Below are positions 1 to 64,000 of a stretch of 64,000 nt of DNA, one piece after another. The DNA lies in contig NZ_JARUND010000002.1 of assembly GCF_036898825.1 (NCBI RefSeq), positions 2,294,001 through 2,358,000 on the forward strand, given 5' to 3'. The notes below the pieces were generated by a model that was given only the letters and a program-made list of their open reading frames with translations, was not told where the DNA came from and ran no database searches. The stretch's first letter is position 1. The number at the start of each line of letters is the position of its first letter. The DNA comes from Streptomyces sp. B21-083 (GTDB lineage Bacteria > Actinomycetota > Actinomycetes > Streptomycetales > Streptomycetaceae). Made by a program: the position numbers and the translations under genes.

Positions 1-952
1 GTGCGTTGCTCTCCGCCGGCGCCGTCCGGAAGTGCTCGTCGACCAGCGCGAACCCGTCCAGCATCTCCCTGAACCGCTCCGGCCCGATCGCGATCATCAG
101 CGACAGCCCGATCGCCGAATCGTACGAATACCGACCGCCGACCCAGTCCCAGAACTCGAACATGTTCGCCGTGTCGATCCCGAAGTCGGCGACCTTCCCA
201 CCATTCGTCGACAGCGCCACGAAATGCTGGGCGACCGCCTTCTCGTCACCGCCGAGCCCCGCCAGCAGCCACGACCGGGCCGACGTCGCGTTCGTGATCG
301 TCTCGATCGTCGTGAACGTCTTCGACGCCACGATGAACAGCGTCTCCGCCGGATCCAGGTCCCGCACCGCCTCATGCAGATCGGCACCATCGACGTTCGA
401 CACGAACCGGAACGTCAACTCCCGCGCCGTGAACGCCCGCAACGCGTCATACGCCATCGCCGGACCCAGATCCGAGCCACCGATACCGATGTTGACGACA
501 TTGCGGATACGCCGGCCCGTGTGACCGGTCCACTCACCCGACCGCACCCGCTCCGCGAACCCGGCCATCCGGTCCAGCACCGCGTGCACCGCCGGCACCA
601 CGTTCTCACCCTCGACCTCGACCACCGCGCCACGCGGCGCCCGCAGCGCCGTGTGCAGCACCGCCCGGTCCTCGGTGATGTTGATCTTCGCACCCCCGAA
701 CATGGCATCCCGCAACCCGAACACGTCCGTCGCGGCGGCCAGTTCGCGCAGCAGCCGTAGCGTCTCGTCCGTGATCAGCTGCTTGGAGTAGTCGATGTGC
801 AGGTCGCCGACCTGAAGCGTGTATCCGGCACCGCGCCCGGGGTCGGTCGCGAACAGGTCCCGCAGATGGGTGTCCGCCAGCTCCTCACGGTGCTTGGCCA
901 AAGCCGTCCACTCGGGCGTCTGGTTGAGCCTGTTACGGCTGTCTGCGTTCAT
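1..952 (-). CDS. pgi: Glucose-6-phosphate isomerase, N-terminal part (cut by the left edge)
   Basis: Interconverts glucose-6-phosphate and fructose-6-phosphate in the cytoplasm. About 317 codons are visible, read leftwards from an ATG at 950-952 with a purine-rich GGAAG just upstream. Family members run to about 550 residues, so roughly the last two fifths lie outside the window. Landmarks seen are [33 protein letters not shown] and, near the edge, [14 protein letters not shown], which fits the first PGI signature. It lies a few kilobases from tpiA, pgk and gap on the same strand, so glycolytic genes are concentrated here, although an MFS gene and rbpA/secG intervene. Identification is very secure; only the missing C-terminus is unknown. 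Confidence 0.96.
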
Positions 953-1078
953 CTCGGACTTCCGCCTCTTCCGTGCCTGGGGCCCCGCTGCCGGTCCCAA
1001 CCTAATTGATCAGCGCGTCGGGTGACTTCCGTCGTACTGACGTACTGACGTAGGCCGTACCGACGTACCCGCGTGCCG

Positions 1079-2314
1079 TCACCCGGTTACAGATACGTCC
1101 GCCTTCAGCGCCGGTATCAGTGCGGTGACCGACAGGACGAAGAAAGCGGCGGCGAGCAGCGCCGGGGTGTTGAGTCCCCACGCTGTCGCGACGGCTCCGC
1201 CCAGCAGTGCGCCCAGGGGTGCTCCGGCGACCGCCAGCGTCCGGAAGGCCGAGCTGATCCGGCCCAGCATCGCGGCGGGGCTGCGGCTCTGCATCAGCGT
1301 CGTCGTATTGACGTTCCACACCATCCCCATGAGCCCGAACACCGCCAGGGCTGCCACCAGCGCGGCCAGGCTGCGCACCGAACCCATGACGACCAGCGCG
1401 CCGATCTGCGCCGTTCCGGCGAGCAGCACGGCCCGTATCCGCCCGAGTCGGCCGACGAGCCAGGCGTTCAGTACGCCACCGGCGAGGCTGCCGACGGTGT
1501 ACGCGGTCATCGCCGCCACATACCCTCCGTCGCCCGCGTCCAGCCAGCGAGTCACCAGCAGCACCATCGTCGCGATGAGGGCGCCCATGCCCACGTTGCA
1601 CAGTGCCGTGGCCGCGCACAGGCCACGCAGGGGCCCGTCGTGCCACAGGGCGCGCAGGCCCGCTGCGATCTCCGTGCGCAGGGTGCTGCCCGCCGGTCTG
1701 GGTGTCCGCGCGGGTACGTCGGGGCGCAGCGAGGCGACCAGGGCCGCCCCGGCCAGGAAGGTGACGGCATCGACCGCGTACGGAACGGCCGCGCCCAGGA
1801 GGAGCAGTACGGGCACCATCGGTGCGGCCAGCAGCCCGCCCGCGACACGCTGCCCGGTCATCAGGCGGGCGTTCGCTCCCCCGAGCGCCTCCTTCTCGAC
1901 CAAGGTCGGCAGCAGGGCAGTCGAGGCGTTGTCGAAGAGGGTCTGAAGGGTGGTCAGCGCGAAGGCGAGCGCGACGAGCAGGCCGATCGAGGCATGGCCG
2001 AGGCCGACGGCCACGGCGAAACAGGCGACCAGTAGTCCTCGTAGCGCATCGACCGTCCACATGGCGCGGCGCTGGTCGACCCGGTCCGCGACGGCCCCGC
2101 CGAGCAGTCCGAAGACGAGCCAGGGCAGATAGCCGCAGGCCGTCACGGACGCGATGAGCAGGGGCTTGTCGGTGAGTGTGGTCGCGAGCAGGGGCAGTGC
2201 GGCGGTGCGCAGCGCGTCGCCGAAGCTGGAGAGTACGGCGGCGCTCCACAACCGCCCGAATCCCCCGCGCCACGCGGGCACACGCGCTCCCGCCATCTCG
2301 ACCGTAGTCACCAT
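1079..2314 (-). CDS. MFS transporter (EntS/MFS_3-like exporter)
   Basis: A 411-residue integral membrane protein with about 12 hydrophobic segments and the layout of the MFS_3/enterobactin-exporter-like subgroup, which usually export small molecules or drugs. The stretch LGRISSAFRTLAVAGAPLGA near residue 340 is typical of that subgroup. The ATG at 2312-2314 (MVTTVEMAG) is preferred over an in-frame start 17 codons upstream because GAGGGGGAG lies directly before it and because a DNA-damage-type promoter (2343-2365) would put the transcription start near 2336, inside the longer reading. It is monocistronic between the rbpA terminator and pgi. The substrate cannot be read from the sequence; the promoter suggests a role in the response to DNA-damaging compounds, which is inference. 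Confidence 0.85.
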   Translation of the reverse strand: MVTTVEMAGARVPAWRGGFGRLWSAAVLSSFGDALRTAALPLLATTLTDKPLLIASVTACGYLPWLVFGLLGGAVADRVDQRRAMWTVDALRGLLVACFAVAVGLGHASIGLLVALAFALTTLQTLFDNASTALLPTLVEKEALGGANARLMTGQRVAGGLLAAPMVPVLLLLGAAVPYAVDAVTFLAGAALVASLRPDVPARTPRPAGSTLRTEIAAGLRALWHDGPLRGLCAATALCNVGMGALIATMVLLVTRWLDAGDGGYVAAMTAYTVGSLAGGVLNAWLVGRLGRIRAVLLAGTAQIGALVVMGSVRSLAALVAALAVFGLMGMVWNVNTTTLMQSRSPAAMLGRISSAFRTLAVAGAPLGALLGGAVATAWGLNTPALLAAAFFVLSVTALIPALKADVSVTG

Positions 2315-2342
2315 CTCCCCCTCGCGGTTCGCCGATTCACAA

Positions 2343-2365
2343 ACCGTAGAGGGCACCACTGACAA
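2343..2365 (-). promoter_or_regulatory. RecA-NDp/PafBC-type DNA-damage promoter of the MFS gene
   Basis: On the minus strand TTGTCAGTGGT (2365-2355) is followed after exactly six bases by TACGGT (2348-2343). This matches the actinobacterial RecA-independent damage promoter consensus TTGTCAGTGgc-N6-TAnnnT. The predicted transcript starts about 20 bases before the ATG at 2314 and keeps the ribosome binding site. Confidence 0.8.
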
Positions 2366-2405
2366 TCGGTCGGGGCGCCGGTGGGTGACGTCCCGTCAAA
2401 CGGCT

Positions 2406-2435
2406 CCGGCCAGGCACCTTTCGGTGCCTGGCCGG
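2406..2435 (-). terminator. Hairpin terminator after rbpA-like gene
   Basis: A perfect 13-bp stem (2406-2418 with 2423-2435) closes a four-base loop that reads GAAA on the minus strand, a stable GNRA tetraloop. It lies 11 bases past the stop of the RbpA-like gene. There is no long U-run, as is common in Streptomyces terminators. Confidence 0.8.
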
Positions 2436-2445
2436 CCGTCAACTT

Positions 2446-2781
2446 CTAGATCTCGCCCCGCAGTTTGGCGAGGGCCTCGGCGAGGATCGCCTCGCCGTCC
2501 GCGTCGCTGCGCCGTTCCCGTACGTACGCCAGGTGCGTCTTGTACGGCTCGGTGCGCGGCGGGGCCGGTGGGTTGTCCCGGTCCTGGCCGGCGGGAAAGC
2601 CGCAGCGCGGGCAGTCCCAGGTGTCGGGGACCTGCGCGTCGCTGGCGAAGCTGGGCACCGTTTCGTGTCCGTTGGAGCACCAGAAGGAGATGCGCAGACG
2701 TGGCGCGGACTCGCCACGCTCGGCCTCGCCCATCGGCCCCGCCCCGACCCGGCTTCCTCGGATCGCGTTGCCACTTGCCAC
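2446..2781 (-). CDS. RNA polymerase-binding protein, RbpA family (second paralogue type)
   Basis: A 111-residue protein of the RbpA family, which binds the primary sigma factor and stabilises open promoter complexes. Residues 1-10 carry the N-terminal IRGSR block, residues about 30-65 the core with CSNGH and CPRCG (possible metal-binding cysteines), then PPRTEPYKTHLAYVRERRS, the conserved linker to the sigma-interacting helix. The C-terminus is short. From family knowledge, canonical Streptomyces RbpA has THWDMLMERR where this one has THLAYVRERR, so this looks like the divergent second copy rather than rbpA itself; I therefore give no symbol. It is read after secG across a strong terminator. 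Ribosome binding is through GGGAGT before ATG 2781. Confidence 0.85.
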   Translation of the reverse strand: MASGNAIRGSRVGAGPMGEAERGESAPRLRISFWCSNGHETVPSFASDAQVPDTWDCPRCGFPAGQDRDNPPAPPRTEPYKTHLAYVRERRSDADGEAILAEALAKLRGEI

Positions 2782-2911
2782 GGTCGTAACTCCCTGCGTA
2801 ATGGTGCCGCGAAGCGAGTCGACGTTTTCGCTTCGTTGCGAGCGCCTCAGTCTACGTAAGGCCCAACGCGCGTCCAGTGCTTGGAGTTACAGGCCCTGCA
2901 CCAAGACGCAA

Positions 2912-2956
2912 GCCCCATGATAGGCCGCCCTTGGCGGGGCGTACCGAACATGGGGC
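2912..2956 (-). terminator. Branched hairpin terminator between secG and the rbpA-like gene
   Basis: Outer arms GCCCCATG (2912-2919) and CATGGGGC (2949-2956) pair perfectly; between them CCGCC (2925-2929) and GGCGG (2933-2937) form a nested hairpin. The position, 70 bases past the secG stop, fits a terminator of the glycolytic/secG transcript. Confidence 0.7.
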
Positions 2957-3025
2957 CTTACGTGCGGAATGTGCGTGCGTAATGTGCTGTCGTACCGGTA
3001 TTTGGCGACCGGTGTCAGCCGCTGA

Positions 3026-3262
3026 TCAGTTGTTCACCTTCATCAGGATGCCGAGTACGACAATGGACGCGAACCACAACAGGCCGATCACCACGGTGAT
3101 GCGGTCGAGGTTGCGCTCGGCGACCGAGGAGCCGCCGACGGACGACTGCATGCCGCCACCGAACATGTCGGAGAGGCCGCCGCCCTTCCCCTTGTGCATC
3201 AGCACCAGCAGCATCAGCAGCAGGCTGAAGACGATCAGGGCGATCGAGAACCCCAAAACCAC
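3026..3262 (-). CDS. secG: Preprotein translocase subunit SecG
   Basis: A 78-residue protein with two membrane segments (about residues 1-20 and 53-74) joined by a glycine-rich loop containing KGKGGGLSDMFGGGMQSS, the normal SecG architecture. SecG joins SecY and SecE in the membrane channel and assists SecA-driven export. It follows tpiA by 123 bases on the same strand, an arrangement known from Streptomyces and other high-GC actinobacteria. The length is normal for the family. The identification is secure. Confidence 0.95.
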   Translation of the reverse strand: MVLGFSIALIVFSLLLMLLVLMHKGKGGGLSDMFGGGMQSSVGGSSVAERNLDRITVVIGLLWFASIVVLGILMKVNN

Positions 3263-3385
3263 GGCTGGACCAACTTCCTCGGATTCTGATGGACGACGGG
3301 GCCGGAACTCTCATTCGGAACGCTCGGCGCACCAAATACTAGTTTCGGCCCCGCAAGAGTACGACGGATCGCTCCTAGCGCATAC

Positions 3386-4162
3386 TCACTGGTCGCGGAA
3401 CCGAACGATCTTGACGAACTCGTCGGCGTCCAGGGAGGCACCGCCGACCAGCGCGCCATCGATGTCGGGCTTCGCCATGATCTCCGCGACGTTCCCGGAC
3501 TTCACCGAGCCGCCGTACTGGATGCGTACGGCGTCGGCGACGTCCTGGGAGTAGAGCTCGACGAGCTTCGCACGGATCGCCCCGCAGACCTCCTGGGCGT
3601 CGTCGGAGCCGCAGACCTTCCCGGTGCCGATGGCCCAGACGGGCTCGTACGCGATGACGACGGTCTCGGCCTGCTCGGCCGTGACGTCCTTGAGGCCGCC
3701 CTCGACCTGGGCGAGCGTGTGGGAGACGTGGTTGCCCGCCTCGCGGACCTCCAGCTCCTCGCCGACGCACAGGATCGGGGTCAGGCCGTGCTTGTAGGCG
3801 GCCTTCACCTTGGCGTTGACGAGCTCGTCGGTCTCGTCGTGGTACTGGCGGCGCTCCGAGTGGCCGATCGCCACGTAGGTGCACTTGAGTTTGGCCAGCA
3901 TCGGGCCGGAGATCTCGCCCGTGTAGGCGCCCGTGTCGTGCGCGGAGATGTCCTGGGCGCCGTATTTGATCTTCAGTTTGTCGCCGTCGACCAGGGTCTG
4001 TACCGAACGCAGGTCGGTGAAGGGCGGCAGGACCGCGACCTCACAGGCCTCGTAGTCCTTGTCCGCGAGGGCGAAGGCGAGCTTCTGGACGTGGGCGATG
4101 GCCTCAAGGTGGTTGAGGTTCATCTTCCAGTTGCCCGCCATCAGGGGCGTGCGAGTGGTCAT
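3386..4162 (-). CDS. tpiA: Triosephosphate isomerase
   Basis: A 258-residue TIM barrel that interconverts dihydroxyacetone phosphate and glyceraldehyde-3-phosphate. The substrate-binding AGNWKMN block is at residues 9-15, the catalytic histidine in AIGHSERR near residue 99, the catalytic glutamate in [12 protein letters not shown] near residue 170, and the phosphate loop [11 protein letters not shown] near 218. The start ATG at 4162 is eight bases past the pgk stop, so the two are almost certainly co-translated. All active-site residues that I can check are present. Confidence 0.97.
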
Positions 4163-4170
4163 GTGCGGGG

Positions 4171-5382
4171 TCAGCCTTCCAGTGCGGCGAGACCGGGAAG
4201 CGTCTTGCCCTCGAGGTATTCGAGGGAGGCGCCGCCACCGGTCGAGATGTGGCCGAATGCGTTCTCGTCGAAGCCCAGGATGCGCACGGCGGCGGCGGAG
4301 TCTCCGCCGCCGACGACCGTGAAGGCCGGGGAGTCGAGGAGGGCCTGGGCGACCGCCTTGGTGCCCTCGGCGTAGTCGGGGTGCTCGAAGACGCCCATGG
4401 GCCCGTTCCAGAAGACGGTGCCGGCGTCGGCGAGCTTCGAGGCGTACAGCGTGCCGGACTCCGGACCGATGTCCAGGCCCATCCGGTCCGCGGGCATCGC
4501 GTCCGCGGCGACGGTGGTGGGGTTCGCCGGAGCCTTGGTCTTCAGGTCCGGGAACGCCGAGCCGACCAGCACGTCGACGGGGAGGATCAGCTCGACGCCG
4601 TTCTTCTCCGCGCGCTCGATGTACTCGTTGACGGCCGGGAGCTGGTCCTCCTGGACGAGCGAGGACCCGATCTCGTACCCCTTGGCCTTGAGGAAGGTGA
4701 ACATCATGCCGCCGCCGATGAGGATGCGGTCGGCCTTGCCGAGGAGCTGGTCGATGACGGCGAGCTTGTCGGAGACCTTGGCGCCGCCGAGGACGACGAC
4801 GTAGGGCCGCTTGACGTCCTCGGTGAGCTTCTTGAGGACGCCGACCTCGGTGGCGATGAGGTAGCCGGCGTAGTGCGGCAGGCGGGCCGGCAGGTCGAGG
4901 ACCGAGGCGTGTCCGCGGTGTACGGCGCCGAAGCCGTCACCCACGTAGACATCGGCGAGGGCCGCGAGCTGATCGGCGAACTCGCCGCGCTCGGTGTCGT
5001 CCTTCGACGTCTCGCCGGCGTTGAAGCGCAGGTTCTCGAGCACCGCGACCTGGCCGGCCTTGAGGCCGTTCACGGCGTCCTGGGCGGCGGGGCCGACGGT
5101 GTCCTGGGCGAAGGCCACGGGGGCGTCCAGGAGTTCACCGAGGCGCTCGGCGGCGGGCCGCAGGGAGAAGACAGGGTCCGGGGCGCCCTTGGGGCGGCCC
5201 AGGTGGGAGGCGACGAGGACCTTGGCACCGGCGTCCGCGAGGGCCTTGACGGTGGGCAGGACGGCCCGGATGCGGCCGTCGTCGGTGATGACTCCGTCGG
5301 CCAGCGGCACGTTCAGGTCGGCGCGGACGAAGACCCGCTTGCCGTCGACTCCTTCAGCGAGGAGTTCGTCGATCGTCTTCAT
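4171..5382 (-). CDS. pgk: Phosphoglycerate kinase
   Basis: A 403-residue kinase that transfers phosphate from 1,3-bisphosphoglycerate to ADP in the cytoplasm. The substrate loop RADLNVPL is at residues 22-29, SHLGRPKG about residue 60, and the nucleotide loop [10 protein letters not shown] near residue 370. The ATG at 5382 ([11 protein letters not shown]) has AGGAG eight bases upstream; an in-frame GTG 19 codons upstream gives a proline-rich extension not expected in the family. It heads a pgk-tpiA-secG transcription unit cut off from gap by the 19-bp terminator at 5444-5487. Confidence 0.97.
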
Positions 5383-5443
5383 GAAGGGGACTCCTAGGGA
5401 GGGCTCTTTGGTCCGGGAGGGGGCTGGATCGATCCGCACGCGC

Positions 5444-5487
5444 CACAGGGCTCGGGCAACGCCGCGTTGCGTTGCCCGAGCCCTGTG
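5444..5487 (-). terminator. Strong terminator between gap and pgk
   Basis: A perfect 19-bp stem (5444-5462 with 5469-5487) with a six-base loop, starting 28 bases past the gap stop. It should largely uncouple gap from pgk-tpiA even though the genes follow one another. Confidence 0.88.
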
Positions 5488-5514
5488 CTCACATCGAAGT
5501 GCCTGCTCCGGTAC

Positions 5515-6585
<1,071 letters not shown>

Positions 6586-6643
6586 CTACGACCCTACCTC
6601 TCTGCGGCGCCGGTGGTGACATCGAGATGCCCCATACACGGCA

Positions 6644-6681
6644 GGGCGGCCCGTACCCGCCAGTAGGGGTACGGACCGCCC
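6644..6681 (-). terminator. Hairpin terminator after the M14 peptidase gene
   Basis: Arms 6644-6658 and 6667-6681 form a 15-bp stem with one C/A mismatch (6650/6675) and an eight-base loop. It lies 63 bases past the peptidase stop and before the gap promoter region. Confidence 0.7.
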
Positions 6682-6743
6682 AGGTTTTGCACCGCGATTA
6701 CCCGATCGAAATCGGTGCGATCACCCGATGAAACGAGGGCTGA

Positions 6744-9695
6744 TCACTTCTTCAGCGCGGCCAGTGCCTTGCCGAGGAGCGCCTTCCGGTCGGCCGCCGT
6801 GGTGACGTGCTCCAGGCCGAAGCCCAGCAGCACGGTGTCACCGGTGGTGACCGCTCCGTACGTCTTGAACAGCTCGCCCGACAGGCCCCAGTCCTTGATG
6901 ACCGCGGGGCTGCCCGCGGGCGGTCCAGGAGTGCTCCAGGCGCCCAGGGACGTCTCGAAGCCCTCGACCGCGCCCGGCGTGCCGCCGATCACGACGGTGG
7001 CGTTGTCGGCGAGGACGCCGCGTCCGCCGGAGCCGGGGTCGGTGATGTAGCTGAGCGAGATCTCCACCTTCTTGCCGGCGTAGGCGGAGAGGTCGAAGTT
7101 GACCTCCTGCCAGCCCGCGGAGGCCCCGGTGAAGCTGTTCCAGGAGCCGCTGGTCCCGGTGGGCGTGCAGCCGCCCGAGCCGAGCGTCAGATAGCGGGTG
7201 AGCGCCGGGTGGCCCTGGATGAAGAACCCGGCCTCGCACTCGGCGGGCACGGTGGTGCTGGTCGCACCGCCCTTCTCCGGGAGCGTGGTCCAGTCGTCGG
7301 CCCCGGCCGTGTGGGCTTCGAGTACGGCGTGGTCGTAGCCCTCCTCCGTGTCCCACAGGAGCTGGGTACGGAAGGTGGGCGCGTCTGCCGCGCTCACCCC
7401 GGTCAGGTCGATGGTGCGGGCGAGGCGGTTCCAGGCGTAGTCGCTGTGGGTGACGGCCGCCATGGAGGAGCCCGCGTACGGTCCGTACGGGTTGGGGGTC
7501 CCCGGGTAGCCGCCCGCGCCCGCGCTGGCGAACTCCGGGTATGTCGCCGCGGACAGGTTGTCCGAGGTGACGCTGAAGGACCCGGCCGCGTTCAGCGGGT
7601 TGCCCGGCGCGTCTCCGAGGGCGCCGTTGACGCCGGTGAGTTTTCCGGAGCCGTTGAAGGCGGTGACCGACGGCAGGGTCGTGCGTGAGTAGGCGCCCAG
7701 GTAGTACTGGCTGAAGTCGTTCGACAGGGTGCCCCCGCCGAGGTCGACGGAGCCTCCGGCGCTCTCGCCGGCCTCGACCAGCTTGCCGCCCTCGTTGAGG
7801 TACGCGCGCAGTTGGAGCTGGGTGGCGTTGCCCGGTCGTACGGCGCCCGTGTAGTGGACGACCGTCTTGAAGTGGTCGAGCACGCCGAGCGCGTCGGGTG
7901 CGCCCAGGGCGGCGACGTCCCAGACGAGGGGCTTCCTGCCGTTGGCCTTCAGCGCGTCGACGTAGGTCTGCGCCTGTGCGGCGGTCGCGCCCTCCTCGGC
8001 GACGACCAGTGTGTCGGCACGCGGTCGCGGGGCGACCGTGTACGTGAACCGTGTGCTCTTGGTGGGCTTTTTGGCCTTCGTCACGCCGGTGAACCAGACC
8101 TCGACCTTGTCGCCGGGGTCGCCGTCGGCGATCTTGGCGCGGTACTCGTCGAAATACAGGTTGTCGTCTCCGCCGAAGGTCTCGCCGCCCTTCCACGCCT
8201 TGAGCGCCATGTTCTGCGTACGGCCGCCGTTGACGCGGTACTTGAGCTGCTTGTCGCGTACGGACTTGCGTACGACGACCGAGACCGCCTGGTCGGCGCC
8301 GCGCGAGTACGAGGTGGTGAAGGGTGCCGGGGTGAAGTCGGGCGCGTCGATGCCGACCGAGGACTTCGGCTGGTCGGGCCTGGCCGCGGACTCGGCGACC
8401 GAAAGGGCGAAGGGGACGTTCTTGGCGAACTCCTGCTGGATCAGCTTCTCGTCGTCCGGGAAGGTGAAGACCGAGGCGCAGTCGGCCGCGTTCCAGGCGT
8501 CGTCCGGGTAGAGGTTCGACGCGGTCTGGCAGGTCGACATCTCCGGGGTGAACATCGCCGTGCCGTTGACGTTGGCGGCGTGGCCGTCCGCCTCGCCGTT
8601 GGTGGTGTACAGCTCGGAGGAGATCTGGGGGTGGTAACCGGGGATCGCGGAGTTCTCCGGAGTACCGGCGAGCGACTTGTAGAGGACGTCGTCGGGGCTC
8701 GGCGAGGCCACCTGCCAGCCGACTCCGTAGAGGAGGAGTTCGGCGGCGGAGTGGTAGTTGATGCCGTACTTGAAGCCGACGCGCTTCTCGAACGCGTCCA
8801 GGGCCTTGGTCTCGGGCTCGGAGTTGGGGCCGGCACCGCGGTAGGTCTCACTGGTGGGGAACGGGGACGAGCCCTCGTCGTCGTAGCCCCACTTGTAGGC
8901 GAAGTTGCGGTTGAGGTCGACGCCGTCGCCGATGGTGGTGGCGCCGTCGCCGTTGACGTCCCGCATGTTCTTGCGCCACTGGCGATCGCCGTCGGCCCGG
9001 TGCGTGAAGTCGTAGCCGTCGGGGTTCGCCGACAGGACGAACCACAGTTCGGTCGAGTCGACGATCTTCTTGATGCGGCGGTCCCTGGAGTAGTTGTCCA
9101 GGTAGTAGTGCATCAGCCGGCGGGTCATCTCCGGCGTGATCCATTCACGCGCGTGCTGGTTGGACATGTACAGGACGGACGGCTTGGCGCCGTCCTTGGA
9201 CTTCTTCGCGCCCTTGGTCAGTTTGAGCGCGAGGATGTCCTGCCCCTGAAGGGTCTTGCCGATGGAGACGACCTTGGTCAGGGCCGGGTTCTCCTGTGCG
9301 GTCCGGAGGATCTCCTCTTTGAGGTTTCCGGCTCCGCCGTACGGCCGGTAGACACCGTCACCGGCGGCGGCCACACGCGCGCGTGCCTTCGCCGTGAGCG
9401 TGTGCTCCTTGAGGTCGACGCCCTTGTCCTCCAGCTGGTCGGCCTGTTTGTCGGTCAGATAGACCTCGACCGTGGCCGTGCCCTTGTCCGGTGCCTGCTC
9501 CCCGAGTTCGTGTCCGTCCTGGCCGGCCGCGAGCAGCAGGGGTATCTGCGCCTTCGTGACCTCGGCTCGGAAGACCTTGACCTCGTCGGCGCCGGGTGTG
9601 CCGGCGCCTTCCGCGGCCACGGCGACGGGCGCGAGTCCCGCGCCGCCCAGCAGGAGTGCGCCGGCGGCGAGGAACGTTCTCGCTCTGCGTCTCAT
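6744..9695 (-). CDS. Secreted M14-family zinc carboxypeptidase, multidomain
   Basis: A 983-residue exported peptidase. Residues 1-28 form a Sec signal peptide (arginines, then LAAGALLLGGAGLAPVAVAA). A propeptide region follows, then an M14 carboxypeptidase domain from about residue 115 to 430. In it QHAREWITPE supplies the zinc ligands (HxxE), NPDGYDFT the substrate region, NGDGATTIGDGVDLNRNF a calcium-like loop, and NYHSAAELLL the third zinc ligand. The rest, about 550 residues, includes Ig-like and beta-sandwich segments resembling the carbohydrate- or protein-binding tails of immune inhibitor A-like proteins. It probably degrades extracellular peptides. Direct repeats at 9744-9759 lie in its promoter region. 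The ATG at 9695 follows GGGGG. Confidence 0.9.
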   Translation of the reverse strand: MRRRARTFLAAGALLLGGAGLAPVAVAAEGAGTPGADEVKVFRAEVTKAQIPLLLAAGQDGHELGEQAPDKGTATVEVYLTDKQADQLEDKGVDLKEHTLTAKARARVAAAGDGVYRPYGGAGNLKEEILRTAQENPALTKVVSIGKTLQGQDILALKLTKGAKKSKDGAKPSVLYMSNQHAREWITPEMTRRLMHYYLDNYSRDRRIKKIVDSTELWFVLSANPDGYDFTHRADGDRQWRKNMRDVNGDGATTIGDGVDLNRNFAYKWGYDDEGSSPFPTSETYRGAGPNSEPETKALDAFEKRVGFKYGINYHSAAELLLYGVGWQVASPSPDDVLYKSLAGTPENSAIPGYHPQISSELYTTNGEADGHAANVNGTAMFTPEMSTCQTASNLYPDDAWNAADCASVFTFPDDEKLIQQEFAKNVPFALSVAESAARPDQPKSSVGIDAPDFTPAPFTTSYSRGADQAVSVVVRKSVRDKQLKYRVNGGRTQNMALKAWKGGETFGGDDNLYFDEYRAKIADGDPGDKVEVWFTGVTKAKKPTKSTRFTYTVAPRPRADTLVVAEEGATAAQAQTYVDALKANGRKPLVWDVAALGAPDALGVLDHFKTVVHYTGAVRPGNATQLQLRAYLNEGGKLVEAGESAGGSVDLGGGTLSNDFSQYYLGAYSRTTLPSVTAFNGSGKLTGVNGALGDAPGNPLNAAGSFSVTSDNLSAATYPEFASAGAGGYPGTPNPYGPYAGSSMAAVTHSDYAWNRLARTIDLTGVSAADAPTFRTQLLWDTEEGYDHAVLEAHTAGADDWTTLPEKGGATSTTVPAECEAGFFIQGHPALTRYLTLGSGGCTPTGTSGSWNSFTGASAGWQEVNFDLSAYAGKKVEISLSYITDPGSGGRGVLADNATVVIGGTPGAVEGFETSLGAWSTPGPPAGSPAVIKDWGLSGELFKTYGAVTTGDTVLLGFGLEHVTTAADRKALLGKALAALKK

Positions 9696-9743
9696 GTACC
9701 CCCCTAGCGATGGCCCGCCGCAGTGGCGGGCCAGATGCCAGGC

Positions 9744-9759
9744 TCATGACAGTTCATGA
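9744..9759. promoter_or_regulatory. Candidate operator: two TCATGA boxes upstream of the M14 peptidase
   Basis: TCATGA, itself a palindrome, occurs at 9744-9749 and again at 9754-9759, exactly one helical turn apart, 49 bases before the peptidase start. The spacing suggests a dimeric regulator binding site, but no family can be named. Confidence 0.4.
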
Positions 9760-9789
9760 TCCAGTCAAGGGGGCGTCAACAACTGACAA

Positions 9790-9830
9790 ACGCCGATACC
9801 GGCACCCGAAGTGGGCACCGGCATCGGCGT
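9790..9830 (-). terminator. Terminator-like hairpin after whiA
   Basis: ACGCCGAT (9790-9797) pairs with ATCGGCGT (9823-9830) and the stem continues imperfectly through CCGG, enclosing CCCGAAGTGGG. It lies just beyond the whiA stop and would end the uvrC-whiA transcript. Confidence 0.65.
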
Positions 9831-9863
9831 GTTGAGGGCGGGTCAGCCCTGTGTGAGGCTCCG

Positions 9864-10847
9864 TCAGCCCGCGTCGGCCATCTCTTCGGTGAGGTTGGAC
9901 TCCGTCCCCGGAACGCCCAGGTCCTGGGCCCGCTTGTCGGCCATGGCGAGCAGCCGGCGGATTCGGCCCGCGACGGCGTCCTTGGTCAGCGGCGGGTCGG
10001 CGAGGGCGCCGAGCTCCTCCAGGGAGGCCTGCTTGTGCTCCATACGCAGCTGTCCGGCCGCCGCGAGATGCTCGGGGACCTCTTCGGCGAGGATCTCCAG
10101 CGCGCGCTGGACCCGGGCGCCGGCGGCGACGGCCGCGCGCGCGGACCGTCGCAGGTTGGCGTCGTCGAAGTTGGCGAGGCGGTTCGCGGTTGCCCGGACC
10201 TCACGGCGCATCCGCCGCTCCTCCCAGGCCAGCACGGACTCGTGTGCGCCGAGCCGGGTGAGGAGGGCGCCGATCGCGTCCCCGTCGCGGACGACCACCC
10301 GGTCGACACCCCGCACCTCGCGGGCCTTGGCGGCGATCGAGAGTCGTCGGGCGGCGCCGACGAGGGCGAGCGCGGCCTCGGGGCCGGGGCAGGTCACCTC
10401 CAAGGACGAGGAACGTCCCGGCTCGGTGAGCGAGCCGTGGGCCAGGAAGGCACCTCTCCAGGCCGCCTCCGCGTCACAGGTCGCCCCGGAGACCACCTGG
10501 GGGGGCAGGCCCCTGATCGGGCGCCCACGGCCGTCCACGAGCCCTGTCTGGCGGGCCAACTGGTCACCTCCCGCGACCACCCGGACGACGTAACGGGAGC
10601 CGCGGCGCAGTCCGCCGGGTGCCATCACGATCAGTTCGGAACTGTGGCCGAAGATCTCCAGAATGTCCCGCTTGAGCCGACGGGCCGCCATCGCGGTGTC
10701 CAGCTCCGCCTCGATCACGATGCGCCCGCTCACCAGGTGGAGGCCGCCGGCGAACCGCAGAATGGCGGAGACCTCCGCCTTCCTGCAGCAGGTACGGGTG
10801 ACGGGGAGCCGGGAAATCTCGTCCTTCACCGCTGCCGTCATCGCCAT
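9864..10847 (-). CDS. whiA: Sporulation regulator WhiA
   Basis: A 327-residue DNA-binding protein needed in Streptomyces for sporulation septation, where it acts with WhiB; homologues occur across Gram-positive bacteria. The N-terminal two thirds have the degenerate LAGLIDADG homing-endonuclease fold (residues about 1-220, with [20 protein letters not shown]). The C-terminal helix-turn-helix carries [20 protein letters not shown] (about 275-295). The length is normal. It is the last gene of the uvrC-rapZ-yvcK-whiA run and overlaps the previous gene by 10 bases (10838-10847), so translation is coupled. Confidence 0.97.
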
Positions 10848-11905
10848 GGGCCGATCCTTCCATGCATCCGAAAAATACGGTCGTACGCGGCGGCCAACAG
10901 CTCCGTATCGTGCCGAGGAGATCCGTCGGTCCGGGCCACCGGCGCCAGCTCGACCGCGGCACCGAACCGCTTGGCGGCATCGGTCAGCAAGTCGCGGTCG
11001 GGCACGGCGGCCTCGTCGGCCAGCACCACGTCCAGGGCGAGTTTAGGGGCGTGTCGTCCCAAAACCTCCAAATGACGCTGCGGTGAGAAGCCTTCGGTTT
11101 CTCCGGGTTGCGGCGCGAGGTTCAGCGAGAGTACCCGGCGGGCCTTCGTCTCGGTGAGCGCCTCCAGCAGCTCGGGCACCAGAAGGTGCGGAATCACGGA
11201 GGAGAACCAGGATCCGGGCCCGAGAACCACCCAGTCGGCGTCCAGGACGGCGGCGACGGCTTCCGGGACGGCGGGCGGGTCGTGCGGCACGAGGTGCACG
11301 GTCTGCACCTCGCCCGGCGTCAACGCGACATTCGCCTGCCCCCGTACGGTGTCGACATCGTCGGGCCGATCCGGGTCGTGGCCCCTGACCAGAGCCTGCA
11401 GTTCCAGCGGTACGGCGGACATCGGCAGGACCCGGCCGTGCGCGCCCAGAAGCCTGCCGACCAGGTCGAGGGCCTGGACGTGGTCGCCGAGCTGCTCCCA
11501 CAGGGCGACGATCAGCAGGTTGCCGACCGCGTGTTCGTGCAGCTCGCCCTTGGACTGGAAGCGGTGCTGGATGACGCGGGCCCAGGTCTGGCCCCATTCG
11601 TCGTCGCCGCACAGGGCGGCCAGCGCCTTGCGCAGGTCGCCGGGCGGCAGGACGCCCAGCTCGTCGCGCAGGCGCCCGCTCGAGCCGCCGTCGTCGGCCA
11701 CGGTGACGACAGCGGTCAGGTCGCCGGTGATCCGGCGCAGTGCGGCGAGGGAGGCGGACAGGCCCATGCCGCCGCCCAGGGCGACGACCTTGGGCTGGGC
11801 GCCCCGGCGGCGCGGCCTGGCGCCGCGGGCCTCGACGGGCCGGCCCGCGCGACCCTCGGGGGTCACCCGGCGCAGCCTGCCCAGCCGCGGTGTACGTCCC
11901 GTCAT
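10838..11905 (-). CDS. YvcK/CofD-like protein (gluconeogenesis factor family)
   Basis: A 355-residue member of the YvcK/CofD-like family, which binds UDP-sugars and affects growth and cell shape on gluconeogenic carbon in Bacillus. The core begins at about residue 38: [19 protein letters not shown], then [19 protein letters not shown] and [14 protein letters not shown], the phosphate- and nucleotide-binding signatures. The basic N-terminal 35 residues are variable. It overlaps rapZ by four bases (ATGA) upstream and whiA downstream. The rapZ-yvcK-whiA order is conserved through Gram-positive bacteria and supports the assignment. Its biochemical role in Streptomyces is not established from sequence. 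Confidence 0.93.
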
Positions 11906-12954
11906 TCCCGTCCCATGTCCCGGTGCACGATCACGGTCTCCACGCCCTGCGAGGCAAGGCGCGCGGCGAGCTTCTCGGAGGTGGCGACGGAACGGTGCTT
12001 GCCGCCGGTGCAGCCGACCGCGATCGTCACATAGCGCTTGCCCTCGCGGCGGTATCCGGCGGCGATGAGCTGCAGCAGCTCCGCGTACCGGTCGAGGAAC
12101 TCCTTGGCGCCGGGCTGGTTGAAGACGTACGCCGACACCTCCTCGTTGAGGCCGGTGTAGGGGCGCAGCTCCGGGACCCAGTGCGGGTTGGGCAGGAACC
12201 GCATGTCCACGACCAGGTCGGCGTCGACCGGGAGGCCGTACTTGAAGCCGAAGGACATCACCGTGGCCCGCAGCTCGGGCTCCTCGTCGCCGGCGAACTG
12301 GGCGTCCATCTTGGCGCGCAGTTCGTGCACGTTGAGGCTGGAGGTGTCGATCACCAGGTCGGCGTCGCCGCGCAGTTCGCGCAGCAGTTCGCGCTCGGCG
12401 TCGATGCCGTCGACGATGCGGCCGTCGCCCTGGAGGGGGTGCGGCCGGCGCACCGACTCGAAACGGCGTACCAGGGCGTCGTCCGAGGACTCCAGGAAGA
12501 CGATCCGCCGGGTGACGCCCTTCACCGCCAGATCGGCGAGCGAATCACGGAGATTGTCGAAGAAACGCCTGCCGCGTACGTCGACGACGACCGCGATCCT
12601 GGCCACGTTGCCCTGGGAGCGGGCCCCGAGCTCCACCATCGTGGGGATCAGCGCGGGCGGCAGGTTGTCGACGACGAACCAGCCGAGGTCCTCCAGACAC
12701 TTGGCGGCCGTCGAACGGCCGGCTCCGGACATACCGGAGATGATCACCAGCTCGGGGATGGCCGCCTCGGCGGTCCCGGCTGTCTCGATGCCCGTACCCA
12801 CTTGCTCTCCGTCTTCCTGGCCCGGTGGTGCCTGGCCCGCCGTCTCGCCCGGTGCCGGACCCTCGGCGTGCCGCGAGCGATCATCGCCCGCTTCCTTGTG
12901 ACCTGTCTGGCCGTCCGCTGTGCGCTCGGCCTTCGGTGTCTCGTGCTCGGTCAT
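11902..12954 (-). CDS. rapZ: RapZ-family P-loop nucleotide-binding protein
   Basis: A 350-residue protein of the RapZ/YvcJ family. After a charged, low-complexity N-terminus of about 70 residues (unusually long compared with the roughly 285-residue family norm) comes the P-loop GMSGAGRST; arginine in place of the invariant lysine is usual in actinobacterial members. The C-terminal domain has [20 protein letters not shown] and [14 protein letters not shown], both diagnostic. In E. coli RapZ binds small RNAs controlling glucosamine synthesis; in Gram-positives the role is less clear. The start overlaps uvrC by four bases and the end overlaps the YvcK-like gene by four. Confidence 0.93.
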
Positions 12955-15068
12955 GTCTCCTGCCCCCGTCGCTCGTCCGGAGCGCCCGCGGCTACGGGCT
13001 CCCCCGGGGACCCCGCTCTCGTCTCGGGTTCCCCGTTCTGCGTGTCTGCCTTGTCTGCCTTGTCTGCCGTGTAATCCATGATCTCTCCGGTCGCCGTGTT
13101 CACGGCGGGCGCGGCCGGGGCCGCCTCTGCGAGGGCCACGGCGATCGTCTCGGCCGTCTTGAGGCCTATGCCGGGAACCTCGCGGATCTGGTCGATTGTG
13201 GCGGACCGCAGCTTTTTCACCGAGCCGAAATGCTTGATCAGCGCCTGTTTCCGGGTTTCACCGAGGCCTGGCACGTCGTCCAGGGGGCTTGCCCGGAAGC
13301 GTTTGGCCCGTTTGACGCGCTGATAGGTGATCGCGAAGCGGTGGGCCTCGTCACGGACGCGCTGGAGCAGATACAGGCCCTCACTCGTACGGGGGAGGAT
13401 CACGGGGTCGTCCTCGCCGGGTACCCAGACCTCCTCCAGGCGCTTGGCGAGGCCACAGACTGCGATGTCGTCGATGCCCAGCTCGTCCAGCGCCCGCTGG
13501 GCGGCGGCCACCTGCGGCTGCCCGCCGTCGACGACGACGAGCTGCGGCGGGTAGGCGAACCGCTTGGGCCGCCCTTCGTCGTCCTGCAGCTCCCCGCCGG
13601 GTTCCTTGCCGAGCTCCTGGCCGGTTCCCGAGCCGGATTCCTGGCCGTCCGCCCACTCTCCGGTCTTCTCCTTCTCGGCGATGTAGCGCTTGAAGCGGCG
13701 GCCGATCACCTCGTGCATGGACCGGACGTCGTCCTGTCCCTCGAAGCCTTTGATCTGGAACCGGCGGTACTCGCTTTTCCGCTGCAGGCCGTCCTCGAAG
13801 ACGACCATCGAGGCCACCACGTCGTCGCCCTGGAAGTGGGAGATGTCGTAGCACTCGATCCGCAGGGGGGCGCTGTCCAGGTCGAGGGCCTCGGCGATCT
13901 CCTCCAGGGCGCGCGAGCGGGTCGTCAGGTCGGAGGCGCGCTTGGTCTTGTGCAGCACGAGAGAATGCTGGGCGTTGCGCTGCACGGTCTCCATCAGGGC
14001 CTTCTTGTCGCCGCGCTGCGGGATACGCAGCGAGACGCCGGATCCGCGCCGCTCAGCCAGCCACTCCTGGACGGGTTCCACGGGGTCGGGCAGCGCGGGG
14101 ACGAGGACCTCCTTGGGTACGGAGTCACCCTTCTCCTCCCCGTAGAGCTGCTGGAGGGCGTGCTCGACCAGTGCGCCGGTGGTGATCTCCTCGACCTTGT
14201 CGGTCACCCAGCCCCGCTGGCCGCGCACCCGCCCACCGCGGACGTGGAAGATCTGGACGGCCGCTTCCAGCTCGTCCTCGGCGACCGCGATCAGGTCGGC
14301 GTCGGTCGCGTCGGCGAGCACGACCGCGCTCTTCTCCATGGCCTTCCTGAGGGCCTCGATGTCGTCGCGCAGACGGGCCGCCCGCTCGTACTCCATCTCC
14401 TCGGCCGCTTCCGTCATCCGCTGTTCGAGCCTGCGGATGTACGTCCCTGTTCGGCCCGCCATGAAGTCGCTGAACTCGTCGGCCAGGTCGCGGTGTTCCT
14501 CGGCCGAGACCCGCCCGACGCAGGGTGCCGAGCACTTGCCGATGTAGCCGAGGAGGCAGGGGCGCCCGGTGCGGGCGGCGTTCTTGAAGACTCCGGCCGA
14601 GCAGGTGCGCACCGGGAAGACGCGCAGGAGCAGGTCCACGGTGTCGCGGATCGCCCACGCGTGCCCGTAGGGCCCGAAGTAGCGCACACCCTTGCGCTTC
14701 TGACCGCGCATCACCTGCACGCGCGGGTACTCCTCGTTCATCGTCACCGCGAGATACGGGTAGCTCTTGTCGTCGCGGTACTTGACGTTGAAACGGGGGT
14801 CGTACTCCTTGATCCAGGAGTACTCCAGCTGGAGCGCCTCCACCTCAGTGGACACCACCGTCCACTCCACGGAGGCCGCCGTGGTGACCATCGTGCGGGT
14901 GCGCGGGTGGAGCCCGGTCAGGTCCTGGAAGTAGTTGGCCAGGCGCTGGCGCAGGCTTTTCGCCTTCCCGACGTAGATCACCCGGCGGTGCTCGTCGCGG
15001 AATCTGTACACCCCGGGAGAGTCCGGGATCTGTCCCGGCTTGGGGCGGTAGCTGGAGGGGTCGGCCAT
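12951..15068 (-). CDS. uvrC: Excinuclease ABC subunit C
   Basis: A 705-residue nuclease subunit that makes both incisions in nucleotide excision repair with UvrA and UvrB. Residues about 15-95 are the GIY-YIG domain ([20 protein letters not shown]). [10 protein letters not shown] is the cysteine patch and a UvrB/UvrC helix motif lies near residues 205-240. The RNase H-like EndoV domain ([20 protein letters not shown]) is near residue 390-410 and the C-terminal helix-hairpin-helix pair ([20 protein letters not shown]) near 590-650. An acidic/glycine insert around residues 465-500 and a 50-residue tail are lineage-specific. A -10-like TAGGGT seven bases before the ATG suggests a leaderless transcript. 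First gene of the whiA operon. Confidence 0.97.
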
Positions 15069-15372
15069 GTCTCACACCCTACTGGCGGGGTGTGACAGTG
15101 CGGTGATCCTGTGGACGGCCACCGCCGGGCCCCGGGGAGGGCCGGCGGGAAGGGAGAGCCCCAGCGGCCACGCGTGTTGCGCCTCAGGTGTTGTCGCGCC
15201 TTGGTCAACACGCTTCAATGCGGGGGAACTCGGGGCGGTGAACGGCCGCGTACGTACGTGAGGACACCAGGACACGGGGGCGGGACGCCTCGTGCGCCCG
15301 CCGGGCCTCCTCGGTTCGACCCACGCGCGCGGTCCGACCAGCCGCCGTGATCATTCACAGAAGGGCCCCTGT
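15069..15372. other. 304-bp divergent intergenic region uvrC / HTH gene
   Basis: Holds the uvrC promoter at its left end and the upstream region of the plus-strand HTH gene. I see no open reading frame with a convincing start and no RNA gene. No clear promoter for the HTH gene could be picked out. Confidence 0.5.
15076..15098 (-). promoter_or_regulatory. Promoter of uvrC, leaderless, with a degenerate damage-type -35 region
   Basis: On the minus strand TAGGGT (15081-15076) lies seven bases before the ATG at 15068. At the spacing used by the damage promoters stands CTGTCACACCC (15098-15088), which keeps TGTC-A but not the following GTG. The same bases form an 8-bp inverted repeat (15072-15079 with 15088-15095). 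Confidence 0.55.
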
Positions 15373-16335
15373 ATGCGCCAATCCTCACCCCACGCGGACG
15401 ACGTCATCGCGCAGGACGTCACCGCGGAACTGGACACGGCCCTGCGGAACGGCCCCTTCCACATGGCTCTGCGGGCCGCGATCACGGCGCGTGGTCTGCC
15501 GCTGCAACGCGTCCAGCACCATCTGTGGCGGTACGGGGTCAAGGTCGGCGTCACCAGTCTGAGCTACTGGCAGCAGGGCGCCCGCCGCCCGCAGCGCCCC
15601 GAGTCGCTGCGGGCCGTGAGAGCCCTGGAGGAGATCCTCCAGCTACCGGAAGAATCGTTGATACGGCTGCTGGCCCAGGACGACGAACGTGTCGGCACGC
15701 AGCGTCCCGCCGCGCGGTCGTACCGCTCCCTGGTGGAGGCCTCCGGCGTCCTGGAACAGCTGCTGACGGAGCTGGGGGCACCGCTCGACGGCGGGCTGCA
15801 CACCCTCGGCCTGCACGAACGGGTACGGATCGGCACCCGCCGTGAACTCCTGACCCGTGAGGCCCACCACATCGTGCGCGCCCACCGGGACGGCACCGAC
15901 CGTTTCGTCGCCGTGCACCACGGCGACCCCGGCTGCGCCCCGGACCGTATGTCGGTGCACGCTCTGGAGAACTGCCGCACGGGGCGGATACGACGGCACC
16001 ATGACACCGGGGTGCTCGTCGCCGAACTCCTCTTCGACACACGGCTGCGCGCAGGCGACACGTTCCTCTTCAGGTACGCCGTCGAGGACGGCACCGCCGA
16101 GGTGTCCCGTGAGTACGTCCGTGGCTTCGGTGTCGCGGGCGGCCAGTACGCGCTCCAGGTCCGCTTCGACGACGGGTCGCTACCGGTACGGTGCCACCGG
16201 TTCGCCCAGCATTCGGCCGCGGCACCCCGCAGCGGCCGCCAGGACCTGCCGGTCAGCGCCCGCCACCGCTCGGTCCACCTCGTCGAGCCGAGGCTGCGCC
16301 CGGGCATCCTGGGCATCGGCTGGGACTGGGAGTGA
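15373..16335 (+). CDS. Helix-turn-helix (XRE-like) protein of unknown function
   Basis: A 320-residue protein. The N-terminal 100 residues resemble a helix-turn-helix region: HMALRAAITARGLPLQRVQH followed by LSYWQQGARRPQRPESLRAV, as in XRE-type domains where a recognition helix precedes a WxxGxRxP turn. Residues about 130-320 form a beta-rich domain with no family I recognise, including RHHDTGVLVAELLFDTRLRA and YVRGFGVAGGQYALQVRFDD. The ATG at 15373 is chosen because the preceding 27 in-frame codons lack a start with a ribosome site; the site here is weak. It stands alone, divergent from uvrC. It may be a regulator; its target is unknown. Confidence 0.75.
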   Translation: MRQSSPHADDVIAQDVTAELDTALRNGPFHMALRAAITARGLPLQRVQHHLWRYGVKVGVTSLSYWQQGARRPQRPESLRAVRALEEILQLPEESLIRLLAQDDERVGTQRPAARSYRSLVEASGVLEQLLTELGAPLDGGLHTLGLHERVRIGTRRELLTREAHHIVRAHRDGTDRFVAVHHGDPGCAPDRMSVHALENCRTGRIRRHHDTGVLVAELLFDTRLRAGDTFLFRYAVEDGTAEVSREYVRGFGVAGGQYALQVRFDDGSLPVRCHRFAQHSAAAPRSGRQDLPVSARHRSVHLVEPRLRPGILGIGWDWE

Positions 16336-16362
16336 CGGACTCGGGGTGAGAGACCAGACGAC

Positions 16363-16400
16363 GTAAACGCTTACGTAAACGCTTGCGCAAGCGTTTACGT
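16363..16400. promoter_or_regulatory. LacI-type operator: 28-bp perfect palindrome plus a second half-overlapping box
   Basis: Positions 16373-16400 form a perfect palindrome (arms ACGTAAACGCTTGC and its complement). Immediately left, overlapping by two bases, GTAAACGCTTAC (16363-16374) is a second, imperfect copy. GTAAACG/CGTTTAC arms are typical of LacI/GalR operators. The position, just upstream of a lacI-family gene and overlapping its likely -35 box, points to autorepression with release by a sugar or sugar phosphate. Confidence 0.85.
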
Positions 16401-16422
16401 CCCCCTGCGGATGCGATACGTT
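16394..16422 (+). promoter_or_regulatory. Probable promoter of the lacI-kinase operon
   Basis: TTTACG (16394-16399) and TACGTT (16417-16422) are 17 bases apart and fit a vegetative Streptomyces promoter. The -35 box lies inside the right arm of the operator, so bound repressor would block polymerase. Confidence 0.55.
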
Positions 16423-16464
16423 GCCGCCATCGAAGCCCGATCGGGACGGGAAGGCGAGGACTCG

Positions 16465-17529
16465 ATGGCGACGATGACCGACGTCGCGCGGCATGCGGGC
16501 GTGTCCGTGGCGACCGTCTCGCACGTGCTGAACGAGACCCGTGTCGTACGCCCCGCGACCCGGCAGGCCGTCCTCGACGCCATCGAGGTACTCGGCTACA
16601 CCCCGAACACGCTGGCCCGTTCCCTGGTCACCGCCCGGACGCGGTCGATCGGGCTCGCGGTGTCGGCGATCAGCAACCCGTACTTCACGGAGATCCTCCA
16701 GGGCGTTGAGTCCGGGGCCCTGGAACACGGCTACAGCCTCCTCCTCGCCGATCCGCACGACGACCCCGAGCACGAGCGCAAGGTCGTCCAGCTGCTGCAC
16801 GAACGACGCGTGGACGGCATGATCGTCGCCCCCTCGGCGGATCCCGGCGCCCTGGTCGCCTACCTGACCCGGCACGACGTACCGACGGTGTTCCTGGACC
16901 GGGTCCTCGACACCGCCTCGGACAGCGCCCCTCGCTTCGACCAGGTGTGCGCCGAGAACGCCGAACCCATGGCCCGGCTGATGGCCCACCTCACCGCACT
17001 CGGTCATCGGCGCATCGGCCTGGTCGCGGGCCGCGCCGGTCTCAGCACGACGGCGGAGCGGATCACCGGCTATCGCATCGGCCTCGCGTCCGCCGGGCTG
17101 CCCCACGACGAACGTCTGGTGGCTCATGGCGACTCCGAGTCCCAGGGCGCCGAGCGGGCCACCGCCGCCCTCCTCTCTCTCGCCGCGCCCCCGACCGCCC
17201 TCGTCACCGCCAACAACGCCATGACCATCGGCGCCCTGCGCGCCCTGCGCGAGCGGGGCCTCACCGTGCCCGGTGATCTGGCGCTGTGCTGCTTCGACGA
17301 CTTCGCCTGGGCCGACCTCTTCACCCCGGGGCTCACCGCGATCGCGCAGCCCGGCAAGAGCATCGGCACCGAGGCCGTACGTCTGCTCCTGGACCGTCTG
17401 GCCGTCCCGGACCGCCCGACCAGGACCGTGCGGCTCCCGTGCACGTTCGTCCATCGTGAGTCGTGCGGGTGCGCCGACCCGGAGCGCCGCGAGAACCCTC
17501 GCCACGCCGAGAGAGGACCCAGTTCGTGA
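16465..17529 (+). CDS. LacI-family transcriptional regulator
   Basis: A 354-residue repressor of the LacI/GalR family. The N-terminal DNA-binding domain is textbook: TMTDVARHAGVSVATVSHVL (helix-turn-helix) and RQAVLDAIEVLGYTPNTLAR (hinge) within the first 60 residues. The rest is a periplasmic-binding-like effector domain with RSIGLAVSAISNPYFTEILQ and ending CFDDFAWADLFTPGLTAI. The ATG at 16465 follows GGCGAGGA; the upstream in-frame ATG at 16411 lies in the promoter. A 28-bp palindrome lies directly upstream. The stop overlaps the GTG of the PfkB kinase by four bases, so the regulator probably controls that sugar kinase and itself. Inducer unknown. Confidence 0.95.
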   Translation: MATMTDVARHAGVSVATVSHVLNETRVVRPATRQAVLDAIEVLGYTPNTLARSLVTARTRSIGLAVSAISNPYFTEILQGVESGALEHGYSLLLADPHDDPEHERKVVQLLHERRVDGMIVAPSADPGALVAYLTRHDVPTVFLDRVLDTASDSAPRFDQVCAENAEPMARLMAHLTALGHRRIGLVAGRAGLSTTAERITGYRIGLASAGLPHDERLVAHGDSESQGAERATAALLSLAAPPTALVTANNAMTIGALRALRERGLTVPGDLALCCFDDFAWADLFTPGLTAIAQPGKSIGTEAVRLLLDRLAVPDRPTRTVRLPCTFVHRESCGCADPERRENPRHAERGPSS

Positions 17530-18437
17530 TCGTCGTCGCCGGTGAGGCTCTGATCGACCTGGTACCGCGCGCGGCGGGTCCCCTCGCGGATCTGCGACCG
17601 GCGCTGGGCGGCGGGCCGTACAACACGGCCGTGGCCCTCGGCCGCCTGGGCTCCCCCACCGCGTTCTGCTCACGCGTCTCGTTCGACGCCTTCGGTGAGG
17701 CGCTCCTCGACGGGCTGCGCGCGGCGGCCGTCGACGTGTCGTCCGTACAGCGCGGCAGCGAGCCGACGACGCTCGCCGTCGCCTCGATCGGTCTGGACGG
17801 CTCCGCCGTCTACTCCTTCCATGTCGAGGGCACCGCCGACCGGCTGTTCACGGCACCCGCGCGCCTCCCCGACACCGTTCGCGCGGTGTCGTTCGGTACC
17901 TGCTCCCTGGTCCTGGAGCCCGGGGCGAGCGCGTACGAGGAACTGCTGCGCAGCGCCGCCGCACAGGGGGTGTTCACCGCCCTCGACCCGAACATCAGGG
18001 CGGTGCTGATCCCCGACGCGGACGCCTACCGGGCCCGTTTCAGGAGTTGGCTGCCGTCGGTGTCGCTGCTCAAGCTCTCGGAGGAGGACGCGAAGTGGCT
18101 CGGGGGAACTCCGCGCGAGTGGCTGGCCGCCGGTCCCTCCGCCGTCGTGGTCACCCGGGGCGGCGACGGGCTGACCGTCTTCACCCATGACGGAGCGGAG
18201 CACTCCGTGCCGGGCGAGGAGGTCGACGTCGTGGACACGATCGGCGCCGGCGACACCGTGAACGCGGCGCTGCTGCACGGTCTGTCGGCCCGGGACGCGC
18301 TGTCCCCGGCGGCGCTGGCCGACCTGGGCCCCGACGGCTGGACCGAGCTGCTCCGCCTCGCCGCGCGCGCGGCGGCGATCACCTGCTCGCGAGCGGGAGC
18401 GGAACCGCCGTACGCGGCCGAACTGGGCGACCTGTAG
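17526..18437 (+). CDS. PfkB-family carbohydrate kinase (fructokinase-like)
   Basis: A 303-residue ribokinase-fold sugar kinase. The N-terminus VVAGEALIDLVPR and LGGGPYNTAVALGRLG (the family's first signature, sugar contacts) and the C-terminal DTIGAGDTVNAALLHGL (anion hole and catalytic aspartate) are all intact. The start GTG at 17526 overlaps the LacI stop (GTGA), so the pair is translationally coupled. Sequence alone suggests fructokinase or a related hexose kinase; ketodeoxygluconate kinase is an alternative. No transporter or further catabolic gene accompanies it, which is unusual for a sugar operon, and the transcript ends at the strong terminator at 18459-18510. Confidence 0.9.
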   Translation: MIVVAGEALIDLVPRAAGPLADLRPALGGGPYNTAVALGRLGSPTAFCSRVSFDAFGEALLDGLRAAAVDVSSVQRGSEPTTLAVASIGLDGSAVYSFHVEGTADRLFTAPARLPDTVRAVSFGTCSLVLEPGASAYEELLRSAAAQGVFTALDPNIRAVLIPDADAYRARFRSWLPSVSLLKLSEEDAKWLGGTPREWLAAGPSAVVVTRGGDGLTVFTHDGAEHSVPGEEVDVVDTIGAGDTVNAALLHGLSARDALSPAALADLGPDGWTELLRLAARAAAITCSRAGAEPPYAAELGDL

Positions 18438-18458
18438 GGGACGTTCAGCCGACCGAGA

Positions 18459-18510
18459 CAAACGTACGGCGGCCCACGGAGGAGTTCCTCCGTGGGCCGC
18501 CGTACGTTTG
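18459..18510. terminator. Bidirectional terminator between the kinase gene and uvrA
   Basis: A perfect 25-bp inverted repeat (18459-18483 with 18486-18510) separated by only two bases, between convergent genes. It is the longest perfect stem I found in the window and should act on both strands. Confidence 0.92.
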
Positions 18511-18534
18511 CCGTGGTCCGGACTGGTGACCGGC

Positions 18535-21513
<2,979 letters not shown>

Positions 21514-21569
21514 GCCGGTCCGCACCTTTCTTGAGAGAAGTGACAGGGGCGGGGCCCCCGTGCTTTTTC

Positions 21570-21592
21570 AGACTAGGGGGAGCCACTGACAA
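21570..21592 (-). promoter_or_regulatory. RecA-NDp/PafBC-type DNA-damage promoter of uvrA
   Basis: Minus strand: TTGTCAGTGGC (21592-21582), six bases, TAGTCT (21575-21570). An exact match to the actinobacterial RecA-independent damage promoter. The transcript would start near 21563, giving a leader of about 50 bases. Confidence 0.9.
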
Positions 21593-21700
21593 CGCCGGTC
21601 GGATTCCTGAGGAGGTAACAATCCCCGGCCATCCAGCATGCCCGACGCCGCACTCGACCATATAGCACGCACATTCGATTTACGGGCGTGGCCCGCCACC

Positions 21701-21729
21701 TTCACCCGAACGTGTGGCGGGACTATCGT
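21701..21729 (+). promoter_or_regulatory. Leaderless vegetative promoter of the MDMPI-family gene
   Basis: TTCACC (21701-21706) and TATCGT (21724-21729) are 17 bases apart; the ATG at 21737 follows after only seven bases, and no ribosome binding site is present. The transcript should begin at or next to the start codon. Confidence 0.7.
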
Positions 21730-21736
21730 CGACACC

Positions 21737-22423
21737 ATGGCTGATCATGTGCGCGACCTGGCATCTCTACGTGAAGCGACGGAACGACTGCTCACCGCAG
21801 CCGCGAAATTGAACAACGATTCGGTGGCCGAGCCGTCACGGCTGCCGGGCTGGACCCGCGGTCACGTCCTCGCCCACCTCGCCCGCAACGCGGACGCTCT
21901 CGTGAACGTCATGACAGGGCGCCCGATGTACCCGTCCGCGGAGGCCCGGGACGCCGACATCGACCGGGACGCCCCGCGCCCCCTCGACGACCAGCTCTCG
22001 GACGTACGGGAGAGTTCCGCCCGTCTCCAGGAGTTGTGGGCCGCGCCCGCGGACTGGACGCGCACGGTGGAGCTGCGCAACGGGGTCACCGACGCCGCCT
22101 CCGAGGTACCGTTCCGCCGCTGGGCCGAGGTCGAGCTGCACCACGTGGACCTGGGGATCGGCTACGACCTCGAAGATCTGCCGGCGGAGTTCACGGAGCG
22201 GGAGATCACGTTCCTGGCCGACCGGTTCACCGGCCACCCCGACGTGCCGCCCACGGTGATCACGGACGGCACGCGCGCGTGGAGCACGGGAAGAGAGGCC
22301 TCCGAGCCCGAGGTCACCGTCACCGGGACGGCGCCCGAGCTGCTGGGGTGGCTCTGCGGCCGACGCGACGGAGCCGGCCTCGACGTCTCGGGCGGAGTGC
22401 TGCCCGCGCTGCCCCCTCTCTAG
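21737..22423 (+). CDS. Maleylpyruvate isomerase/MDMPI-family (DinB-fold) mycothiol-dependent-type enzyme
   Basis: A 228-residue protein with the N-terminal four-helix DinB/MDMPI fold: LREATERLLTAAAKLNNDSV, then SRLPGWTRGHVLAHLARNAD, which contains the conserved PGWTRGHVLxH motif with the first metal-binding histidine. RRWAEVELHHVDLGIGYDLE carries the HxxxD pair completing the metal site. The C-terminal domain is a small alpha/beta cap. Family members use mycothiol, the actinobacterial thiol, in isomerisation or transfer reactions; the substrate here is unknown. The ATG at 21737 is set by the leaderless promoter; a longer frame upstream to 21638 has no ribosome site. It is divergent from uvrA and precedes an MBL-fold hydrolase. 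Confidence 0.85.
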   Translation: MADHVRDLASLREATERLLTAAAKLNNDSVAEPSRLPGWTRGHVLAHLARNADALVNVMTGRPMYPSAEARDADIDRDAPRPLDDQLSDVRESSARLQELWAAPADWTRTVELRNGVTDAASEVPFRRWAEVELHHVDLGIGYDLEDLPAEFTEREITFLADRFTGHPDVPPTVITDGTRAWSTGREASEPEVTVTGTAPELLGWLCGRRDGAGLDVSGGVLPALPPL

Positions 22424-22452
22424 GCCCAACGCGTCGCTATAGGCTGCACGCC

Positions 22453-23109
22453 ATGACGTACAGCGGAGCGGTGAAGGTCGGCGGTCCTGCAGATGTGCAC
22501 GAGTTGCAGGACCTGATGATCACCAAGGTCGCGGTGGGCCCGATGAACAACAACGCCTATCTGCTGCGCTGCCGGGCCACGGACGAGCAGTTGCTGATCG
22601 ACGCGGCGAACGACGCCCATACGTTGATCACGCTGATCGGGGACGACGGCATCACGTCGGTCGTCACCACGCACCAGCACGGGGACCACTGGCAGGCGCT
22701 CGCGGAGGTCGTGGAGGCCACCGGCGCCCGTACGTACGCGGGCCGGGACGACGCCGAGGGCATCCCCGTACCGACCGATGTGCCGGTCGCCGACGGCGAC
22801 ACGATCCGCGTAGGACATGTGGAGCTCACCGCGCGGCAACTGGTCGGGCACACGCCGGGCTCGATCGCGCTCGTCTACGACGACCCGCACGGGCATCCGC
22901 ACGTGTTCACCGGGGACTGCCTCTTCCCCGGCGGGGTGGGCAACACGCGCCAGGACCCGGAGGCCTTCGCCAGCCTGATCCGCGACGTGGAGACGAAGAT
23001 CTTCGGCCCGCTCCCCGACGAGAGCTGGGTCTACCCGGGGCACGGCAGCGACACCACCCTGGGCGCGGAGCGGCCACACCTGCCGGAGTGGCACGCGCGC
23101 GGCTGGTGA
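22453..23109 (+). CDS. MBL-fold metallo-hydrolase (glyoxalase II-like)
   Basis: A 218-residue metallo-beta-lactamase-fold hydrolase. The zinc motif THQHGDHW is near residue 75, the second histidine region LVGHTPGSIALV near 136, TGDCLFPGGVGNT near 155 and YPGHGSDTTLG near 198; together these are the full dinuclear metal set of the glyoxalase II-like subgroup. The ATG at 22453 has no clear ribosome site and a TAnnnT box (22440-22445) seven bases upstream, so it may be leaderless. It follows the MDMPI-family gene by 29 bases; a thiol-dependent enzyme next to a thioester-type hydrolase is suggestive of joint detoxification, which is inference. Confidence 0.9.
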   Translation: MTYSGAVKVGGPADVHELQDLMITKVAVGPMNNNAYLLRCRATDEQLLIDAANDAHTLITLIGDDGITSVVTTHQHGDHWQALAEVVEATGARTYAGRDDAEGIPVPTDVPVADGDTIRVGHVELTARQLVGHTPGSIALVYDDPHGHPHVFTGDCLFPGGVGNTRQDPEAFASLIRDVETKIFGPLPDESWVYPGHGSDTTLGAERPHLPEWHARGW

Positions 23110-23425
23110 GGCCGTGGGGGAAGACCTCGCACACGGGTGGCGAACTCCAACCGGGGGGCGTGCAGTTGATGACCGCACGCCCCGTGCGAAACGAACACAC
23201 ATACCGGGAGCGCGCACGCGCTCCCGGCGTGCGCCCTGGCGTAGTCCACTGAAAAACAGCCCCGCACAGGATGACGGCTCCTGAGCGGTACGGGCCGCCG
23301 ACCTGTCGATCCCGCCCTCGGTCGGCGGCCCCGGCGTTCACACACATGCAACACACGTTCCCACTATGCGGACAATTCCGCCTGTGACCTGGACAAATGG
23401 CACGCTGCGCTGCCACTCTCCCGCC
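23110..23425. other. 316-bp intergenic region with tandem hairpins
   Basis: Between the MBL-fold gene and the ABC binding-protein gene. The left part holds two hairpins listed separately; the right part (23320-23425) should hold the promoter of the ABC operon, including a small inverted repeat GCGGA/TCCGC at 23368-23381, but no clear -35/-10 pair can be chosen. Confidence 0.5.
23155..23227 (+). terminator. Two consecutive terminator hairpins after the MBL-fold gene
   Basis: First stem GGGGCGTGC (23155-23163) with GCACGCCCC (23175-23183), loop 11 bases. Second stem CCGGGAGCG (23204-23212) with CGCTCCCGG (23219-23227), loop six bases. Both are perfect 9-bp stems. Confidence 0.75.
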
Positions 23426-24310
23426 ATGCACCTTGCCCCTCACACGCTGCGCCGTGTGGTCTCCGCCGCCACTGTCGCCCTGCTCGCCACCGCTGTCGGC
23501 TGCGCCCCGCAGCCGGAGGAGACGAGCGCCGCCAAACCCACCGGGACGGCCGGAGCCACCTGCGCCAAGGGCAAGTTGGCCACCCGAACCTCGGGCAAGC
23601 TGACGATCGCCACCGACGAGCCCGCGTATGAGCCCTGGTTCAAGGATGGCAAGCCCGCCGACGGCAAGGGCTTCGAGTCGGCGGTCGCTTACGCCGTGGC
23701 GCGGCAGCTCGGCTACGACAAGGCGAACGTCGTGTGGCAGAGCGTGCCCTTCAACAAGGCGTTCGCGCCCGGGGTGAAGACCTTCGACTTCGATATCAAC
23801 CAGGTGTCGATCAGCACCGAGCGCAAGAAGGCCGTGGACTTCTCGTCCGGCTACTACGACGTCCGCCAGGCCGTCATCGCGCTGAAGAACTCCAAGGCCG
23901 CGAAGGCGACGAGTATCGCGGACCTCAAGGGCCTCAAGCTGGGCGCCCAGGTCGGCACCACCAGCCTCAACTACATCGACGACGTGGTGAAGCCGACCCA
24001 GGAGCCGGCCGCGTACGCCAAGAACGACCAGGCCAAGTCCGCGCTGCAGAACGGCCAGGTCGACGCCATCGTCGTGGACCTGCCGACCGCCTTCTACATC
24101 ACCGCCGCCGAGGTGACCGACGCGAAGATCGTCGGACAGTTCGAGAACCAGGGCGGTACGCCGGAGCAGTTCGGGCTCGTGCTCGACAAGGGCAGCGCCC
24201 TCACCTCCTGTGTGACGACCGCGGTGGACGCCCTGCGCAAGGACGGCACACTCGCCTCGATCGAGAAGCAGTGGCTGTCGGACGCCGTCGACGCTCCGGT
24301 GCTCAAGTGA
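23426..24310 (+). CDS. Amino-acid ABC transporter, substrate-binding lipoprotein
   Basis: A 294-residue extracytoplasmic binding protein of the SBP_bac_3 family. The signal peptide runs to the lipobox ATAVGC with cysteine 26 as the lipidation site. The mature protein starts with a short linker and then LTIATDEPAYEPWFKDGKPA, the usual first strand; ESAVAYAVARQLGYDKANVV and FDFDINQVSISTERKKAVDF are family motifs for polar amino-acid binders. The ATG at 23426 gives a normal signal peptide; an upstream ATG at 23366 would add 20 unsuitable residues. It is the first of three genes joined by 4-bp overlaps. Ligand is probably a polar amino acid. Confidence 0.93.
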   Translation: MHLAPHTLRRVVSAATVALLATAVGCAPQPEETSAAKPTGTAGATCAKGKLATRTSGKLTIATDEPAYEPWFKDGKPADGKGFESAVAYAVARQLGYDKANVVWQSVPFNKAFAPGVKTFDFDINQVSISTERKKAVDFSSGYYDVRQAVIALKNSKAAKATSIADLKGLKLGAQVGTTSLNYIDDVVKPTQEPAAYAKNDQAKSALQNGQVDAIVVDLPTAFYITAAEVTDAKIVGQFENQGGTPEQFGLVLDKGSALTSCVTTAVDALRKDGTLASIEKQWLSDAVDAPVLK

Positions 24311-25215
24311 CCGCAGTGAAGGAGGAGTCCGGGCAGGAGGACCCGGCCGGTATGCCGGACCGGGGCGACGGTTACGTCCCTTCGCAGCGACGGATCGACC
24401 GTGAGCGGTTCAAGCGCACCCGTGCGCGCCGCGCCACGTCGATCGCCGCGCTGTCCACCCTGGTCACCGGGGTCGTCCTCTACCTGGTCGTGGTGAGCGC
24501 GCCGGGCTGGCCGCGCACCAAGGAGACGTTCTTCAACGCACAGTACGCGCGCGAGGCGTTCCCCAAGGTCCTCGAAGGGCTGTGGCTCAACGTACGGCTG
24601 CTGCTGATCTGCGGGGTCGCGGTACTCGTCCTGGGCATGCTGATCGCCATCGCCCGCACGCTGCGCGGCCCGGTGTTCTTTCCGCTGCGCGCACTGGCCG
24701 CCGCGTACACGGACTTCTTCCGCGGCCTGCCGCTGATCATCAACCTGATGATCGTCGTCCTGGGTGTGCCGGCGCTGCGGCTCCAGGGCATCACCGTGGA
24801 CCCGGTGCTGCTCGGCGGTACGGCGCTGACGCTGACGTATTCGGCATACGTCGCCGAGGTGTTCCGGGCCGGCATCGAGTCCGTGCACCCGTCGCAGCGG
24901 GCGGCGGCGCGCTCGCTCGGGCTGACCAACCGGCAGGCGCTGCGGTACGTCGTGCTGCCCCAGGCCGTACGGCGCCAGGTGCCGCCGCTGCTCAACGACC
25001 TGGTGTCGCTGCAGAAGGACACCGGGCTCGTCTCGATCGGCGGCGCGGTCGACGCCGTACGCGCGGCCGACATCATCGTGGGCCGCAGCCTCAACTACAC
25101 GCCGTACATCGTCGCGGGACTGGTCTTCGTCGCGCTGACCATCCCGATGACCCGCTTCACGGACTGGGTGACGGCCCGGATGGACCGGCAGCGGGCGCAG
25201 GGAGGAACACTGTGA
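24307..25215 (+). CDS. Amino-acid ABC transporter permease
   Basis: A 302-residue inner-membrane subunit. After a hydrophilic N-terminus of about 45 residues comes a first membrane segment (TSIAALSTLVTGVVLYLVVV), an extracytoplasmic loop, and then the HisM/GlnP-type core with LWLNVRLLLICGVAVLVLGM. The ABC-coupling EAA loop is EVFRAGIESVHPSQRAAARS followed by LGLTNRQALRYVVLPQAVRR. The GTG at 24307 overlaps the binding-protein stop (GTGA) and is my choice; GTG 24316 and ATG 24352, the latter behind AGGAGG, are alternatives that shorten only the N-terminal tail. A single permease gene implies a homodimeric channel. Confidence 0.92.
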   Translation: MTAVKEESGQEDPAGMPDRGDGYVPSQRRIDRERFKRTRARRATSIAALSTLVTGVVLYLVVVSAPGWPRTKETFFNAQYAREAFPKVLEGLWLNVRLLLICGVAVLVLGMLIAIARTLRGPVFFPLRALAAAYTDFFRGLPLIINLMIVVLGVPALRLQGITVDPVLLGGTALTLTYSAYVAEVFRAGIESVHPSQRAAARSLGLTNRQALRYVVLPQAVRRQVPPLLNDLVSLQKDTGLVSIGGAVDAVRAADIIVGRSLNYTPYIVAGLVFVALTIPMTRFTDWVTARMDRQRAQGGTL

Positions 25216-25979
25216 GCGACATCCCCGACAACTCCTCCCCCGTGCTGCGGATGGAGGCCGTGCGCAAGACCTTCGGTGACACGGTCGTCCTGCGGGACGT
25301 CGATCTGGAGGTCGCCCCGCACACGGTGACCGCTCTGATCGGCGCGTCCGGTTCCGGCAAGTCGACGCTGCTGCGGTGCGCGAACCTGCTGGAGGACATC
25401 GACGACGGCGCGATCTGGCTGGACGGCGAGGAGATCACCGACCCGCGGGCCGACCAGGACGCCGTGCGCCGGCGCATCGGGGTGGTCTTCCAGGCGTACA
25501 ACCTCTTCCCGCACATGACCGTGCTGGAGAACATCACCCTCGCCCCGCGCCGGGTGCACGGCGTGGACCGCGCGGATGCGGAGCAGTACGCCCGTGAGCT
25601 GCTGGAGCGGCTCGGGCTCGGCGCGAAGGCGGGCGAGTACCCGGACCGGCTGAGCGGCGGCCAGCAGCAGCGGGCGGCGATCGTCCGCGCCCTTGCCGTA
25701 CGTCCCCGGCTGCTGCTTCTCGACGAGGTCACCGCGGCCCTCGACCCGGAGCTCGTGGGCGAGGTCCTCGCCGTCGTCCGGGATCTGAAGGCCGATGGCA
25801 TGACGATGGTCCTGGCCACCCACGAGATGGGCTTCGCCCGCGATGTCGCGGACCAGGTCTGTTTCCTGGAGGGCGGTGTCGTCCTGGAACGCGGCACGGC
25901 CGAGCAGGTGTTCGGCGAGCCGCAGCAGGAGCGCACGCGGCAGTTCCTGCGGCGGATCGTGGAGGCCGGGCGGCTGTAG
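25212..25979 (+). CDS. Amino-acid ABC transporter ATP-binding protein
   Basis: A 255-residue ATPase energising the transporter encoded just upstream. Walker [14 protein letters not shown] (about residue 39), Q-loop VVFQAYNLFPHMTV, signature LSGGQQQRAAIVRALAVRP, Walker B LLLLDEVTAALDPELV, and H-loop LATHEMGFA are all present, as in GlnQ/HisP-type proteins. The GTG at 25212 overlaps the permease stop by four bases and is preceded by GGAGGAAC, an optimal site. The three genes form one transport operon; no terminator is evident before the convergent aroQ, whose stop is only a base away. Confidence 0.95.
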   Translation: MSDIPDNSSPVLRMEAVRKTFGDTVVLRDVDLEVAPHTVTALIGASGSGKSTLLRCANLLEDIDDGAIWLDGEEITDPRADQDAVRRRIGVVFQAYNLFPHMTVLENITLAPRRVHGVDRADAEQYARELLERLGLGAKAGEYPDRLSGGQQQRAAIVRALAVRPRLLLLDEVTAALDPELVGEVLAVVRDLKADGMTMVLATHEMGFARDVADQVCFLEGGVVLERGTAEQVFGEPQQERTRQFLRRIVEAGRL

Positions 25980-25980
25980 G

Positions 25981-26454
25981 TCACGCCTCCGCGGTCGCCG
26001 CACTCACCAGAGCGGCGACCCGCTCCACCCCGAACACATACCCCTGCACCCCGCACCCCGCGATGACGCCGTCGGCGCGCAGTGAGACGTACGAGTGGTG
26101 CCGGAACGTCTCGCGCTGGTGGATGTTGGAGATGTGGACCTCCAGCACCGGCATGCCGTCGCAGGTGTTGAGCGCGTCCAGGATCGCGACGGACGTGTGC
26201 GAGTAGGCGCCGGGGTTGATGACGATGCCGGCGTGGCCGAGGCGTGCCTCCTGGATCCAGTCGACCAGCTCGCCCTCGTGGTTGGACTGGCGGAAGTCCA
26301 CAGTGCCGCCGTGCCCGTCCGCCGCCTTGGCGCACAGTGCCTCGACGTCGGCGAGCGTGTCGGAGCCGTAGATCTCCGGCTGGCGCTGGCCCAGGAGGTT
26401 CAGGTTGGGCCCGTTGAGGATCATGATCGGGGCGTTGGCGAGGGTGCGGGGCAC
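25981..26454 (-). CDS. aroQ: Type II 3-dehydroquinate dehydratase
   Basis: A 157-residue enzyme of the shikimate pathway that removes water from 3-dehydroquinate. [17 protein letters not shown] carries the catalytic arginine and tyrosine; [17 protein letters not shown] and [20 protein letters not shown] supply the histidine and anion-binding residues. The GTG at 26454 follows GGAGGAACC, so the 26 codons of in-frame sequence upstream are not used. It is convergent with the amino-acid ABC operon and divergent from the S66 peptidase gene. Streptomyces typically carry more than one aroQ-type gene; whether this one is biosynthetic or catabolic cannot be told. Confidence 0.95.
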
Positions 26455-26556
26455 GGTTCCTCCGGTCCGTTCAGGGATGCGGCCTGTCGAGGACCGCTGC
26501 TCAGCCCCCGGTTTATCACGGAGCGCCGACAACGGGACCGCCCGTACTCTCCCGGC

Positions 26557-27603
26557 ATGACGACCCCTGTCTATCCCCCCAAGCCCTCACCCGGCGACCG
26601 CATAGCCGTCATCTCGCCGGGTGCCGGACTGCCCGGCCTCTTCCCGCGCCCCCACGAACTGGGGCTGGAGCGGCTGCGCAAGGAGTTCGAGCTCGAACCG
26701 GTCGAGTATCCGGCGACCCGCAAGATGGGTTCGACGCCCCAGGAGCGCGCCGACGACCTCCACGCGGCGTTCGCCGACCCGGACATCAGGGCGGTCATCG
26801 CGACGATCGGAGGCGACGACCAGATCACCGTGCTGCCCTTCCTGGACCGGGAGTTGATCCGGGCGAACCCGAAGCCGTTCTTCGGGATGAGCGACAACAC
26901 GAACCTGCTGGCCTACCTGTACAACACCGGGATCGTCGGCTACCACGGAGCGACCGTGATGGCGGCGCTGGGACGTCCGGTGGCCATGGACCCGCTGACC
27001 GCCGAGTCCCTGCGGGCCGCCCTGTTCACCTCGGGCGAGTACGAACTGCGGCCCGCCGAGTGCTGGAACGACGTCAACCGTGACTGGGCCGACCCCGCGA
27101 CCTTCGACGCCGAACCGGAGACCCGTCCCGGCAACGGCTGGACGTGGCTGAACGCCGACCGGGTGGTGGAGGGCCGCGGTTGGGGTGGCTGTCTGGAGAT
27201 CCTCGGCTGGCTGCTGATGGCCGACCGCGAGATCTCCCCCGATCCGACGGCGTACGACGGCGGGGTGCTGCTCCTGGAGACCTCGGAGGAGATGCCGAGC
27301 GGCGAGGAGGTCTTCCGGACGTTGCGCAACATGGGCGAGCGCGGACTGCTCCAGCGCTTCTCGGCGCTGCTGATGGGTCGCGCGAAGACCTGGTCCTTCG
27401 AACGCCCCAACAGCCCGGCCGAGGGCGACCGTTACGCCGCCGAGCAGCGAGCGGCGGTGCAGCGCGCGCTGAGCGCCTACGCTCCCGGTCTGATGACGGT
27501 CTTCGACGTGGACTTCGGCCACACGGATCCGCAACTCGTCCTCCCTTATGGGGGGTCGATACGGGTGGACGGCCCTGACCGGCGCATCACCGTGACGTAC
27601 TGA
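26557..27603 (+). CDS. S66-family peptidase (LD-carboxypeptidase/MccF-like)
   Basis: A 348-residue serine peptidase of family S66. The nucleophile lies in [15 protein letters not shown] (GxSD motif, near residue 113), and glutamate/histidine regions follow in [14 protein letters not shown] and in [21 protein letters not shown]66 includes murein LD-carboxypeptidases and the microcin C immunity protein MccF. The MccF-like branch is favoured by the length and by the segment [20 protein letters not shown], but this is a judgement. No signal peptide is visible, which also fits a cytoplasmic MccF-like role. The ATG at 26557 has no ribosome site but TACTCT (26545-26550) six bases upstream, so it is probably leaderless. 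Confidence 0.88.
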
Positions 27604-27662
27604 TCCCGATCGTCTCCCGCACGCCCCCGTAACGCGCGGTCACCGTGGGTAGTTGACCCGGC

Positions 27663-28967
27663 ATGCACGACGTACGCAGGGTAAGGGCACCTTCCATGGT
27701 GCGGCTGGCCGCCGCCTCGCTCGCGGGGACGGCCATCGAGTTCTACGACTTCTTCGTCTACGGCACCGCCGCCGCACTGGTTCTGGGGCCCCTGTTCTTC
27801 CCGACGTTCTCGCCGGTGGCCGCGACGCTGGCCGCCTTCGGGACGTTCGGTGTGGGGTTTCTCGCCCGGCCTCTGGGGTCGGTGCTGTTCGGCCACATCG
27901 GGGACCGGCACGGGCGGCGGCCGGTCCTCGTCGCCTCCCTGCTGCTGACCGGGGCGTCGACGGTCGCGGTCGGCTGCGTACCGACGTACGAGTCGATCGG
28001 CACCGCGGCTCCCGTGCTCCTCCTGGCGCTGCGTTTCCTCCAGGGGCTCGGGCTGGGCGGGGAGTGGGGCGGGGCCGTCCTGCTGACCTCGGAGCACGCG
28101 CCCGCCGAACGGCGCGCTCTGTGGGCGAGCTTCCCACAGGTCGGCCCCGCGGTGGGCTTCCTGCTCGCCAACGGCGTGATGCTGGCGCTGTCCGCGTGCC
28201 TCACGGAGGGGCAGTTCGCCTCGTGGGGGTGGCGGGTGCCGTTCTGGGCGGCCGGGGTGCTCGCCGTGGCGGGGCTGTGGCTGCGTTCTTCGCTACCGGA
28301 GAGCCCGAGTTTCCTGGAGATCGACGACCACGCGCGCGTGCCGCTCGCCGAAGTGGTGCGCGACCATTGGCGGCTGGTCCTGCTGACGGCGGGCGCGCTC
28401 GCGGTCGGATACGCGGTGTTCTACGCGGTGACGACCTGGTCCCTCGCCTACGGGACGGAACGGCTCGGTGTCAGCCGTACCGTCATGCTGGCCTGCATCA
28501 TGGCCGCTGTGGTGGTCAAGGGCGCCCTGACACCCGTGGTGGCCCTCCTGGGCGACCGTTACGGCCGTCGGCCGCTGTGCCTCACGGGTTGTGCCACGGC
28601 CGCCCTGTGGATGTGCCCCATGGTCGCGCTGCTGTCGACCGGCGAACCGCTGCTGATGTTTCTCGGATTCCTGGTGGCGCTGATCGCGTTCGTCACGATG
28701 TTCGCGGTGATCGCGGCGTATCTGCCGGAGCTGTACGAGCCCCGCGTACGGTGCACGGGCGCCGCGGTCGGTTACAACCTCGGCGGGGTCCTCGGCGGCG
28801 CGCTCACGCCGATCGTGGCGACGGCGCTCGCCGAACACGGGGGCCGGGTCCCGTGGGGCGTGGGGCTGTATCTGACGGGCATCGCCCTGTTCAGCCTCGG
28901 GTGCTTCGCGTTGCTGCCGGAGACCCGGCCGGTGCCCCGCCTCGCCGCCGCACCGGCCACGGAGTGA
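27663..28967 (+). CDS. MFS transporter, metabolite:H+ symporter (MHS) type
   Basis: A 434-residue carrier with 12 predicted membrane segments, of the MHS subfamily (shikimate, proline/betaine, citrate and other organic-acid carriers). It starts with the subfamily hallmark GTAIEFYDFFVYGTAAALVL. The MFS A-motif GHIGDRHGRRPVL is near residue 78 and its C-half repeat LLGDRYGRRPLCL near 297. LQGLGLGGEWGGAVLLTSEH near residue 132 is also diagnostic. It stands alone between the S66 gene and the convergent antiporter gene. The substrate cannot be inferred. Confidence 0.92.
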   Translation: MHDVRRVRAPSMVRLAAASLAGTAIEFYDFFVYGTAAALVLGPLFFPTFSPVAATLAAFGTFGVGFLARPLGSVLFGHIGDRHGRRPVLVASLLLTGASTVAVGCVPTYESIGTAAPVLLLALRFLQGLGLGGEWGGAVLLTSEHAPAERRALWASFPQVGPAVGFLLANGVMLALSACLTEGQFASWGWRVPFWAAGVLAVAGLWLRSSLPESPSFLEIDDHARVPLAEVVRDHWRLVLLTAGALAVGYAVFYAVTTWSLAYGTERLGVSRTVMLACIMAAVVVKGALTPVVALLGDRYGRRPLCLTGCATAALWMCPMVALLSTGEPLLMFLGFLVALIAFVTMFAVIAAYLPELYEPRVRCTGAAVGYNLGGVLGGALTPIVATALAEHGGRVPWGVGLYLTGIALFSLGCFALLPETRPVPRLAAAPATE

Positions 28968-28979
28968 CGGGGGCAGCGA

Positions 28980-30080
28980 TCAGGGGTTGATGGCCAGTTC
29001 CAGGTAGGCCGCGAACAGCACCAGATGTACGCCGCCCTGGAGCGGCGTGGCCCGCCCCGGCACCACCGTCAGCGAACCCACCACCACAGTCAGGGCCAGC
29101 AACACCATGTGGGTGGCGCCGAGGCCGAGGACCAGTGGCCCGGAGAGCCATATGGACGCCAGGGCCACGGCGGGGATCGTCAGGCCGATGCTGGCCATCG
29201 CGGACCCGAGGGCGAGGTTCAGGCTGGTCTGCACCCGGTCGCGGCGTGCGGAGCGCAGCGCGGCGATGGTCTCGGGAAGCAGCACTAGCAGGGCGATGAT
29301 CACACCGACGACGGCATGCGGCAGGTCGGCCGCCTCCACCCCGGACTCGATGGTGGGCGACACTCCCTTCGCGAGGCCGACCACGCCGATGAGCGCCATG
29401 CCCAGCAGTCCCAGGCTGACCTTGACCTCGCGGGCGGTCGGGAGTTCGGCATGGCCGTCCGCGGTGATGACCTCGCCCTGCCGGGAGACCGGGAGGAAGT
29501 AGTCGCGGTGCCGCACGGTCTGGGTCGCCACGAACAGGCCGTAGAGGATCAGAGAGGCGAGCGCGGCGAAGGTGAGCTGGGCGGTGGAGAACTCGGGACC
29601 CGGCTTGCTCGTGGTGAACGTCGGCAGTACCAGGCTGAGCGTGGCCAGCGTCGCGACCGTGGCGAGGGCGGCGCCGGTGCCCTCCGGGTTGAAGACCGCG
29701 GTCCCGTGGCGGATCGAGGCGGTGAGGAGGCTCAGACCGACGATGCCGTTGCAGGTGATCATCACGGCCGCGAAGACGGTGTCCCTGGCCAGGGTGGAAC
29801 TCTTGTCCCCGCCGTCCGCCATGAGTGTGACGATCAGGGCGACCTCGATGATCGTGACGGCCACAGCCAGCACGAGGGACCCGAAGGGTTCACCGACCCG
29901 GTGGGCGATCACCTCCGCGTGGTGCACGGCGGCCAGCACGGCTCCCGCGAGGACCAGTGTCACCAGTGCGACGACCACGCCGGGAAGGTCGCGTCCCCAG
30001 GTGAACACCAGCAGGACGACCGCGGCCATCGGCACGACGGCCGTCCACCGCGTCGCGAGCGACCGCAGCTGGACGATCAT
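28980..30080 (-). CDS. Calcium/proton antiporter, ChaA family
   Basis: A 366-residue membrane protein with about 11 membrane segments and the duplicated Na_Ca_ex architecture. The first repeat contains RVGEPFGSLVLAVAVTIIEV, with the acidic residue used in ion exchange, and NGIVGLSLL; the second contains VLLPETIAALRSARRDRVQT and LNLALGSAMASIGLTIPAVA. This is the arrangement of ChaA/CAX-like Ca2+(Na+)/H+ antiporters. Its last codon ends 12 bases from the convergent MHS carrier gene. Likely role is cytoplasmic calcium and alkali tolerance. Confidence 0.88.
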   Translation of the reverse strand: MIVQLRSLATRWTAVVPMAAVVLLVFTWGRDLPGVVVALVTLVLAGAVLAAVHHAEVIAHRVGEPFGSLVLAVAVTIIEVALIVTLMADGGDKSSTLARDTVFAAVMITCNGIVGLSLLTASIRHGTAVFNPEGTGAALATVATLATLSLVLPTFTTSKPGPEFSTAQLTFAALASLILYGLFVATQTVRHRDYFLPVSRQGEVITADGHAELPTAREVKVSLGLLGMALIGVVGLAKGVSPTIESGVEAADLPHAVVGVIIALLVLLPETIAALRSARRDRVQTSLNLALGSAMASIGLTIPAVALASIWLSGPLVLGLGATHMVLLALTVVVGSLTVVPGRATPLQGGVHLVLFAAYLELAINP

Positions 30081-30343
30081 TCAGCGATCGTCGCAGACGG
30101 ACTTGCGCCACGCACGCGCCCACCGATCCGCGCCCGCTCATGACGGCCACCCCACAGACGGTCCTCCACACTGCTCCCTTCGCGTTCTGCCTCGGCTTGA
30201 TCTGCTGCCCAGGAACGGGGCGCGTACTCCCGTGCCCCGGACCCGCGCACCGGCCTCCCGCACCGGTTCGCCGGGCCGGAGTCCCTACGGCGGCACGAGC
30301 CCCGGCGCGCACGCCATGGGCCCGCTCGATTGTCCCGCAGCCG

Positions 30344-30688
30344 CTACTTCAGCTCGGTCCTCTCCCGTACGTCGCAGTCGGTGAAGATCGGGGGCCTCGT
30401 ACACATCGAGGCCATTTGCTCCGCCATCCTGCGTGTCTCCGGGTCGTCGCTGTTGCGCATGGCCTCGTCGTGGGAGTCGAACTCGATCACCACCAGGAAC
30501 CTGTTGGGCTGATTCCTGTCCTGCAGGACGAGGCGGTGCGTGGGCCCGCCGGCACGGCCGCCGAGACTCGCGTCGGCCTCCTGGACCAGCGCCCGCATCT
30601 CCTCCACCCGGGCCGTGGCGTCCCCGAGCAAGGGACGCTCAGCATCCAACGAAGCATCGGGAACGGTGATCGGCAATTCGCCGCGCAC
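30344..30688 (-). CDS. Small protein with a dimeric alpha/beta-barrel (ABM-like) look, function unknown
   Basis: Up to 114 residues. PTHRLVLQDRNQPNRFLVVI followed by EFDSHDEAMRNSDDPETRRM has the strand-helix pattern of antibiotic-biosynthesis-monooxygenase-like or EthD-like stress proteins, including the typical 'DPETRRMAEQM' helix. The start is uncertain: GTG 30688 gives 114 residues but lies within the terC terminator hairpin, so ATG 30598 (84 residues, behind GGAGGAG, close spacing) is possible. It is read on after terC on the minus strand. No catalytic function should be assumed. Confidence 0.6.
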   Translation of the reverse strand: MRGELPITVPDASLDAERPLLGDATARVEEMRALVQEADASLGGRAGGPTHRLVLQDRNQPNRFLVVIEFDSHDEAMRNSDDPETRRMAEQMASMCTRPPIFTDCDVRERTELK

Positions 30689-30699
30689 CGCTCCCGATG
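30655..30699 (-). terminator. Hairpin terminator after terC
   Basis: Arms 30655-30668 and 30686-30699 form a 14-bp stem with one mismatch and a 17-base loop, 26 bases past the terC stop. The right arm contains the most distal candidate start of the next gene. Confidence 0.6.
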
Positions 30700-30724
30700 G
30701 TGGTTGTTCCTACGTCCGACGTGG

Positions 30725-31726
30725 TCAGGCCTCGATACTGTCCTTCGGAGCGCCTTCGCTGTCGTTCTGCGCCGCCTTGAGCGCCTCCTGCTTCCTGGAG
30801 GCCATCAGGCTGGTGATCGTGGTGATGACCAGGACCCCGCAGATCACTCCGAGGGAGACCGGTATGGAGATCTCCGGTACGTGGACACCGGACTCGTGCA
30901 GCGCGTGCAGCACCAGCTTGACGCCGATGAAGCCGAGGATGACCGACAGGCCGTACGAGAGGTGGACCAGCTTCCTCAGCAGTCCGCCGATGAGGAAGTA
31001 CAGCTGACGCAGGCCCATCAGAGCGAACGCGTTGGCGGTGAAGACGATGTACGGGTCCTGGGTCAGGCCGAAGATCGCCGGGATCGAGTCGAGGGCGAAC
31101 AGGACGTCCGTGGTACCGATCGCGAGCATCACGACCAGCATCGGCGTCATGATCCGCTTGCCGTTCTGCTCGATCCACAGCTTGGTGCCGTGGTAGCGGT
31201 CGGCCACGCCGAACCGCTTCTCGGCAGCCTTGAGCAGCTTGTTCTCTTCGAACTCCTCGTCCTCGTCGTCGGCGCGGGCCTCCTGGATCAGCTTCCAGGC
31301 GGTCCAGATGAGGAAGGCACCGAAGATGTAGAACACCCACGCGAAGCTTGCGAGGATCGCGGCGCCGGCGGCGATGAATATCGCGCGCAGGACAAGCGCG
31401 ATGAGGACGCCGACGAGGAGCACACGCTGCTGGTACTGCGAGGGCACCGCGAACTTCGCCATGATCAGGACGAAGACGAAGAGGTTGTCGACACTCAACG
31501 ACTTCTCGGTGATGAAGCCCGCGAAGAACTCACCGGCGGGCTCACCGCCACTGAAGACGAGCAGCCCCACTCCGAAGAGGCCGGCCAGGGCAATCCAGAC
31601 GACCGTCCAGATTCCGGCTTCCTTGATCGACACGTCGTGAGGCTTGCGCCCGATGAAGAAGTCCACCGCGATCAGAGCGGCCAGACCCACGATGGTAAGG
31701 ACCCAAAGGGTCACGGAAACATTCAC
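30725..31726 (-). CDS. TerC-family integral membrane protein (metal homeostasis)
   Basis: A 333-residue membrane protein with about nine hydrophobic segments. TerC landmarks are VDFFIGRKPHDVSIKEAGIW at residues 21-40, EKSLSVDNLFVFVLIMAKF, ATDVLFALDSIPAIFGLTQD (as GTTDVLFALDSIPAI here) and NAFALMGLRQLYFLIGGLL. The duplicated DN/DS motifs are characteristic and are proposed metal ligands. TerC proteins are linked with tellurite resistance and with manganese export or supply to exported enzymes. The GTG at 31726 has GGAGG close upstream. Expression is very probably controlled by the yybP-ykoY riboswitch in its leader. It neighbours two TerD-domain genes. Confidence 0.93.
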   Translation of the reverse strand: MNVSVTLWVLTIVGLAALIAVDFFIGRKPHDVSIKEAGIWTVVWIALAGLFGVGLLVFSGGEPAGEFFAGFITEKSLSVDNLFVFVLIMAKFAVPSQYQQRVLLVGVLIALVLRAIFIAAGAAILASFAWVFYIFGAFLIWTAWKLIQEARADDEDEEFEENKLLKAAEKRFGVADRYHGTKLWIEQNGKRIMTPMLVVMLAIGTTDVLFALDSIPAIFGLTQDPYIVFTANAFALMGLRQLYFLIGGLLRKLVHLSYGLSVILGFIGVKLVLHALHESGVHVPEISIPVSLGVICGVLVITTITSLMASRKQEALKAAQNDSEGAPKDSIEA

Positions 31727-31730
31727 TGCG

Positions 31731-31777
31731 CCTCCGGCAGTAGTAACGGCAAATTTCAGCGTCGTCGCTACCGGAGG
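31731..31777 (-). promoter_or_regulatory. Expression platform: riboswitch strand complementary to the terC ribosome binding site
   Basis: On the minus strand CCTCCGGTAG (31777-31768), at the 3' end of the aptamer, is complementary over ten bases (one G-U) to CTGCCGGAGG (31740-31731), which contains the Shine-Dalgarno sequence of terC. Pairing would hide the site; metal-stabilised aptamer folding would free it. Confidence 0.75.
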
Positions 31778-31905
31778 TCTCTTCCACCCGCGACAGCCGG
31801 GCTCCTTCACGCGCCCGGACGCCTGCGGGCCGACGCCCCGGGATCCGGATTGATCCGTATTGACGGGTACGCCGCAGCAGGTAGGGAGTACTCCCCTCCG
31901 TTGGG
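31765..31905 (-). promoter_or_regulatory. yybP-ykoY (manganese) riboswitch in the terC leader
   Basis: The minus strand between the promoter and terC carries the two conserved ends of the yybP-ykoY aptamer: GGGGAGTA (31896-31889) followed by the helix-closing CTCCC, then CCCGTCAATACGG, and at the 3' side GAGACCTCCGG (31781-31771). About 140 nt long, directly upstream of terC, one of the usual gene partners of this Mn2+ sensor. Boundaries are approximate. Confidence 0.85.
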
Positions 31906-31908
31906 AAG

Positions 31909-31938
31909 ACAGTACCCCAATCACCAAGGAAAGGTAAA
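31909..31938 (-). promoter_or_regulatory. Probable promoter of the terC transcript
   Basis: Minus strand: TTTACC (31938-31933), 18-base spacer, TACTGT (31914-31909). Transcription would begin a few bases before the riboswitch aptamer, as expected. Confidence 0.55.
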
Positions 31939-31954
31939 GAGATTAGTAAAGGAA

Positions 31955-31982
31955 AATCAAAAACCGCAGGTCGGCGGCTTTA
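31955..31982 (-). terminator. Rho-independent terminator after the TerD-domain gene
   Basis: Minus strand: CCGC, loop CGACCT, GCGG, flanked by A-T pairs and followed by TTTTTGATTTT. It is one of the few hairpins here with a classical U-run and lies in an unusually AT-rich 60-bp patch. Confidence 0.7.
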
Positions 31983-32010
31983 CGGATACTTGGCGAAGTG
32001 ACTGTGGGTG

Positions 32011-34062
32011 TCAGCGGTTCCATGAACGGCGGGCCGCCGCGACCTGGCTGAGCACCTGCTGGAGCACCTGGCTGCCCTGCGGCACGACCGACGGCTCGTA
32101 CGTCCACGCATGTCCGACCCAAGGGTCGGCGAGGTGGTCGTCGGGCACGGGAGTGAGTCGCATCAGCGAACGCCAGAGCGGATCGAGCAAGGGTCCGTAT
32201 GCGGCGGCGTCCTCGCGGTCGGCCACCATCATCAGGTGGACGCCGACGGCCGGGCCCTCGTCCGCGAGATACCGCAGCTGAGTGACCGCCCGGTCGTCGA
32301 AACCGTGCGGGAAGTCGTTGACGATCACCAGCTGCTGAGCGGTGTCGAGGTCGGGCGGCAGTGAGTCGGCCGCGCCGCCGCGCACCGCCATCTGTACCAG
32401 GTCGACGCGCTGGGTCAACCGGCCCAGGACGTCCGCGACACCGGCGGCCCCAGCGGCGGGCGGACCCGCGAGCACACCGGTTCGCACCAGCGGCGCGAGG
32501 GCCGGGGCTCCGGAACCTGCCGGATCGATGACGTGCACGGCGAATTCGCCCGCCGGATGGACCGCGAGCAGCCGGGACGCGTGCGCCACCGCCGTGTCCA
32601 TGGCCAGCCGCCGCAGCTCGTCGGAGTCGAGGAGCGAGCCGTCGAGGGACTCACCGCCGCTGTCGATCCACAGGCCGCGCTCCAACGGCAGCCGAACGAG
32701 CATCGGGACACTCAGACCGGCACTCTCGGGCAGCCGCAGGTCGCCCACCCGGAGCGCCATGGGCATCTCCATCGGTACGCGGTAGCCGTGCCAGACCGGG
32801 TTGTCCCAGCGCGCGTACGCCGGCGGCAGCGCGGGCTCGACGACCTCGGCCTCGGCGGCGAGCTGGGAGAGATCGCGGTCGAGGGCGGAGCGGGCCTGGT
32901 CGACGAGCTGGGTCTGCCTGGCACGGGCCGCTTCCCGGGCGGCATCGCCCCGGCCACCGCCCCGGCTGCGTGGATCTGCCAGCGCCCTGTCGATCTCCTG
33001 TTCCATACGTGAGTCGGCGAAGTCCACGGCGCTGCGGTAGGCGGCGACGGTTCGCGCCAGGTCCTCGAACATGCCCCAGACCTGGTTGTAGAGCCGCTCG
33101 TCCATGGACCATCCGGTCGCGTCGCCCGCGACCGGCCCCCCAGACTCGCCGGACCGGGCCGGGGGTGCGGTCGGCGGTGCCGGTGGCGGAGCGGCCGTAC
33201 GGCGGCTGGGATGGCTGTAGTCGACGGGGGCTCCGGCAGCGGGGGCGGCCTGCGCCGGACCGTCCGGTCGGCCGACCTGCGACGGGGCGTTCTGCGGGTC
33301 CTCGACTTCGTACGGTGACGAAGGCCGAGCAGCGCCCAGGTCCCCCTGAACCGGGGATCCTGCCTGCTCCGGGGTGCCGGGAATCGGGGTGTCCTGCGGC
33401 CCATGAGCCGCGTACGGCGACGTGGTTCGCGCGGGCGCGGGGGGCGACGCCGGCCGACGGGTGCGGTCGCCGTCCGGTGTGCGGGGTGGCGGGGGTGCCA
33501 CCGCGCGGGAGTGGGCCTGGGACACCGCCCCGTCGATGGCGTCCGCGAGGTGGCGTGCCTCGGGGAGGCCCTGGTCGGCGAGGAGTTCGACGAGGCCGCC
33601 GGCGTATCCCTGGCCGACGGCGCGCACCTTCCAGGCGTCGTGTCTGCGGTAGAGCTCCAGGGCGACCACCGCCGACTCGGCCTCAAGGCCCGTGATCCGG
33701 TAGCTGGCGACCTCGGTGCCGTCGAGGCCGGTGACGGCGACGAAGGGTGCGGCCACGGCGCCGAACCGGACCGGACCGCCCACGCCGGACGGCAGGGCGA
33801 GCAGCAGGCTGATCCGGTGCACCGACTCCGGCATGGCACCCAGGTCCACGGCGAGCCGGTGGTCGGCCGCCGCCTGCTTGGAGACCTCCAGGCCGGGGAG
33901 CGTGGGAGCTCCTGGGTGGGCCACCCACTCGACGCCGTGGACCCTGCCCTGTTCGTCGCCGATCGTGGCCCCGGCCACGATCGGCGCACCGGCCGAGATC
34001 CGCACTTCGAGGCGGACCTGGGAGAGCGGATGGTTCTGCCCCCGGACCAGCTCGGCCGTCAT
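32011..34062 (-). CDS. TerD-domain protein with a degenerate FtsK-like ATPase-shaped C-terminal half
   Basis: A 683-residue protein. Residues 1-175 form a TerD (calcium-binding stress) domain: EVRISAGAPIVAGATIGDEQ, FGAVAAPFVAVTGLDGTEVA, VRAVGQGYAGGLVELLADQG. A proline/alanine-rich disordered linker (about 190-320) follows, then a coiled region (WSMDERLYNQVWGMFEDLAR) and a C-terminal part (about 440-683) that reads like an FtsK/TraM-type RecA fold (PMLVRLPLERGLWIDSGG, QLVIVNDFPHGFDDRAV, GVHLMMVADREDAAA). The loop where Walker A (GxxGxGKS) should be has no lysine, so ATP hydrolysis is doubtful. Start ATG 34062 behind GGGGGGA. It follows terD and lies before terC, suggesting one stress module. 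Confidence 0.8.
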   Translation of the reverse strand: MTAELVRGQNHPLSQVRLEVRISAGAPIVAGATIGDEQGRVHGVEWVAHPGAPTLPGLEVSKQAAADHRLAVDLGAMPESVHRISLLLALPSGVGGPVRFGAVAAPFVAVTGLDGTEVASYRITGLEAESAVVALELYRRHDAWKVRAVGQGYAGGLVELLADQGLPEARHLADAIDGAVSQAHSRAVAPPPPRTPDGDRTRRPASPPAPARTTSPYAAHGPQDTPIPGTPEQAGSPVQGDLGAARPSSPYEVEDPQNAPSQVGRPDGPAQAAPAAGAPVDYSHPSRRTAAPPPAPPTAPPARSGESGGPVAGDATGWSMDERLYNQVWGMFEDLARTVAAYRSAVDFADSRMEQEIDRALADPRSRGGGRGDAAREAARARQTQLVDQARSALDRDLSQLAAEAEVVEPALPPAYARWDNPVWHGYRVPMEMPMALRVGDLRLPESAGLSVPMLVRLPLERGLWIDSGGESLDGSLLDSDELRRLAMDTAVAHASRLLAVHPAGEFAVHVIDPAGSGAPALAPLVRTGVLAGPPAAGAAGVADVLGRLTQRVDLVQMAVRGGAADSLPPDLDTAQQLVIVNDFPHGFDDRAVTQLRYLADEGPAVGVHLMMVADREDAAAYGPLLDPLWRSLMRLTPVPDDHLADPWVGHAWTYEPSVVPQGSQVLQQVLSQVAAARRSWNR

Positions 34063-34113
34063 CGCCTTCGTCCCCCCGTGTCGTTCTCTTGTTCCGTGGG
34101 CCGCCCGGCCCGG

Positions 34114-34725
34114 CTACAGGTGCGGCAGGATCGCCGGCATCAGGTCCTGGAAGGTGCGGCCGTTGGCAGGCGTGCCAAGGGCTGTCATCTGCCAGCCCGC
34201 GCCCGCGCGGTGCACCTTCGCCATGATCTGGGCCGTGTACTGGCCCCCGCCGTCCAGCGTGTAGCGGGCGAGTTCGTCACCGTTGGTCTCGTCGACCAGA
34301 CGACAGAAGGCGTTCTGCACCTCCTGGAAGGTCTGCCCCGTGAAGGAGTTCACGGTGAAGACGATCTGGTCGATGTGGACCGGCACACGCGGCAGGTCGA
34401 CGAGGATCGCCTCGTCGTCACCGCCCTGGCCGACACCGCCGACGAGGTTGTCACCGGTGTGCCGCACGGAGCCGTCGTCACTCACCAGGTGGCGGAAGAA
34501 CACGACGTCCATGGGCTGCTTGTCGGCGAACAGTACGGCCGAGGCGTCCAGATCGATCTCCCGCGTACGCGACCCGAACAGGCCACGCCGGGGTGCCGCC
34601 TGCCAGCCGAGGCCCATCCGCACCGCGGTCAGGGTGCCCCCGTCGTTCTTCTGCAGGTTGATGGCCTGACCCTTGGTCAGATTGACGCTGCCACTGGGCG
34701 TTCCACCCTTGGATACGTCCACCAC
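34114..34725 (-). CDS. TerD-family stress protein
   Basis: A 203-residue TerD-domain protein. Family landmarks: the N-terminal VNLTKGQAINLQK, the GLGWQA core strand, DLDASAVLFADKQPMDVVFF and the acidic calcium-binding stretch TGDNLVGGVGQGGDDEAILV, then TFQEVQNAFCRLVDETNGDE. A glycine-rich insertion separates the acidic residues compared with shorter TerD proteins. TerD-type proteins bind calcium and are linked in Streptomyces to tellurite and oxidative stress and to development. The GTG at 34725 follows GAGGGGAAC by eight bases. A damage-type promoter stands 57 bases upstream, giving direct evidence of stress control for this copy. Confidence 0.92.
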   Translation of the reverse strand: MVDVSKGGTPSGSVNLTKGQAINLQKNDGGTLTAVRMGLGWQAAPRRGLFGSRTREIDLDASAVLFADKQPMDVVFFRHLVSDDGSVRHTGDNLVGGVGQGGDDEAILVDLPRVPVHIDQIVFTVNSFTGQTFQEVQNAFCRLVDETNGDELARYTLDGGGQYTAQIMAKVHRAGAGWQMTALGTPANGRTFQDLMPAILPHL

Positions 34726-34781
34726 GTGCTGTTCCCCTCTCGAGCCGTCCCCTGTTTCCGCGGGGTCCGCGGATGACCTGA

Positions 34782-34804
34782 ACCCTACGCAGGGGCACTG
34801 ACAG
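34782..34804 (-). promoter_or_regulatory. RecA-NDp/PafBC-type DNA-damage promoter of the terD gene
   Basis: Minus strand: CTGTCAGTGCC (34804-34794), six bases, TAGGGT (34787-34782). TAGGGT is the preferred -10 of this promoter class. Predicted leader is about 50 bases. Confidence 0.82.
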
Positions 34805-34906
34805 TGCCGAAGCCTCGAGCGCACTTTGTGTCGGTGTTGCAACACTGCGCGTACGACGCAGGTCACGGACACCGACGGCCGGCATTCCGCCTGCCCCGTG
34901 CGGCGG

Positions 34907-37045
34907 TCAGGCCAGGCCGGCCTCCTTCATCTGCCGCAGTTCCTTCTTCATCTCCGACACCTCGTCGCGCAGCCGGGCGGCGATCTCGAACTGCAGGTCG
35001 GCCGCCGCGGCGCGCATCCGTGCCGTCATCTCCTCGATCTGGTCGGCGAGTTCGGCTGCGGGGCGGTCGGTCGGCACCGCCTCCCCTGCCTTGCCCTTGC
35101 CGGCCCGGGCTCCCTTCGCGGCCTTGCCGCCGAGCGCGGGCACCGGGGCCTTGGCCGCCTTGCCGTCCTTCGACTTGCGGTAACCCGAACCCAGGAGCTG
35201 TTCCGTGTCGACGTCCTCGCGAGCGATCTGCGCGACGATGTCGTTGATCTTCTTCCGGAGGGGCTGCGGGTCGATGCCCTTCTCCTTGTTGTACGCGACC
35301 TGCCTCTCCCGGCGCCGGTTGGTCTCCTCGATGGCTTTCTCCATCGCCGGAGTGATCTTGTCCGCGTACATGTGGACCTGCCCGGACACGTTGCGCGCAG
35401 CACGGCCGATGGTCTGGATCAGGGAGGTGCCGGAGCGCAGGAAGCCCTCCTTGTCGGCGTCGAGGATCGACACCAGGGACACCTCGGGGAGGTCGAGGCC
35501 CTCCCGGAGGAGGTTGATGCCGACCAGGACGTCGAACTCGCCGGCGCGCAGTTCGCGCAGCAGCTCGACCCGGCGCAGGGTGTCGACGTCGCTGTGCAGA
35601 TAGCGGACCTGGATACCGAGTTCCAGGAAGTAGTCGGTGAGGTCCTCGGCCATCTTCTTGGTGAGCGTGGTGACCAGGACACGCTCGTCCTTCTCCGCGC
35701 GCGTGCGGATCTCGTGCACCAGGTCGTCGATCTGGCCCTCGGTGGGCTTGATGACGACCTCGGGGTCGATGAGGCCGGTGGGGCGGATGATCTGCTCGAC
35801 GAAGCCGTCGCCACGGGACAGCTCGTACTTACCGGGGGTCGCCGACAGGTAGACGGTCTGGCCGATGCGCTTTTGGAACTCCTCCCATTTCAGGGGGCGG
35901 TTGTCCAGTGCGGAGGGCAGCCGGAAGCCGTGGTCGACGAGGGTGCGCTTACGGGACGCGTCGCCCTCGTACATGGCGCCGATCTGCGGGACCGTGCTGT
36001 GCGACTCGTCGATGACCAGCAGGAAGTCGTCCGGGAAGTAGTCGATGAGGGTGTTCGGCGGGGAGCCGGGGAGGCGGCCGTCGAAGTGCATCGAGTAGTT
36101 CTCGACTCCGGAGCAGGAGCCGATCTGGCGAAGCATCTCGATGTCGTACGTCGTCCGCATCCGCAGGCGCTGGGCCTCCAGGAGCTTGTTCTGCTTCTCC
36201 AGTTCGGCGAGGCGGTCGCCGAGTTCCTTCTCGATGTCGTTGACGGCCCGCGCCGTACGCTCGGGTCCTGCCACGTAGTGGGTGGCCGGGAAGACGTACA
36301 TGTGCTCGTCTTCGCTGATGATCTCGCCGGTGAGCGGGTGAAGGGTGGAGAGGGCCTCGATCTCGTCGCCGAACATCTCGATGCGGACGGCCAGCTCCTC
36401 GTAGACCGGGAAGATCTCGATGGTGTCGCCGCGCACCCGGAACGTGCCGCGGGTGAAGGCCAGGTCGTTGCGCGTGTACTGGATGTCGACGAAGCGGCGC
36501 AGCAGCTGGTCCCGGTCGATCTCCTCGCCGACCTTGAGGGGGACCATCCGGTCCACGTACTCCTGGGGAGTACCGAGGCCGTAGATGCAGGACACGGAGG
36601 CGACCACGATGACGTCCCGCCGGGTGAGCAGCGAGTTGGTCGCGGAGTGGCGCAGCCGTTCGACCTCCTCGTTGATCGAGGAGTCCTTCTCGATGTAGGT
36701 GTCCGACTGAGGGACGTACGCCTCGGGCTGGTAGTAGTCGTAGTACGAGACGAAGTACTCGACGGCGTTGTTCGGGAGGAGTTCACGGAACTCGTTCGCC
36801 AGCTGGGCGGCCAGGGTCTTGTTCGGCGCCATGACGAGCGTGGGGCGCTGAAGCTTCTCGATCATCCACGCGGTCGTGGCGGACTTGCCGGTGCCGGTCG
36901 CGCCGAGAAGCACGACGTCCTTCTCACCTGCTTCGATGCGCCGAGCCAGCTCGGCGATGGCCGTCGGCTGGTCGCCGCTCGGCTGGTAGGGGCTGACGAC
37001 CGCGAAGGGCGCCACCGTGCGTTCGATCTTGGAAACTGGCCGCAT
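34907..37045 (-). CDS. uvrB: Excinuclease ABC subunit B
   Basis: A 712-residue helicase-like subunit of nucleotide excision repair that verifies damage and recruits UvrC. Helicase motifs: Walker [16 protein letters not shown] near residue 42, the beta-hairpin region [24 protein letters not shown]-like [12 protein letters not shown] near residue 345, and [20 protein letters not shown] near 535. The C-terminal UVR domain ([20 protein letters not shown]) that contacts UvrC is complete. A basic, alanine-rich insert lies near residue 630. The ATG at 37045 lies six bases from the -10 box of the damage promoter, so the mRNA is leaderless. Confidence 0.97.
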
Positions 37046-37051
37046 GCATCC

Positions 37052-37074
37052 ACCGTACGACCACCCACTGACAA
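37052..37074 (-). promoter_or_regulatory. RecA-NDp/PafBC-type DNA-damage promoter of uvrB (leaderless)
   Basis: Minus strand: TTGTCAGTGGG (37074-37064), six bases, TACGGT (37057-37052). The start codon at 37045 begins seven bases past the -10 box, leaving no room for a leader. Confidence 0.88.
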
Positions 37075-37084
37075 CGGGTCCTGA

Positions 37085-37951
37085 TCACCGGTTCTGGGGA
37101 GTGCGGGACCGGCGCTCCCCGTGCCGCTGGCCGGCGCGCGGCGTGAGGCGTCGGCCGGGGTGCGGGACAGCCGGGTGGGCCGGGATGCCGGGCTTGTTGT
37201 CGGCGGGGCGGCGGCCGGACTTGCCCATGACCATCAAGGGGTCGAACATCACGACGACGCCGGCCAGCAGGAGAAAGGCCAGCGGGCCGATCATCAGCGG
37301 GGCGAGCAGGGACGCGGGCGAGGCTCCCTCCGGGCTCCCGGACCCGGCGTGGAGGTGGACTCTCAGGGCGGCCATGCCCGTGTAGTGCATGCCGCTGACG
37401 GCGAGTCCCATGACGAGGCTGGCGCCCACGCTCCACAGGAAGCCACGGACCTGCCCGGCCGCCCACAGGGCGGCGGTGGCGGCCACCACCGCTATCACGA
37501 CCGAGGCCGAGACAGTGAGGGTGTTGTACTCCAGCTTCCCGTGGAGGCGCATTCCGGCCATGCCCAGGTAGTGCATGGAAGCGATACCGAGGCCTGTGAT
37601 GGTGCCCCCGGTGAACAGTGCCGTGCCGCTCGTGCCCCGGTAGCCGACGATGAAGATCCCGATGCCGACCATGAGGACGGCGACCCCGAGGCTGGCGAAG
37701 GTCAGCCCCAGGTCGTAGTTGATCGGGGTCTCCTTGACGGTGAACCCCATCATCGCGACGAAGTGCATGGTCCATATGCCGGATCCGATCGCGGCCGACC
37801 CGAGCGCCAGCCACCCAGGTCGCCACGACTGGGCGACCAGCATCGATCTCGTGGTGCAGCGAAGACCCAGCGCGCCGCCGAGGCAGGCCATGAGGTAGGC
37901 CACCAGCGGAGTGACGAGTCCGTAGCTGAATCCGTCGACCGTGCCCTGCAT
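37085..37951 (-). CDS. MHYT-domain integral membrane sensor-like protein
   Basis: A 288-residue membrane protein with seven predicted segments and three MHYT-type repeats: MHFVAMMGF near residue 62, MHYLGMAGM near 127 and MHYTGMAAL near 188. MHYT repeats are proposed to bind copper and sense oxygen, CO or NO. In many bacteria the module is fused to GGDEF/EAL or kinase domains; here it ends in a short basic, proline-rich cytoplasmic tail with no output domain, so any signal must be passed on by a partner. It ends 10 bases from the uvrB promoter and is transcribed in the same direction as uvrB. Confidence 0.88.
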   Translation of the reverse strand: MQGTVDGFSYGLVTPLVAYLMACLGGALGLRCTTRSMLVAQSWRPGWLALGSAAIGSGIWTMHFVAMMGFTVKETPINYDLGLTFASLGVAVLMVGIGIFIVGYRGTSGTALFTGGTITGLGIASMHYLGMAGMRLHGKLEYNTLTVSASVVIAVVAATAALWAAGQVRGFLWSVGASLVMGLAVSGMHYTGMAALRVHLHAGSGSPEGASPASLLAPLMIGPLAFLLLAGVVVMFDPLMVMGKSGRRPADNKPGIPAHPAVPHPGRRLTPRAGQRHGERRSRTPQNR

Positions 37952-38265
37952 GTGCGGCTGCCCTTCCGCCCTTTTTGCGTTCCGGTATTCCCGGACTTGC
38001 TCCCCTACCCCAGAACCGGCCAGCAGTCAGGGCTGTGGCAGAGAGTATGACTGGCTCCGGAAGGGTCGAACGATTTTCCGGCAAAGAAACACGACCTTGC
38101 CCCACTTGTGCGGCAGGGGTGTGCGGACTCGGGCAACTCCTTTCAATCTGTGTCTGTGCCGGACCTCTCTTCCCGTTGCCTCTCCCCTGTCACTCGTGGA
38201 TCATGCGCACCCGCCCGGGACCCACGCGCCGGGCGTTGTCAGTGGCGGGTCGTACGGTGGGGCGC
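37952..38265. other. 314-bp divergent region MHYT gene / O6-alkylguanine methyltransferase
   Basis: Contains the damage promoter of the methyltransferase at its right end. Apart from that I see no gene, RNA or repeat; the promoter of the MHYT gene is not evident. Confidence 0.5.
38236..38258 (+). promoter_or_regulatory. RecA-NDp/PafBC-type DNA-damage promoter of the alkyltransferase gene (leaderless)
   Basis: TTGTCAGTGGC (38236-38246), six bases, TACGGT (38253-38258); the ATG follows after seven bases. The 11-base box is identical to that of uvrA and the -10 to that of uvrB. Confidence 0.9.
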
Positions 38266-38841
38266 ATGGACAGCCTTGGGCGGGACGAGCGGCAGGACCC
38301 GGAGAACCGGCAGCGGGTCGTGTGGGCGGTTGTCGGCACCGACATCGGCCCGCTGCTGCTGGCCGCGACGCACGGGGGTCTGGTGAACGTGGTGTTCCAC
38401 GCCACGGAGTCGGTGCGCGAGAACGCTGTGGAGCGGCTCGCCGCCCGGCTCGGCGCGGAGCCCGTCGAAGCGCCCGGGTCCCCGTTCCTGGCCGAGGCGA
38501 TACGCCAGTTCACGGCGTACTTCGCGGGCGAGCGGCACGATTTCGAGCTGCCGCTCGACTGGTCCCTGATCTCCGGCTTCAACCGGCAGGTGCTGCGCGA
38601 ACTCGCGTCGGGCGTGCCGTACGGCGCGGTCGTCGGGTACGGCGACCTGGCCGCTCGCGTCGGCCAGCCGGGCGCGGCTCAGGCGGTCGGCGCGGCGATG
38701 GGCGCCAATCCGCTGCCGCTCGTGGTGCCGTGCCATCGGGTCGTGGAGAGCGACGGCGGTCTCGGCGGGTTCGGGGGCGGCCTGGAGACCAAGCGGAAGC
38801 TGCTCGCGCTAGAAGGGGTGCTGCCCGAGCCTCTGTTCTGA
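38266..38841 (+). CDS. ogt: Methylated-DNA--[protein]-cysteine S-methyltransferase
   Basis: A 191-residue suicide enzyme that removes methyl groups from O6-methylguanine by transferring them to its own cysteine. The active-site motif VVPCHRVV is near residue 155; the DNA-binding helix region VPYGAVVGYGDLAARVG lies about 35 residues earlier, and GGFGGGLETKRKLLALE closes the domain. The N-terminal ribonuclease-H-like domain is present, so the protein is complete. The start is fixed by the leaderless damage promoter directly upstream. The promoter suggests the gene belongs to the same damage regulon as uvrA and uvrB; no Ada-like regulator is nearby. Confidence 0.94.
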   Translation: MDSLGRDERQDPENRQRVVWAVVGTDIGPLLLAATHGGLVNVVFHATESVRENAVERLAARLGAEPVEAPGSPFLAEAIRQFTAYFAGERHDFELPLDWSLISGFNRQVLRELASGVPYGAVVGYGDLAARVGQPGAAQAVGAAMGANPLPLVVPCHRVVESDGGLGGFGGGLETKRKLLALEGVLPEPLF

Positions 38842-38995
38842 GGGTTTCAGCAACGGGACCCGAGGGTTTCATCAGTAGGGGCCCTCAGTACTGGGGGACG
38901 GCCCCGTACGGGAAGAGGTTCCGTAGGGGACGGTGTGCGGAAGCAGGGGGGACCGCGCCAGTGACCACATTCTTCGCCCGCGCGGGCGGGCCGCG

Positions 38996-40288
38996 ATGAC
39001 CGCCGTCGAGCGGCGCCCTGGTGTGCCTGTCGTGGGTGAGCAGCGGGTCGCGCTGCGGCGCCGGATCTCCGGTGTGCTGGTCGCGAGTCAGATTCTCGGC
39101 GGGCTCGGGGTGGCCACCGGCGTCGCGCTCGCTTCCGTACTCGCCCAGCGGATCAGCGGTACCGAGTCGCTGTCCGGGCTCGCGCCCACCGCCATGGTCG
39201 CGGGCACGGCGGTGGCCTCGCTGCCGCTGGCGGCGCTGATGACCGCGCGCGGGCGGCGGCCCGGGCTGGTCGTGGGGTATCTCGTCGGTGCCCTGGGGGC
39301 GATCGTCGTCGTGGTCGCGGCTGTCGTCGACAGCTTTCCGCTGCTGCTGTGCGGCATGGCGGGATTCGGTGCGGCGTCCGCGGCGAACCTGGGTGCGCGG
39401 TTCGCGGCCGCCGATCTCGCCGAGCCGGACAGGCGGGCCAGGGCCATCTCGAACGTCGTGTGGGCGACCACCATAGGTGCTGTCCTCGGGCCGAACATCG
39501 CCGCGCCCGCGGGGCGCAGTGTGTCCGGACTCGGGATACCCACGACGGCTGGCCCCTTTCTCTGGGCGGCCGGGATCTTTCTGGCCGCCGCGGTGACGGT
39601 GGCCGTCCTGCTCCGCCCCGACCCGCTGCTCACGGCTCGTGCGCTCGCCCCTGTGGAGGAGCGGTCGGCCGAAAGCCGGTCGCTGAGGGCGGGCTTCGTC
39701 GCCGTCGCGGCCTCACCGCGTGCCCGGCTCGCGCTCGTGACGGTGGCCGTGTGCCACACGGCCATGGTGTCGGTCATGTCGATGACCCCGGTGGCGCTCG
39801 AGCACCACGGCGCGAGCATCGATCTGATCGGGTTGGTCATCAGTGGCCACATCGCGGGCATGTACGCGTTCTCGCCGCTCATGGGGCGGCTGTCCGACGG
39901 GGTCGGTCGGCTGTCCGGCATCGGTCTCGCCGTGGGGCTGCTGGCCTGCGCGGCGCTCCTCGCGGGCACGGCCGACGGCAGTCACGGTCGCACCGCGGTG
40001 GGGCTCTTCGTCCTGGGGCTGGGCTGGTCGGCAGGGCTGGTCTCCGGGTCCGCCCTGCTGACGGACTCCGTGCCCGACGTGGTGCGCGCTGCGGCGCAGG
40101 GGCTGTCCGACCTCGTCATGAACACCTCGGCGGGCCTCGGTGGAGCGACCGCCGGGCTCGTGATGGCCACGGCGGGCTACGGGTGGCTGAATCTCGCCAC
40201 CGCGTGTCTGCTGATACCCGTGGGCGCGCTGGCGTTGTTCACCCGCGGTGGCCTGCGGCGGGGCCGGGGTGCGAAGCCGCGCGGCTGA
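38996..40288 (+). CDS. MFS transporter (drug-efflux-like)
   Basis: A 430-residue carrier with 12 predicted membrane segments. The first half has GVALASVLAQRISGTESLSG and GARFAAADLAEPDRRARAIS, the second FSPLMGRLSDGVGRLSGIGL, the MFS A-motif position. The profile resembles MFS_1 members annotated as multidrug or unknown exporters in actinobacteria. The ATG at 38996 is chosen because the preceding in-frame sequence lacks hydrophobicity; its ATGA overlaps the stop of a 12-codon reading frame beginning GTG at 38961. Substrate unknown. Confidence 0.85.
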   Translation: MTAVERRPGVPVVGEQRVALRRRISGVLVASQILGGLGVATGVALASVLAQRISGTESLSGLAPTAMVAGTAVASLPLAALMTARGRRPGLVVGYLVGALGAIVVVVAAVVDSFPLLLCGMAGFGAASAANLGARFAAADLAEPDRRARAISNVVWATTIGAVLGPNIAAPAGRSVSGLGIPTTAGPFLWAAGIFLAAAVTVAVLLRPDPLLTARALAPVEERSAESRSLRAGFVAVAASPRARLALVTVAVCHTAMVSVMSMTPVALEHHGASIDLIGLVISGHIAGMYAFSPLMGRLSDGVGRLSGIGLAVGLLACAALLAGTADGSHGRTAVGLFVLGLGWSAGLVSGSALLTDSVPDVVRAAAQGLSDLVMNTSAGLGGATAGLVMATAGYGWLNLATACLLIPVGALALFTRGGLRRGRGAKPRG

Positions 40289-40315
40289 GCCACCGGCCCG
40301 GAGGGTAGGCGGTGG

Positions 40316-40744
40316 TCACGCGTAGTGCCGCGCCTCGAAGATGTTGCCGTCGGGGTCGCGGAAGTAGAAACTGCGCCTCGCCGCCCCTCGGGCACCGTAG
40401 GAGTCGTACGAGAACTCCGAGACAGGGACGCCCCGTTCCCGCAGGCGGGTTCGCAGGGCGTCGAAGGAGTCTCCGGGGAGGGACAGACACACGTGGTTGA
40501 CGGGGTGTCCCGCGCTGTCGGCGGCACCGGGGAGCATGTTCATGCGCTCCGCCAGGGAGAGCGGCGCGAGGTCGAAGATGGTCTCCTCGTTGAGGCGTAC
40601 GGACGGGAACGACGCCGTCCCCGCGGTGAATTCGCTGATCCTCAGGGGCTCCATACCGACCGTCTTCTCGTAGAAGTCGGCCGCTGCGAGCGGATCGCGT
40701 ACCCAGAGGACGACATGGTCGAGACGCGTCGAGTTGTCCGTCAT
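40316..40744 (-). CDS. VOC-family (glyoxalase-like) protein
   Basis: A 142-residue vicinal-oxygen-chelate fold protein. It begins STRLDHVVLWVRDPLAAADF (the first metal-ligand histidine) and ends YFRDPDGNIFEARHYA, with the usual DPDGNxxE motif near the end. GHPVNHVCLSLPG near residue 82 supplies the second histidine. So the paired beta-alpha-beta-beta-beta modules and all three metal ligands are present. It is close to glyoxalase I-like and antibiotic-resistance VOC proteins; the substrate is unknown. It is divergent from psuG. Confidence 0.88.
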   Translation of the reverse strand: MTDNSTRLDHVVLWVRDPLAAADFYEKTVGMEPLRISEFTAGTASFPSVRLNEETIFDLAPLSLAERMNMLPGAADSAGHPVNHVCLSLPGDSFDALRTRLRERGVPVSEFSYDSYGARGAARRSFYFRDPDGNIFEARHYA

Positions 40745-40842
40745 ACACCCAGGCTGGTGGCCTCTTCCACAGGCCGCAAGGGTTTGACCGGGCGCGCCGC
40801 CCGCCAGAGATGAGGGAAGACCGAACGACAGGAAGCAGGCGC

Positions 40843-41751
40843 GTGATGCTGGTGGTGTCCGAAGAAGTGCGGGAAGCGGTTGACGCGCGTCGACCCGTGG
40901 TGGCCCTGGAGTCCACGATCATCGCGCATGGGCTGCCGCGCCCCCGCAATCTGCAGGTGGCGCTGGAACTCGAGGACGTCGTACGACAGGAGGGTGCCGT
41001 ACCGGCCACGATCGCCGTCCTGGACGGGCGCCCCCATGTCGGCCTGGACAAGGAGCAGTTGGAGCGGGTCGCGAACGAGGATGGGATCCGCAAACTGGGG
41101 CACCGCGATCTGCCGCTCGCGGTGGCCACCGGGGCGAGCGGGGCGACCACGGTGTCGGCGACCGCGCTGCTGGCCGCCCGCGCCGGCGTACGGGTGTTCG
41201 CCACAGGTGGGCTCGGCGGAGTGCACCGGGAGTGGACGGTGACCCAGGACGAGTCCGCCGACCTGGGGCTGCTGGCGCGCACCAGGATCACGGTCGTCTG
41301 CGCGGGCGTGAAGTCGATTCTGGATGTGCCGGCCACGTTGCAGCGCCTGGAGACCCTCGGTGTCGCCGTGGCCGGATTCGGGACCGACCACTTCCCGGGC
41401 TTCTATCTCTCGGACTCCGGGCATCCGGTGGACTGGACGCTGCACACGCCGGAGCAGGTCGCGGACGTGATGCTGGCCCAGGACGGGCTCGATTCCCCCG
41501 AGTCGGCGTTCATCGTCGCCAATCCGGTGCCCGAGCAGCAGCAGCTGGATCCCGGGCTCCACGCGCGCGTGCTCGCCGACGCGCTGCACGCGTGCGAGGA
41601 GCAGGGCGTGAGCGGACAGGCCGTGACTCCGTTCCTGCTCGACTACCTGGTGCGGCACACGGACGGCGCGTCGCTGAGCGCCAACCTGGCGGCGGTCCGC
41701 GGCAATGTCAGGCTCGCGGGGCGGATCGCGACGGCCTGGGCCCGGGCATGA
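40843..41751 (+). CDS. psuG: Pseudouridine-5'-phosphate glycosidase
   Basis: A 302-residue enzyme that splits pseudouridine 5'-phosphate into uracil and ribose 5-phosphate. Family landmarks: PVVALESTIIAHGLPRPRNL, LGHRDLPLAVATGASGATTV, the lysine region VVCAGVKSILDVPATLQRLE (Schiff-base lysine) and FIVANPVPEQQQLD. Two starts are adjacent: GTG 40843, with AGGAAG seven bases upstream, and ATG 40846; the protein is nearly the same. The stop overlaps psuK by four bases. Together they degrade pseudouridine from RNA turnover; no dedicated nucleoside transporter is adjacent. Confidence 0.95.
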   Translation: MMLVVSEEVREAVDARRPVVALESTIIAHGLPRPRNLQVALELEDVVRQEGAVPATIAVLDGRPHVGLDKEQLERVANEDGIRKLGHRDLPLAVATGASGATTVSATALLAARAGVRVFATGGLGGVHREWTVTQDESADLGLLARTRITVVCAGVKSILDVPATLQRLETLGVAVAGFGTDHFPGFYLSDSGHPVDWTLHTPEQVADVMLAQDGLDSPESAFIVANPVPEQQQLDPGLHARVLADALHACEEQGVSGQAVTPFLLDYLVRHTDGASLSANLAAVRGNVRLAGRIATAWARA

Positions 41752-42659
41752 CCGAGCCGGGCGGAGCGCTGCTCGTCGTCGGGGACGTGATCACGGACGT
41801 CGTCGCCCGGCACCGGGGTCCGCTCGCCGCAGGGACCGACACGGCCGCCGCGATCCGGTCCCTCCCGGGTGGTGCGGGCGCCAACGTGGCCTGCTGGGCA
41901 GCCCATTGGGGCCGCGCGGAGGTACGCCTGCTCGGCCGGGTGGGCGCGGACGCGGCGGAGTGGCACGAGCGCGAGCTGACCGCCTCCGGGGTCCGGCCAC
42001 GTCTCGTCGTCGATCCCGAGGCGCCGACCGGGACGGTGATCTGCCTGGTGGACACGGGCGCGGCGGGCGAGCGCACGTTCCTGACCCAGAGCGGGGCCTC
42101 GCTGCGGCTGGACCCCGACGACTGGTCGGACGTACTCCTCGACGGGGTCGCACGGCTGCATCTCTCGGGCTATCTGCTGTTCTCGGCGTCGAGTCGGGCG
42201 TTGGTGGCGGTGGCTCTGGAGTCGGCACGCGCGCGTGGTGTGCCGGTGAGCCTGGATCCGGCGTCGGCGGGGTTTCTCGCCGAACTGGGTGTCGACCGCT
42301 TCCTGGATCTGGTGTCGGGAGTGGATGTCCTGCTGCCGAGCCGTGACGAGGCCTGTCTGCTGACCGGGTTGCCCGACCCGGTGGACGCGGCGGCCAAGCT
42401 GAGCCGCCACGTCCCGCTGGTGGTCGTGAAGCAGGGTGCCGAAGGCGCGCTGGTGGCCCGGTCGGGGGCCGTGTGCGCCCGGGTCCCGGCCGTGCCCGCG
42501 ACACCCCGGGACACGACGGGCGCCGGCGACGCCTTCACCGGTGCGTTCCTCGCCGCCCTGCTCATGGGTGGCGACCCCGAGGACGCGGCGGCGGAGGGGT
42601 GCCGGGCAGGCGCACGGGCGGTGGAGCGGGTGGGTGGAAGGCCGCCGGTTCTCGGTTGA
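41748..42659 (+). CDS. psuK: PfkB-family kinase, probable pseudouridine kinase
   Basis: A 303-residue ribokinase-fold kinase. LLVVGDVITDVVARHRGPLA and SLPGGAGANVACWAAHWG carry the substrate-binding start, and DTTGAGDAFTGAFLAALLMG the anion hole and catalytic aspartate near the C-terminus. The ATG at 41748 overlaps the psuG stop (ATGA). By itself the sequence says only 'carbohydrate or nucleoside kinase'; the coupling to psuG makes pseudouridine kinase by far the most likely role, supplying the phosphorylated substrate of PsuG. Confidence 0.9.
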   Translation: MTEPGGALLVVGDVITDVVARHRGPLAAGTDTAAAIRSLPGGAGANVACWAAHWGRAEVRLLGRVGADAAEWHERELTASGVRPRLVVDPEAPTGTVICLVDTGAAGERTFLTQSGASLRLDPDDWSDVLLDGVARLHLSGYLLFSASSRALVAVALESARARGVPVSLDPASAGFLAELGVDRFLDLVSGVDVLLPSRDEACLLTGLPDPVDAAAKLSRHVPLVVVKQGAEGALVARSGAVCARVPAVPATPRDTTGAGDAFTGAFLAALLMGGDPEDAAAEGCRAGARAVERVGGRPPVLG

Positions 42660-42699
42660 GGGGACGGTGAGCAGTGCCCTCGTCCGAGGTCGCCGTCGG

Positions 42700-43494
42700 C
42701 TATCCCTTGCGTCCCCAGGCCGAGATCATCGGTGCGGTCGCCAGGTCCATCCCACCTGCCGCGACATTGGCCAAGTGCCGGTCGATGTCCTCGTCCGTGG
42801 CGTGGCCCCCGGCGACCAGCCGCTCCCGGATCTGACGGATCGTCGCGGACTCCAGCGCGGCGCAGGCGGGCGAGGTGACGGGGAAGTACGCGTCGGCCTG
42901 GACGTTGCGCAGCCCCGCCTCGCGCAGCAGCCGCGGGAGTTTCCGGCCGTACGCCAGGTCGGCGCCGCTGTCCGCGAGCAGCTGGCGGAAGCTGTGGCGC
43001 AGCCGGTTGGCGAGTTGCTGCTCGGGGCCGTGTTCGTCGGGGCAGAGCAGGGGTTGCAGCGCGGGATCGGCGTCCTCGATCAGGAGCCGTCCGCCGGGAC
43101 GCAGCGACTTGATCATCGTGCGCAACGCCTGCTCCCGGTCGGGCACATGCACGAGGACGAGCCGGGCGTGCACCAGGTCGAACCCCTCCCCGGGCGGCCC
43201 GTCGACGCCGACGTCGTGGACGCGTACCTCGATCGGCGGCCGGGCTGCCGGGGCCACCCACGAGGTGTCGAGGTCGGTCGCGACGACCTTCCCGGTCGGG
43301 CCGACCTTCTTGGCCAGCCAGGAGACCACCGAGGTGCCCCCGGCACCGACCTCCCAGCAGCGCCAGCCGGCTCCGACGCCGAACCCTTCGAGGTGCCGGA
43401 ACGTCGTGGGATCGAAGAGGGCGGCGAAGGCGTCGAAGCGTTGTCCTGCCTCGGTCTGCCGGTTGTCGAGGAGATACCCGTCGGGTCGCGTCAT
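42700..43494 (-). CDS. Class I SAM-dependent methyltransferase
   Basis: A 264-residue Rossmann-fold methyltransferase. Motif I is GWRCWEVGAGGTSVVSWLAK (with ExGxG), followed by GKVVATDLDTSWV (acidic residue at the end of strand 2), FDLVHARLVLVHVPDREQAL (motif for strand 4) and MIKSLRPGGRLLIEDADPAL. The ATG at 43494 starts MTRPDGYLLDNRQTEAGQRF; 65 further in-frame codons upstream are basic, lack G/C-third-position regularity and are excluded. The region GATGAT followed by six bases and ATG suggests a leaderless start. Substrate unknown; UbiE/menaquinone-like methyltransferases are the nearest look-alikes. Confidence 0.87.
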   Translation of the reverse strand: MTRPDGYLLDNRQTEAGQRFDAFAALFDPTTFRHLEGFGVGAGWRCWEVGAGGTSVVSWLAKKVGPTGKVVATDLDTSWVAPAARPPIEVRVHDVGVDGPPGEGFDLVHARLVLVHVPDREQALRTMIKSLRPGGRLLIEDADPALQPLLCPDEHGPEQQLANRLRHSFRQLLADSGADLAYGRKLPRLLREAGLRNVQADAYFPVTSPACAALESATIRQIRERLVAGGHATDEDIDRHLANVAAGGMDLATAPMISAWGRKG

Positions 43495-43823
43495 GCCGTG
43501 ATCATCCCAGTCATCCGCTTTGTTCGGCAGGGTCGACGCTCCCGTACGACGAGATGTCCGACGATCACGCCGTACCAACGAAAACGGAGCGGAATGTTCC
43601 GTTCCCACAGCTCCCGCCGACGTTCGCGAAGAACTGCCAAGCTGGTGAGCCAGGCGCGTGGTGCGGACAGCGCGGCGCGAGAGGTTCACGTGAGGAGATT
43701 TAGATGCCCATGGCAGGGAATCCGCGGCAGGTCACCGGTCCCGGCATTGTCGGCGGCCTTCGCCAGGTCACACGCTCGCCCGGCGCGGGCGGCCGGGCGA
43801 GGGTGGATGGCGGGCTGGTGAGG
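43495..43823. other. 329-bp intergenic region left of the CBS gene
   Basis: Lies between the divergently placed methyltransferase start (43494) and the stop of the CBS gene. It contains CGGAA-N2-TTCCG at 43590-43601, the hexanucleotide-rich TCACGTGA near 43687, and a ribosome-site-like GGAGATTTAG before ATG 43704. That plus-strand frame continues antisense through the CBS gene and I do not accept it as a gene. Confidence 0.45.
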
Positions 43824-44252
43824 TCAACGCATCGTGGTCCTGGCGTAGACGGTCTCGGCCCAGGACGCGATCTGGTCGTCGGTGAGGTGCTGGGCCAGAT
43901 CGGCCTCGCTGATCATGCCGACCAGCCGCTTGTTCTCGATCACCGGAAGCCGGCGGATCTGGTGGTCCTTCATCTCTTCGAGCACTTCGCTGACATCGGC
44001 GCTCGCGTCGATCCAGCGCGGGGTGCCCTGTGCCATCTCGCCCGCGGTGACCCTGGCCGGGTCGTGGCTCATGGCCACACAGCCGACGACGATGTCGCGG
44101 TCGGTGAGGATGCCGCAGAGTCGTTCGTTCTCGTCGCTGATGGGCAGGGCACCCACGTTGAGCTCGCGCATCATCTGGGCGGCCCGGTCGAGGGTCTCGT
44201 GGGCGGGAATCCACTGGGCGCCACGATGCATGATGTCTCCGGCGGTGGTCAT
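43824..44252 (-). CDS. Protein with two CBS domains
   Basis: A 142-residue protein consisting of a single CBS pair (Bateman module): first domain about residues 8-62 (DIMHRGAQWIPAHETLDRAA and GILTDRDIVVGCVAMSHDPA), second about 75-130 (DVSEVLEEMKDHQIRRLPVI and RLVGMISEADLAQHL). Such modules bind adenine nucleotides and regulate partner proteins; the HRP1-like stand-alone type is induced under hypoxia or stress in mycobacteria. The ATG at 44252 follows GGGAGGTACTTC. No partner gene is adjacent. Confidence 0.92.
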   Translation of the reverse strand: MTTAGDIMHRGAQWIPAHETLDRAAQMMRELNVGALPISDENERLCGILTDRDIVVGCVAMSHDPARVTAGEMAQGTPRWIDASADVSEVLEEMKDHQIRRLPVIENKRLVGMISEADLAQHLTDDQIASWAETVYARTTMR

Positions 44253-44410
44253 GAAGTACCTCCCGGTGCCGGACGGCCGGCGCGGCACGGAGGGCACCGC
44301 TAGTCCCGGCGCCCTACATTCTCGCCGCGCTCGCGATGATGCGCACCCGGAAGTCCGCGGCTTTCGGACGCCTCGTACGGCGCCGGACCGGACTGCCTGG
44401 GCGGGCCGGG

Positions 44411-45052
44411 TCAGCCGTTCCACGCCGGGTGGCGCGGATCGTCCGCGCGGATCAGGACGTCTGCCGTGGCCGCGGGGTCCGTCTCGCTCTCGTATCGCTC
44501 GAAGGCGGGCAGGGTCCAGTGCTCGGCCTCGGGGGTACGGCGACGCAAGGCCGCCGGGGAGAGAAGGACGTGGACGCTCAGGTCGAACGGGAACCAGTGG
44601 CGCAGCAGGAGGGGGCCGTGCAGCAACAGGATTCCCCCGGGCGGGAGTTGGACGTAGGGGCTGCGGGTGGAGCGGTCGGTGAGCGGATCGCGCAGATCGG
44701 GCAGGACGCGGCCGTCACCGTCGGGTTCGAGGGGGCCGAAGATTTCGCGCCAGAGGGCGCCGGTGTCGAACCAGCCGTCGTAGTAGGCCTCCACGTCCTC
44801 GTGGCCGTATTCCAGCCGGAGGGAGGCGGGGCGCAGGAATCCGGCGGTGGCGACAGTGAGCGAGGGCCGCCCACGGATGCGCAGCGCCTCAGCCACCCGT
44901 TCGGCGAGGTCTCCTGGGCGGGCCGCCGGGGCCCCGTCGAAGGCGATGCGCGGCCAGGGGCTGCCGTCGTCCGGCTTCAGGTCGAGCACGCGTTCGGCGA
45001 GGAGGTCGCCGAGGCGGTCCCAGGTGATCGGTTCCAGTCGCACACCGCCCAT
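44411..45052 (-). CDS. Uridine-kinase-like protein lacking a normal P-loop
   Basis: A 213-residue protein that resembles uridine/phosphoribulokinase-type proteins annotated in actinobacteria. The fold markers are [20 protein letters not shown] at the expected P-loop position, RRGRPSLTVATAGFLRPASL (as RIRGRPSLTV here), YYDGWFDTGALWREIFGPLE and GGILLLHGPLLLRHWFPFDL. The P-loop GxxxxGK(S/T) is replaced by [12 protein letters not shown], so there is no lysine to hold the phosphates. Kinase activity is therefore doubtful unless a different nucleotide site is used. The length is normal for the group. The ATG at 45052 is the only good start. Confidence 0.7.
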   Translation of the reverse strand: MGGVRLEPITWDRLGDLLAERVLDLKPDDGSPWPRIAFDGAPAARPGDLAERVAEALRIRGRPSLTVATAGFLRPASLRLEYGHEDVEAYYDGWFDTGALWREIFGPLEPDGDGRVLPDLRDPLTDRSTRSPYVQLPPGGILLLHGPLLLRHWFPFDLSVHVLLSPAALRRRTPEAEHWTLPAFERYESETDPAATADVLIRADDPRHPAWNG

Positions 45053-45126
45053 GATGCCGGGTCGCCGGCGCTCCGGAGGCGGGCGGCTTCGAGGAGGCGG
45101 GGTCCGGCCGGGGATTCCTGGTCTCA

Positions 45127-45885
45127 GTGGGGAATCAAGTACCTGTGGAAAGCCGTGCGACTCCCCCGCTCCGCGCCGCGCTTCTCGTCGTGCAGCCGCT
45201 CAGGCGGCGGCACTGTGCCGAGTGCCGTCGTGGGCCCTTGGCGTTGCTCGTACTGGAGGAGGGGGCGCCTCGTTGTCTCGACTGTGCCGATCTCGGGCAT
45301 CTGGTGTTCCTGCCCAGGGGCGACACCGCGTTGACGCGCAGGTCAAGGGAGGAGAGCGGGCTGTGGGCGGTGGTCGTGCGGTTCAACCGGCGGAAGGGGC
45401 GGTACGAACGGCAGGGCGTTCTGGTCGAGGAGGCGGGGCTCGCCCGCGCCGAGGTGCGATGCCTGGCGGACGCCGAGGGCCGGCGGCGGCGTCGGGTCCG
45501 GGACGCGCGGCGGCGGGCCGCGGAGGATCTGCGGTTCGCGGAGACGTTCGCGCGGGAGATCCGCAGGCTGTTTCCCGGGTGCCCGGCCGATCGGGCGGAG
45601 GCCGTCGCCGGGCACGCCTCGGTGCGTGGCAGCGGGCGGGTGGGGCGGAGTGCGGCGGGGCGGGCGTTGTCCGAGGCGGCGGTGATCTCGGCGGTCGTCG
45701 CGTCCGTACGCCATGTGGACACGTCGTACGACGCGTTGCTGATGAGCGGGGTCGCGCGGCGCGAGGCACGGCGGCGGATCGCCGGGGCCGTCGAGGCGAG
45801 GCTTCGGGAATGGGGGACGGAGGCGGGTACGGGTGGGGGTACGGGCGCGGAGACGAGGGACTGCGCCGGGGCCGAGTCGGTGTGA
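45127..45885 (+). CDS. DUF2293-domain protein
   Basis: A 252-residue basic protein. The N-terminal half carries RRHCAECRRGPLALLVLEEG and APRCLDCADLGHLVFLPRGD, i.e. two CxxC pairs likely to bind zinc. The C-terminal half is DUF2293: RLFPGCPADRAEAVAGHASV followed by GSGRVGRSAAGRALSEAAVI and DALLMSGVARREARRRIAGA. Function unknown. GTG 45127 is the listed start but a short region upstream lacks a strong ribosome site, so the true N-terminus may be a few codons further in. The last 20 residues are low-complexity glycine/threonine. It is divergent from the uridine-kinase-like gene by 74 bases. Confidence 0.8.
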   Translation: MGNQVPVESRATPPLRAALLVVQPLRRRHCAECRRGPLALLVLEEGAPRCLDCADLGHLVFLPRGDTALTRRSREESGLWAVVVRFNRRKGRYERQGVLVEEAGLARAEVRCLADAEGRRRRRVRDARRRAAEDLRFAETFAREIRRLFPGCPADRAEAVAGHASVRGSGRVGRSAAGRALSEAAVISAVVASVRHVDTSYDALLMSGVARREARRRIAGAVEARLREWGTEAGTGGGTGAETRDCAGAESV

Positions 45886-45989
45886 GCGGAGCGGCGGCCC
45901 CCGTGACCTGGCCGCTCCCACGGTGCCGCCGCCTTCCCTGGACGTTCGCGCATGTCGCCGCGCCCCTCGGACAGGGGCGTTCAGGGCCG

Positions 45990-46012
45990 TTGTCAGTGGC
46001 GGGGGGTTCACT
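45990..46012 (+). promoter_or_regulatory. Damage-type promoter box before the DUF1772 gene, weak -10
   Basis: TTGTCAGTGGC (45990-46000) is identical to the uvrA and ogt boxes; six bases on stands TTCACT (46007-46012), which lacks the usual A at the second -10 position. If used, the transcript would begin only a few bases before the ATG at 46024. Confidence 0.6.
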
Positions 46013-46023
46013 GGAGGGGACTG

Positions 46024-46527
46024 ATGGGGATCGACCGGGGAGTCGGCATGATCGGTGGGGCGTTTTTCGTACTCGTGGTGCTGGGTGTGCTCGGAACCGG
46101 GCTGGTGGCCGGGGTCTTCTGCGCTTTCTCGACCTTCGTGATGAGGGGGCTCGCCGCGCTACCGCCCGCGCAGGGCATCGCGGCGATGCGGGCCGTCAAC
46201 GTCACCGCGTTGCACCCGCCCTTCATGCTCGTGTTCCTCGGGTCGGCCGCCCTGTGTCTGGTGATCGCCGTGGTCACGCTCGTGGTGTGGCCGACCGAGG
46301 GCGCCGTGGAGCTGTTGGCGGGCAGCGCGCTCTATCTGCTCGGCTCGTTCGGGCTCACCATGGGTGCGAACGTGCCGCGCAACAACGCCCTGCTGGCGCT
46401 GGAGCCGGACACCGCGGAGGCCGCCGCCTACTGGCCCGTGTACGTGCGGGAGTGGACTCTGTGGAACCACATACGCACGGTCGCCTCGGGGGCCGCCACG
46501 GTGCTGTACGTCCTGGCCGTCGCGTAG
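46024..46527 (+). CDS. DUF1772 (anthrone-oxygenase-like) membrane protein
   Basis: A 167-residue membrane protein with four hydrophobic segments. GTGLVAGVFCAFSTFVMRGL and VNVTALHPPFMLVFLGSAAL, then GLTMGANVPRNNALLALEPD and YVREWTLWNHIRTVASGAAT, are the DUF1772 landmarks (NVPxN and W..WNxxR). Fungal relatives are linked to anthrone oxidation; in bacteria the role is unknown. The ATG at 46024 is directly behind CTGGAGGGGACTG, which would act as ribosome site if transcription starts upstream of the damage box. Its promoter context suggests a stress role. Confidence 0.85.
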   Translation: MGIDRGVGMIGGAFFVLVVLGVLGTGLVAGVFCAFSTFVMRGLAALPPAQGIAAMRAVNVTALHPPFMLVFLGSAALCLVIAVVTLVVWPTEGAVELLAGSALYLLGSFGLTMGANVPRNNALLALEPDTAEAAAYWPVYVREWTLWNHIRTVASGAATVLYVLAVA

Positions 46528-46647
46528 GGCCTTGTCAGGCCCACTCGGCGTACGAGGTCGAGGAGTCGTATCGTGGCCGAAGGAGAGTGCCGCCCGACGA
46601 CGCACGGCCCGTCAAGCGTACGCAGGGGAGACGGCGAGGACACTGTC

Positions 46648-48135
46648 ATGGGCGATCCCAAGGGTTTTCTCACCAGAGCGCGCCTGGACTGGCCGCGCAG
46701 GCCCGTCGAGGAGCGGGTCCGTGACTGGGACGAGGTGTATGTCCCCGGGGCGCTGCTCCCCATCATCAGCGGGCAGGCCGATCGCTGCATGGACTGTGGT
46801 GTCCCGTTCTGCCACGAGGCCTGTCCCCTGGGGAATCTCATTCCCGAGTGGAACGACCTGGTCTCCCGGGAGGACTGGCGCGCGGCGAGCGACCGGCTGC
46901 ACGCCACGAACAACTTCCCCGAGTTCACCGGGCGGTTGTGCCCCGCGCCCTGCGAGGCGGGCTGCGTGCTGGCCATCAACCAGCCCGCGGTGACCATCAA
47001 GAACGTCGAGGTGGCCGTCGCCGACCGGGCCCTGTCCGACGGCTTCGCGCCGCCGAGGCCGCCGGACCGGCTGTCGGGGCGTACGGTCGCGGTGATCGGG
47101 TCGGGGCCCACCGGGCTCGCCGCGGCCCAGCAGCTGACCCGGGCCGGACACACCGTCGCCGTCTACGAGAAGGACGACCGGCTCGGTGGGCTGATGCGGT
47201 ACGGAATCCCCGGCTTCAAGATGGAGAAGCACCATCTGGAGCGGCGTATCGAGCAGATGCGTACCGAGGGAACCAGGTTCCGTACGTCGACCGCCGTCGG
47301 GCGGGATGTCGAAGCCGCCGAACTCCGGTCGCGCCACGACGCCGTGGTACTGGCCGTGGGGGCCACGGCATGGCGTGAACTGCCGCTTCCCGGGCGGGAG
47401 TTGACCGGAGTTCATCAGGCGATGGAGTATCTGCCGCTGGCCAACCGGGTGTGCGAGGGGGATCTGGCGGTGTCCCCGATGTCCGCCGCCGGGAAGCATG
47501 TCGTCATCGTCGGCGGCGGTGACACGGGGGCCGACTGTCTGGGCACCGCGGTGCGTGAAGGGGCTGCCTCCGTCACCCAGTTGGACATCTACGCCCAGCC
47601 GGGCGCGGAGCGCGACGAGGACGCCGATCCCTGGCCGACGTACCCGAAGATCTACCGGCTGTCGGCCGCGCACGAGGAGGCCCGTGACCTGGAGTCGGCG
47701 CCCGCCGCCGACGCCGACGCCCGGCTCTTCGCGGCGTCCACGCTCCACTTCTCGGGCGACCCGGACGGGCATGTACGGGCGCTGCACCTCGCCGAGGTGG
47801 ACGCGGAGCGCCGGCCCCTGCCCGGATCCGTGCGGACGCTTCCCGCCGACCTCGTGCTGCTCGCCCTCGGCTTCTCCGGGCCCGACCGGGAGGACGGTCT
47901 GATCGACCAGCTCGGGCTCGCCCTCGACCCGCGGGGCACGATAGCCCGTGACGCGGACTTCACGACGAACGTGCCGGGTGTGTACGCGGCGGGGGACGCG
48001 GCCCGCGGGCAGTCGCTGATCGTGTGGGCGATCGCGGAGGGGCGGGCGGTCGCGGCGGCCGTGGACCGTCGGCTGATGGGCCGTACGCAACTGCCTGCGC
48101 CCATAGGGCCGTACGACCGGCCGATGACCGTGTGA
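46648..48135 (+). CDS. Glutamate synthase small-subunit-like FAD/NAD(P) oxidoreductase (orphan GltD)
   Basis: A 495-residue flavoprotein of the GltD family. The N-terminal iron-sulfur region holds DRCMDCGVPFCHEACPLGN and LCPAPCEAGCVLAINQPAVT. FAD binding is VAVIGSGPTGLAAAQQL (near 148) and NAD(P) binding VVIVGGGDTGADCLGTA (near 286). The end TTNVPGVYAAGDAARGQSLI is the second FAD motif. The ATG at 46648 is preceded by GCGAGGA; an upstream GTG frame is not favoured. In glutamate synthase this subunit passes NADPH electrons to GltB, but no gltB is adjacent, so it may serve GltB in trans or another acceptor. I therefore give no symbol. Confidence 0.9.
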   Translation: MGDPKGFLTRARLDWPRRPVEERVRDWDEVYVPGALLPIISGQADRCMDCGVPFCHEACPLGNLIPEWNDLVSREDWRAASDRLHATNNFPEFTGRLCPAPCEAGCVLAINQPAVTIKNVEVAVADRALSDGFAPPRPPDRLSGRTVAVIGSGPTGLAAAQQLTRAGHTVAVYEKDDRLGGLMRYGIPGFKMEKHHLERRIEQMRTEGTRFRTSTAVGRDVEAAELRSRHDAVVLAVGATAWRELPLPGRELTGVHQAMEYLPLANRVCEGDLAVSPMSAAGKHVVIVGGGDTGADCLGTAVREGAASVTQLDIYAQPGAERDEDADPWPTYPKIYRLSAAHEEARDLESAPAADADARLFAASTLHFSGDPDGHVRALHLAEVDAERRPLPGSVRTLPADLVLLALGFSGPDREDGLIDQLGLALDPRGTIARDADFTTNVPGVYAAGDAARGQSLIVWAIAEGRAVAAAVDRRLMGRTQLPAPIGPYDRPMTV

Positions 48136-48188
48136 CCGTCCCTGGCCGTCCCGCGTCCCTCGCCGTCCCTGGCTGTGCCGGACGTGGC

Positions 48189-48701
48189 TCAGCGCTCGTC
48201 CGTGCCCGCCACCTTGCGGGTCGTCAGGGCCACCCGGTTCCAGGTGTTGATCGTGAGGATCAGGGACAGGACCTGGGCCAGTTCCCGGTCGTCGAAGTGG
48301 GCCGCGGCCTCGGTGTAGACGTCGTCCGGCACGCCCGCGTCGGCGACCAGGGTGACCGCCTCCGTGAGGGCCAGCGCCGCCTGTTCCCTCGGGGTGTAGA
48401 AGTGGCGGGCCTCGCGCCACACCGCGACCAGGTGCAGCCGGTCCTCACTCTCGCCCGCCTTGCGCGCGTCGTTGGTGTGCATGTGGAGGCAGTACGCGCA
48501 GTGGTTGAGGTGCGAGGCACGGATCTGGATCAGCTCGACCAGCGCGGGGTCGAGCCCCTCGCGGGCCGCCGCGTCGAAGCCGACGAGGGCGCGGAAGACC
48601 TTGGGGGCCGTCTTCGCGAAGTTCAGGCGAGGCGTTTCGGCGGCATTCTGGAACTGGGCGGTCGTGGGGTTCGCGGTGTTCGTGTTCGTCTTCATGACCA
48701 T
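48189..48701 (-). CDS. AhpD-like carboxymuconolactone decarboxylase-family protein
   Basis: A 170-residue CMD-fold protein. The redox motif is ASHLNHCAYCLHMHTNDARK (CxxC with the following histidine, near residues 66-72), as in AhpD-type peroxidase partners; the preceding glutamate in LVELIQIRAS completes the relay. It is probably a peroxide- or reactive-electrophile-related reductase. The ATG at 48701 sits inside one arm of the inverted repeat upstream of the divergent MocR gene; the second ATG two codons on is an alternative. The MocR regulator 41 bases away very probably controls it. Confidence 0.9.
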   Translation of the reverse strand: MVMKTNTNTANPTTAQFQNAAETPRLNFAKTAPKVFRALVGFDAAAREGLDPALVELIQIRASHLNHCAYCLHMHTNDARKAGESEDRLHLVAVWREARHFYTPREQAALALTEAVTLVADAGVPDDVYTEAAAHFDDRELAQVLSLILTINTWNRVALTTRKVAGTDER

Positions 48702-48738
48702 GAACCTACGGGCCGTAAAGACCGAGTGTAGGGTTCAT
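48700..48738. promoter_or_regulatory. Candidate MocR operator between divergent genes
   Basis: ATGAACCTAC (48700-48709) is repeated in inverse orientation as GTAGGGTTCAT (48728-48738), the second arm having one extra base. The repeat spans nearly the whole gap and touches both genes' start regions, as expected for a shared operator. Confidence 0.6.
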
Positions 48739-48742
48739 TTCG

Positions 48743-50200
48743 GTGGCAGAAACATGGGTCAATTCCGCGGAGCGCATCGGTGCCGACCTGCATCTGGAGC
48801 TCGGGCTGCCGGGGTCCGGCGGGCGCCGGGCCGCGCTGATCAGTGCCCTGCGGGACGCCGTCCGCAGCGGCCGGCTCACACCCGGCACCTTGTTGCCGCC
48901 GTACCGTTCCCTCGCCGCCGATCTCGGCGTGGCCCGCAACACGGTGGCCGACGCGTACGCCGAACTGGTCGCCGAGGGCTGGCTGACCGCCCGCCAGGGT
49001 TCGGGCACCCGGGTCGCCGAGCGGGCCGAACCCGTCAGGGCGGCCTCCCGCGTCCCCGTAAAAGCACCTCCACGCGCGCGTGGCCCACGCCACGACCTGC
49101 GCCAGGGCCAGCCGGACGCGTCGGGGTTCCCCCGTTCCGCCTGGCTGGCCTCCTACCGGCGGGCGGTCCAGCAGGCGCCGAACGAGGTGTTCGGGCCCGG
49201 TGACCCGGCCGGCCGGGCCGAACTTCGGGAGGTGCTCGCGACGTACCTGGCACGCGCGCGTGGTGTACGTACGGAGCCCGGACGCATCGTCATCTGCTCG
49301 GGGTTCGCCCACGCCCTGCGGCTCCTCTTCGGCGGCGCGAGCGGCAGCGGGGGCACGGGCGCCGTACTGCGCGGGCCGCTGGCCGTGGAGGCGTACGGAC
49401 TCGGCTTCCACCGGGAGCTGTTGGCCGCGGCCGGGGTGCGGACCGTGCCGCTGCCCCTCGACGAGGACGGCGCCCAGGTCGGTCTGCTCGGCCGGGAGCG
49501 AGCCGTACTGCTCACACCCGCGCACCAGTTCCCGACCGGCGGCCCGCTGCACCCCGAGCGCCGCGCGGCCGTGATCGACTGGGCACGCGCGCGTGGCGGG
49601 CTGATCCTGGAGGACGACTACGACGGAGAGTTCCGTTACGACCGCCGGCCGGTCGGCGCCGTCCAGGGCCTCGACCCGGAGCGGGTGATCCACCTCGGCT
49701 CGGTGAGCAAGAGCCTGTCCCCCGCGCTGCGGCTGGGCTGGATGGTGCTTCCGGAGCGGTACGTGGAACCCGTACTCGCGCTGAAGGGCGAACGCGAGGG
49801 GTGGACGAGCGCCCTCGATCAACTGGCGCTCGCGGACTTCCTCGGGTCCGGATCGTACGACCGTCATGTGCGGCGCATGCGGCAGCGGTACCGGCGCCGA
49901 CGGGACCGGCTCGTCGCCGCCCTCGCCACGCACGCGCCGCATGTCGAGGTCACCGGTGTCGCGGCCGGGCTGCACGCGGTGCTGCGGCTGCCGCCCGGGA
50001 CGGAGCGGTCGGCGGTGAAGGCGGCGGCCTGGCGGGGAATCGCCCTCGACGGGCTCGCGGAGTTCCGGCACCCGGAGTTCCGGGAGAGAGGGCAGGGTTC
50101 GATCGCGCCCGACGGACTGGTCGTGGGGTACGCGGCGCCCTCCGAGCATGCGTACGGGGCGGCCCTGGAGGCGCTCTGCGAGGCCCTTCCACCGGAGTGA
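48743..50200 (+). CDS. MocR-type regulator (GntR HTH fused to aminotransferase domain)
   Basis: A 485-residue regulator. Residues about 25-95 are a GntR winged helix (RRAALISALRDAVRSGRLTP, then YRSLAADLGVARNTVADAYA and EGWLTARQGSGTRVA). After a linker, residues about 125-480 are a fold-type I aminotransferase domain with the PLP lysine in LGSVSKSLSPALRLGWMVLP. EDDYDGEFRYDRRPVGAVQG holds the cofactor-binding aspartate/tyrosine. MocR proteins sense PLP or an adduct and control vitamin B6, GABA, taurine or neighbouring metabolic genes. No PLP-synthesis gene is next to it; the neighbour is the AhpD-like gene. GTG 48743 is the start. Confidence 0.93.
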   Translation: MAETWVNSAERIGADLHLELGLPGSGGRRAALISALRDAVRSGRLTPGTLLPPYRSLAADLGVARNTVADAYAELVAEGWLTARQGSGTRVAERAEPVRAASRVPVKAPPRARGPRHDLRQGQPDASGFPRSAWLASYRRAVQQAPNEVFGPGDPAGRAELREVLATYLARARGVRTEPGRIVICSGFAHALRLLFGGASGSGGTGAVLRGPLAVEAYGLGFHRELLAAAGVRTVPLPLDEDGAQVGLLGRERAVLLTPAHQFPTGGPLHPERRAAVIDWARARGGLILEDDYDGEFRYDRRPVGAVQGLDPERVIHLGSVSKSLSPALRLGWMVLPERYVEPVLALKGEREGWTSALDQLALADFLGSGSYDRHVRRMRQRYRRRRDRLVAALATHAPHVEVTGVAAGLHAVLRLPPGTERSAVKAAAWRGIALDGLAEFRHPEFRERGQGSIAPDGLVVGYAAPSEHAYGAALEALCEALPPE

Positions 50201-50238
50201 GGGATGTCCCTGCGGATGGCCCGATGATGGCGGCGTTT

Positions 50239-50307
50239 CCCGTCCGGACCGACGGGCAGTCACCGTCGACGGCGGTCCGGACGGGCACGCTGTCGGACCG
50301 CCGTCGA
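50239..50307. terminator. Terminator region with two mutually exclusive hairpins
   Basis: Arm A (50239-50251) pairs perfectly over 13 bp with 50273-50285. The overlapping arm 50267-50279 pairs equally well, over 13 bp or more, with 50294-50306. The middle strand can join only one partner at a time. It lies between the convergent mocR-type and methyltransferase genes. Confidence 0.7.
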
Positions 50308-50376
50308 TCGAGCGGATCTTTCACGGCTGTGCACCCATCGACCGCCCGCCGCCCCGGCCCGGGCCCGCACTCCGTG

Positions 50377-51180
50377 TCAGGACGTGCGGCCCAGTGCTCC
50401 GTACCCCGGAATCACGCCATCCTCCTGGCCCGGGACCGGCTCGCCCAGCTCCGGATGCCACTTGTCGACCACCTCGACGCCGGGCTCGACCAGATCGAGG
50501 CCGTCGAAGAAGTGGCCGAACTCGGTGCGGGAGCGCAGGGCGAGGGTGACGCCCGCGGCCTTGAGCTTCGCGATCGCCGCCGCCGACTCCTCCGGGGAGA
50601 AGTCGGCGGTCGCGTGGGTCATCATCAGGTAGCTGCCGGCGGGCAGGGCGGCGAGCAGGCGGCCGACCAGGTCGTGTGCGCCGTCCGCGTCGGAGACGAA
50701 GTGCAGCAGGGCGACCAGGGAGAGCGCCACGGGCCGCTCGAAGTCCAGGACCTTCTTCGCGCCCTCGATGATGGCGTCCGGGTCGCGCACATCGGCCTGG
50801 AGGTACTCGGTGACGCCCTCCTCCGTACCGCGCAGCAGGGCCGCCGCGTGGGCCAGCACGATCGGGTCGTTGTCGCAGTAGACGACCCGCGCGTCCGGCG
50901 CGATCTCCTGGGCGATCTGGTGGAGGTTCGGCTCGGTCGGGATGCCGGTGCCGACGTCCAGGAACTGCCGGACGCCGTGCCCGGCCAGCCAGCGCGTGGC
51001 GCGGTGCATGAAAGCGCGGTTGACCTTCGCCATCACCGGGACCCGCGGGTCGAGGGCGAGCATCTGCCGGCCCATCGCCTCGTCGACCGGGTAGTTGTCC
51101 TTGCCGCCCAGGTACCAGTCGTACATCCGCGCGGGATGAGGCCTGCTGGTGTCGATCTCTATGGGGTGCTGCCCGGTCAT
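50377..51180 (-). CDS. SAM-dependent methyltransferase of the Streptomyces PF04672 type
   Basis: A 267-residue protein of a methyltransferase family abundant in Streptomyces. It begins IEIDTSRPHPARMYDWYLGG and KDNYPVDEA, diagnostic for the group, and has the SAM fold RQFLDVGTGIPTEPNLHQIA, ARVVYCDNDPIVLAHAAALL and VTEYLQADVRDPDAIIEGAK. LVALLHFVSDADGAHDLVGR is the strand-4 region. The ATG at 51180 is behind GGAGTTCGCC. Paralogues often sit next to XRE/DUF397 clusters, as here (the DUF397 gene starts 436 bases to the right). The substrate is unknown. Confidence 0.9.
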   Translation of the reverse strand: MTGQHPIEIDTSRPHPARMYDWYLGGKDNYPVDEAMGRQMLALDPRVPVMAKVNRAFMHRATRWLAGHGVRQFLDVGTGIPTEPNLHQIAQEIAPDARVVYCDNDPIVLAHAAALLRGTEEGVTEYLQADVRDPDAIIEGAKKVLDFERPVALSLVALLHFVSDADGAHDLVGRLLAALPAGSYLMMTHATADFSPEESAAAIAKLKAAGVTLALRSRTEFGHFFDGLDLVEPGVEVVDKWHPELGEPVPGQEDGVIPGYGALGRTS

Positions 51181-51298
51181 GGCGAACTCCGTAAGTGTCT
51201 GCGGTGTCTGGCGTGGCACGTGATCAACTGAGCACCAAAATTAGGGAACTGACTGAACACAAAGGAACCGCCGACACACGAACGGCTGGAACCGGACC

Positions 51299-51616
51299 TC
51301 ACGAAAGCAGAAAGTCGGCCTCCCCGGCCTTGGCGCCCTCGATGAAGGCGAGCATCTCGGCCGTGGTGTAGATGAGCGCCGGGCCTTCGGGATCGGTGGA
51401 CTGCCGCAGGGCGATCCGGCCGTCGGCGAGCTTCATCGCCTCCAGGCAGTTGCCGCCGTTGCCGCCGCTCCACGGCTTGTGCCAGCCCTCGCTGCCCAGC
51501 TCACCGGCGGGCATGCCGTTGTAGATACGGGCGCTCACCCGCTCGGCGACCCGTTCAGTGGTCAGCTCATTGATTCGCTCGTGGCGTATCCGGGCCTTGG
51601 ACATCATGCGATCCAT
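51299..51616 (-). CDS. DUF397-domain small protein
   Basis: A 105-residue protein whose C-terminal 65 residues are DUF397: GWHKPWSGGNGGNCLEAMKL, then GRIALRQSTDPEGPALIYTT and EMLAFIEGAKAGEADFLLS. DUF397 proteins are partners of neighbouring XRE regulators with DUF5753 (ScrA/Scr1, WhiJ-type systems) and counteract or modulate them. The ATG at 51616 is the longest choice; ATGs at 51607 and 51604 shorten it. AAGGAG 14 bases upstream of the first ATG is in the end of the XRE gene, which stops nine bases before, so the two are co-translated. Confidence 0.88.
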   Translation of the reverse strand: MDRMMSKARIRHERINELTTERVAERVSARIYNGMPAGELGSEGWHKPWSGGNGGNCLEAMKLADGRIALRQSTDPEGPALIYTTAEMLAFIEGAKAGEADFLLS

Positions 51617-51624
51617 GCAGAGAT

Positions 51625-52485
51625 TCAGAGCTCCTTGCGGAGATCCCGGAGGATCTCCTTCGTGCGATGTGCTGTAGCGGACTGAGCCGCCATGCGGTCC
51701 ATGACCTCCAGGTGGGTGGCCACCTCGGTGCGCGAATCCAGATAGATGGCGCCGGTCAGGTACTCGCTGTAGACCATGTCCGGGAGTTCCGGCACGGCAA
51801 AACGGAAGAGCACGAACGGCCCGTACGTCCCCGGGTGCGGCCCCGACAGGAAGGGGGCGACCTGGAGCGTCACGTTGGGCAGGTTCGTGGCTTCGAGCAG
51901 GGTGTCGATCTGCGCACGCATCACCTCCGGACCGCCCACCGGGCGGCGCAGAACGGTCTCGTCCATCACGACCCACAGCCGGGGCGCGCCCTCACGGGTG
52001 AGCAGGCTCTGGCGTTCCATGCGCAGCGCGACATGGCGTTCGATGTCCTCGGGTCTGGTCTGGCCGATGGCGCCCGATCTCAGGACGCCGAGCGCGTACT
52101 CCTCGGTCTGCAGGAGTCCGGGGACGAAGTGCGGCTCGTACTGGCGGATGAGACTCGCCGCGCCCTCCAGGCTGACGTGCATGGAGAACCAGCCGGGCAG
52201 CACGTCGTGGAACCGCTGCCACCACCCGGGCTGATTGGCGTCCTCGGCCAGCTGGACGAACGCGTCGGCCTCGTGGTCCGAGACGCCGTACGACTTCAGA
52301 AGGAGCTGGAGGTACGGAATCTTGAGGGCGACCTCCGCCATCTCCATACGGCGGACGGTGGCGGGGGCGACCCGGAGGACGCGCGCGGCCTCCTCACGCC
52401 GCAGGCCCGCGCGTTCCCGCAGGTCCAGCAGGCGTCGGCCCAGGACGACCTGTCCGACCGTCGGCGCGGACCGCGGTTCGCTCAC
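51625..52485 (-). CDS. XRE-family regulator with DUF5753 (Scr1-like)
   Basis: A 286-residue regulator. Residues about 8-65 are an XRE helix-turn-helix (LGRRLLDLRERAGLRREEAA, then VLRVAPATVRRMEMAEVALK). The rest is DUF5753: VSLEGAASLIRQYEPHFVPG, LLQTEEYALGVLRSGAIGQT, RLWVVMDETVLRRPVGGPEV and YLTGAIYLDSRTEVATHLEV. Proteins of this layout pair with a small DUF397 protein and often an anti-sigma-like ATPase to control development or secondary metabolism. Here all three are present (51299-53392). The start ATG is 52485, behind GGAGGTG. Confidence 0.92.
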   Translation of the reverse strand: MSEPRSAPTVGQVVLGRRLLDLRERAGLRREEAARVLRVAPATVRRMEMAEVALKIPYLQLLLKSYGVSDHEADAFVQLAEDANQPGWWQRFHDVLPGWFSMHVSLEGAASLIRQYEPHFVPGLLQTEEYALGVLRSGAIGQTRPEDIERHVALRMERQSLLTREGAPRLWVVMDETVLRRPVGGPEVMRAQIDTLLEATNLPNVTLQVAPFLSGPHPGTYGPFVLFRFAVPELPDMVYSEYLTGAIYLDSRTEVATHLEVMDRMAAQSATAHRTKEILRDLRKEL

Positions 52486-52677
52486 GCTCCACCTCCATCG
52501 AGCACCGGCTCATGCCGGTGAAGATCCCTGACAGCCCGGCGGCGCCACCGGGAATCTGTTCGAAGGTTTATTCGAAAACCTGCCGAAAGTCCCAACTGGC
52601 GCCGCTCCGCGTGCTGTTGCGAGCAGTGTGCCACGCCGTTTCACTTCGTCACACCGCACTCTGCATTTTTCAGAGTG

Positions 52678-52692
52678 ACACTTGCCAAGTGT
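52678..52692. promoter_or_regulatory. Candidate operator: 15-bp palindrome before the HATPase gene
   Basis: ACACTTGCCAAGTGT is perfectly palindromic about its central C. It lies in the gap between the divergent XRE gene and the HATPase gene, 17 bases from the latter's start, a plausible site for the XRE regulator. Confidence 0.5.
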
Positions 52693-52708
52693 TCATGGCG
52701 GGGAGATA

Positions 52709-53392
52709 GTGGCAAGCGTGATTCCGTCCCCGCCCTTAGGAACAGACGCCGCCGCGGACCGCTCCGGTCCCGGGGCCGCGGCCTCGCCGCGCCCCGGTAC
52801 GGCGGCCGAGCGCCGGTTCCGCTTCGAGCTGGCCGCCCATCCGGGCTCGCCCGCGCAGGCCCGGCGCCTGACGCGTGCCCGGCTCACGGGCTGGTCGGTC
52901 TGCGAGGACACCTGCGACACGGCGGCCCTGGTCGTCACCGAGCTGGTCACCAACGCCATCGTGCACACCGCGAGCAGCCACATAGTCTGCGAGCTGCACG
53001 ACGGCGCCGACCTGGTGCGCATAGCCGTGCGTGACGAGGGCCGCGCGCCCGGCGTGCCCCATCAGTCGCCGCAGCGCGCCGATGACGAGGGTGGCAGGGG
53101 ACTGCTCCTCGTAGAGGCCATGTGCAGGGCCTGGGGCGCCCAGGAGCACGGCCCCGGCCTGCTGGTCTGGGCGGAACTGGCCCGGGCTGCCGACGTGAGC
53201 GCCGGCATCCTCGACGACACCGAGATCCGCAACGATCTCGGCTGGGGCGCGCCATCGCCCCGTCCCGGCACGGCCGGCGACCCCGATCCGGAGCCCGCCG
53301 ACGACACACAGGCTCCAGGCGGCCACCACGGGCGCCACAGGTTCCAGAAGCACGCGAACTCGGGGACGGGGACAGAGGCCGAATGGGTGTAA
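52709..53392 (+). CDS. HATPase_c ATP-binding protein (anti-sigma/RsbW-like)
   Basis: A 227-residue protein with a GHKL ATPase core: N-box TAALVVTELVTNAIVHTASS (about residues 75-94), G1 box VRDEGRAPGV and G2 region GGRGLLLVEAMCRAWGAQEH. The N-terminal 45 residues and the C-terminal 60 are low-complexity. Streptomyces carry many such stand-alone ATPases, several of which antagonise sigma factors. No sigma or anti-anti-sigma gene is adjacent. Its partner is more likely the XRE/DUF397 pair across the divergent promoter. GTG 52709 is taken as start, just after GGGGAG; GTG 52718 is the alternative. Confidence 0.87.
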   Translation: MASVIPSPPLGTDAAADRSGPGAAASPRPGTAAERRFRFELAAHPGSPAQARRLTRARLTGWSVCEDTCDTAALVVTELVTNAIVHTASSHIVCELHDGADLVRIAVRDEGRAPGVPHQSPQRADDEGGRGLLLVEAMCRAWGAQEHGPGLLVWAELARAADVSAGILDDTEIRNDLGWGAPSPRPGTAGDPDPEPADDTQAPGGHHGRHRFQKHANSGTGTEAEWV

Positions 53393-53835
53393 GGGGTTCG
53401 TCCACGGGGGCCCGGGTCGTCAGCATGAACACGCTGATGCGCGTCAAGCGCGGTCTGAACGGTCCGCCCCACCCGGGAACCCCCCTGTGCCTTCCGATAC
53501 CGGCCGGCATGACCGCCCCCTTGGGCTGCGACGCGGTGGCGGTGCCCGCACGCTTCGGCCCCCAGATTCTCCCCCGGCTGCCGCGCGTGGGCTGCGTGTA
53601 CGCGGACACGGCCCACTGGTGGTGGCTCGTCCCCGCCGACTCCGACTACGCCCTGGAGTGGCCGGCCCCGGCGCACTACGCCACGGGAGCGGTGGTCCTC
53701 GACGCCCCGCGCGTCCCGCCTCTTCTGCACCGCCCGCACGACACCCTCCCGTACACCCCGCCGATACCGCTCTACCTCGCCCTGTGCCAGGTGACGGGGA
53801 CGATTCCCACCTGGTCGAGGCCGATCAGCGCCTGA
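53383..53835 (+). CDS. Conserved-looking hypothetical protein overlapping the HATPase gene
   Basis: A 150-residue protein of unknown function; no family recognised. It contains AGMTAPLGCDAVAVPARFGP and VGCVYADTAHWWWLVPADSD followed by YALEWPAPAHYATGAVVLDA, regular sequence with G/C third positions. It overlaps the end of the HATPase gene by 10 bases and has AGAGG upstream, so co-translation is likely. ATG 53425 (MNTLMRVKRG) is a good alternative start. The motif of three adjacent tryptophans and the lack of membrane segments suggest a small soluble protein. Confidence 0.7.
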   Translation: MGVRGSSTGARVVSMNTLMRVKRGLNGPPHPGTPLCLPIPAGMTAPLGCDAVAVPARFGPQILPRLPRVGCVYADTAHWWWLVPADSDYALEWPAPAHYATGAVVLDAPRVPPLLHRPHDTLPYTPPIPLYLALCQVTGTIPTWSRPISA

Positions 53836-53871
53836 GCCCCTGCCCCCTTCGCGAGGGGCCCGGCGACCGCC

Positions 53872-54045
53872 TCACTCCCCCACGCCCCCACCTCGGACGA
53901 TCACGAGGAACGTGTCCGTCGCGAGGTCCATGACGACCTCCGCGGCCTGGCCCTCCAGCCGCCGCTCCTGCGCGAACTCCTCCGCGGGCCAGGAACCGCG
54001 TGGCCCGCCGGCGGGAAAGCGTTCGAGCACCTTTCGCCCGTTCAC
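53872..54045 (-). CDS. Small protein of 57 residues, unknown
   Basis: A short gene read from GTG 54045, with GGAGGTGCAGG giving a good ribosome site six bases upstream. The product contains NGRKVLERFPAGGPRGSWPA and AEVVMDLATDTFLVIV, a plausible folded beta segment at its end, and is codon-biased. It is convergent with the gene at 53383-53835 and ends 36 bases past that gene's stop. Function unknown. Confidence 0.65.
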   Translation of the reverse strand: MNGRKVLERFPAGGPRGSWPAEEFAQERRLEGQAAEVVMDLATDTFLVIVRGGGVGE

Positions 54046-54210
54046 CCTGCACCTCCATGTAGCGCCGATCTCATAGTCTTAAACGCTCATCATGGGGAAA
54101 GGGCCTCGCCAAGTGACCGTACTGAGACGTAGTTGACACCGGTTCAGCGCCAGATGTGGGGATGACCTCATCCCGTTACATCCCCTACGCCGCTTTTGTT
54201 ACTTTCCGCA

Positions 54211-54852
54211 TCAGTCGTCGTACGCGTCGTGATGGCGCACGTTCTCGCTGTCCGCGTCCGGTCCAAGTGGCATGAGGTCCAGGAAGCCGGCGGCCGACCC
54301 GAGTCCCTCCAGGCCTCGCCCGTACGCCGAGTACGTGTGGAAGACCTGGTCACGGTCGCGCAGGAAACAGCTCACGCCGGACCGCTCGACGACCTCCCCC
54401 GCGCGCTCGGAGGTCACCAGGAAGTCGCGGTTGAAGTCGTTGCCGTACGACGAGAACCACGGCACCGTCCACCCCATCCGCGCCTTGAAAGGCAGGATCC
54501 GCGTGTACGGCGTCCGGGACACGACCGCGAACGAGGCGTCGCGTGCCCACAGGTGCGCCAGGTGACCGACGCGGTCGAGGAACTCGGAGCAGCCGGGGCA
54601 GCCCTCGTCCCATTCGGGGGCGAACATGAAGTGGTGGACGACGAGCAGGCGGCGGCCTTCGAAGAGGTCGAGCAGGGTCGCCTTGCCGTCGCCGCCCTCG
54701 AACACGTACTCCTCGTCCACCGCGACCATGGGCAGTTCGCGCCGCTCGGCGTTCAGCGCGTCACGCGCGCGCATGACGACCTCCTCCTTGACCAGCAGCG
54801 CCTCGCGTGCCGCCCGCCATTCGTCGCGCGAAACGATCCGCGGAAGTGTCAT
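54211..54852 (-). CDS. DUF899-family thioredoxin-like protein
   Basis: A 213-residue protein of the DUF899/thioredoxin-like superfamily. It starts LPRIVSRDEWRAAREALLVK, continues EGRRLLVVHHFMFAPEWDEG with CPGCSEFLDRVG, i.e. a CxxC, and SRTPYTRILPFKARMGWTVP with WFSSYGNDFNRDF near residue 140. Members are found through actinobacteria and their function is unknown; a thiol-related role is suggested by the fold. The ATG at 54852 is the start of the conserved region. A tandem GTGTTCAC array (54946-54984) lies about 95 bases upstream. Confidence 0.9.
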   Translation of the reverse strand: MTLPRIVSRDEWRAAREALLVKEEVVMRARDALNAERRELPMVAVDEEYVFEGGDGKATLLDLFEGRRLLVVHHFMFAPEWDEGCPGCSEFLDRVGHLAHLWARDASFAVVSRTPYTRILPFKARMGWTVPWFSSYGNDFNRDFLVTSERAGEVVERSGVSCFLRDRDQVFHTYSAYGRGLEGLGSAAGFLDLMPLGPDADSENVRHHDAYDD

Positions 54853-54945
54853 CGCCCCTCCAGGCCCCGTGGTGGAACGGTCTGTTCCCAGGGGTTGGAC
54901 CGATGGGGCACGCGAAACTCATCGGAGCCGACGGAAAGACTTCAG

Positions 54946-54984
54946 GTGTTCACGTGTTCACGTGTTCAGTGTTCACGTATTCAG
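54946..54984. repeat. Short tandem repeat of GTGTTCAC
   Basis: Units at 54946-54953, 54954-54961, 54962-54968 (one base short), 54969-54976 and a degenerate GTATTCAG at 54977-54984. Five copies in 39 bp, in the gap between the DUF899 gene and the end of the FUSC gene. Confidence 0.85.
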
Positions 54985-55151
54985 GTGCCGTACTCCTGGA
55001 TCCGTCTGCCATGGCTCCGGTAGACGAGCGCGGGCAGCCGCTCCCCCAACTCCCGCACGACTTCAGCGGAGTAGTCGTCTTGCGGCCACCGTACGGCGCG
55101 GTCGTGCAGTGGGCGGCGCCAACCGTGAGAACGGGCGGGCGCCGGCCGGCG

Positions 55152-57017
55152 TCAACCGGCGAGCGGCCTCTCCCCGGCCTCCGGTACCCGTACGCGCAAC
55201 CCGGCGCGCTCGCGCCGCACGGCGAGTTCGTCCAGGAGTTCGGTGAGGTGTTCGGTGTGCCGACGGGTGAGGTGTCCGGTGTCGTCGAGGTGTACGGCGC
55301 AGGCGGTCGCCGTGTCGACGATGCGTTCGAGGGTGGCGGCGACCTCCTCCGTACCCTCGGTGTGCCGTGCCAGCGCGGGCAGTTCGGCAGCGGAGTGCGC
55401 GATGGCGGTACGGGCCTCGGCGAGCGCGCGGTAGGCCTCGCGACGCAGCATCCAGCGCGCGTGCCGGTCGTCCGAGCCGCTCATCACATGCTGGAGGTAG
55501 TCCTGCGCGGCCTCGGCGGCCCGCGCCAGCCGCGCCCGTACGCCCCCGCCCCGCTGCCCGGGCATGGGCAGATGCCCGACGATGAGGACGAGGGCACAGG
55601 CGACCAGGGTCTCCAGGATCCGGTTCCACGACGCCTGGGGCTCGCCGCCCACCATCACCAGGGCGAGCACGAGCACCGTCACGACGGCTGTCTGGGCGGC
55701 GAAGTGCCGGGTGGCGACCGGGATCAGCGCGCCGCTCACGGCGACGAGGGCGACGAGCCCCTCGGGCCGGGGGAGTACGGCGGCGAACCCTGCGAAGACG
55801 ACGGCCCCGAGGACCGTCCCCGCCGCCCGGCACAGGACACGCGAGACGAGCGGCCCAAGGTCGGGCTTGACGAGGAAGACGGCGGTGGCCGGAATCCAGT
55901 ACCAATGGGCGTGGTGCGTGGCCTGCGCGACGGCCGCACCCGCGCCGAAGCAGAGCGCCACGCGCAGCCCGTACTCGCGCCCACCGGAGTCGACGGCCGT
56001 GCGGAGCAGGGCCAGGACGCCACGGCGCCTGGTGTGCAGGTCGTGTGTGTCGCCACCCCGGTCGAACGCGTCGGCGGCGTGCAGCAGCGCGTCGTCGAGG
56101 GCGCGCAGCCCCGGTGCGGAGCGGGCCGGGGCGGGGAGCGGTCCGGTGTGCGTGTTGGTCCGTACGGCGGCTGCGAGGCGCCGGGGTCCTTCCGCCACGC
56201 GCGCGTGGAGGGCGTCCCCGGTCCAGGCGAGGGCCGTCGCAGCCTCGGCGAGGGGCAGCGCGGCGGCGTACTGGGTGCGCAGCCGTCGCTCGTCCGCGGA
56301 ACTGGCGTACTGGCGGATCCGGGGTCCGCCGAGCGCGTCCTGGGCGTGGTCGAGCGCTGCGGTGAGGGCGACGCGCCGGGTGCCGGCCTCGTCCGTCCCT
56401 GCGGCGTCGAGGAGCTGGGCGACGGCGTCGTACACGGCGGCGACGGCGGTCCGTTCCCCGTCGAACCGGAAGTCACCGGCGCTGCCTCCGGGGGTGGGCA
56501 GCGCGAGCCGCAGGGTGAGCAGCCAGCCGGCGCCCGCCAGGAAGAGCAGCGCCCGTTCCCAGCCCGGCTCGGGCAACGGCATCCCGGCTCCGATGGCGGC
56601 GGCGACGAGCAGTTGCGTGCCCGCGCCGGACGCGACGGGCCCGATGGCGCTGATGCCGCCCGCGAGAAGCCCGAGGCCGGTGAGGAGAAGGGTCAGCGGC
56701 ACGGCTCCGAACTGCTGTCCGGCGTACGTCCCGACGACCAGCCCGAGAGCACCCGCCGACGCGGGCACGCCGAGCCGTCTGACGGAGGAACGCCGACTGC
56801 CCGGCCGGTCGTTGATCCCGGCGAGCATCGCACCGAGCGCGGCGACGACACCGAGGGAGGTACGGTCCGCCAGCACCCCGGCCAGCAGCAACGGCCCGGC
56901 GGCCAGCGCACCCCGGAGGACCGCGTTCCAGGGAACGGGGCCGCGCTGGGCGCGGAGGGTGTGGGCGAGCCAGGGCGGCAGGGCGAAACGCGGGCGCGTG
57001 CTGTTGGGGCGTGACAC
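55152..57017 (-). CDS. FUSC-family aromatic acid exporter-like membrane protein
   Basis: A 621-residue membrane protein with two clusters of about six membrane segments (about residues 40-175 and 345-475) and a cytoplasmic domain between and after them. This is the FUSC (fusaric acid resistance/AaeB) layout. Characteristic parts are AVLRGALAAGPLLLAGVLAD, GISAIGPVASGAGTQLLVAA, and HAHWYWIPATAVFLVKPDLG, the last being the signature loop. The GTG at 57017 follows AGGAGCTCT; the long upstream frame (64 codons) is irregular and excluded. The partner membrane-fusion gene found in Gram-negatives is not expected. See the finding on the coding-like sequence past its stop. Confidence 0.88.
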   Translation of the reverse strand: MSRPNSTRPRFALPPWLAHTLRAQRGPVPWNAVLRGALAAGPLLLAGVLADRTSLGVVAALGAMLAGINDRPGSRRSSVRRLGVPASAGALGLVVGTYAGQQFGAVPLTLLLTGLGLLAGGISAIGPVASGAGTQLLVAAAIGAGMPLPEPGWERALLFLAGAGWLLTLRLALPTPGGSAGDFRFDGERTAVAAVYDAVAQLLDAAGTDEAGTRRVALTAALDHAQDALGGPRIRQYASSADERRLRTQYAAALPLAEAATALAWTGDALHARVAEGPRRLAAAVRTNTHTGPLPAPARSAPGLRALDDALLHAADAFDRGGDTHDLHTRRRGVLALLRTAVDSGGREYGLRVALCFGAGAAVAQATHHAHWYWIPATAVFLVKPDLGPLVSRVLCRAAGTVLGAVVFAGFAAVLPRPEGLVALVAVSGALIPVATRHFAAQTAVVTVLVLALVMVGGEPQASWNRILETLVACALVLIVGHLPMPGQRGGGVRARLARAAEAAQDYLQHVMSGSDDRHARWMLRREAYRALAEARTAIAHSAAELPALARHTEGTEEVAATLERIVDTATACAVHLDDTGHLTRRHTEHLTELLDELAVRRERAGLRVRVPEAGERPLAG

Positions 57018-57155
57018 AGAGCTCCTGTCGGGCGAGGGCTTGGGGTGCGATGCCTTCGGGCGACGTCGGCCGGGCTGTGGTGTCCACCGTAGTTCGGGGC
57101 GGTGGAGGAGATGGGACGCAAGTATTTCGGGGATGTGACGGTCTGCGGGAAACCC

Positions 57156-57172
57156 GCGTTCTTTATGAACGC
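57156..57172 (-). terminator. Small hairpin after the TIR locus
   Basis: GCGTTC (57156-57161), loop TTTAT, GAACGC (57167-57172). A 6-bp stem 68 bases beyond the stop of the TIR-locus reading frame; possibly its terminator. Confidence 0.4.
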
Positions 57173-57239
57173 AAGCACGATGAGGCGACGAAGTCGTCCG
57201 TCGGCACATGCAGTGACGGCCGGAGCCCTCCGTACGCCC

Positions 57240-57971
57240 CTAGCCTGCGGCGGGAACGCCGAAGTCCGCCCCCGAGATTCCGCCGAACCCCTCGGCGATG
57301 CGCACCAACGGTTCGCGCAGCGCGGTGAGTTCCGCGCGCATCTCGGACGCCTGTGGCCAGGCCGCCTCGTGGTCGAGGGGGGCCACGGCGGGCGGGCGGC
57401 CGGTCTCGTGCGCGGCGAGCCGGGGATGCCAGGTGGTCGTGAAGGGCCGGATGGTGTCGTTGATCAGGGTGTACGCCAGGCTCTGCACCGTCACGGCGCC
57501 GGCCGCCGAACCCGGCTGGAGACCGATGTTGTACGTGTGCAGCGTGCCGCGCGTGAAGTCGATCAGTGACTTGAGGGACGCCAGGGCCTCGCGCAGACTG
57601 CCCGTGCCGGGCGCCAGCTCCTGCACGCCGATACGGGTGACCAGTTCGACCTGGATGTCGAAGGCCGCCATCCGCTCCGACTCGCTGGGTACCGCCATGG
57701 GGACCTCCCTCCGGCCTCCGCGGAAGGCCAGCGTAACCGGGTCGCGCCGTCCGTACAGGGTGCGCAGGGCCGCGTGCCGCAGGGCCTCGGCGCGGGCCGG
57801 GGCGGGGTCGTGGTGGCGCCAGGCGTGCAGGACGACGGGATGCGGCTGCCAGCGGTCTTCGGAGACGGGGCTCAGCAGGCTGCGTACGCGCAGTTCGGCG
57901 ATGCCGTTCGCGGCGCGCCGGTGAGCGACCACGTGCGGGACGGCGTCGGTCGCGGCCAGCACACCGGCCAC
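57240..57971 (-). CDS. Distal part of a frameshifted TIR-NB-ARC gene: winged-helix segment plus shared helical domain
   Basis: Open frame of 243 codons from a GTG at 57971. It appears to be the continuation of the upstream TIR-NB-ARC gene after a one-base shift near 57992-58000. Residues 1-90 (VLAATDAVPHVVAHRRAANG, AELRVRSLLSPVSEDRWQPH) look like the winged-helix end of a STAND protein. Residues about 90-243 are a helical domain found again in the divergent gene at 59226: AFDIQVELVTRIGVQELAPG, FTTTWHPRLAAHETGRPPAV, MRAELTALREPLVRIAEGFG. GGAGGGAGG before the ATG at 57698 could allow the domain to be made as a separate 152-residue protein. Function unknown. Confidence 0.7.
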   Translation of the reverse strand: MAGVLAATDAVPHVVAHRRAANGIAELRVRSLLSPVSEDRWQPHPVVLHAWRHHDPAPARAEALRHAALRTLYGRRDPVTLAFRGGRREVPMAVPSESERMAAFDIQVELVTRIGVQELAPGTGSLREALASLKSLIDFTRGTLHTYNIGLQPGSAAGAVTVQSLAYTLINDTIRPFTTTWHPRLAAHETGRPPAVAPLDHEAAWPQASEMRAELTALREPLVRIAEGFGGISGADFGVPAAG

Positions 57972-57982
57972 GTCGCCGACGC

Positions 57983-59188
57983 TCAGCGGCAGGGGTGCAG
58001 GGCCGCCGCGCAGCGCAGTACGTCGGCCGCGTCCGGGGTGTCGACGTCCCGGACGAGGGACGCCGTCATGCTCGCGGCCGTGTCGTCGCCCTGGCCGTGG
58101 GCGAGGGTGTCGAGTGGGGACGTGCCCGGTCCGTGCAGCCGGTCATAGAGAGACCCGGGAGCGTGTCCCGCGCGGACCGCCCGGCCGAGCAGGTCCGACG
58201 CGCCCGGATGTCCGCCGACCGCCTGTGCGAGCACGTCGTCACCGACGAGCACGCGCGCGTGTGCCGTGTCGAGGGGTCCGAGGTCGACGGGGGTGCCCAG
58301 CCCGTCGTGCGCGCGGCTGCGCAGTGTGAACAGGGTGTGGCCGCCCGGGCGGGGCGCGGCGAGGCGGGCGAGTTCGCGGGTGGAGAGCCGCCCGCCGGGG
58401 ATCCCGTCGACGATCCACAGGAACGGTTCGCCCGCGGTCGGCCCGCGCCGCGCCTCCGCACCGGAGGCGTATCCCGCGTACGTCTCGTACCGCTCCTCGT
58501 AGTCGCCGTACGACTCACCGCTCAGCCAGTACACGCCGCCGGGGTAGGCCGCCTCGAAGCGCAGCGCGTACTCCTGTGCGAGCCGGGTCTTGCCGATGCC
58601 CGCCATGCCGCGGATCTGTACGGCGTGGGCGGCGGCGCGGCCGGTGACCAGGGGCGCGGAGTGGGCGTGCAGTGCGGAGTGCACCTGCCACAGTTCGGGG
58701 AGCCGGCCGAGGAACTCGGGGAACGGTTGGGGCGTTCCCCGAGTACGGCGCACCGCGCCGTACTCCCTGACGGGCATCGGCCCTTCGAGCCGGCCGACAT
58801 GGTCGCGTACGACGGTCACGAGGGTGTCCAGGTCGTCGGCGGAGGCATGCCGGGCGTCCCGCAGTTCGACAGGGTGGATGTGACCGGTGCCGGGCTCCGG
58901 GTTGACGACCATGACCCGTCGGCGCGGATCGCCCTCGCCGAGTCCCGCGAGATAGGCGGTCGTCAGCTCCCACTGGCAGGCCTCACGTTCCGGATAGCCG
59001 GCCGAGTAGTAGGCCAGCAGGGCCGTCGAGCGGGCGAGTTCACGCCGGATGGTGTCGCTGATGCCGGCGAAGGACGCGACTCCGGTCTCGTCCGTGAACA
59101 CGGAGAGTCCGCCGTCCCGCAGCGCCCGGGCCAGCGGACGCACCCGGTCCACATCACCGCGGCTGTAACTGAGGAAGACATCCCACAC
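57983..59188 (-). CDS. TIR-NB-ARC (STAND) protein, N-terminal part, frame ends early
   Basis: A 401-residue frame from GTG 59188. Residues 1-135 are a TIR domain: DVFLSYSRGDVDRVRPLARA, ISDTIRRELARSTALLAYYS, and CQWEL with glutamate 74 at the position of the NAD-cleaving catalytic residue. Residues about 150-380 are an NB-ARC ATPase: Walker A GMAGIGKT (194-201), Walker B PFLWIVDG, sensor HTLFTLRSRA. The frame stops at 57983 in the middle of what should be the winged helix; a missing base near 57992-58000 explains it. Bacterial TIR-STAND proteins often act in phage defence by consuming NAD, but that is inference here. The -10-like TAGGGT is eight bases from the start. Confidence 0.85.
   Translation of the reverse strand: MWDVFLSYSRGDVDRVRPLARALRDGGLSVFTDETGVASFAGISDTIRRELARSTALLAYYSAGYPEREACQWELTTAYLAGLGEGDPRRRVMVVNPEPGTGHIHPVELRDARHASADDLDTLVTVVRDHVGRLEGPMPVREYGAVRRTRGTPQPFPEFLGRLPELWQVHSALHAHSAPLVTGRAAAHAVQIRGMAGIGKTRLAQEYALRFEAAYPGGVYWLSGESYGDYEERYETYAGYASGAEARRGPTAGEPFLWIVDGIPGGRLSTRELARLAAPRPGGHTLFTLRSRAHDGLGTPVDLGPLDTAHARVLVGDDVLAQAVGGHPGASDLLGRAVRAGHAPGSLYDRLHGPGTSPLDTLAHGQGDDTAASMTASLVRDVDTPDAADVLRCAAALHPCR
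57991..58000 (-). other. Probable frameshift site in the TIR-NB-ARC gene
   Basis: Minus strand reads CTGCACCCCT. One extra G (CTG-G-CACCCC) would turn ...AALHPCR-stop into ...AALAPLPLSVGDVAGVL, joining the two frames seamlessly at a normal STAND winged-helix boundary. It could be a true mutation, a sequencing error or, less likely, programmed frameshifting. Confidence 0.7.
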
Positions 59189-59196
59189 GACGGATT

Positions 59197-59206
59197 ACCC
59201 TACTGT
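59197..59206. promoter_or_regulatory. Overlapping divergent -10 boxes between the TIR gene and its neighbour
   Basis: In ACCCTACTGT the minus strand reads TAGGGT (59202-59197), eight bases from the TIR GTG. The plus strand reads TACTGT (59201-59206), 20 bases from the ATG at 59226. The whole gap is 37 bp, so the two genes cannot be transcribed independently of each other at this point. Confidence 0.5.
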
Positions 59207-59225
59207 GAGTGCGGGGAGGGCGATC

Positions 59226-59882
59226 ATGAGACGCAGGCGACGCGGGCCGAGGGGCCCGTCGCAGATAACGGCCACGCTGGCGATTCCGTTCGTCGGCGAG
59301 ATCTCGGGCACCTGGATCCCGGCCGACGCGGAGCGCAGCGCGGCCTGGGAGCTGTACCTGGAGCTGGTCACCAGGGTGTCCGTCGAGGAACTCGACCGCG
59401 ACGAGGGCTTCCTGCGCGAGGCACTGTCCTCCCTGTACACCTTCTTCGGCACCACCCGCGAGATCCTGCGCCGGTACGGCCCGGACATCGCCCCGCCGCT
59501 CGCCCCCGGCCATGTCAGCTTCGGCGTCCTGGCCGTCACGGTCCTCAACCGTGTCCTGCGCCCCCTGCTCGCGTCCTGGCACCCCCGCCTGGCCGCGTAC
59601 GAGTCGAGCCGGCCCGCGGATGTCGACCCGGTCGCGTACGAACGGGCCTGGGAACACGCGGACGCCCTGCGCTCGGAGATCGCGGCGGTCCGTCAGACGC
59701 TGGTGTCACTGGCCCGGACCCTGCAGAAGGTGGCGGGTGTCAGCGACCTGATCGACCTTCCGGCGCCGCGCTCGCCGGGGCTGGGTCGCGGATCGGGGCA
59801 CCCCCCCCCGCAGCTCAGAGCCCTTCTGACGGTGGTTGAGGGCATGGCCGGCAACGGGCTCGGTCTTGTCCTGACCGCCTGA
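59226..59882 (+). CDS. Hypothetical protein sharing the helical domain of the TIR locus
   Basis: A 218-residue protein, ATG 59226 behind GGGGAGGG. Residues 15-165 are plainly homologous to the C-terminal domain of the divergent TIR-locus frame: AERSAAWELYLELVTRVSVE against SERMAAFDIQVELVTRIGVQ, and LASWHPRLAAYESSRPADVD against TTTWHPRLAAHETGRPPAVA; similarity extends upstream to the strand ITATLAIPF/PVTLAF. The last 45 residues are proline/glycine-rich and end VVEGMAGNGLGLVLTA. No known family recognised. The divergent arrangement and shared domain suggest that the two products interact or that one guards the other. Confidence 0.75.
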   Translation: MRRRRRGPRGPSQITATLAIPFVGEISGTWIPADAERSAAWELYLELVTRVSVEELDRDEGFLREALSSLYTFFGTTREILRRYGPDIAPPLAPGHVSFGVLAVTVLNRVLRPLLASWHPRLAAYESSRPADVDPVAYERAWEHADALRSEIAAVRQTLVSLARTLQKVAGVSDLIDLPAPRSPGLGRGSGHPPPQLRALLTVVEGMAGNGLGLVLTA

Positions 59883-59924
59883 GAGCGAGCCGTTCGGCTC
59901 CCGACTCCAGGGTGGCTCGGGTGA

Positions 59925-59947
59925 TTGTCAGTGGTGGGCGCTTCAAT
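59925..59947 (+). promoter_or_regulatory. RecA-NDp/PafBC-type promoter of the gene at 59997
   Basis: TTGTCAGTGGT (59925-59935), six bases, TTCAAT (59942-59947). The 11-base box matches that of the MFS gene at 2.3 kb; the -10 lacks A at the second position. The transcript would begin near 59954, about 43 bases before the ATG, with the ribosome site in the leader. Confidence 0.7.
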
Positions 59948-59996
59948 GGGAGGTGTCGTCACAGAGCGTCACGACCGAGCTACGGGGGAGGTAGTC

Positions 59997-60698
59997 ATGG
60001 ATTGTCGTGCCGGCGATCAGGGCTACGAGGACAGTCGGGATGAGCAGAGCTCACAGAGCGGTGAAGGTTATGAGGAGGACGGGCAGCGGTACGTCTCCTT
60101 GGCGGGGCTGCGGGCTCGCGGGTGGACCGGCGGGATGGTGCACCGGCTGCTCGGCACTCCGGACCGGCTCAGCGTCAATCCACGGCTGAGGGCGGCGCCG
60201 CAGGTCCGGCTGTACCGCGTCGAGCGGGTCGACGCGGCCGAGCGGACCGACGAGTTCCGGAGGGTGGCGGCATTCTCGGCACGGCGATCGGAGGCGGTGC
60301 GCGGCGCGGTACGCCGCCGACGTCTGGAGGTTCTGGAGCGCATCAGGACCGAGCCGATCGAGGTACCGCGTCTGGATCCGGGCAAACTCGCCCTGCGGGC
60401 GGTGGAACACCGGGCACGACGGGAGGCGGCGGCCGGCTGCCGGATCGAGCTGACCGACGACAACTCGGCGCAGGACACGGGCCGCGTCCAACGCGCCTCT
60501 CTCGCCCCCTGGAAAGTCGACTACCTACGACATCGGATGAGTCACTACGACGGCCTCCTGGACGGTCTGCCGGGAGGCGAGCGGGACTCAGGCCGGGCCG
60601 AGGCCACGGAACTGCTCCGCCGACGGATCTGCGCGGCCATCGCCGAGGCGTACCCGCCACTTGAACAGGAGTGCGAGAGGCAGACGCGCGACCAATGA
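59997..60698 (+). CDS. Hypothetical protein under a damage-type promoter
   Basis: A 233-residue, charged, soluble protein with no recognised family. The N-terminus is acidic and low-complexity. Residues about 30-80 (RYVSLAGLRARGWTGGMVHR, LLGTPDRLSVNPRLRAAPQV, RLYRVERVDAAERTDEFRRV) resemble a small helix-turn-helix module followed by a beta-hairpin. A long arginine-rich helix follows (RRSEAVRGAVRRRRLEVLER) and a helical end. The ATG at 59997 is preceded by GGGGGAGG and is far better than the TTG at 59925 that opens the frame. It may be a DNA-binding protein of the damage response; inference from promoter and charge. Confidence 0.75.
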   Translation: MDCRAGDQGYEDSRDEQSSQSGEGYEEDGQRYVSLAGLRARGWTGGMVHRLLGTPDRLSVNPRLRAAPQVRLYRVERVDAAERTDEFRRVAAFSARRSEAVRGAVRRRRLEVLERIRTEPIEVPRLDPGKLALRAVEHRARREAAAGCRIELTDDNSAQDTGRVQRASLAPWKVDYLRHRMSHYDGLLDGLPGGERDSGRAEATELLRRRICAAIAEAYPPLEQECERQTRDQ

Positions 60699-60783
60699 GC
60701 GGGTCCACCGCCAAGGTGAATCCCCAGGTGAGATCCCCTCCCGGGCCGGACGTGCACCCTGTCCACGTCCCTACGCTCCGGCC

Positions 60784-61743
60784 ATGGAAGATGATCTCGC
60801 CCTGCGCGTGCACGAACGTCTGACGGCGGGCCCCGGCCTACGCCCGGTCGGGGCCGCCGAAGGACACCGGTTCGGCCTCTGGGACCTGGCCTCACTCGCC
60901 GAGGGCGCCCTCGGCGAGTGCGCCGACCCGGACTCGTTCACGGCCTCGCACGAGAAGCGGTTGCGCCTTCGGCTGGGGGCGACCGGGCGGGAGTACGCGC
61001 ACAACGACGACTACCGCAGGAGGTACTGGATCCGGGACCCCACCGAGCACAGGGAAGGCGGCCGGCCGAGGGGACCGCTCGGGACTGTCGCCGTGGACAC
61101 CTGGCCGAGCGGCGTGGGCTCGCTGCGCGTCTCGTCGCTGTACGTCCATCCCGTCGCCCGCCGACGCGGCCTCGCCTCGTCGACGCTGGACACGGTGTAC
61201 GAGGCGTGCCGCGCCGAGGGCCTGCACGGCTTCCGGCTCGACACGTGCTGGACCTGGCAGCGGAGCGTTCGCTACTACCTCAACCGGGGCCTGTGGGTGA
61301 CGTCGTGGAAGCACGCGCTCGGGCTCGCCCGGCTGTCGTACCTGCCCAGGTACGAAGTCAGGGAGACCGAGGGCGAGTTGACGTTCCTGGTGGCGGATCC
61401 GGAGGCGTGCGCACCCGGAGTGACGGTCCCGCTGCTCGTCGCCGATACCCGCGACGGGCGGCTGCGGTTGCGGGAGACCGAGCAGTACGCCCGTACCCGC
61501 GACGAGCTGAACGCCGTCCGGTACTACGCACGGTCGACACTCGCCCTGCATCTCGCCGTGCGCGGGCTGCCGTTGGTGAGAGGGGAGGAGGAGTGGGCCG
61601 AGGCGCTCGCGGGCCGATGGTGCGACATCGGCGACCCGGAGGGTCTCGCGCGGAAGATCGACGTCTTCGAGCAGGTGGCACGCGACGACGGCTGGCGACT
61701 GACAGGCCTGTACGGCCGGTCGTCCCACTCGCGCCACGACTGA
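60784..61743 (+). CDS. GNAT-family N-acetyltransferase
   Basis: A 319-residue protein. The acetyl-CoA-binding core is SLRVSSLYVHPVARRRGLAS followed by STLDTVYEACRAEGLHGFRL, the V-x-P-x-x-R-R-x-G-x-A signature. SVRYYLNRGLWVTSWKHALG gives the second half. The C-terminal 130 residues (ADTRDGRLRLRETEQYARTR onwards) form an extra domain of unknown type, making this protein nearly twice the length of a minimal GNAT. The ATG at 60784 has TACGCT six bases upstream and no ribosome site, so it is probably leaderless. Substrate unknown. Confidence 0.85.
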   Translation: MEDDLALRVHERLTAGPGLRPVGAAEGHRFGLWDLASLAEGALGECADPDSFTASHEKRLRLRLGATGREYAHNDDYRRRYWIRDPTEHREGGRPRGPLGTVAVDTWPSGVGSLRVSSLYVHPVARRRGLASSTLDTVYEACRAEGLHGFRLDTCWTWQRSVRYYLNRGLWVTSWKHALGLARLSYLPRYEVRETEGELTFLVADPEACAPGVTVPLLVADTRDGRLRLRETEQYARTRDELNAVRYYARSTLALHLAVRGLPLVRGEEEWAEALAGRWCDIGDPEGLARKIDVFEQVARDDGWRLTGLYGRSSHSRHD

Positions 61744-61831
61744 CACCTACCCGCCCTTACCCGCACGTACCCACGACACGGACGGACCGGACATCGGCCG
61801 CCGTACGACCACGACAGCGCGCACTCAACGG

Positions 61832-61844
61832 AAATCCAGGTGCG
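61832..61844. repeat. 13-bp repeat AAATCCAGGTGCG, first copy
   Basis: AAATCCAGGTGCG at 61832-61844, repeated exactly at 62353-62365. The two copies flank ridA. See findings. Confidence 0.8.
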
Positions 61845-61955
61845 CCCGACACCCGGCATTCCGCATGATCGGCAGGTTGTCCTGTGGGCGCGCCTCGCGT
61901 CCGCTCCGTCCGTCCTCCATCCGCCGTCCAGCACTCACCTCTCTCGGAGCCCGCC

Positions 61956-62354
61956 ATGCTCAAGCGCGTCACCGTCCCCGGTCTGTTCCCGCCGCCCACG
62001 TACTCCCATGCGTCCGTCGTCGAGGCGGGCACGCGTCTCGCGTTTCTCGCCGGCTCCGTGCCGCTGGACGCGGAGGGGCAGATCGTCGGCGTGGGCGATC
62101 CGGTGCGGCAGGCGGAGCAGGTGATCGCCAATCTGGGCGAGCAACTCCGGGCGGTGGGCAGCGACTTCGCGCATGTCCTGGCGACCGATGTGTATGTCGT
62201 GAGCGGCGAGCCGGAGGTACTGGGCGCCGTCTGGGAGGTCGTCGAGGCGTCCGGCCTGTCCACCGGACCGCATTCGTCGACCCTGATCGGGGTGGCCTGC
62301 CTCGGGTACTCCGGACAGCTGGTGGAGATCACGGCGACGGCCGCCGTCCCGTAA
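61956..62354 (+). CDS. RidA-family protein
   Basis: A 132-residue member of the RidA/YjgF family of enamine/imine deaminases. RLAFLAGSVPLDAEGQIVGV, GDPVRQAEQVIANLGEQLRA and STLIGVACLGYSGQLVEITA are family blocks. The catalytic arginine of classical RidA (R105 in the A-L-x-R motif) lies where this protein has SSTLIGVACL, so it may belong to an Rid2-7 subgroup rather than the canonical one. The ATG at 61956 has GGAG six bases upstream. It precedes a GNAT gene by 44 bases. Confidence 0.88.
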   Translation: MLKRVTVPGLFPPPTYSHASVVEAGTRLAFLAGSVPLDAEGQIVGVGDPVRQAEQVIANLGEQLRAVGSDFAHVLATDVYVVSGEPEVLGAVWEVVEASGLSTGPHSSTLIGVACLGYSGQLVEITATAAVP

Positions 62355-62365
62355 ATCCAGGTGCG
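62353..62365. repeat. 13-bp repeat AAATCCAGGTGCG, second copy
   Basis: Exact second copy; the first two bases overlap the ridA stop codon. Confidence 0.8.
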
Positions 62366-62398
62366 TTCGGTACGGCACCTCTGCCAGGCTCCGCCCCC

Positions 62399-62881
62399 GT
62401 GACCCCCTCAGCCCCCGCCCCGAAGATCACCCTCCGCCGCGCGACGGCCGACGACGCCGGTGCCGCGGCCGACGTGCTGTTGCGGTCCAGATCCGCCGCC
62501 CTACCCACGGTCGGCTGGCCACGGTCCGACAACGAGGTCCGCGACTACTTCCGGGACGTGGTGGTGCCGCACCGCGAGACCTGGATCGCGGAGGCGCCGT
62601 ACGGGGGCGGGACGGTCGGTGTGCTGGTACTCGCCGGTGACGAGGTGTCCCAGTTGTATCTGCTCCCCGACTGGCGTGGGCACGGCATCGGTGACCTCTT
62701 CGTCGCCCTCGCGAAGGAACGCAGCCCGGGCGGGCTGACCCTGTGGACCTTTCAGGTCAACAAGCCCGCCCACCGCTTCTACGAGCGCCACGGTTTCGTC
62801 GCCGTCGAGCACACCGACGGCAGCGAGAACGAGGAGCGTGAGCCGGACGTGCGGTACGTCTGGCAGCCGAACCGCGCATAG
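62399..62881 (+). CDS. GNAT-family N-acetyltransferase
   Basis: A 160-residue acetyltransferase. VSQLYLLPDWRGHGIGDLFV is the acetyl-CoA pyrophosphate loop (Q/R-x-x-G-x-G/A type), TLWTFQVNKPAHRFYERHGF the NxxxxxFYxxxGF motif at the end of the fold, and the N-terminal KITLRRATADDAGAAADVLL is typical. GTG 62399 is the start because no earlier in-frame start has coding-like sequence. Small-substrate or protein target unknown. Confidence 0.88.
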   Translation: MTPSAPAPKITLRRATADDAGAAADVLLRSRSAALPTVGWPRSDNEVRDYFRDVVVPHRETWIAEAPYGGGTVGVLVLAGDEVSQLYLLPDWRGHGIGDLFVALAKERSPGGLTLWTFQVNKPAHRFYERHGFVAVEHTDGSENEEREPDVRYVWQPNRA

Positions 62882-63173
62882 GGGCGGCGGGCCCGGGCTC
62901 ACTGCCGTGCGTTGCGGGCCAGGTCGAGGGCGCTTGCGCCGCCCACCTCTGCCCGGCCGGCGGCCCGACCCGGCAGGTGCAGTCGGACTCGCCCGGCCGT
63001 CCGAGCCACGGCCGGGCGTCGAACCACGCGTGACGGTGACCGTCCTGGGCGGCCTCCCCAAGCCCCCGGAGTCCCCCGGTCACCGGCGCTCCCGGCCCGC
63101 GGCACGTCACCCACCGCGCCGCCCCGACCGCACCCCACCGGCGCCATGAAGCTCCCGCCCATGAGCCGCTCCC
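62882..63173. other. 292-bp gap between convergent GNAT and racemase genes
   Basis: Both genes run towards it. No frame with start, ribosome site and sensible composition is visible on either strand, and no strong hairpin. It should contain the terminators of both genes but I cannot point to them. Confidence 0.4.
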
Positions 63174-63890
63174 TCACTCCGCCGGTCGCCCCCACCCCCG
63201 TCTCTTGGGCAACGGCTTCGCGTAGCTCCCCGCCCGGCTCGTCGTCAGCCCCAGGGCGACCAGTGACTCCGCCAGCTTGACCGCCGCGCCCACCCCGTCG
63301 ACCACCGGCAGCCCCAGCTTCTCCCCCACCGCCCGCTGCAGACCGGTCATCCCCGCGCAACCCAGGACCAGTACCTCGGCCCCCGCCGCCACCGCCCGCT
63401 CGGCCGCCGCGACGAACGCCTCCTCGGTGCGCCGGTCGTCGCCGAGTTCGAGGACGCCGAGGCCGGTGCCGACGACGGCGGCGCAGTTCCGGCCGACGCC
63501 GGCGATGTCGAGGCTGTCCTCGATCTGGCCGCACGAGCGTTCGAGGGTGGTGACGACCCCGTAGCGCCGCCCGAGCAGACACGCGAGGTGCGCGGCGGCC
63601 TCGGTGATGTCGACGACGGGTACGTCCATCAACTCCCGTACGCCTTCCCGCCCGTGCTCACCGAACCCGGCCATGACGACGGCGTCGCAGGGGCCCTCGT
63701 ACGTTCGCAGCGTGTCGAGGACGGCGGCGGCCGAGAGGTAGCTGTCGAGCCAGCCTTCCGCCGACTCGGGGCCCCACCCGGGGGTGAGACCATGCACGGA
63801 GGTGCCGGGGCCTGCGGCGGCCCGGGCACCTCGTACGATCTCCTCGGTCATCGTCCGCGTCGTATTGCAGTTGGTGACGACGATCCGCAC
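63174..63890 (-). CDS. Aspartate/glutamate racemase-family protein (hydantoin racemase-like)
   Basis: A 238-residue protein of the Asp/Glu/hydantoin racemase superfamily. The first catalytic cysteine is in IVVTNCNTTRTMTEEIVRGA and the second in EVLVLGCAGMTGLQRAVGEK, with CDAVVMAGFGEHGREGVREL in between. The subgroup with NxNT(T/S) at the start is mostly hydantoin racemase. The GTG at 63890 follows closely the stop of the upstream gene (three bases into the gap), so the two form an operon; the first 26 codons of the longer frame are excluded. Hydantoin racemase next to a permease would fit hydantoin or allantoin salvage. Confidence 0.88.
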   Translation of the reverse strand: MRIVVTNCNTTRTMTEEIVRGARAAAGPGTSVHGLTPGWGPESAEGWLDSYLSAAAVLDTLRTYEGPCDAVVMAGFGEHGREGVRELMDVPVVDITEAAAHLACLLGRRYGVVTTLERSCGQIEDSLDIAGVGRNCAAVVGTGLGVLELGDDRRTEEAFVAAAERAVAAGAEVLVLGCAGMTGLQRAVGEKLGLPVVDGVGAAVKLAESLVALGLTTSRAGSYAKPLPKRRGWGRPAE

Positions 63891-63892
63891 GC

Positions 63893-64000
63893 TCAGCCCG
63901 CCGCGGACGCGGTATCGGAAGCGGATGACGTTTCGGCTCCGACCGACTCGGCCCGCTCGTCCCGGCACAGGAGCGCGTACAGCCCCGCCGCCAGCGCCGT
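63893..64000 (-). CDS. C-terminal tail of a gene cut by the right edge, probably a permease
   Basis: Only the last 35 codons are inside the window. The sequence ALAAGLYALLCRDERAESVG reads as the end of a last membrane segment followed by an acidic, serine/alanine-rich cytoplasmic tail. The stop at 63893-63895 lies two bases before the racemase GTG, indicating co-translation. A nucleobase/hydantoin (NCS1-type) transporter is a plausible identity from the neighbour, but the fragment alone cannot prove it. Confidence 0.6.
   Translation of the reverse strand, partial: TALAAGLYALLCRDERAESVGAETSSASDTASAAG

Follow-up and report, generated by a model that had tools for sequence, protein, structure and literature searches.

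Bacteria, plants and animals all use TIR enzymes in their immune defences, and for many bacterial TIR proteins we know of no partner that uses their output. In plants, the relatives of TIR-NB-ARC proteins carry leucine-rich repeats at the C-terminal position. Among the bacterial systems described so far, Thoeris joins a TIR protein (ThsB) to an effector (ThsA), and the available portions of two accounts give these effectors as using SLOG or macro domains (PMC11204291, PMC9503650), with TM-macro ThsA bearing a membrane segment (PMC11204291). A TIR gene also occurs beside SLATT, a two-helix membrane partner, and this pairing extends to phages, as related in the part of PMC9503650 at hand. Effector-associated domains (EADs; Kaur et al. 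2020) are small, mostly helical domains that recur in two proteins encoded side by side in TIR/STAND systems, and by the EAD rule, in the excerpted form of PMC7159879, adjacent copies are each other's closest relatives.

Here we describe a locus within a stretch of 64,000 nucleotides from Streptomyces sp. B21-083 (the window, meaning the whole stretch that was analysed), in which a minus-strand TIR-NB-ARC gene and a plus-strand gene share a C-terminal domain. We call this domain X, a name coined here, as are the terms receiver and partner. X lies beside TIR genes in both bacteria and archaea, which suggests a partner in TIR signalling that has gone unrecognised. The genome that contains the window is 10.5 Mb, and the two other window neighbours that were scanned are a FUSC-type protein and a protein without a family above cut-off.

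Table 1. Coordinates of the locus, counted from the first nucleotide of the window
Feature	Position	Strand	Basis or remark
TIR-NB-ARC ORF, 401 aa	57983..59188	-	GTG start 59188; frame break near 57990 truncates the ORF
TIR domain	about 58820-59179	-	Pfam TIR_2, E 1.7e-13, residues 4-123 of the 401-aa ORF
NB-ARC/AAA region, beginning	about 58514-58714	-	AAA_16 4.9e-4, below Pfam cut-off
Second-frame continuation: remaining NB-ARC/winged-helix region, then domain X	57240..57971	-	frames; unbroken in relatives
Domain X, fused copy	about 57240-57699	-	X match, E 1.5e-31
Gap between divergent starts, 37 bp	59189..59225	.	read from sequence
Separate X protein, 218 aa from ATG 59226 (225 aa if GTG 59205)	59226..59882	+	586 homologs, 120 listed
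Domain X, separate copy	about 59313-59735	+	beta hairpin and four-helix bundle (AlphaFold2)

The initial annotation had read the locus as two divergent genes 37 bp apart, the minus-strand one encoding a TIR with a catalytic glutamate and an intact Walker A motif and passing, after a one-base shift, into a domain repeated in the plus-strand gene, and all of these features held up. Glu74, which we take from its motif to be the catalytic position, is E in all 77 homologs aligned from the 120 listed (a search with the intact protein gave 293 homologs), and the Walker A lysine is K in the same 77. The shift near 57990 carries the minus gene from the ORF at 57983-59188 into that at 57240-57971, while in two relatives the gene is a single open frame without stops (G022, 648 aa; G001, 651 aa), and the intact relatives encode one continuous protein of about 646 aa. 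A profile built from 120 separate X proteins detects X in 115 of the 120 listed TIR-NB-ARC homologs, at the C-terminus with more than 100 bits in 114 and as a weaker internal match in P0167; the five without a match are P0172, P0175, P0202, P0212 and P0197, the last (401 aa) being the window's own truncated copy. Because the frame is open in relatives and X is present in 115 of the 120 listed homologs, TIR-NB-ARC-X is, on this comparison, a real architecture and the frame shift is local to the window strain, whose own TIR gene is probably damaged and may be broken, unless the shift is a sequencing error. The model of an intact relative (P0121; pLDDT 86, pTM 0.68) has an NB-ARC-type fold, its best Foldseek match being the plant TIR-NB-ARC protein RPP1 (E 1.1e-11), followed by NRC resistosomes, ROQ1, the human apoptosome and CED-4. 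The NB-ARC of the window protein is thus supported by fold, in this relative, and by motif, with a Pfam score below cut-off. In a TNL-like STAND protein one looks for a TIR with the catalytic Glu and an NB-ARC with Walker A, both of which are present in the window, and for an intact single frame, which the window lacks owing to the break.

On the plus strand, a GGGGAGG lies upstream of ATG 59226, the likely start of the gene, and the short gap to GTG 59188 means that both promoters would have to fit within it. The two proteins of the locus share their last 150 or so residues, with 39% identity in the alignment, and when the plus-strand protein was searched against its own genome the minus X copy was matched far beyond chance. 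The AlphaFold2 model of separate X (pLDDT 83) has helices at residues 41-58, 70-95, 106-134, 142-147 and 152-177 in the numbering of the 225-aa form, and the order of helices in the predicted fused copy is the same. Structure searches gave no clear PDB relative for separate X. For the separate X protein of the window, Pfam gave nothing at E up to 1, PADLOC gave no match and NCBIfam gave a single match far below cut-off. Domain X is thus missing from the libraries searched, with no model in Pfam or NCBIfam scoring above cut-off, and the protein carries no other family in Pfam, NCBIfam or PADLOC that could be an effector part.

To place X more widely, genome contigs were scanned, and 148 relatives were confirmed, of which 80 were kept; these include Nostoc, a Methanophagales archaeon, Bacteroidales, Zixibacteria, Armatimonadetes and Acidimicrobiales, at about 50% identity, and metagenome bins account for several of these distant relatives. 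Targeted searches showed X to be sparse there: of 292 genomes from the cyanobacterial phylum, 16 have it (G113 and G322 with short fragments only), and of 148 from the archaeal phylum, 7 do, three of these through weak matches (E 6e-11 to 5e-8); the two fragments, the second places in G316 and G196, and G069:C92 were tallied by genome and their surroundings left out. An in-house TIR profile places a TIR gene immediately next to separate X in 31 of the 34 distant loci counted, several of which come from a shared genome and are therefore not all independent. At two or three places from X the profile finds TIR in 3 of 118 genes, and beyond that in 0 of 255. The distant loci number 37 in all; in L077, L078 and L140, X was not among the genes picked for the count, and the closest TIR domain is 597, 24 and 8 bp away, respectively. 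L159, which repeats L088, was left out. The loci without a TIR neighbour are L080, L085 and L152. As an independent check, the TIR ORF nearest to X was compared with Pfam: 37 of 38 such ORFs match TIR_2, and ThsB_TIR is matched by 12. For the opposite flank, 33 of the 35 genes were scanned (one each from L080 and L161 being left out), and the 25 families listed, out of 46, include no TIR family. TIR and X domain edges are often only 7-20 bp apart on the same strand.

The 38 partner TIR proteins retain the catalytic Glu in 37 cases and differ widely in their second parts, which are GUN4 in nine, TPR in five, NB-ARC in four, FGE-sulfatase in three and WD40 in two. X went undetected in the TIR partners at the distant loci, and together with the small share of NB-ARC this indicates that the constant association of X is with TIR and not with STAND. 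The earlier view of the shared domain as a property of a STAND pair is therefore not supported in that form. Plasmids are among the carriers of X, whose spread is patchy. In eight annotated plasmid regions a TIR protein is named near X in six (Photobacterium, Vibrio, Mesorhizobium, S. cynarae, S. longwoodensis and Sinorhizobium), with TIR and X split by 1.6 kb and a transposase in S. longwoodensis; the Calothrix region has near X a GUN4 protein with an N-terminal TIR by the in-house profile, and the Ruegeria region has no TIR near X. In a ninth, unannotated region from a Rhizobium plasmid, a TIR found with the in-house profile follows right behind an X-patatin gene, and a contig from a virus collection also carries a TIR adjoining X.

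X itself is joined to different cargoes. The X part of the Mesorhizobium protein found 25 proteins, 24 of which have Patatin (PF01734), and the three X-patatin plasmid loci have an annotated TIR near X in two cases and a TIR by the in-house profile only in one. Transmembrane segments were identified by hydropathy in the X proteins of three archaeal loci (L164-L166) and 13 distinct Streptomyces loci, and by eye in L009; in L176, L177 and L009 the membrane form replaces the soluble X beside TIR-NB-ARC-X. With TIR and X constant, and the second parts of the TIR proteins and the cargo of X variable, we read X as a partner dedicated to TIR enzymes and most probably a receiver that takes up TIR output through a ligand or by docking, and we give this reading a probability of about one half.

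The residues of X were compared across 54 domains, made up of five separate and seven fused reference rows and 42 domains from L077-L091 and L140-L166. In P0002 numbering, R53, S72, R81 and R115 are invariant in all 54, N111, P116 and E68 are present in 53, E49 and E129 in 52, and His122 in 50, with Gln in the remaining four, including all three archaeal membrane forms. Because their spacing within helices is 4, 7 and 9, the conserved residues, His122 counted, probably share one face of each helix, and the pattern would suit a ligand or catalytic site better than a plain adhesive surface. The idea that X is a HEPN-type RNase, the locus thus joining a TIR NADase to an RNase, is very improbable, for the R-x6-H motif (the HEPN pattern being R-x4-6-H) in 119 of 120 listed separate and 114 of 114 fused copies, the predicted helical bundle and the SAV-6107-like HEPN names of three listed UniRef entries (P0025, P0053, P0058) are set against the lack of a HEPN family in Pfam at E up to 1, the change of His to Gln in four of 54 domains while R, S and others remain, and fold matches to generic helical bundles without a standout.

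Closer to the window, 64 streptomycete-type loci (L012-L075, including one Amycolatopsis and one record labelled Streptosporangium) were collected through X, so that a TIR-NB-ARC-X gene lacking a separate X fell outside the count; one such fused protein without a second X appeared in a draw of Streptomyces genomes (G706, L181). The pairing of TIR-NB-ARC-X with separate X, which had been noted from the window alone, is recurrent, with both genes intact in 45 of the 64, and no description of it was found in the literature searched, part of which was available in excerpt, in keeping with what had been supposed. The domain-edge gaps in these 45 pairs are 11-21 bp for 33 of 46 values, 78-165 bp for 12 and 552 bp for one. 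In the 19 other loci, L054 runs to the contig edge, TIR-NB-ARC-X is broken in L040, L043, L046 and L075, a TIR ORF of 956-1224 aa without fused X lies within about 310 bp in L061, L064, L065, L066 and L068, the TIR is 2.3-3.0 kb away in L063 and L069, and no TIR was detected in seven (L024, L025, L034, L041, L049, L067, L070). The draw of 246 Streptomyces genomes has X in 30, or in 29 when only the 239 good ones are counted. Nineteen matched places were fetched from this draw, with L187, L191 and L193 duplicating L171, L089 and L069, and the 18 separate X genes lie within 320 bp of a TIR in ten cases, at 1.3-3.9 kb in five and without a TIR in three. This looser adjacency counts against a dedicated partner, as do the TIR-less loci (L080, L085, L152 and Ruegeria) and the separation in S. 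longwoodensis. The receiver role is weakened by the many X proteins without an effector part, that of the window included, and by the occurrence of X as a fused part of the TIR protein, which is unusual for a pure receiver; the frame shift in the window copy also counts against our reading.

Two serious rivals have to be weighed against a receiver. An antitoxin-like inhibitor, keeping the TIR inactive in uninfected cells in trans as a separate protein and in cis as a C-terminal domain, is unlikely in our estimation and has several observations on its side. Among the 21 cyanobacterial loci that have a TIR, 18 place the X gene ahead of it on one strand, 15 of them with domain edges within 33 bp, and the upstream position is usual for antitoxins; in the archaeal loci, however, the order is reversed, with TIR first in seven of eight. 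X is still open in about 10 of the 64 streptomycete-type loci in which the TIR-NB-ARC gene has decayed, split or gone (partial in L070), which also fits a leftover inhibitor, but with loci collected through X, any loss of X beside an intact TIR fell outside the counts. The cis fusion is compatible with autoinhibition, whereas the fusions to patatin lipases and membrane segments would be unexpected if X inhibited TIR alone.

The second rival is an EAD-type adaptor, in which the X domains of two proteins would bind one another and so recruit the TIR-NB-ARC sensor to the second protein, and this we regard as rather doubtful. The window pair does have a domain common to a core component and its neighbour, as the EAD rule would have it (PMC7159879, in the part available), and in L009, L176 and L177 the second copy has transmembrane segments. 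In the window, the second copy is not fused to an effector or signalling domain; effector-like fusions occur elsewhere. The absence of detectable X from the distant partner TIRs implies that like-with-like pairing is not the general function. The X tree, built from 92 of 211 X rows after removal of near-copies, with rhizobial plasmid X-patatin ORFs labelled as separate, places the 17 fused rows (TIR-NB-ARC, Actinomycetota) in one supported group (99/98, two label changes) and the streptomycete separate copies in a group of their own (99/92). Adjacent copies are therefore not closest relatives; relatives at 91% identity (L012, L013) stand in the tree for the window's own copies. Nor is there an EAD family among the Pfam matches at E up to 1, in a library that may not hold every EAD. 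The same tree makes it unlikely that separate X is a recent decoy copied from the sensor, as had been proposed, because fused and separate X are on different old branches.

We can outline how a receiver would work. In the commonest layout, where an X gene adjoins the gene of a TIR protein whose second part varies, that second part would detect the threat, and the TIR would cleave NAD to yield an ADP-ribose-type signal or alter its own assembly, as its conserved Glu and known TIR chemistry suggest. X would take up this output either as a ligand, the TIR product, or through contact with the TIR in its active state, and would act through its cargo, a membrane segment or a patatin-like lipase, or on a putative other target in the soluble form. 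In Actinomycetota, TIR-NB-ARC would have gained one old X lineage at its C-terminus and retained a divergently transcribed separate X. The sequences themselves show the shared domain, the adjacency to TIR in several phyla, the fusions to effector parts and the invariant residues; signalling by X loci, its direction and their immune role are what we infer. Found beside TIR in Nostoc, archaea and Streptomyces, and fused in some lineages to lipases or membrane segments, X offers a direct handle on orphan TIR systems, and the locus adds a TNL-like receptor from bacteria whose second component can be put to the test.

Compared with the known systems, the TIR and X pair resembles TIR and SLATT (PMC9503650, available portion) but differs in that Pfam scans of X and membrane-X gave no SLATT family. 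The TIR-NB-ARC protein is similar at residues 154-350, the ATPase region, to the TPR protein of the FxSxx-COOH system (NF040586), yet it has an X tail and scores 47.4 bits against a cut-off of 300. The EAD rules, in the available text of PMC7159879, are only partly matched by X, which also occurs in distant loci without a second copy on the partner and reaches archaea. Like the plant TNL receptors RPP1 and ROQ1, the protein has a TIR followed by NB-ARC, and unlike them it is bacterial, has X in place of the repeats and comes with a separate partner gene. As for Thoeris, both are small TIR systems with a partner gene, the window has a TIR with the catalytic Glu, and the archaeal and Vibrio X loci have ThsB_TIR-family TIRs, one of which matches PADLOC ThsB models (6e-10). 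The window TIR, however, is a TIR_2 fused to NB-ARC, ThsB_TIR being matched only in other loci, and the partner is X, without a SIR2, SLOG or macro family in Pfam; neither the X proteins nor the two other scanned window neighbours show the SIR2-SLOG or TM-macro families of ThsA. X would occupy the place that SLOG or macro domains have in Thoeris effectors, and some X partners may bear a membrane segment as TM-macro ThsA does (PMC11204291 and PMC9503650, in part). As a tentative and more specific proposal, X could be an unrecognised receptor domain for a TIR-made nucleotide signal in bacteria and archaea, coupling many TIR sensors to membrane or lipase effectors in a branch parallel to Thoeris, with the Streptomyces locus as a TNL-like protein that has its own receptor.

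Judged from the sequences, the TIR-NB-ARC-X sensor is lost frequently, with the separate gene for X, the helical domain shared with the C-terminus of the sensor, being retained. The sensor gene is decayed, split or not found in ten of the X-carrying loci fetched from other genomes (L024, L025, L034, L040, L041, L043, L046, L049, L070 and L075), and in these the separate X is still open, that of L070 being partial. Further separate X copies were found in Amycolatopsis and Glycomyces loci (L073, L083). Free X could be made from the sensor message itself, since the fused domain opens with an in-frame ATG preceded by a GGAGG-like site; this methionine is shared with S. blattellae, a relative whose TIR-NB-ARC-X gene is one open frame, and is missing from the family consensus.

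The gene downstream of the separate X has 19 relatives among the genes picked from the fetched loci, of which L010 and L017 are one and the same. Many of these relatives stand directly behind X, and the gene is possibly either a third member of the system or an ordinary neighbour. No relative was found in the S. blattellae locus. The place after X is taken there by a gene that appears RidA-like by eye.

Features in the window and in fetched loci (L)
Feature	Position	Strand	Remark
Gene behind separate X, 257 aa	59925-60698	+	no Pfam family above cut-off
In-frame ATG, start of fused X	57690-57720	-	GGAGG-like site few bases upstream
Additional separate X	L073 7373-7945, 7932-8663; L083 7360-7899		very divergent
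TIR gene + X	L195 5327-6432		virus-collection contig, 49 kb
FAPNPF...CTLATCKP family	L170 5161-5802, 2802-3422; L086 9028-9633		by eye
Cyanobacterial TIR partner, GUN4 region behind TIR (residues 168-335)	L142 8006-9013		PADLOC match

On a contig from a virus collection, 14 bp separate X from a TIR gene (recognised by our in-house profile), and the pair may therefore be carried on mobile elements. A second protein family, FAPNPF...CTLATCKP, repeatedly adjoins the TIR genes of Mesorhizobium and Zixibacteria X loci, as seen by eye. In the cyanobacterial partner, the TIR protein encoded beside X, the GUN4 region aligns with the final part of PD-T4-6, a PADLOC model, at 4.3e-44.
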